From a bacterium (lineage in GTDB: Bacteria > SZUA-79 > Acidulodesulfobacterales > Acidulodesulfobacteraceae), in assembly GCA_021799935.1 (NCBI GenBank), contig JAJYZM010000026.1:1-8980 (forward strand): a stretch of DNA of 8,980 nucleotides. Direction: 5' to 3'. Position 1 is the stretch's first letter. The number at the start of each line of letters is the position of its first letter. The position numbers were made by a program, and so were the translations under genes. Positions 1-8,980 of this stretch are shown here, one piece after another. A model generated the notes under the pieces. The model did not search any database, was not told where the DNA came from, and worked only from the letters and a program-made list of their open reading frames with translations.

Positions 1-1405
1 GGCCGAATACGCCGAATTTACTGTTTGGAATATTATAGTATCCGAATGCGTCGTAGCCATGTTCCGTGTTGTGCTGATATTTAATTAATGTTCCCAAACT
101 TCCTATGAAAGGCGGATAACTAGCGCCATTCGCATTACATACATAAGCGTATGAAGGACTTAATCCGCAAAAGCTTCCCGCATCCTGGCTTATAGAACCT
201 GCGCCGCTTGCGTAACCGCCCGATAAAGCATTTAAGCCGTAGTCTAACTGTAAAGCTATTAATCCCTGAGGATTTTTATAATCGAGTATTGCGGACATTC
301 TCGTAGTAGGATTATCATTTACGCTGTTACCACCAACGCCAGGGTTAAAATCTCCCTCAAAATTATTCGATTGCGACCATGCGTAGTATCCGCTTACGCC
401 GAGGCCGTCAAGATTTGAATCCGCCCCCATTGGATAAAAAGATACTCTTGCCTGAGGCGATTTCTGGTCAACGTCTTCGCCCTGATGGAAGGTTGCGTTA
501 TCAAAAAAACCTGCGTTATAAGCCATATAGATTTTTCCGTTCGCCCTGAACTTACCGGATACGCCGAGACCCGCCTGAGTAGAAGTTACTCCGAGAAAAC
601 CCCACGGGGTTCTTTCCGCGACGTGATAACCCAATAAGCCGTCTTCCCATGCTACCATCGGGGTAGGAAACTGGCCCGCTTTAATGTTTACGGTTAAGCC
701 GTTAGCGTCGTAAACATGGTTAAACTGCAAGAATGCGTACTTAAGCCTGAAATACTCATTGCCGAATGTGGTGCCGGACGAAGAAAGCCATGATGTAGTT
801 GTTCCGGTGCCTGTTCCGTTGCCATACCAATTATTGGTTGTTGTTGTTCCGTTATAATTATTCGACTTATTAATGTTAGGCGTGAGTTTTAAGAACCAGT
901 TGTCCTGATGGTATAAAAATATCAAATACGCCCTGTTCACGTTAAAAGCGTTATAGCCGTTGTTTCCAGGACCCGCCGGATTTTCCTGAAGCTGTAACGC
1001 CGGAGCAAAACCGGTATTAGTGTAATACCCGTAACCCATATAAACCAACGTGCCCAAAGTAATATGTTTCGTCCACGCCGGAAGGGTTTGGCCTTTAACG
1101 GTTTTTAACGAAGCCTCTAGTTTCTTTTCAGTAGCTTTTAAATTCTTAATCTGCTCCGTCGTCTTTTTTGCGTTCGGTTTTAACAGCTGATTAATAACGC
1201 TCTGTCCTACTTCTACTCTTCCCTGTCCAGGCGTTAAAAATATCTCGCCGGTGTTGGGGTTTTCGTAAAGGGCGGCTCCCGATGCGTAAGCCTTCCCTGC
1301 CCCGCTGAACGCAAAGACTAATGCCAGAACTGCGGCCGTTGCAAATATAAATGCCGGCAGCATATTCAATCGCATCGTCTTTTTTGTCTTGTTAATTTCG
1401 CACAT
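1..1405 (-). CDS. Outer-membrane porin, C-terminus cut by window edge
   Basis: An open frame runs from an ATG at 1405 to the window edge, giving 468 codons without a stop. A strong ribosome binding site (GAGGAGG, 1411-1417) lies 5 bases before the ATG. Residues 1-41 form a Sec signal peptide: a basic start, a hydrophobic core near 16-34 and an AYA|S cleavage site. Residues about 75-105 are Lys-rich and helical (KNLKATEKKLEASLKTVKG), a likely periplasmic or trimerisation segment. From about 115 the chain has alternating aromatic and polar residues and Gly/Asn-rich loops typical of beta-barrel strands, including FRLKYAFLQF and VNIKAGQFPTPMVAWEDGLL. The R-x-KYA-x(n)-AGQ-P-P pattern resembles OprO/OprP- or DcaP-like porins. 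The fold is clear but the substrate is not. The neighbouring norZ runs in the same direction but has its own terminator, so this gene should have its own promoter. Confidence 0.85.
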   Translation of the reverse strand, partial: MCEINKTKKTMRLNMLPAFIFATAAVLALVFAFSGAGKAYASGAALYENPNTGEIFLTPGQGRVEVGQSVINQLLKPNAKKTTEQIKNLKATEKKLEASLKTVKGQTLPAWTKHITLGTLVYMGYGYYTNTGFAPALQLQENPAGPGNNGYNAFNVNRAYLIFLYHQDNWFLKLTPNINKSNNYNGTTTTNNWYGNGTGTGTTTSWLSSSGTTFGNEYFRLKYAFLQFNHVYDANGLTVNIKAGQFPTPMVAWEDGLLGYHVAERTPWGFLGVTSTQAGLGVSGKFRANGKIYMAYNAGFFDNATFHQGEDVDQKSPQARVSFYPMGADSNLDGLGVSGYYAWSQSNNFEGDFNPGVGGNSVNDNPTTRMSAILDYKNPQGLIALQLDYGLNALSGGYASGAGSISQDAGSFCGLSPSYAYVCNANGASYPPFIGSLGTLIKYQHNTEHGYDAFGYYNIPNSKFGVFG

Positions 1406-1523
1406 AACTTCCTCCTCTCTTTTAGTTTGGTTTGCTTTATTTATATATTTATATAAGTTAAGGCAAGCAAAATATAAACAATAATCCAAAAATTTACTTA
1501 TAATATATTAGACTATTCCTTTA

Positions 1524-1800
1524 ATGATTTTATCACTAAAATTAAAAATAACAACTAAAAAAATTACATCGTTCGGCGATATATTCTTATGCGGCATTGA
1601 AAAAGCATGCCTTTTTCAGCAGAAAAATATGATTTTAATAGCCGATTTTATTAAAAAATTAGGCCTTGAAGAAAGTTTGGATTCTTTTTCTCCTATTCCG
1701 GGAAGCGACAGAGTATATAAACCCTACCGTAAATATTATCTTTAATCTCTTCATATTTCGCTTTCATATTATTCTAACAAACGAATGTTACAAGATTATT
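1524..1800 (+). pseudogene. Decayed N-terminal fragment of an IS1380-like transposase
   Basis: The frame from 1524 begins with KITSFGD and continues IADFIKKLGLEESLDSFSPI and PGSDRVYKP. This matches the pattern I know from the N-terminus of IS1380-type DDE transposases (ITxxGGLxLxxEFLKKLGL, then PGSNRGYKPSE). After YKP the frame ends at 1745, but the next frame continues plausibly from the same point (PTVNIIFNLFIF, from about 1703), which marks a frameshift. About 17-19 residues (DIFLCGIEKACLFQQKNM) interrupt the usual ITSFGGxxLIADF path; they coincide with a palindrome at 1598-1618. No catalytic DDE region follows, and similarity fades after about 1780. No convincing terminal inverted repeats were found. 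It is a non-functional relic; the family is assigned from memory of the motif, so its exact identity is moderate. Confidence 0.55.
1598..1618. repeat. 21-bp palindrome inside the transposase relic
   Basis: Arms TGAAAAA (1598-1604) and TTTTTCA (1612-1618) flank GCATGCC, itself almost self-complementary. The palindrome lies in the extra residues that break up the transposase motif, so it may be part of a small insertion of about 55 bp. It could instead be chance in AT-rich DNA. Confidence 0.4.
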
Positions 1801-1912
1801 ACAATTATGTTAAATTTTCGTAACAATATTATTGAAGGAGCTATTTTACAATTTAATTTTAAATATAAAAATGCATCAGGGGGAATCCGCATAAAACGAA
1901 TTTCAATAAAAT

Positions 1913-1987
1913 AAAAAACGCCGCTTTATTTATTATATTATCGTCCGGGGGGTGCCGGCTGAACGATAAAAATAAAATAAAGCGGCG
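1913..1987 (-). terminator. Intrinsic terminator of norZ
   Basis: On the minus strand a long imperfect hairpin has outer arms CGCCGCTTTATTT and AAATAAAGCGGCG (plus-strand ends at 1919 and 1987), with further pairing inward through an ATCG/CGAT block and CCGG. It is followed directly by six T (1918-1913). It lies 24 bases beyond the norZ stop. The T tract exists only on the minus strand, so it serves norZ. The loop contains a run of six C in the RNA, a feature shared with the cydB terminator. Confidence 0.8.
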
Positions 1988-2010
1988 AAAAAGGTTAAGT
2001 GCCCTGCCTT

Positions 2011-4290
2011 TTATTCTTCTGCCGATTTTTTAACCTGCAAAAGTTTTTTCGTTATATCTATGAAAAGAACCAGAACGCCTATGCTGAAAATTATATCTCC
2101 GGGAACTCTCAACCACAGCCACAGGTCGGTCTTGTCGTAAAAATAGATGCTTCTCGAATACCAGTAGCCGTGTTTAATCGAAGCCGCGAACTGCATAAAG
2201 CCTTCCGGCAGGAAATTAAAGATAACCCATAAAATCATGCCTACGTTAAAGCACCATAGGGCAACTCTTCCTGCGCCTTCCGTCCATTTGGAAGGTTCGA
2301 CTATCATCCTTAAGACATAATAGGACAATGCGATGCCCAGAAGACCGAAAACTCCGAATAAAGCAGTGTGCCCATGGTTTATCGTTAAATACTGGCCATG
2401 TTCGTAATAGTTCATTAACGGAGTATTGATTAATGCGCCGAAAACGCCTGCCCCGATAAAGTTCCAAAACGTAGAAGCCTCTAAATATTTAAACGATAAA
2501 TCCTGCGGAAACGCTTTGCCGGCTTTTACAAGGATATTTTTCTCGTAAACCGCCTGCATAGTTAAAAGCAGCAGGGGAATAACCTCGAGGAACGAGAACA
2601 TAGAGCCGAGCGCAATCCAGATAGACGCGTCGCCTATGAAATAAAAATGATGCCCCGTTCCGATAATGCCGCCCAAGAATATAAGAATTATCTCAAGAAG
2701 CAGGGTATTTTCTATAGTCGTTCTTTTCACGAGACCCTGCGAAAGGAAGAAATAGCCTATAACCGCAACGGCAAAGAATTCAAAGGTTCCTTCGACCCAT
2801 AGATGAACGACCCACCATCTCCAGAAATCCGTTATAGTCCAATTTTTGAGAATCCACGCAAGCGGAAACATTCCGAATACGTACATCAAACCTATAGTAA
2901 CGGCGCTTATTAAAAACAGTCTTTCGACGCTCCATTTATCGGTATTTTTTATGAAATGAGGCCTTAGCGCCCTGTAAAGTATTACCACCCACAGCAGTAA
3001 GCCTACGAATACGATAATCTGATTGAGCCTTCCCAACTGCAGATATTCAAGCCCCTGATTGCCGAGGAAAAACCATAAGCCCTTATGAAAATAGCCTTTG
3101 GCTCCCAGATACATTCCTACAAGAGCCGCAACTCCGTCGATTAATAATGCCCACCAGAGAAAATCGATAAAAAACGACTGCCATTTTGCTTCTTTTCCGC
3201 CGCCTATATATTTAGAAACGAATATACCGGCGCCGAGCCATGTCGAAGCGATAAATAAAATCGCAAGCTGAATATGCCACGACTTAACGATATTAAACGG
3301 CAGAGCGGTAAGAGTATGAATTCCGAAAAACGACGCTCTTTCCGCATAATAATGCGCCAGAAGCATACCCGCTATAATCTGCAAACCGAGCAGGAAAACG
3401 CCTAAGAAAAAGAATTTGGCGGATTTTTTCATCGAATGGGTAATTTTAAAATTATCCAGGTCCACCATCGGTTTCCAGTTTTCGAGCATTGCGGGAGCTT
3501 CCTGCCAGCCCGGAGAAATATAGTTAAGGAAAAACCATATGACGAGACCCGCAAGGGCGATAAAAGTCGCCAGAGATGCAAAAGTCCACGTATAAAGATA
3601 AGTCGGCGGAGTATTGCCCGCGCCTCTGCTGTATGGCCAGTTGTTGGTATAGGTATGATTAACTCCCGGCCTTAACGTCTCGGCGCTCCACGCCGCCCAC
3701 GAATAAAATTCCACTATCCTTTTTATATCCTGTTTGGAAGGCACCAGATTTTTTCCTATTCCGAGGTTCCGGTCGCCTTTTGTGTAAAGATTTTCGATTC
3801 TCTTTTGAATCTTCCCCAAAGCATATATCTCGCCGGGCGTGTAAGTCAAAAGTCTGCCTGCCTGAGAAAATCTGTTTTTCTTTATTTTAGATATTACGAG
3901 AGATTTTATATAAACCCGGTCTCTCGGCGAGAGTTGAGCGTAAGGCTTCTTATAAAGCTTCTGCGCCTCGAAGTCTCTATAGTACTTAACTTCCCTGTGA
4001 ATATACTGGTCTGTAAAGTCCTGCCCGAAATATGCGCCGTTGCCGTAAATAGAGCCGTAGTCCATAAGGTCGAATTCCTGAAACCTCGCCTTTCCGGCAA
4101 CGATATCTTTTCCGGTAAAGACGGTCTTGCCTTTTTGGGTTACTACCTGCGCCGGAATAGGCGGCGCGCCGTAATATACCTTGAACGTTCCGTAAACCAA
4201 CAGAACGACAAGGAATATAATCGTAAGCGATAACGTAATTTTTAAAAATTTGTTTACCGCTTTTTCGTCATAATAAATGCTTTTTTCCAT
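2011..4290 (-). CDS. norZ: Quinol-dependent nitric oxide reductase (qNor)
   Basis: This 759-residue, single-chain, membrane-bound enzyme reduces two NO to N2O with electrons from quinol. I chose the ATG at 4290 because AGAGGA (4297-4302) sits 6 bases before it; the earlier in-frame ATG at 4308 would put that site inside the gene. In this numbering, helix 1 is at about 18-36. A long periplasmic extension (about 37-228) follows, corresponding to the NorC-like fused part of qNor, with no CxxCH heme motif. The NorB-like multi-helix core comes next. Visible ligands are His339 (SWHIQLA, low-spin heme b), His496 with Glu500 and Glu504 (HLWVEGTFE), His547-His548 (GTGHHFYFIG) for FeB, and His639/His641 (NHGHTALFG) for hemes b3 and b. 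All canonical residues are present and the length is normal. It follows the cytochrome c gene by 61 bases, probably as one operon under the divergent Crp/Fnr-type promoter. Confidence 0.95.
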   Translation of the reverse strand: MEKSIYYDEKAVNKFLKITLSLTIIFLVVLLVYGTFKVYYGAPPIPAQVVTQKGKTVFTGKDIVAGKARFQEFDLMDYGSIYGNGAYFGQDFTDQYIHREVKYYRDFEAQKLYKKPYAQLSPRDRVYIKSLVISKIKKNRFSQAGRLLTYTPGEIYALGKIQKRIENLYTKGDRNLGIGKNLVPSKQDIKRIVEFYSWAAWSAETLRPGVNHTYTNNWPYSRGAGNTPPTYLYTWTFASLATFIALAGLVIWFFLNYISPGWQEAPAMLENWKPMVDLDNFKITHSMKKSAKFFFLGVFLLGLQIIAGMLLAHYYAERASFFGIHTLTALPFNIVKSWHIQLAILFIASTWLGAGIFVSKYIGGGKEAKWQSFFIDFLWWALLIDGVAALVGMYLGAKGYFHKGLWFFLGNQGLEYLQLGRLNQIIVFVGLLLWVVILYRALRPHFIKNTDKWSVERLFLISAVTIGLMYVFGMFPLAWILKNWTITDFWRWWVVHLWVEGTFEFFAVAVIGYFFLSQGLVKRTTIENTLLLEIILIFLGGIIGTGHHFYFIGDASIWIALGSMFSFLEVIPLLLLTMQAVYEKNILVKAGKAFPQDLSFKYLEASTFWNFIGAGVFGALINTPLMNYYEHGQYLTINHGHTALFGVFGLLGIALSYYVLRMIVEPSKWTEGAGRVALWCFNVGMILWVIFNFLPEGFMQFAASIKHGYWYSRSIYFYDKTDLWLWLRVPGDIIFSIGVLVLFIDITKKLLQVKKSAEE

Positions 4291-4296
4291 AAACTT

Positions 4297-4302
4297 TCCT
4301 CT
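4297..4302 (-). promoter_or_regulatory. Ribosome binding site deciding the norZ start
   Basis: AGAGGA on the minus strand, 6 bases before the ATG at 4290. It overlaps the codons that would follow the alternative ATG at 4308, so the shorter product is favoured. Confidence 0.7.
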
Positions 4303-4351
4303 TTTCATTTATTACAGTTAATTAAAATAAATTAAATCTAACCGCGAACCG

Positions 4352-4820
4352 TTAAATATTTTCACTCCTTTTATCGTCGTTTGCTTTTTTATTTTTCATT
4401 TTATTTTGAATATCCTGCGCCTTTTTTAATTCCGCCGTTATGATTTTTCTGTCTTCTCTGTTTAAATGGTTGAACAATAATACAAAATACATTGTTCCGG
4501 TAGGATTTTTCAGGAAACCGTTTACGTTCTCCTTGTAAACTTTTTTTACGTCGGAATAGGCGCCTGAAAGGTCTTGGCCGACATGCCCTCCCTTAACATC
4601 TAATGCTCTTATATTATGGCATCTGACGCACCCTAATTTATAAAATATCTTTTTTTCCTGCCGGAGCGATAACTTTTTTAGAATTTAATCCGATTCCGTC
4701 GGATGTCCTCAAAGAATAATATAATTCTATAAAAGACAGCGAAATGATAATAATCAATCCTGCTATTGCAGGCGCCCATACCGCCATAAATCTTTTGTCG
4801 AATTTCGGTAGAATCGCCAT
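4352..4820 (-). pseudogene. Membrane-anchored monoheme cytochrome c, frame broken at an A7 run
   Basis: The frame from the ATG at 4820 encodes 60 residues with one transmembrane anchor (about 13-35) and stops at 4638. The second part lies in another frame and runs to a stop at 4352-4354. It holds a heme c site CVRCH (4616-4630), then GGHVGQDLSGAY and a likely axial Met in NPTGTM. In the second frame a TAA lies shortly before the heme motif with no ATG, GTG or TTG between, so the heme domain cannot start by itself. Dropping one base from the seven-A run (4656-4650) joins them as PAGKKIFYKLGCVRCH, giving about 155 residues, close to the size of NorC-type anchored cytochromes. The C-terminus is rich in Lys and Asn. 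It precedes norZ and could pass electrons to a reductase, although qNor does not require a cytochrome. No clear ribosome binding site precedes 4820. Sequencing error, true mutation and slippage on the A run all remain possible. Confidence 0.75.
4650..4656 (-). other. Seven-A homopolymer at the cytochrome frameshift
   Basis: This is the only place where losing one base reconnects the transmembrane anchor to the CVRCH heme domain with a natural sequence (GKKIFYKLGC). Homopolymers of this length are sites of sequencing indels, phase variation and polymerase slippage. Confidence 0.65.
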
Positions 4821-4862
4821 AATAAATTAAAAAATTAAAATAAATTATTTCAAGTTTATTAA

Positions 4863-4904
4863 ATTATAAAAAATTTTAAAAATTAAACGTTATGACTTTT
4901 GTCA
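4863..4904 (-). promoter_or_regulatory. Promoter of cytochrome c-norZ with Crp/Fnr-type operator
   Basis: The operator TGAC-TTTT-GTCA (4893-4904) is a perfect palindrome of the Crp/Fnr-superfamily type (FNR TTGAT-N4-ATCAA; NnrR-like TTGNC-N4-GNCAA). A consensus -10 TATAAT lies on the minus strand at 4868-4863. A start about 7 bases beyond it, near 4857, puts the operator centre (4898.5) at -41.5, the class II activator position. This leaves a leader of about 36 bases to the ATG at 4820. Confidence 0.65.
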
Positions 4905-4943
4905 CATTTTTATTTTTTATAAAATTATTTTATTTTATTAATG

Positions 4944-4984
4944 TGACAAAAATCATATATTAAACGTTTAAGATTAGGGATAAT
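4944..4984 (+). promoter_or_regulatory. Promoter of ric with Crp/Fnr-type operator
   Basis: The operator TGAC-AAAA-ATCA (4944-4955) is followed by a -10 hexamer GATAAT (4979-4984). A predicted start near 4991 puts the operator centre (4949.5) at -41.5. The operator lies in an inverted partial copy of the sequence around the opposite operator: both share a 12-base TTTTGTCACATT block and an AACGTT motif. No good -35 box is visible, as expected for an activator-dependent promoter. Confidence 0.65.
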
Positions 4985-5039
4985 AGAACTATAGGTTAAA
5001 AAATAATAACGCAAATTTAAAATTAGAGGAGAAATATAA

Positions 5040-5723
5040 ATGGAAACCGATGAGGATATTTTACTTTTAAAGAGCGTAGGCGAAATTGCTACGGAAAATC
5101 CGGAAAAAATCGGGGTATTTAAAAAATACGGCGTGGATTTTTGCTGCGGCGGTTCAAAAACGTTAAAAGATGTATGCGAAGAATCCGGCATAGACCGGCT
5201 GCTAATAGTCGATGAATTAAAAAGTCCTTCGGCGGTGGAAAACGACGATAATTACTCGTTAAGTAAAAAAGCGAACGACTGGGACGTTAATTTTTTAATA
5301 GACTATATAGTTAATATACACCATACGTTTTTACGGGTTCATATTCCGGAGGCCGAAGGTTATGTCGAAAAAATTGCAAACGTCCACGGAAAGGGACACC
5401 CGGAACTCCTTAAAATAAGGGAGCTTTTTACTAAAATGTCGCAGGCTATGTTCCTTCATTTAGACAAAGAAGAAGAAGGGCTCCTGAGCGATATAAAAGC
5501 CGGAAAAACCGAAAACATAAAACAAGAAATTGAAGATGCGCTGTATTACCATGAATACGTAGGGCATATTCTGAAAGAGATGCTTTTTTTAAGCTCCGGC
5601 TATTCGGTTCCTAAAGACGCCTGCGCTTCTTATAAGCATGCATACGAACTGCTGAAGAATATTTCAGACGATATAATGATTCACGTTCACATGGAAAACA
5701 ATATTCTTTTTAAAAAAATCTAA
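5040..5723 (+). CDS. ric: RIC (YtfE/ScdA) di-iron iron-sulfur cluster repair protein
   Basis: This 227-residue cytoplasmic protein repairs iron-sulfur clusters damaged by NO or oxidants; in the family a non-heme di-iron centre is the active site. AGAGGAG (5025-5031) lies 8 bases before the ATG. Residues about 10-60 are the ScdA_N domain with the hallmark GVFKKYGVDFCCGG (Cys35-Cys36). Residues about 80-227 are a hemerythrin-like four-helix bundle. Likely iron ligands are His94 or His95, His140 with Glu144 (HLDKE), His171 and His215 with Glu219 (HVHMENN), matching the spacing of E. coli YtfE His129/Glu133 and His204/Glu208. The length is close to the usual 220. It is divergent from cytochrome c-norZ and shares a symmetrical Crp/Fnr-type control region with them, so NO control is likely. 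It converges on rrf2 with 9 bases between the stop codons. Confidence 0.95.
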   Translation: METDEDILLLKSVGEIATENPEKIGVFKKYGVDFCCGGSKTLKDVCEESGIDRLLIVDELKSPSAVENDDNYSLSKKANDWDVNFLIDYIVNIHHTFLRVHIPEAEGYVEKIANVHGKGHPELLKIRELFTKMSQAMFLHLDKEEEGLLSDIKAGKTENIKQEIEDALYYHEYVGHILKEMLFLSSGYSVPKDACASYKHAYELLKNISDDIMIHVHMENNILFKKI

Positions 5724-5732
5724 GCGCCTTTT

Positions 5733-6167
5733 TTATTGCACGGCTTCCGGTAACATATTCCCTTTTTTATCGGCTGCAAAATCGGCGATGGAATAAGAGC
5801 TTAGGGCTTTCGTCAGCATTTTTTGAATATCGAGCCACATAAAATGCACGTCGCAATTGCCTACGTTCCGGCAGGAAGATTTATTAACCACGCATCTGTT
5901 CAGAACGATAGGCCCGTCTATAATTTCTACCACCATTTTTATTGTAATATCCTCGGGGCGGGCGTTAAACGTAAATCCGCCTTTAGTTCCGATAAAAGAA
6001 TGGACAAGACCGCTTTTAGCGAGCGTTTGAAATATTTTCGACATAAAAGAAGCCGGCGAATTCGTGTTTTTAGCTATATCTTTTACGAAACATACCGCCC
6101 CTGCAGGCTTTTTTGCCATATATACCAGTCCCCGTATCGCGTAATCGCTGGCTCTTGAAATATTCAT
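5733..6167 (-). CDS. Rrf2-family transcriptional regulator, probable Fe-S sensor
   Basis: This 144-residue winged-helix regulator belongs to the Rrf2 family (IscR, NsrR, RsrR). The start at 6167 has AGAGGTG just upstream. The N-terminal opening (SRASDYAIRGLVYMA), the recognition-helix region (SPASFMSKIFQTLAKSGLV) and the wing (GTKGGF) are typical. Cys92, Cys99 and Cys105 are the expected cluster ligands, but the spacing is C-x6-C-x5-C, one residue longer between the first two than the x5/x5 of IscR. Asp8 (fourth ligand in some NsrR proteins) and His108 (at the position of the IscR His ligand) are both present. The NO-defence neighbours favour an NO or cluster-status sensor, but NsrR cannot be told from IscR-like by reading alone. 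A near-perfect palindrome overlaps its own promoter, suggesting autoregulation. Confidence 0.9.
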   Translation of the reverse strand: MNISRASDYAIRGLVYMAKKPAGAVCFVKDIAKNTNSPASFMSKIFQTLAKSGLVHSFIGTKGGFTFNARPEDITIKMVVEIIDGPIVLNRCVVNKSSCRNVGNCDVHFMWLDIQKMLTKALSSYSIADFAADKKGNMLPEAVQ

Positions 6168-6184
6168 ATAAACACCTCTAATTG

Positions 6185-6199
6185 AGATAAAATTTGTCT
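6185..6199. promoter_or_regulatory. Candidate Rrf2 operator
   Basis: A 15-bp near-perfect palindrome, AGATAAA-A-TTTGTCT, has one mismatched pair. It lies 18 bases before the rrf2 ATG and overlaps the predicted -10 and start point. Similar half-sites, AAGACATATTT (6248-6258) and AAGATATACTT (6277-6287), flank or overlap the promoter of the divergent gene, so one regulator may control both. Confidence 0.45.
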
Positions 6200-6226
6200 T
6201 ATATTTTATTATATATTAAACGGCAA
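6198..6226 (-). promoter_or_regulatory. Putative rrf2 promoter
   Basis: On the minus strand TTGCCG (6226-6221) is followed after 17 bases by TATAAG (6203-6198). The -35 box lies inside the first copy of the 35-bp direct repeat. In AT-rich DNA other -10-like hexamers are available (TATAAT at 6213-6208), so this is tentative. Confidence 0.4.
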
Positions 6227-6250
6227 AAAAATGCCCTATAAAAAATTAAG
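6216..6250. repeat. 35-bp direct repeat, copy 1
   Basis: Identical over 35 bases to 8148-8182 and in the same orientation. It starts TTAAACGGCA and ends AAAAATTAAG. Copy 2 forms one arm and the T tract of the cydB terminator; copy 1 has no partner arm and so is half of that structure. The two copies bracket the Gln/Asn repeat gene and the beta-barrel gene. Confidence 0.9.
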
Positions 6251-6257
6251 ACATATT

Positions 6258-6286
6258 TTGACTTATTTTTATTATTAAGATATACT
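6258..6286 (+). promoter_or_regulatory. Sigma-70-like promoter of the Gln/Asn repeat gene
   Basis: TTGACT (6258-6263) and TATACT (6281-6286) are separated by exactly 17 bases, giving a start near 6293. Each hexamer differs from consensus at one position, so this is the strongest sigma-70 promoter in the window. Confidence 0.65.
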
Positions 6287-6350
6287 TTAATCAAAAAGTA
6301 TAATTATAATAAGCAGTTAATTTAAAATGGAAAATCGGAGGAAAAAGATT

Positions 6351-7142
6351 ATGAAAACGAAGGTGAACGCTAAAACATTTCTAGCTATAACGGTTTTTAA
6401 TGTTTTGGCCGTATCTATTATGGTTATTATGGGAATCGCTTTTACGGGAAATTCGTCTTACGGCGCAGCGGCAAAAATATCGCAGAAAGATGCAGAATTG
6501 ATTAAGGTCTATGTCAAAATCCTTAACAAAGTCGGCAATAACAAAAAGGTTTACCCCGCTATTGAAAAAAATCTCGGCATCACACAATCGGCTTTGAATA
6601 ATTATATGAACAAAAGCGCGAGCTTAGGTGATGCTGTTTTTTTAAAAATAATTGAAAAAAATGCCGTTAATCAGACGGAAGTAGAAAACTTTGTCAATAA
6701 GTATTCGGCGAACAAGAATATGATTGGACAACTCAACGACAACAGCTTTAATGTAAAAAATGTAATAAAGGAAATGAATAACGTCGTTAAATTAAAAGTC
6801 GTAAACGAGGTCTATAGAACTGCAACCGGCGTCAGTGTTGACCATGAATTAAGTCTCGCCGTCAATACTCCAAATAACTCGCATAACTTAACCGTAAAAA
6901 ACTATATGACCAACCAAACCGGCAACGTTTATCAAAATCATGAAATAATCAACCAAACACAAAATACCAACAAAAATATCCAGCAGATAAATTCCAATCA
7001 GCAGCAGTTGGAACAGATTAATAATACACAAAGGCAAATAAACCAGGTAAATAATACTCAGCGGCAGCTTCAGCAGATAAACAATACCCAGCAACAATTA
7101 CAGCAGATTAATAATACTCAACGACAGATGATGGGAAGATAA
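6351..7142 (+). CDS. Exported protein with C-terminal Gln/Asn decapeptide repeats
   Basis: I do not recognise the family. GGAGG (6337-6341) lies 9 bases before the ATG at 6351; the in-frame ATG at 6327 has no such site, so the product is taken as 263 residues. Residues 1-40 are a signal peptide (basic start, hydrophobic 10-31, likely cleavage after SYG or nearby). Residues about 42-165 are probably helical with alternating Lys/Asn and Val/Ile and no cysteine or catalytic motif. Residues 166-210 are Asn/Thr-rich. Residues 211-260 are five in-register decapeptides with consensus QQINNTQRQL, hydrophobic at positions 3 and 10, ending MMGR. The mature protein is therefore periplasmic, surface or secreted. 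The beta-barrel gene follows after 142 bases with a terminator between. A fibre, adhesin or amyloid-like subunit is a reasonable guess but not shown; a coiled coil is the main alternative. Confidence 0.8.
   Translation: MKTKVNAKTFLAITVFNVLAVSIMVIMGIAFTGNSSYGAAAKISQKDAELIKVYVKILNKVGNNKKVYPAIEKNLGITQSALNNYMNKSASLGDAVFLKIIEKNAVNQTEVENFVNKYSANKNMIGQLNDNSFNVKNVIKEMNNVVKLKVVNEVYRTATGVSVDHELSLAVNTPNNSHNLTVKNYMTNQTGNVYQNHEIINQTQNTNKNIQQINSNQQQLEQINNTQRQINQVNNTQRQLQQINNTQQQLQQINNTQRQMMGR
6981..7130 (+). repeat. Five tandem 30-bp coding repeats (decapeptide array)
   Basis: Units begin at 6981, 7011, 7041, 7071 and 7101. They encode QQINSNQQQL, EQINNTQRQI, NQVNNTQRQL, QQINNTQQQL and QQINNTQRQM. Codons vary between units (CAG/CAA, AAC/AAT, AGG/CGG/CGA, TTG/CTT/TTA) while the residues are held, so the array is old and appears maintained at protein level. 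Confidence 0.9.
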
Positions 7143-7159
7143 ACATTAATAAAATTGCG

Positions 7160-7218
7160 CAAGCCGATTATTTAAATCGATTTTTATAATCTTTAGATTT
7201 TTGGCTTGCATTTTTTTT
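7160..7218 (+). terminator. Intrinsic terminator after the Gln/Asn repeat gene
   Basis: Arms GCAAGCC (7160-7166) and GGCTTGC (7203-7209) are perfect. The AT-rich loop of 36 bases can itself fold (AAATCGATTT inside). Eight T follow at 7211-7218. It starts 17 bases after the stop codon. The long loop may make it leaky, allowing some read-through into the beta-barrel gene. Confidence 0.7.
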
Positions 7219-7284
7219 ATTAAATTTTAATTATTTATATAGTTAAATAATTTAATCGATAATTCATAAAAAGGAAGCGCTTAT

Positions 7285-8097
7285 ATGGCAAAAAACATCA
7301 TTAAAGCAAGATATATAACATTTTTTTTAATAATTTTTTCTTTAACGTTCGTTTATATACCCAAATCATTCGGCTCTTCAAAGATACAGACCGGAATCGG
7401 TTATAATGAAACATGGGGGAATTACGGCACAAATTATACGACATCCTTGATATATATACCGTTGAATATAAATTATTACCCGAATAGCACTTTTAATTTC
7501 TCGGCGACAATCCCTTATGAGGATGTCAGTAAACCTGCATCTGCAACATTAATTAACGGAGTGCCTGTTCAAAGAGGCGGCGTTTCGTCAAGCGCGACTA
7601 CGACGGAAAGCGGTTTGGGAGACATTGTGTTGACAGGAAATTATAATATTATAAATCAGCTTAATAACCATTCCCTTCCGACCTTAACCGCAACGGCCTT
7701 CGTTGATTTACCGACCGCAAGCGAGTCGAAAGGTTTAGGAACGGGACAAACAAATTTCGGCTTCAACTTAGGATTAACCCAATTAATTAAATCATATTTC
7801 TATTTTATTAACGGCGGTTATACTGTTTTAGGCAAACCGTCAGGCGTTAACGGATTGTCTAATCCTTTGTCGGCTTACGCCGGCGCCGGTAAATTAGTTA
7901 CAAATAATTTATCTTTTGCTGTTTCAGGCGCATGGACACAGGCTTTTATTTCCGGCACCCATGATACTGTCACAGGAAATTTATCGTTAATTTATACCGT
8001 TGTAAAAAATAATACAATCGGGGTAACTTATATAAAGGGTTTTACAAACGAAAGTCCGTCCGAGGGAATTATGTTAAATTATACATTAGGGTTTTAA
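7285..8097 (+). CDS. Outer-membrane beta-barrel protein (Phenol_MetA_deg-like transporter family)
   Basis: A 270-residue protein starting at 7285, with AAGGAAG (7271-7277) upstream. Residues 1-30 form a signal peptide (hydrophobic 12-25, likely cleavage after SFG). The rest is alternating hydrophobic and polar strands with Gly/Asn/Ser turns, about 10-12 strands by eye, ending in LNYTLGF with the C-terminal Phe used for outer-membrane insertion. The segments ESGLGDIVLTGNYNI, TATAFVDLPTASESKG and TNFGFNLGLTQLI match the style of the broad 'MetA-pathway of phenol degradation' barrel family (PF13557), recalled from memory. That family name does not imply phenol metabolism. The gene lies between the Gln/Asn repeat gene and the cydB terminator. 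It may export or anchor the repeat protein, or be an unrelated small-solute channel. No cysteines are present. Confidence 0.75.
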   Translation: MAKNIIKARYITFFLIIFSLTFVYIPKSFGSSKIQTGIGYNETWGNYGTNYTTSLIYIPLNINYYPNSTFNFSATIPYEDVSKPASATLINGVPVQRGGVSSSATTTESGLGDIVLTGNYNIINQLNNHSLPTLTATAFVDLPTASESKGLGTGQTNFGFNLGLTQLIKSYFYFINGGYTVLGKPSGVNGLSNPLSAYAGAGKLVTNNLSFAVSGAWTQAFISGTHDTVTGNLSLIYTVVKNNTIGVTYIKGFTNESPSEGIMLNYTLGF

Positions 8098-8130
8098 AAT
8101 CTTACAAAAATTTTGAAAAAAACATATTAA

Positions 8131-8152
8131 TTTAAGCCAAGCTTGATTTAAA
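8131..8152. repeat. 22-bp imperfect palindrome around CAAGCTTG
   Basis: TTTAA and TTAAA ends flank a perfect CAAGCTTG core; the two bases between on each side do not pair. It overlaps the first bases of the second 35-bp repeat copy. It has no T tract and lies between convergent genes, so its role is unclear. Confidence 0.35.
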
Positions 8153-8182
8153 CGGCAAAAAAATGCCCTATAAAAAATTAAG
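8148..8182. repeat. 35-bp direct repeat, copy 2
   Basis: Exact match to 6216-6250, offset 1,932 bp; the flanking bases differ on both sides (A/T before, A/G after). Here the repeat carries one arm, part of the loop and the T tract of the complete cydB terminator. Confidence 0.9.
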
Positions 8183-8207
8183 GGGGGTTAATTTAATTAT
8201 AGGGCAT
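8157..8207 (-). terminator. Intrinsic terminator of cydB
   Basis: On the minus strand the arms ATGCCCTATA and TATAGGGCAT (outer ends at 8207 and 8163) pair perfectly, with further AT-rich pairing inward (ATTAA/TTAAT) around a loop of six C. Seven T follow (8163-8157). It begins 37 bases after the cydB stop. On the plus strand no T tract follows, so it would end beta-barrel transcripts poorly. Confidence 0.85.
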
Positions 8208-8243
8208 CGGATAAAGGTCAAAACAAAATCGAGAAGAAATAAA

Positions 8244-8980
8244 TTAATAACTGCTTTCGTCCATTTTTACCTTTAATCCGAACTTTTTATACGCGTAAAT
8301 TGCATATATTAAAACCAACGGCAGGCCTATAAGGGTCGCTATCAGCATAACTAAAAGCGTTAGATGATTAGAAGCGGAATTATATATGTTTAAACTGTAT
8401 TCAGGATTAATTGAAGAAGGTACGATATCGGGAAATACCCCGACCGCCAGACTTGCGACCGCTCCAAGAATGCCTGCTATAGAATAGGCGAACGGTTTAA
8501 CGTCGCTCGAAGACCCCGCAGTTAAAATAGCGCCTATCCCGCCGATAAGCATTATAACCGGAACAATATCCCCTATAATGCCGAAGCTGTTGTTTAGAAG
8601 CCTCGGCGCAAATATCGGAGAAATCAGTAAAAACAGCAGGGTAAATACTATATACGCCACTGCAAACCATTTTGCAAAAACTCTTGCCCTTTGCTGGACT
8701 TCCCCTTCTGTCTTCATAATCAAATAAGCCGAGCCGTGCATTAAAAACATCGACAGCGATACAAGCCCTCCTGCTAATCCGAAAATATTTAAAAGGCTGA
8801 ACAGGGACTGGTAATCGACGTGGTCTTTATTAAGCGGTACGCCCATTAAGACATTTGCGATAGCCACGCCGAGCAGGAGAGCGATGCCTAAGCCGGTAAC
8901 CGTAATATCGGCATCCCAAAACTTCCTCCAGCCTGCGCTTTCGACTTTGCTTCTGAACTCGAAAGATACAGCCCTGAATA
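8244..8980 (-). CDS. cydB: Cytochrome bd oxidase subunit II, start outside window
   Basis: The frame is open from the window edge at 8980 to a stop at 8244, giving 244 residues that correspond to the C-terminal two-thirds of a protein usually 340-380 long. The hallmark FRAVSFEFRSKVESAGWRKF lies at the beginning of the visible part and MKTEGEVQQRAR further on; both match CydB (E. coli has FEFRSKIENPKWRAMWD and MRTEGDLHERAR). About seven hydrophobic helices follow one another, as expected for this membrane subunit. With CydA it oxidises quinol and reduces oxygen to water with high affinity, and in other bacteria it is known to tolerate NO. cydA is expected just upstream, beyond the right edge. 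The C-terminus is short and basic, then acidic (KKFGLKVKMDESSY). Confidence 0.93.
   Translation of the reverse strand, partial: FRAVSFEFRSKVESAGWRKFWDADITVTGLGIALLLGVAIANVLMGVPLNKDHVDYQSLFSLLNIFGLAGGLVSLSMFLMHGSAYLIMKTEGEVQQRARVFAKWFAVAYIVFTLLFLLISPIFAPRLLNNSFGIIGDIVPVIMLIGGIGAILTAGSSSDVKPFAYSIAGILGAVASLAVGVFPDIVPSSINPEYSLNIYNSASNHLTLLVMLIATLIGLPLVLIYAIYAYKKFGLKVKMDESSY

Follow-up and report, generated by a model that had tools for sequence, protein, structure and literature searches.

The window, that is, the whole stretch of 8,980 nt that was analysed, belongs to a metagenome contig; among named organisms, Ca. Acidulodesulfobacterium sp. H_13 and unclassified Deltaproteobacteria are closest to it. 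Its gene order is porin-like protein (-), nitric oxide reductase (-), broken cytochrome-like gene (-), ScdA/RIC (+), Rrf2 (-), repeat protein (+), outer-membrane barrel (+) and cydB (-). The repeat protein and barrel genes, both located where the initial annotation had placed them, are listed with their features in Table 1. The start ATG of the repeat gene at 6351 is preceded by GGAGGAAAAAG, and an alternative in-frame ATG lies at 6327. Comparisons were made with 30 genomes of this phylum reached via related loci, a set to which the window's own assembly did not belong; absences among these genomes are soft, since they are incomplete (RpoB found in 21/30).

Two further genes of the window were characterized in passing. 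The small cytochrome c-like gene (~4370-4820, - strand), with a CxxCH motif, is split across two reading frames near an A-run; a relative in G026 (locus L086) occupies a single reading frame. The exported porin-like protein (2-1489, - strand) has a Lys/Gln-rich coiled-coil-like stretch near its N-terminus and no Pfam match; in G002 and G003, a relative is encoded close to Rrf2.

Table 1. Features of the two-gene unit and its insertion site in the window.
Feature	Position	Strand	Basis
Left copy of the 35-nt exact direct repeat flanking the pair	6216..6250	.	Repeat search
Inserted two-gene unit plus one repeat copy, 1932 nt repeat to repeat	6251..8182	+	Empty sites in relatives
Repeat protein gene, 263 aa, orphan family	6351..7142	+	ORF list and homologue search
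Repeat-protein signal peptide region, ~residues 1-39	6351..6467	+	Read by eye: basic start, hydrophobic stretch, YGA site
N-terminal helical domain, residues 45-146	6483..6788	+	AlphaFold2
Predicted beta meander, residues 162-202, low confidence	6834..6956	+	AlphaFold2 model
Five Gln/Asn decapeptides and MGR, residues 211-263	6981..7139	+	Repeat analysis
Hairpin and T-run between the genes, possible attenuator	7159..7218	+	Folding and alignment
Outer-membrane barrel, 270 aa, FapF/COG4313-like fold (predicted)	7285..8097	+	Homologue/profile search, AlphaFold2, fold comparison
Barrel signal peptide, ~residues 1-31	7285..7377	+	Read by eye; strand 1 from residue 34 in model
Right copy of the 35-nt direct repeat, within the native site before cydB	8148..8182	.	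Repeat search and empty sites

The repeat protein and the barrel

The signal peptides of both proteins were read by eye from the sequence. In the AlphaFold2 model of the repeat protein, block means of pLDDT were 65-86 for residues 41-140 and 56 for residues 141-150. No Pfam or NCBIfam family scored above cut-off, and fold comparison against the PDB gave no convincing match, the rows covering mainly residues 145-228 and barely the N-terminal domain. Homologues formed 17 clusters among 5.8 billion proteins, the window's included; a profile search with the 17-row alignment returned all of them and added none at E 0.1, and all the named ones came from this group or from unclassified Deltaproteobacteria. 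The viral contigs scanned contained no relatives, and PHROGs yielded nothing below E 0.03. Within the reach of these searches, no member of this orphan family lies outside the 17 clusters. Methionine metal binding, considered for the efflux neighbourhood described below, was rejected, as MxxM motifs were absent from the last 90 residues in 4/17 repeat proteins, the window's among them.

The five in-register Gln/Asn decapeptides reported in the initial annotation were recovered as QQINSNQQQL, EQINNTQRQI, NQVNNTQRQL, QQINNTQQQL and QQINNTQRQM, followed by MGR, with a DNA period of 30; lag-10 identity over the last 60 residues was 27/50, against a shuffle mean of 9.5 and a maximum of 19 (10,000 shuffles). 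A pattern search over the 17 homologue clusters detected 90 units, 3 to 8 per protein and always spaced by 10, so that copy number is variable while spacing is constant. The unit consensus was [QN]Q[VMTI]NN[TM]Q[QR]Q[MI], in which the constancy of positions 7 and 9 is partly built in, because the search pattern fixed position 7 as Q and position 9 as Q or E. The sequence MMGR forms the C-terminal end of 14/17 repeat proteins. The array, for which a coiled coil or a beta-solenoid had been envisaged, was modelled by AlphaFold2 as one 57-residue helix, but at a pLDDT of 32-47, and its hydrophobic positions recur every 10 residues with a 3-7 spacing and not as heptads.

The second gene had been described as a signal-bearing outer-membrane barrel, and the predicted model agreed with this: AlphaFold2 returned 12 strands (mean pLDDT 88), the first of them separated from the presumed cleavage site by only ~3 residues. 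Its best fold match was FapF, followed by a COG4313 solute channel. The proposed membership of PF13557 can be upheld for the wider family only, because 17/37 relatives in alignment A2 matched it (E 0.1 or better), whereas the window barrel had no Pfam match up to E 1; A2 comprised 37 of the 39 barrel relatives found, two short ones (P0026 and P0035) being omitted.

Both genes are under purifying selection. For the barrel, dN was 0.018-0.049 versus a dS of 0.09-0.54 (10 comparisons, five genomes). In the array, dS was finite in 9/15 comparisons and saturated in 6/15, and far above that of the rest of the repeat gene; its dN/dS was left aside because the array units were probably not aligned one to one.

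The two genes evolve and move as a unit

The repeat protein was found in 8/30 genomes and the barrel in the identical eight, where the two genes are adjacent and on the same strand in all cases (8/8, the contig of G002 ending inside the barrel), adjacency being counted in these eight genomes and not per homologue protein. The expected co-occurrence as neighbours in related genomes was therefore observed, and the neighbouring locus tags ACMCNP_00145 and ACMCNP_00150 of Ca. Acidulodesulfobacterium sp. H_13 are consistent with it.

A hairpin with a T-run separates the genes in the 8/8 loci (z -3.9 to -5.6 versus the simpler mononucleotide shuffles). In a separate folding, z was -5.2 for the window but -1.6, -0.1 and -2.1 for three relatives, because the stretches used for the latter started within the 5' arm or right at its border. 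In an alignment of seven sequences, 98.6% of the cells pair in a 10-pair stem and 2/10 pairs are changed on both sides; covariation is modest, since 10/500 shuffles reached the same paired percentage and 19/500 the same number of double changes. A simple scan of 5700-8300 found no terminator-like site, although it covered loops of 3-8 only and the arms of this hairpin lie far apart.

The pair (~1.9 kb) occurs in four unrelated neighbourhoods. The first, Rrf2-cydB, is that of the window and G001; in the second (G002, G003 and G015) it lies alongside what we take to be efflux-type genes. In the third (G004, G012 and G030) it adjoins an NAD-dependent epimerase, together with genes that are presumably of the cobalamin type, and in the fourth (G006) it has a PQQ-propeller protein on one side and, we assume, HU/Clp genes on the other. 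Rrf2 adjoins cydB without either pair gene in 14/15 other Rrf2-bearing genomes, the exception being G004, which has no cydB at this locus. The closest empty sites are those of G020 (Rrf2 96%, CydB 97.6%) and G025 (96% and 97%), two incomplete genomes in which neither pair gene was found anywhere. The pair having been inserted at this place, the nearby Rrf2 and nitric-oxide genes were not taken as an indication of what it does.

The 29-nt core of the flanking direct repeat was present twice in the window (0 in 200 shuffles) and twice in G001, once each with one mismatch in G002, G003 and G015, and was missing from the other four of the eight cassette genomes at up to 3 mismatches.

Between the window and G015, amino acid identity was 92% for Rrf2, 89% for CydB and 93% for ScdA, and 74% for the barrel and 56% for the repeat protein. 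Between G006 and G015, the repeat protein (92% aa/91% nt) and the barrel (94% aa/95% nt) stood at far higher identity than RpoB (75.2% aa/71.5% nt), and G006 and G003 had 1909 nt in common at 92%, comprising the cassette and short flanks. The G006 cassette lies on a 906-kb contig whose flank matches the kin genome G007 (93% over 3691 nt and 95% over 2102 nt), so that a binning error is disfavoured. At the HU site, G009 has 174 nt and no pair, versus 2559 nt in G006; the site of G007, the nearest kin of G006 (RpoB 99% aa), is not a clean empty site. On a tree of 21 RpoB sequences, 6 of them from carriers (the carriers G001 and G004 lack an RpoB row), presence of the pair required 4 changes, compared with a shuffle mean of 5.4, and 62/500 shuffles were as low as 4. 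The tree by itself shows neither clustering nor scatter, and it is sequence identity that argues for transfer. Taken with the empty sites, the flanking 35-nt repeat and the four neighbourhoods, the cross-genome identities show that the two genes evolve jointly and are moved together.

Other observations concern individual loci. A dispersed intergenic repeat family is present near the G006 HU locus (L063), where the stretch from HU to the cassette carries ~100-nt sequences recurring many times in G005, G006, G007, G009 and G011. The divergent upstream neighbour of the pair in G012 (L065, 4043-6799) is a PAS-GGDEF-EAL protein, a possible link to biofilm signalling in this genome alone. In G002 and G003, a small exported protein is encoded just upstream of the pair (L068, 8906-9373, and L069, 5076-5570); the G002 copy has no Pfam match.

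Comparison with known systems

The pair shares with the Fap system of Pseudomonas (exporter FapF, fibre protein FapC) a FapF-like 12-stranded fold, a partner with Gln/Asn-bearing repeats and the closeness of the genes; it differs in having a decapeptide instead of the 39-residue Fap repeat, in comprising two genes only and in moving as a cassette. The barrel model lacks both the N-terminal periplasmic coiled coil of FapF, strand 1 starting right after the signal peptide, and the helical plug, there being no helix of at least 4 residues besides the signal peptide. The lumen residue R157 of FapF, needed for secretion and numbered here from the PTG motif, aligned with barrel residue N63 in a low-scoring profile alignment. 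The Fap repeat expression X15GX4NX3GX6NX7, as given in the portion of PMC3792158 used, matched 0/17 repeat proteins, and a FapD-type C39 peptidase was detected in 0/30 genomes, a count to be read against their incompleteness (a control was found in 8/14). Because the barrel model has no coiled coil or plug, and neither the FapC repeat nor the C39 protease was found in these proteins and genomes, the pair is not a Fap system.

COG4313/PF13557 channels such as Pput2725 (PDB 4rl8) share the fold of the barrel and have a PT motif in the corresponding position (PTA in the barrel, PTG in Pput2725). They differ from the barrel, which is paired with an orphan repeat protein and whose model lacks the lumen-blocking N-terminal segment described for COG4313 channels in the relevant part of PMC4493636. 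The GfcD/YjbH double barrels, for which PMC9603273 gives a match between the N-terminal half and FapF, are likewise FapF-like barrels outside a fap operon; theirs is fused to a second, polysaccharide-type barrel, whereas here a single barrel accompanies a repeat protein. In autotransporter translocators such as NalP and EspP the passenger is fused to the barrel, in contrast to the separate gene found here. Curli (CsgA/CsgG) resemble the pair in combining Gln/Asn-containing repeats with a dedicated pore, but that pore is of another type; the curlin repeat motif was present in 0/17 homologues.

Possible roles of the pair

Given how strictly the two genes are paired, their joint transfer, the resemblance of the barrel to FapF and the Gln/Asn array of its partner, we tentatively favour a mobile two-gene outer-membrane cassette in which the barrel exports or displays the repeat protein. 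In line with this reading, coiled-coil length and Q-layer number in FapF homologues often go together with Q/N-rich substrate repeats (PMC6173795). Both proteins would reach the periplasm by the Sec route, judging from their signal peptides, and the barrel would fold in the outer membrane as a predicted, unplugged 12-stranded pore of the FapF/COG4313 kind. It might then carry its partner through, or hold it, and so bring the repeat protein to the cell surface or beyond; there the decad array could self-associate as a fibre or adhesive stalk, and the intergenic hairpin may allow the repeat protein to be made in excess of the barrel. Outer-membrane crossing, direction of transport, protein-protein contact and fibre formation are thus what we infer from sequences and models. 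Of the minimal undescribed secretion or adhesion pair proposed in the initial annotation, the pairing stood (adjacent in 8/8, with joint transfer), and secretion or adhesion is retained as a putative function.

The main competing explanation, less likely in our judgement but still live, is a COG4313-type uptake or efflux pore. The repeat protein would then be its periplasmic helper, serving as a carrier, scaffold or metal-stress protein, and would at no point pass the outer membrane. This explanation would account for the COG4313 match, for the efflux-type neighbourhood in three genomes and for the distant barrel relatives on sphingomonad plasmids, which were checked for a partner gene without one being seen; however, FapF is the better match to the barrel, the metal-type MxxM motifs are not the conserved feature, and the four neighbourhoods have no evident pathway in common.

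Improbable, in our view, is that the array is a split-off FapF-type periplasmic Gln-rich coiled coil or plug, acting as a gate in trans while another substrate is exported. Such a part is what the barrel model lacks, the array was modelled as a single helix, and FapF coiled coils contain Q-layers (PMC6173795). Against this stand the low pLDDT of that helix and the decad spacing of its hydrophobic positions. The NNT of the unit, moreover, disfavours a helix. That the genes are chance neighbours without a common function is very improbable: the hairpin could end transcription between them, but they are adjacent in every carrier across four unrelated neighbourhoods and were transferred jointly.

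Regarding the origin of the export or display cassette, a rather doubtful scenario is that the pair arose from COG4313-type uptake channels separately from Fap, as a minimal, horizontally mobile export system. The barrel, free of a plug, would then have its gate or stalk provided in trans by the very protein that it exports, whose Gln/Asn decads vary in number.

No paper linking the host group with amyloid was found in the literature searched, and such a pair was not described in the PF13557 and FapF-like literature as far as searched, including the part of PMC9603273 covered. Members of the host order have been reported from acid-mine water, sediments and biofilms (from the pertinent part of PMC6776010), a habitat that fits a surface role of the pair without proving it. 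In these uncultured acid-mine bacteria, the pair has the look of an export or surface-fibre system that is small, mobile and so far undescribed, and it offers a candidate surface structure for this group as well as a clear case of two envelope genes moving together. As it consists of only two genes, it is open to direct testing. If the barrel exports its partner, the amyloid exporter Fap would have a far smaller relative in this pair, an example of how a protein exporter can emerge from a solute channel without plug, coiled coil or protease.
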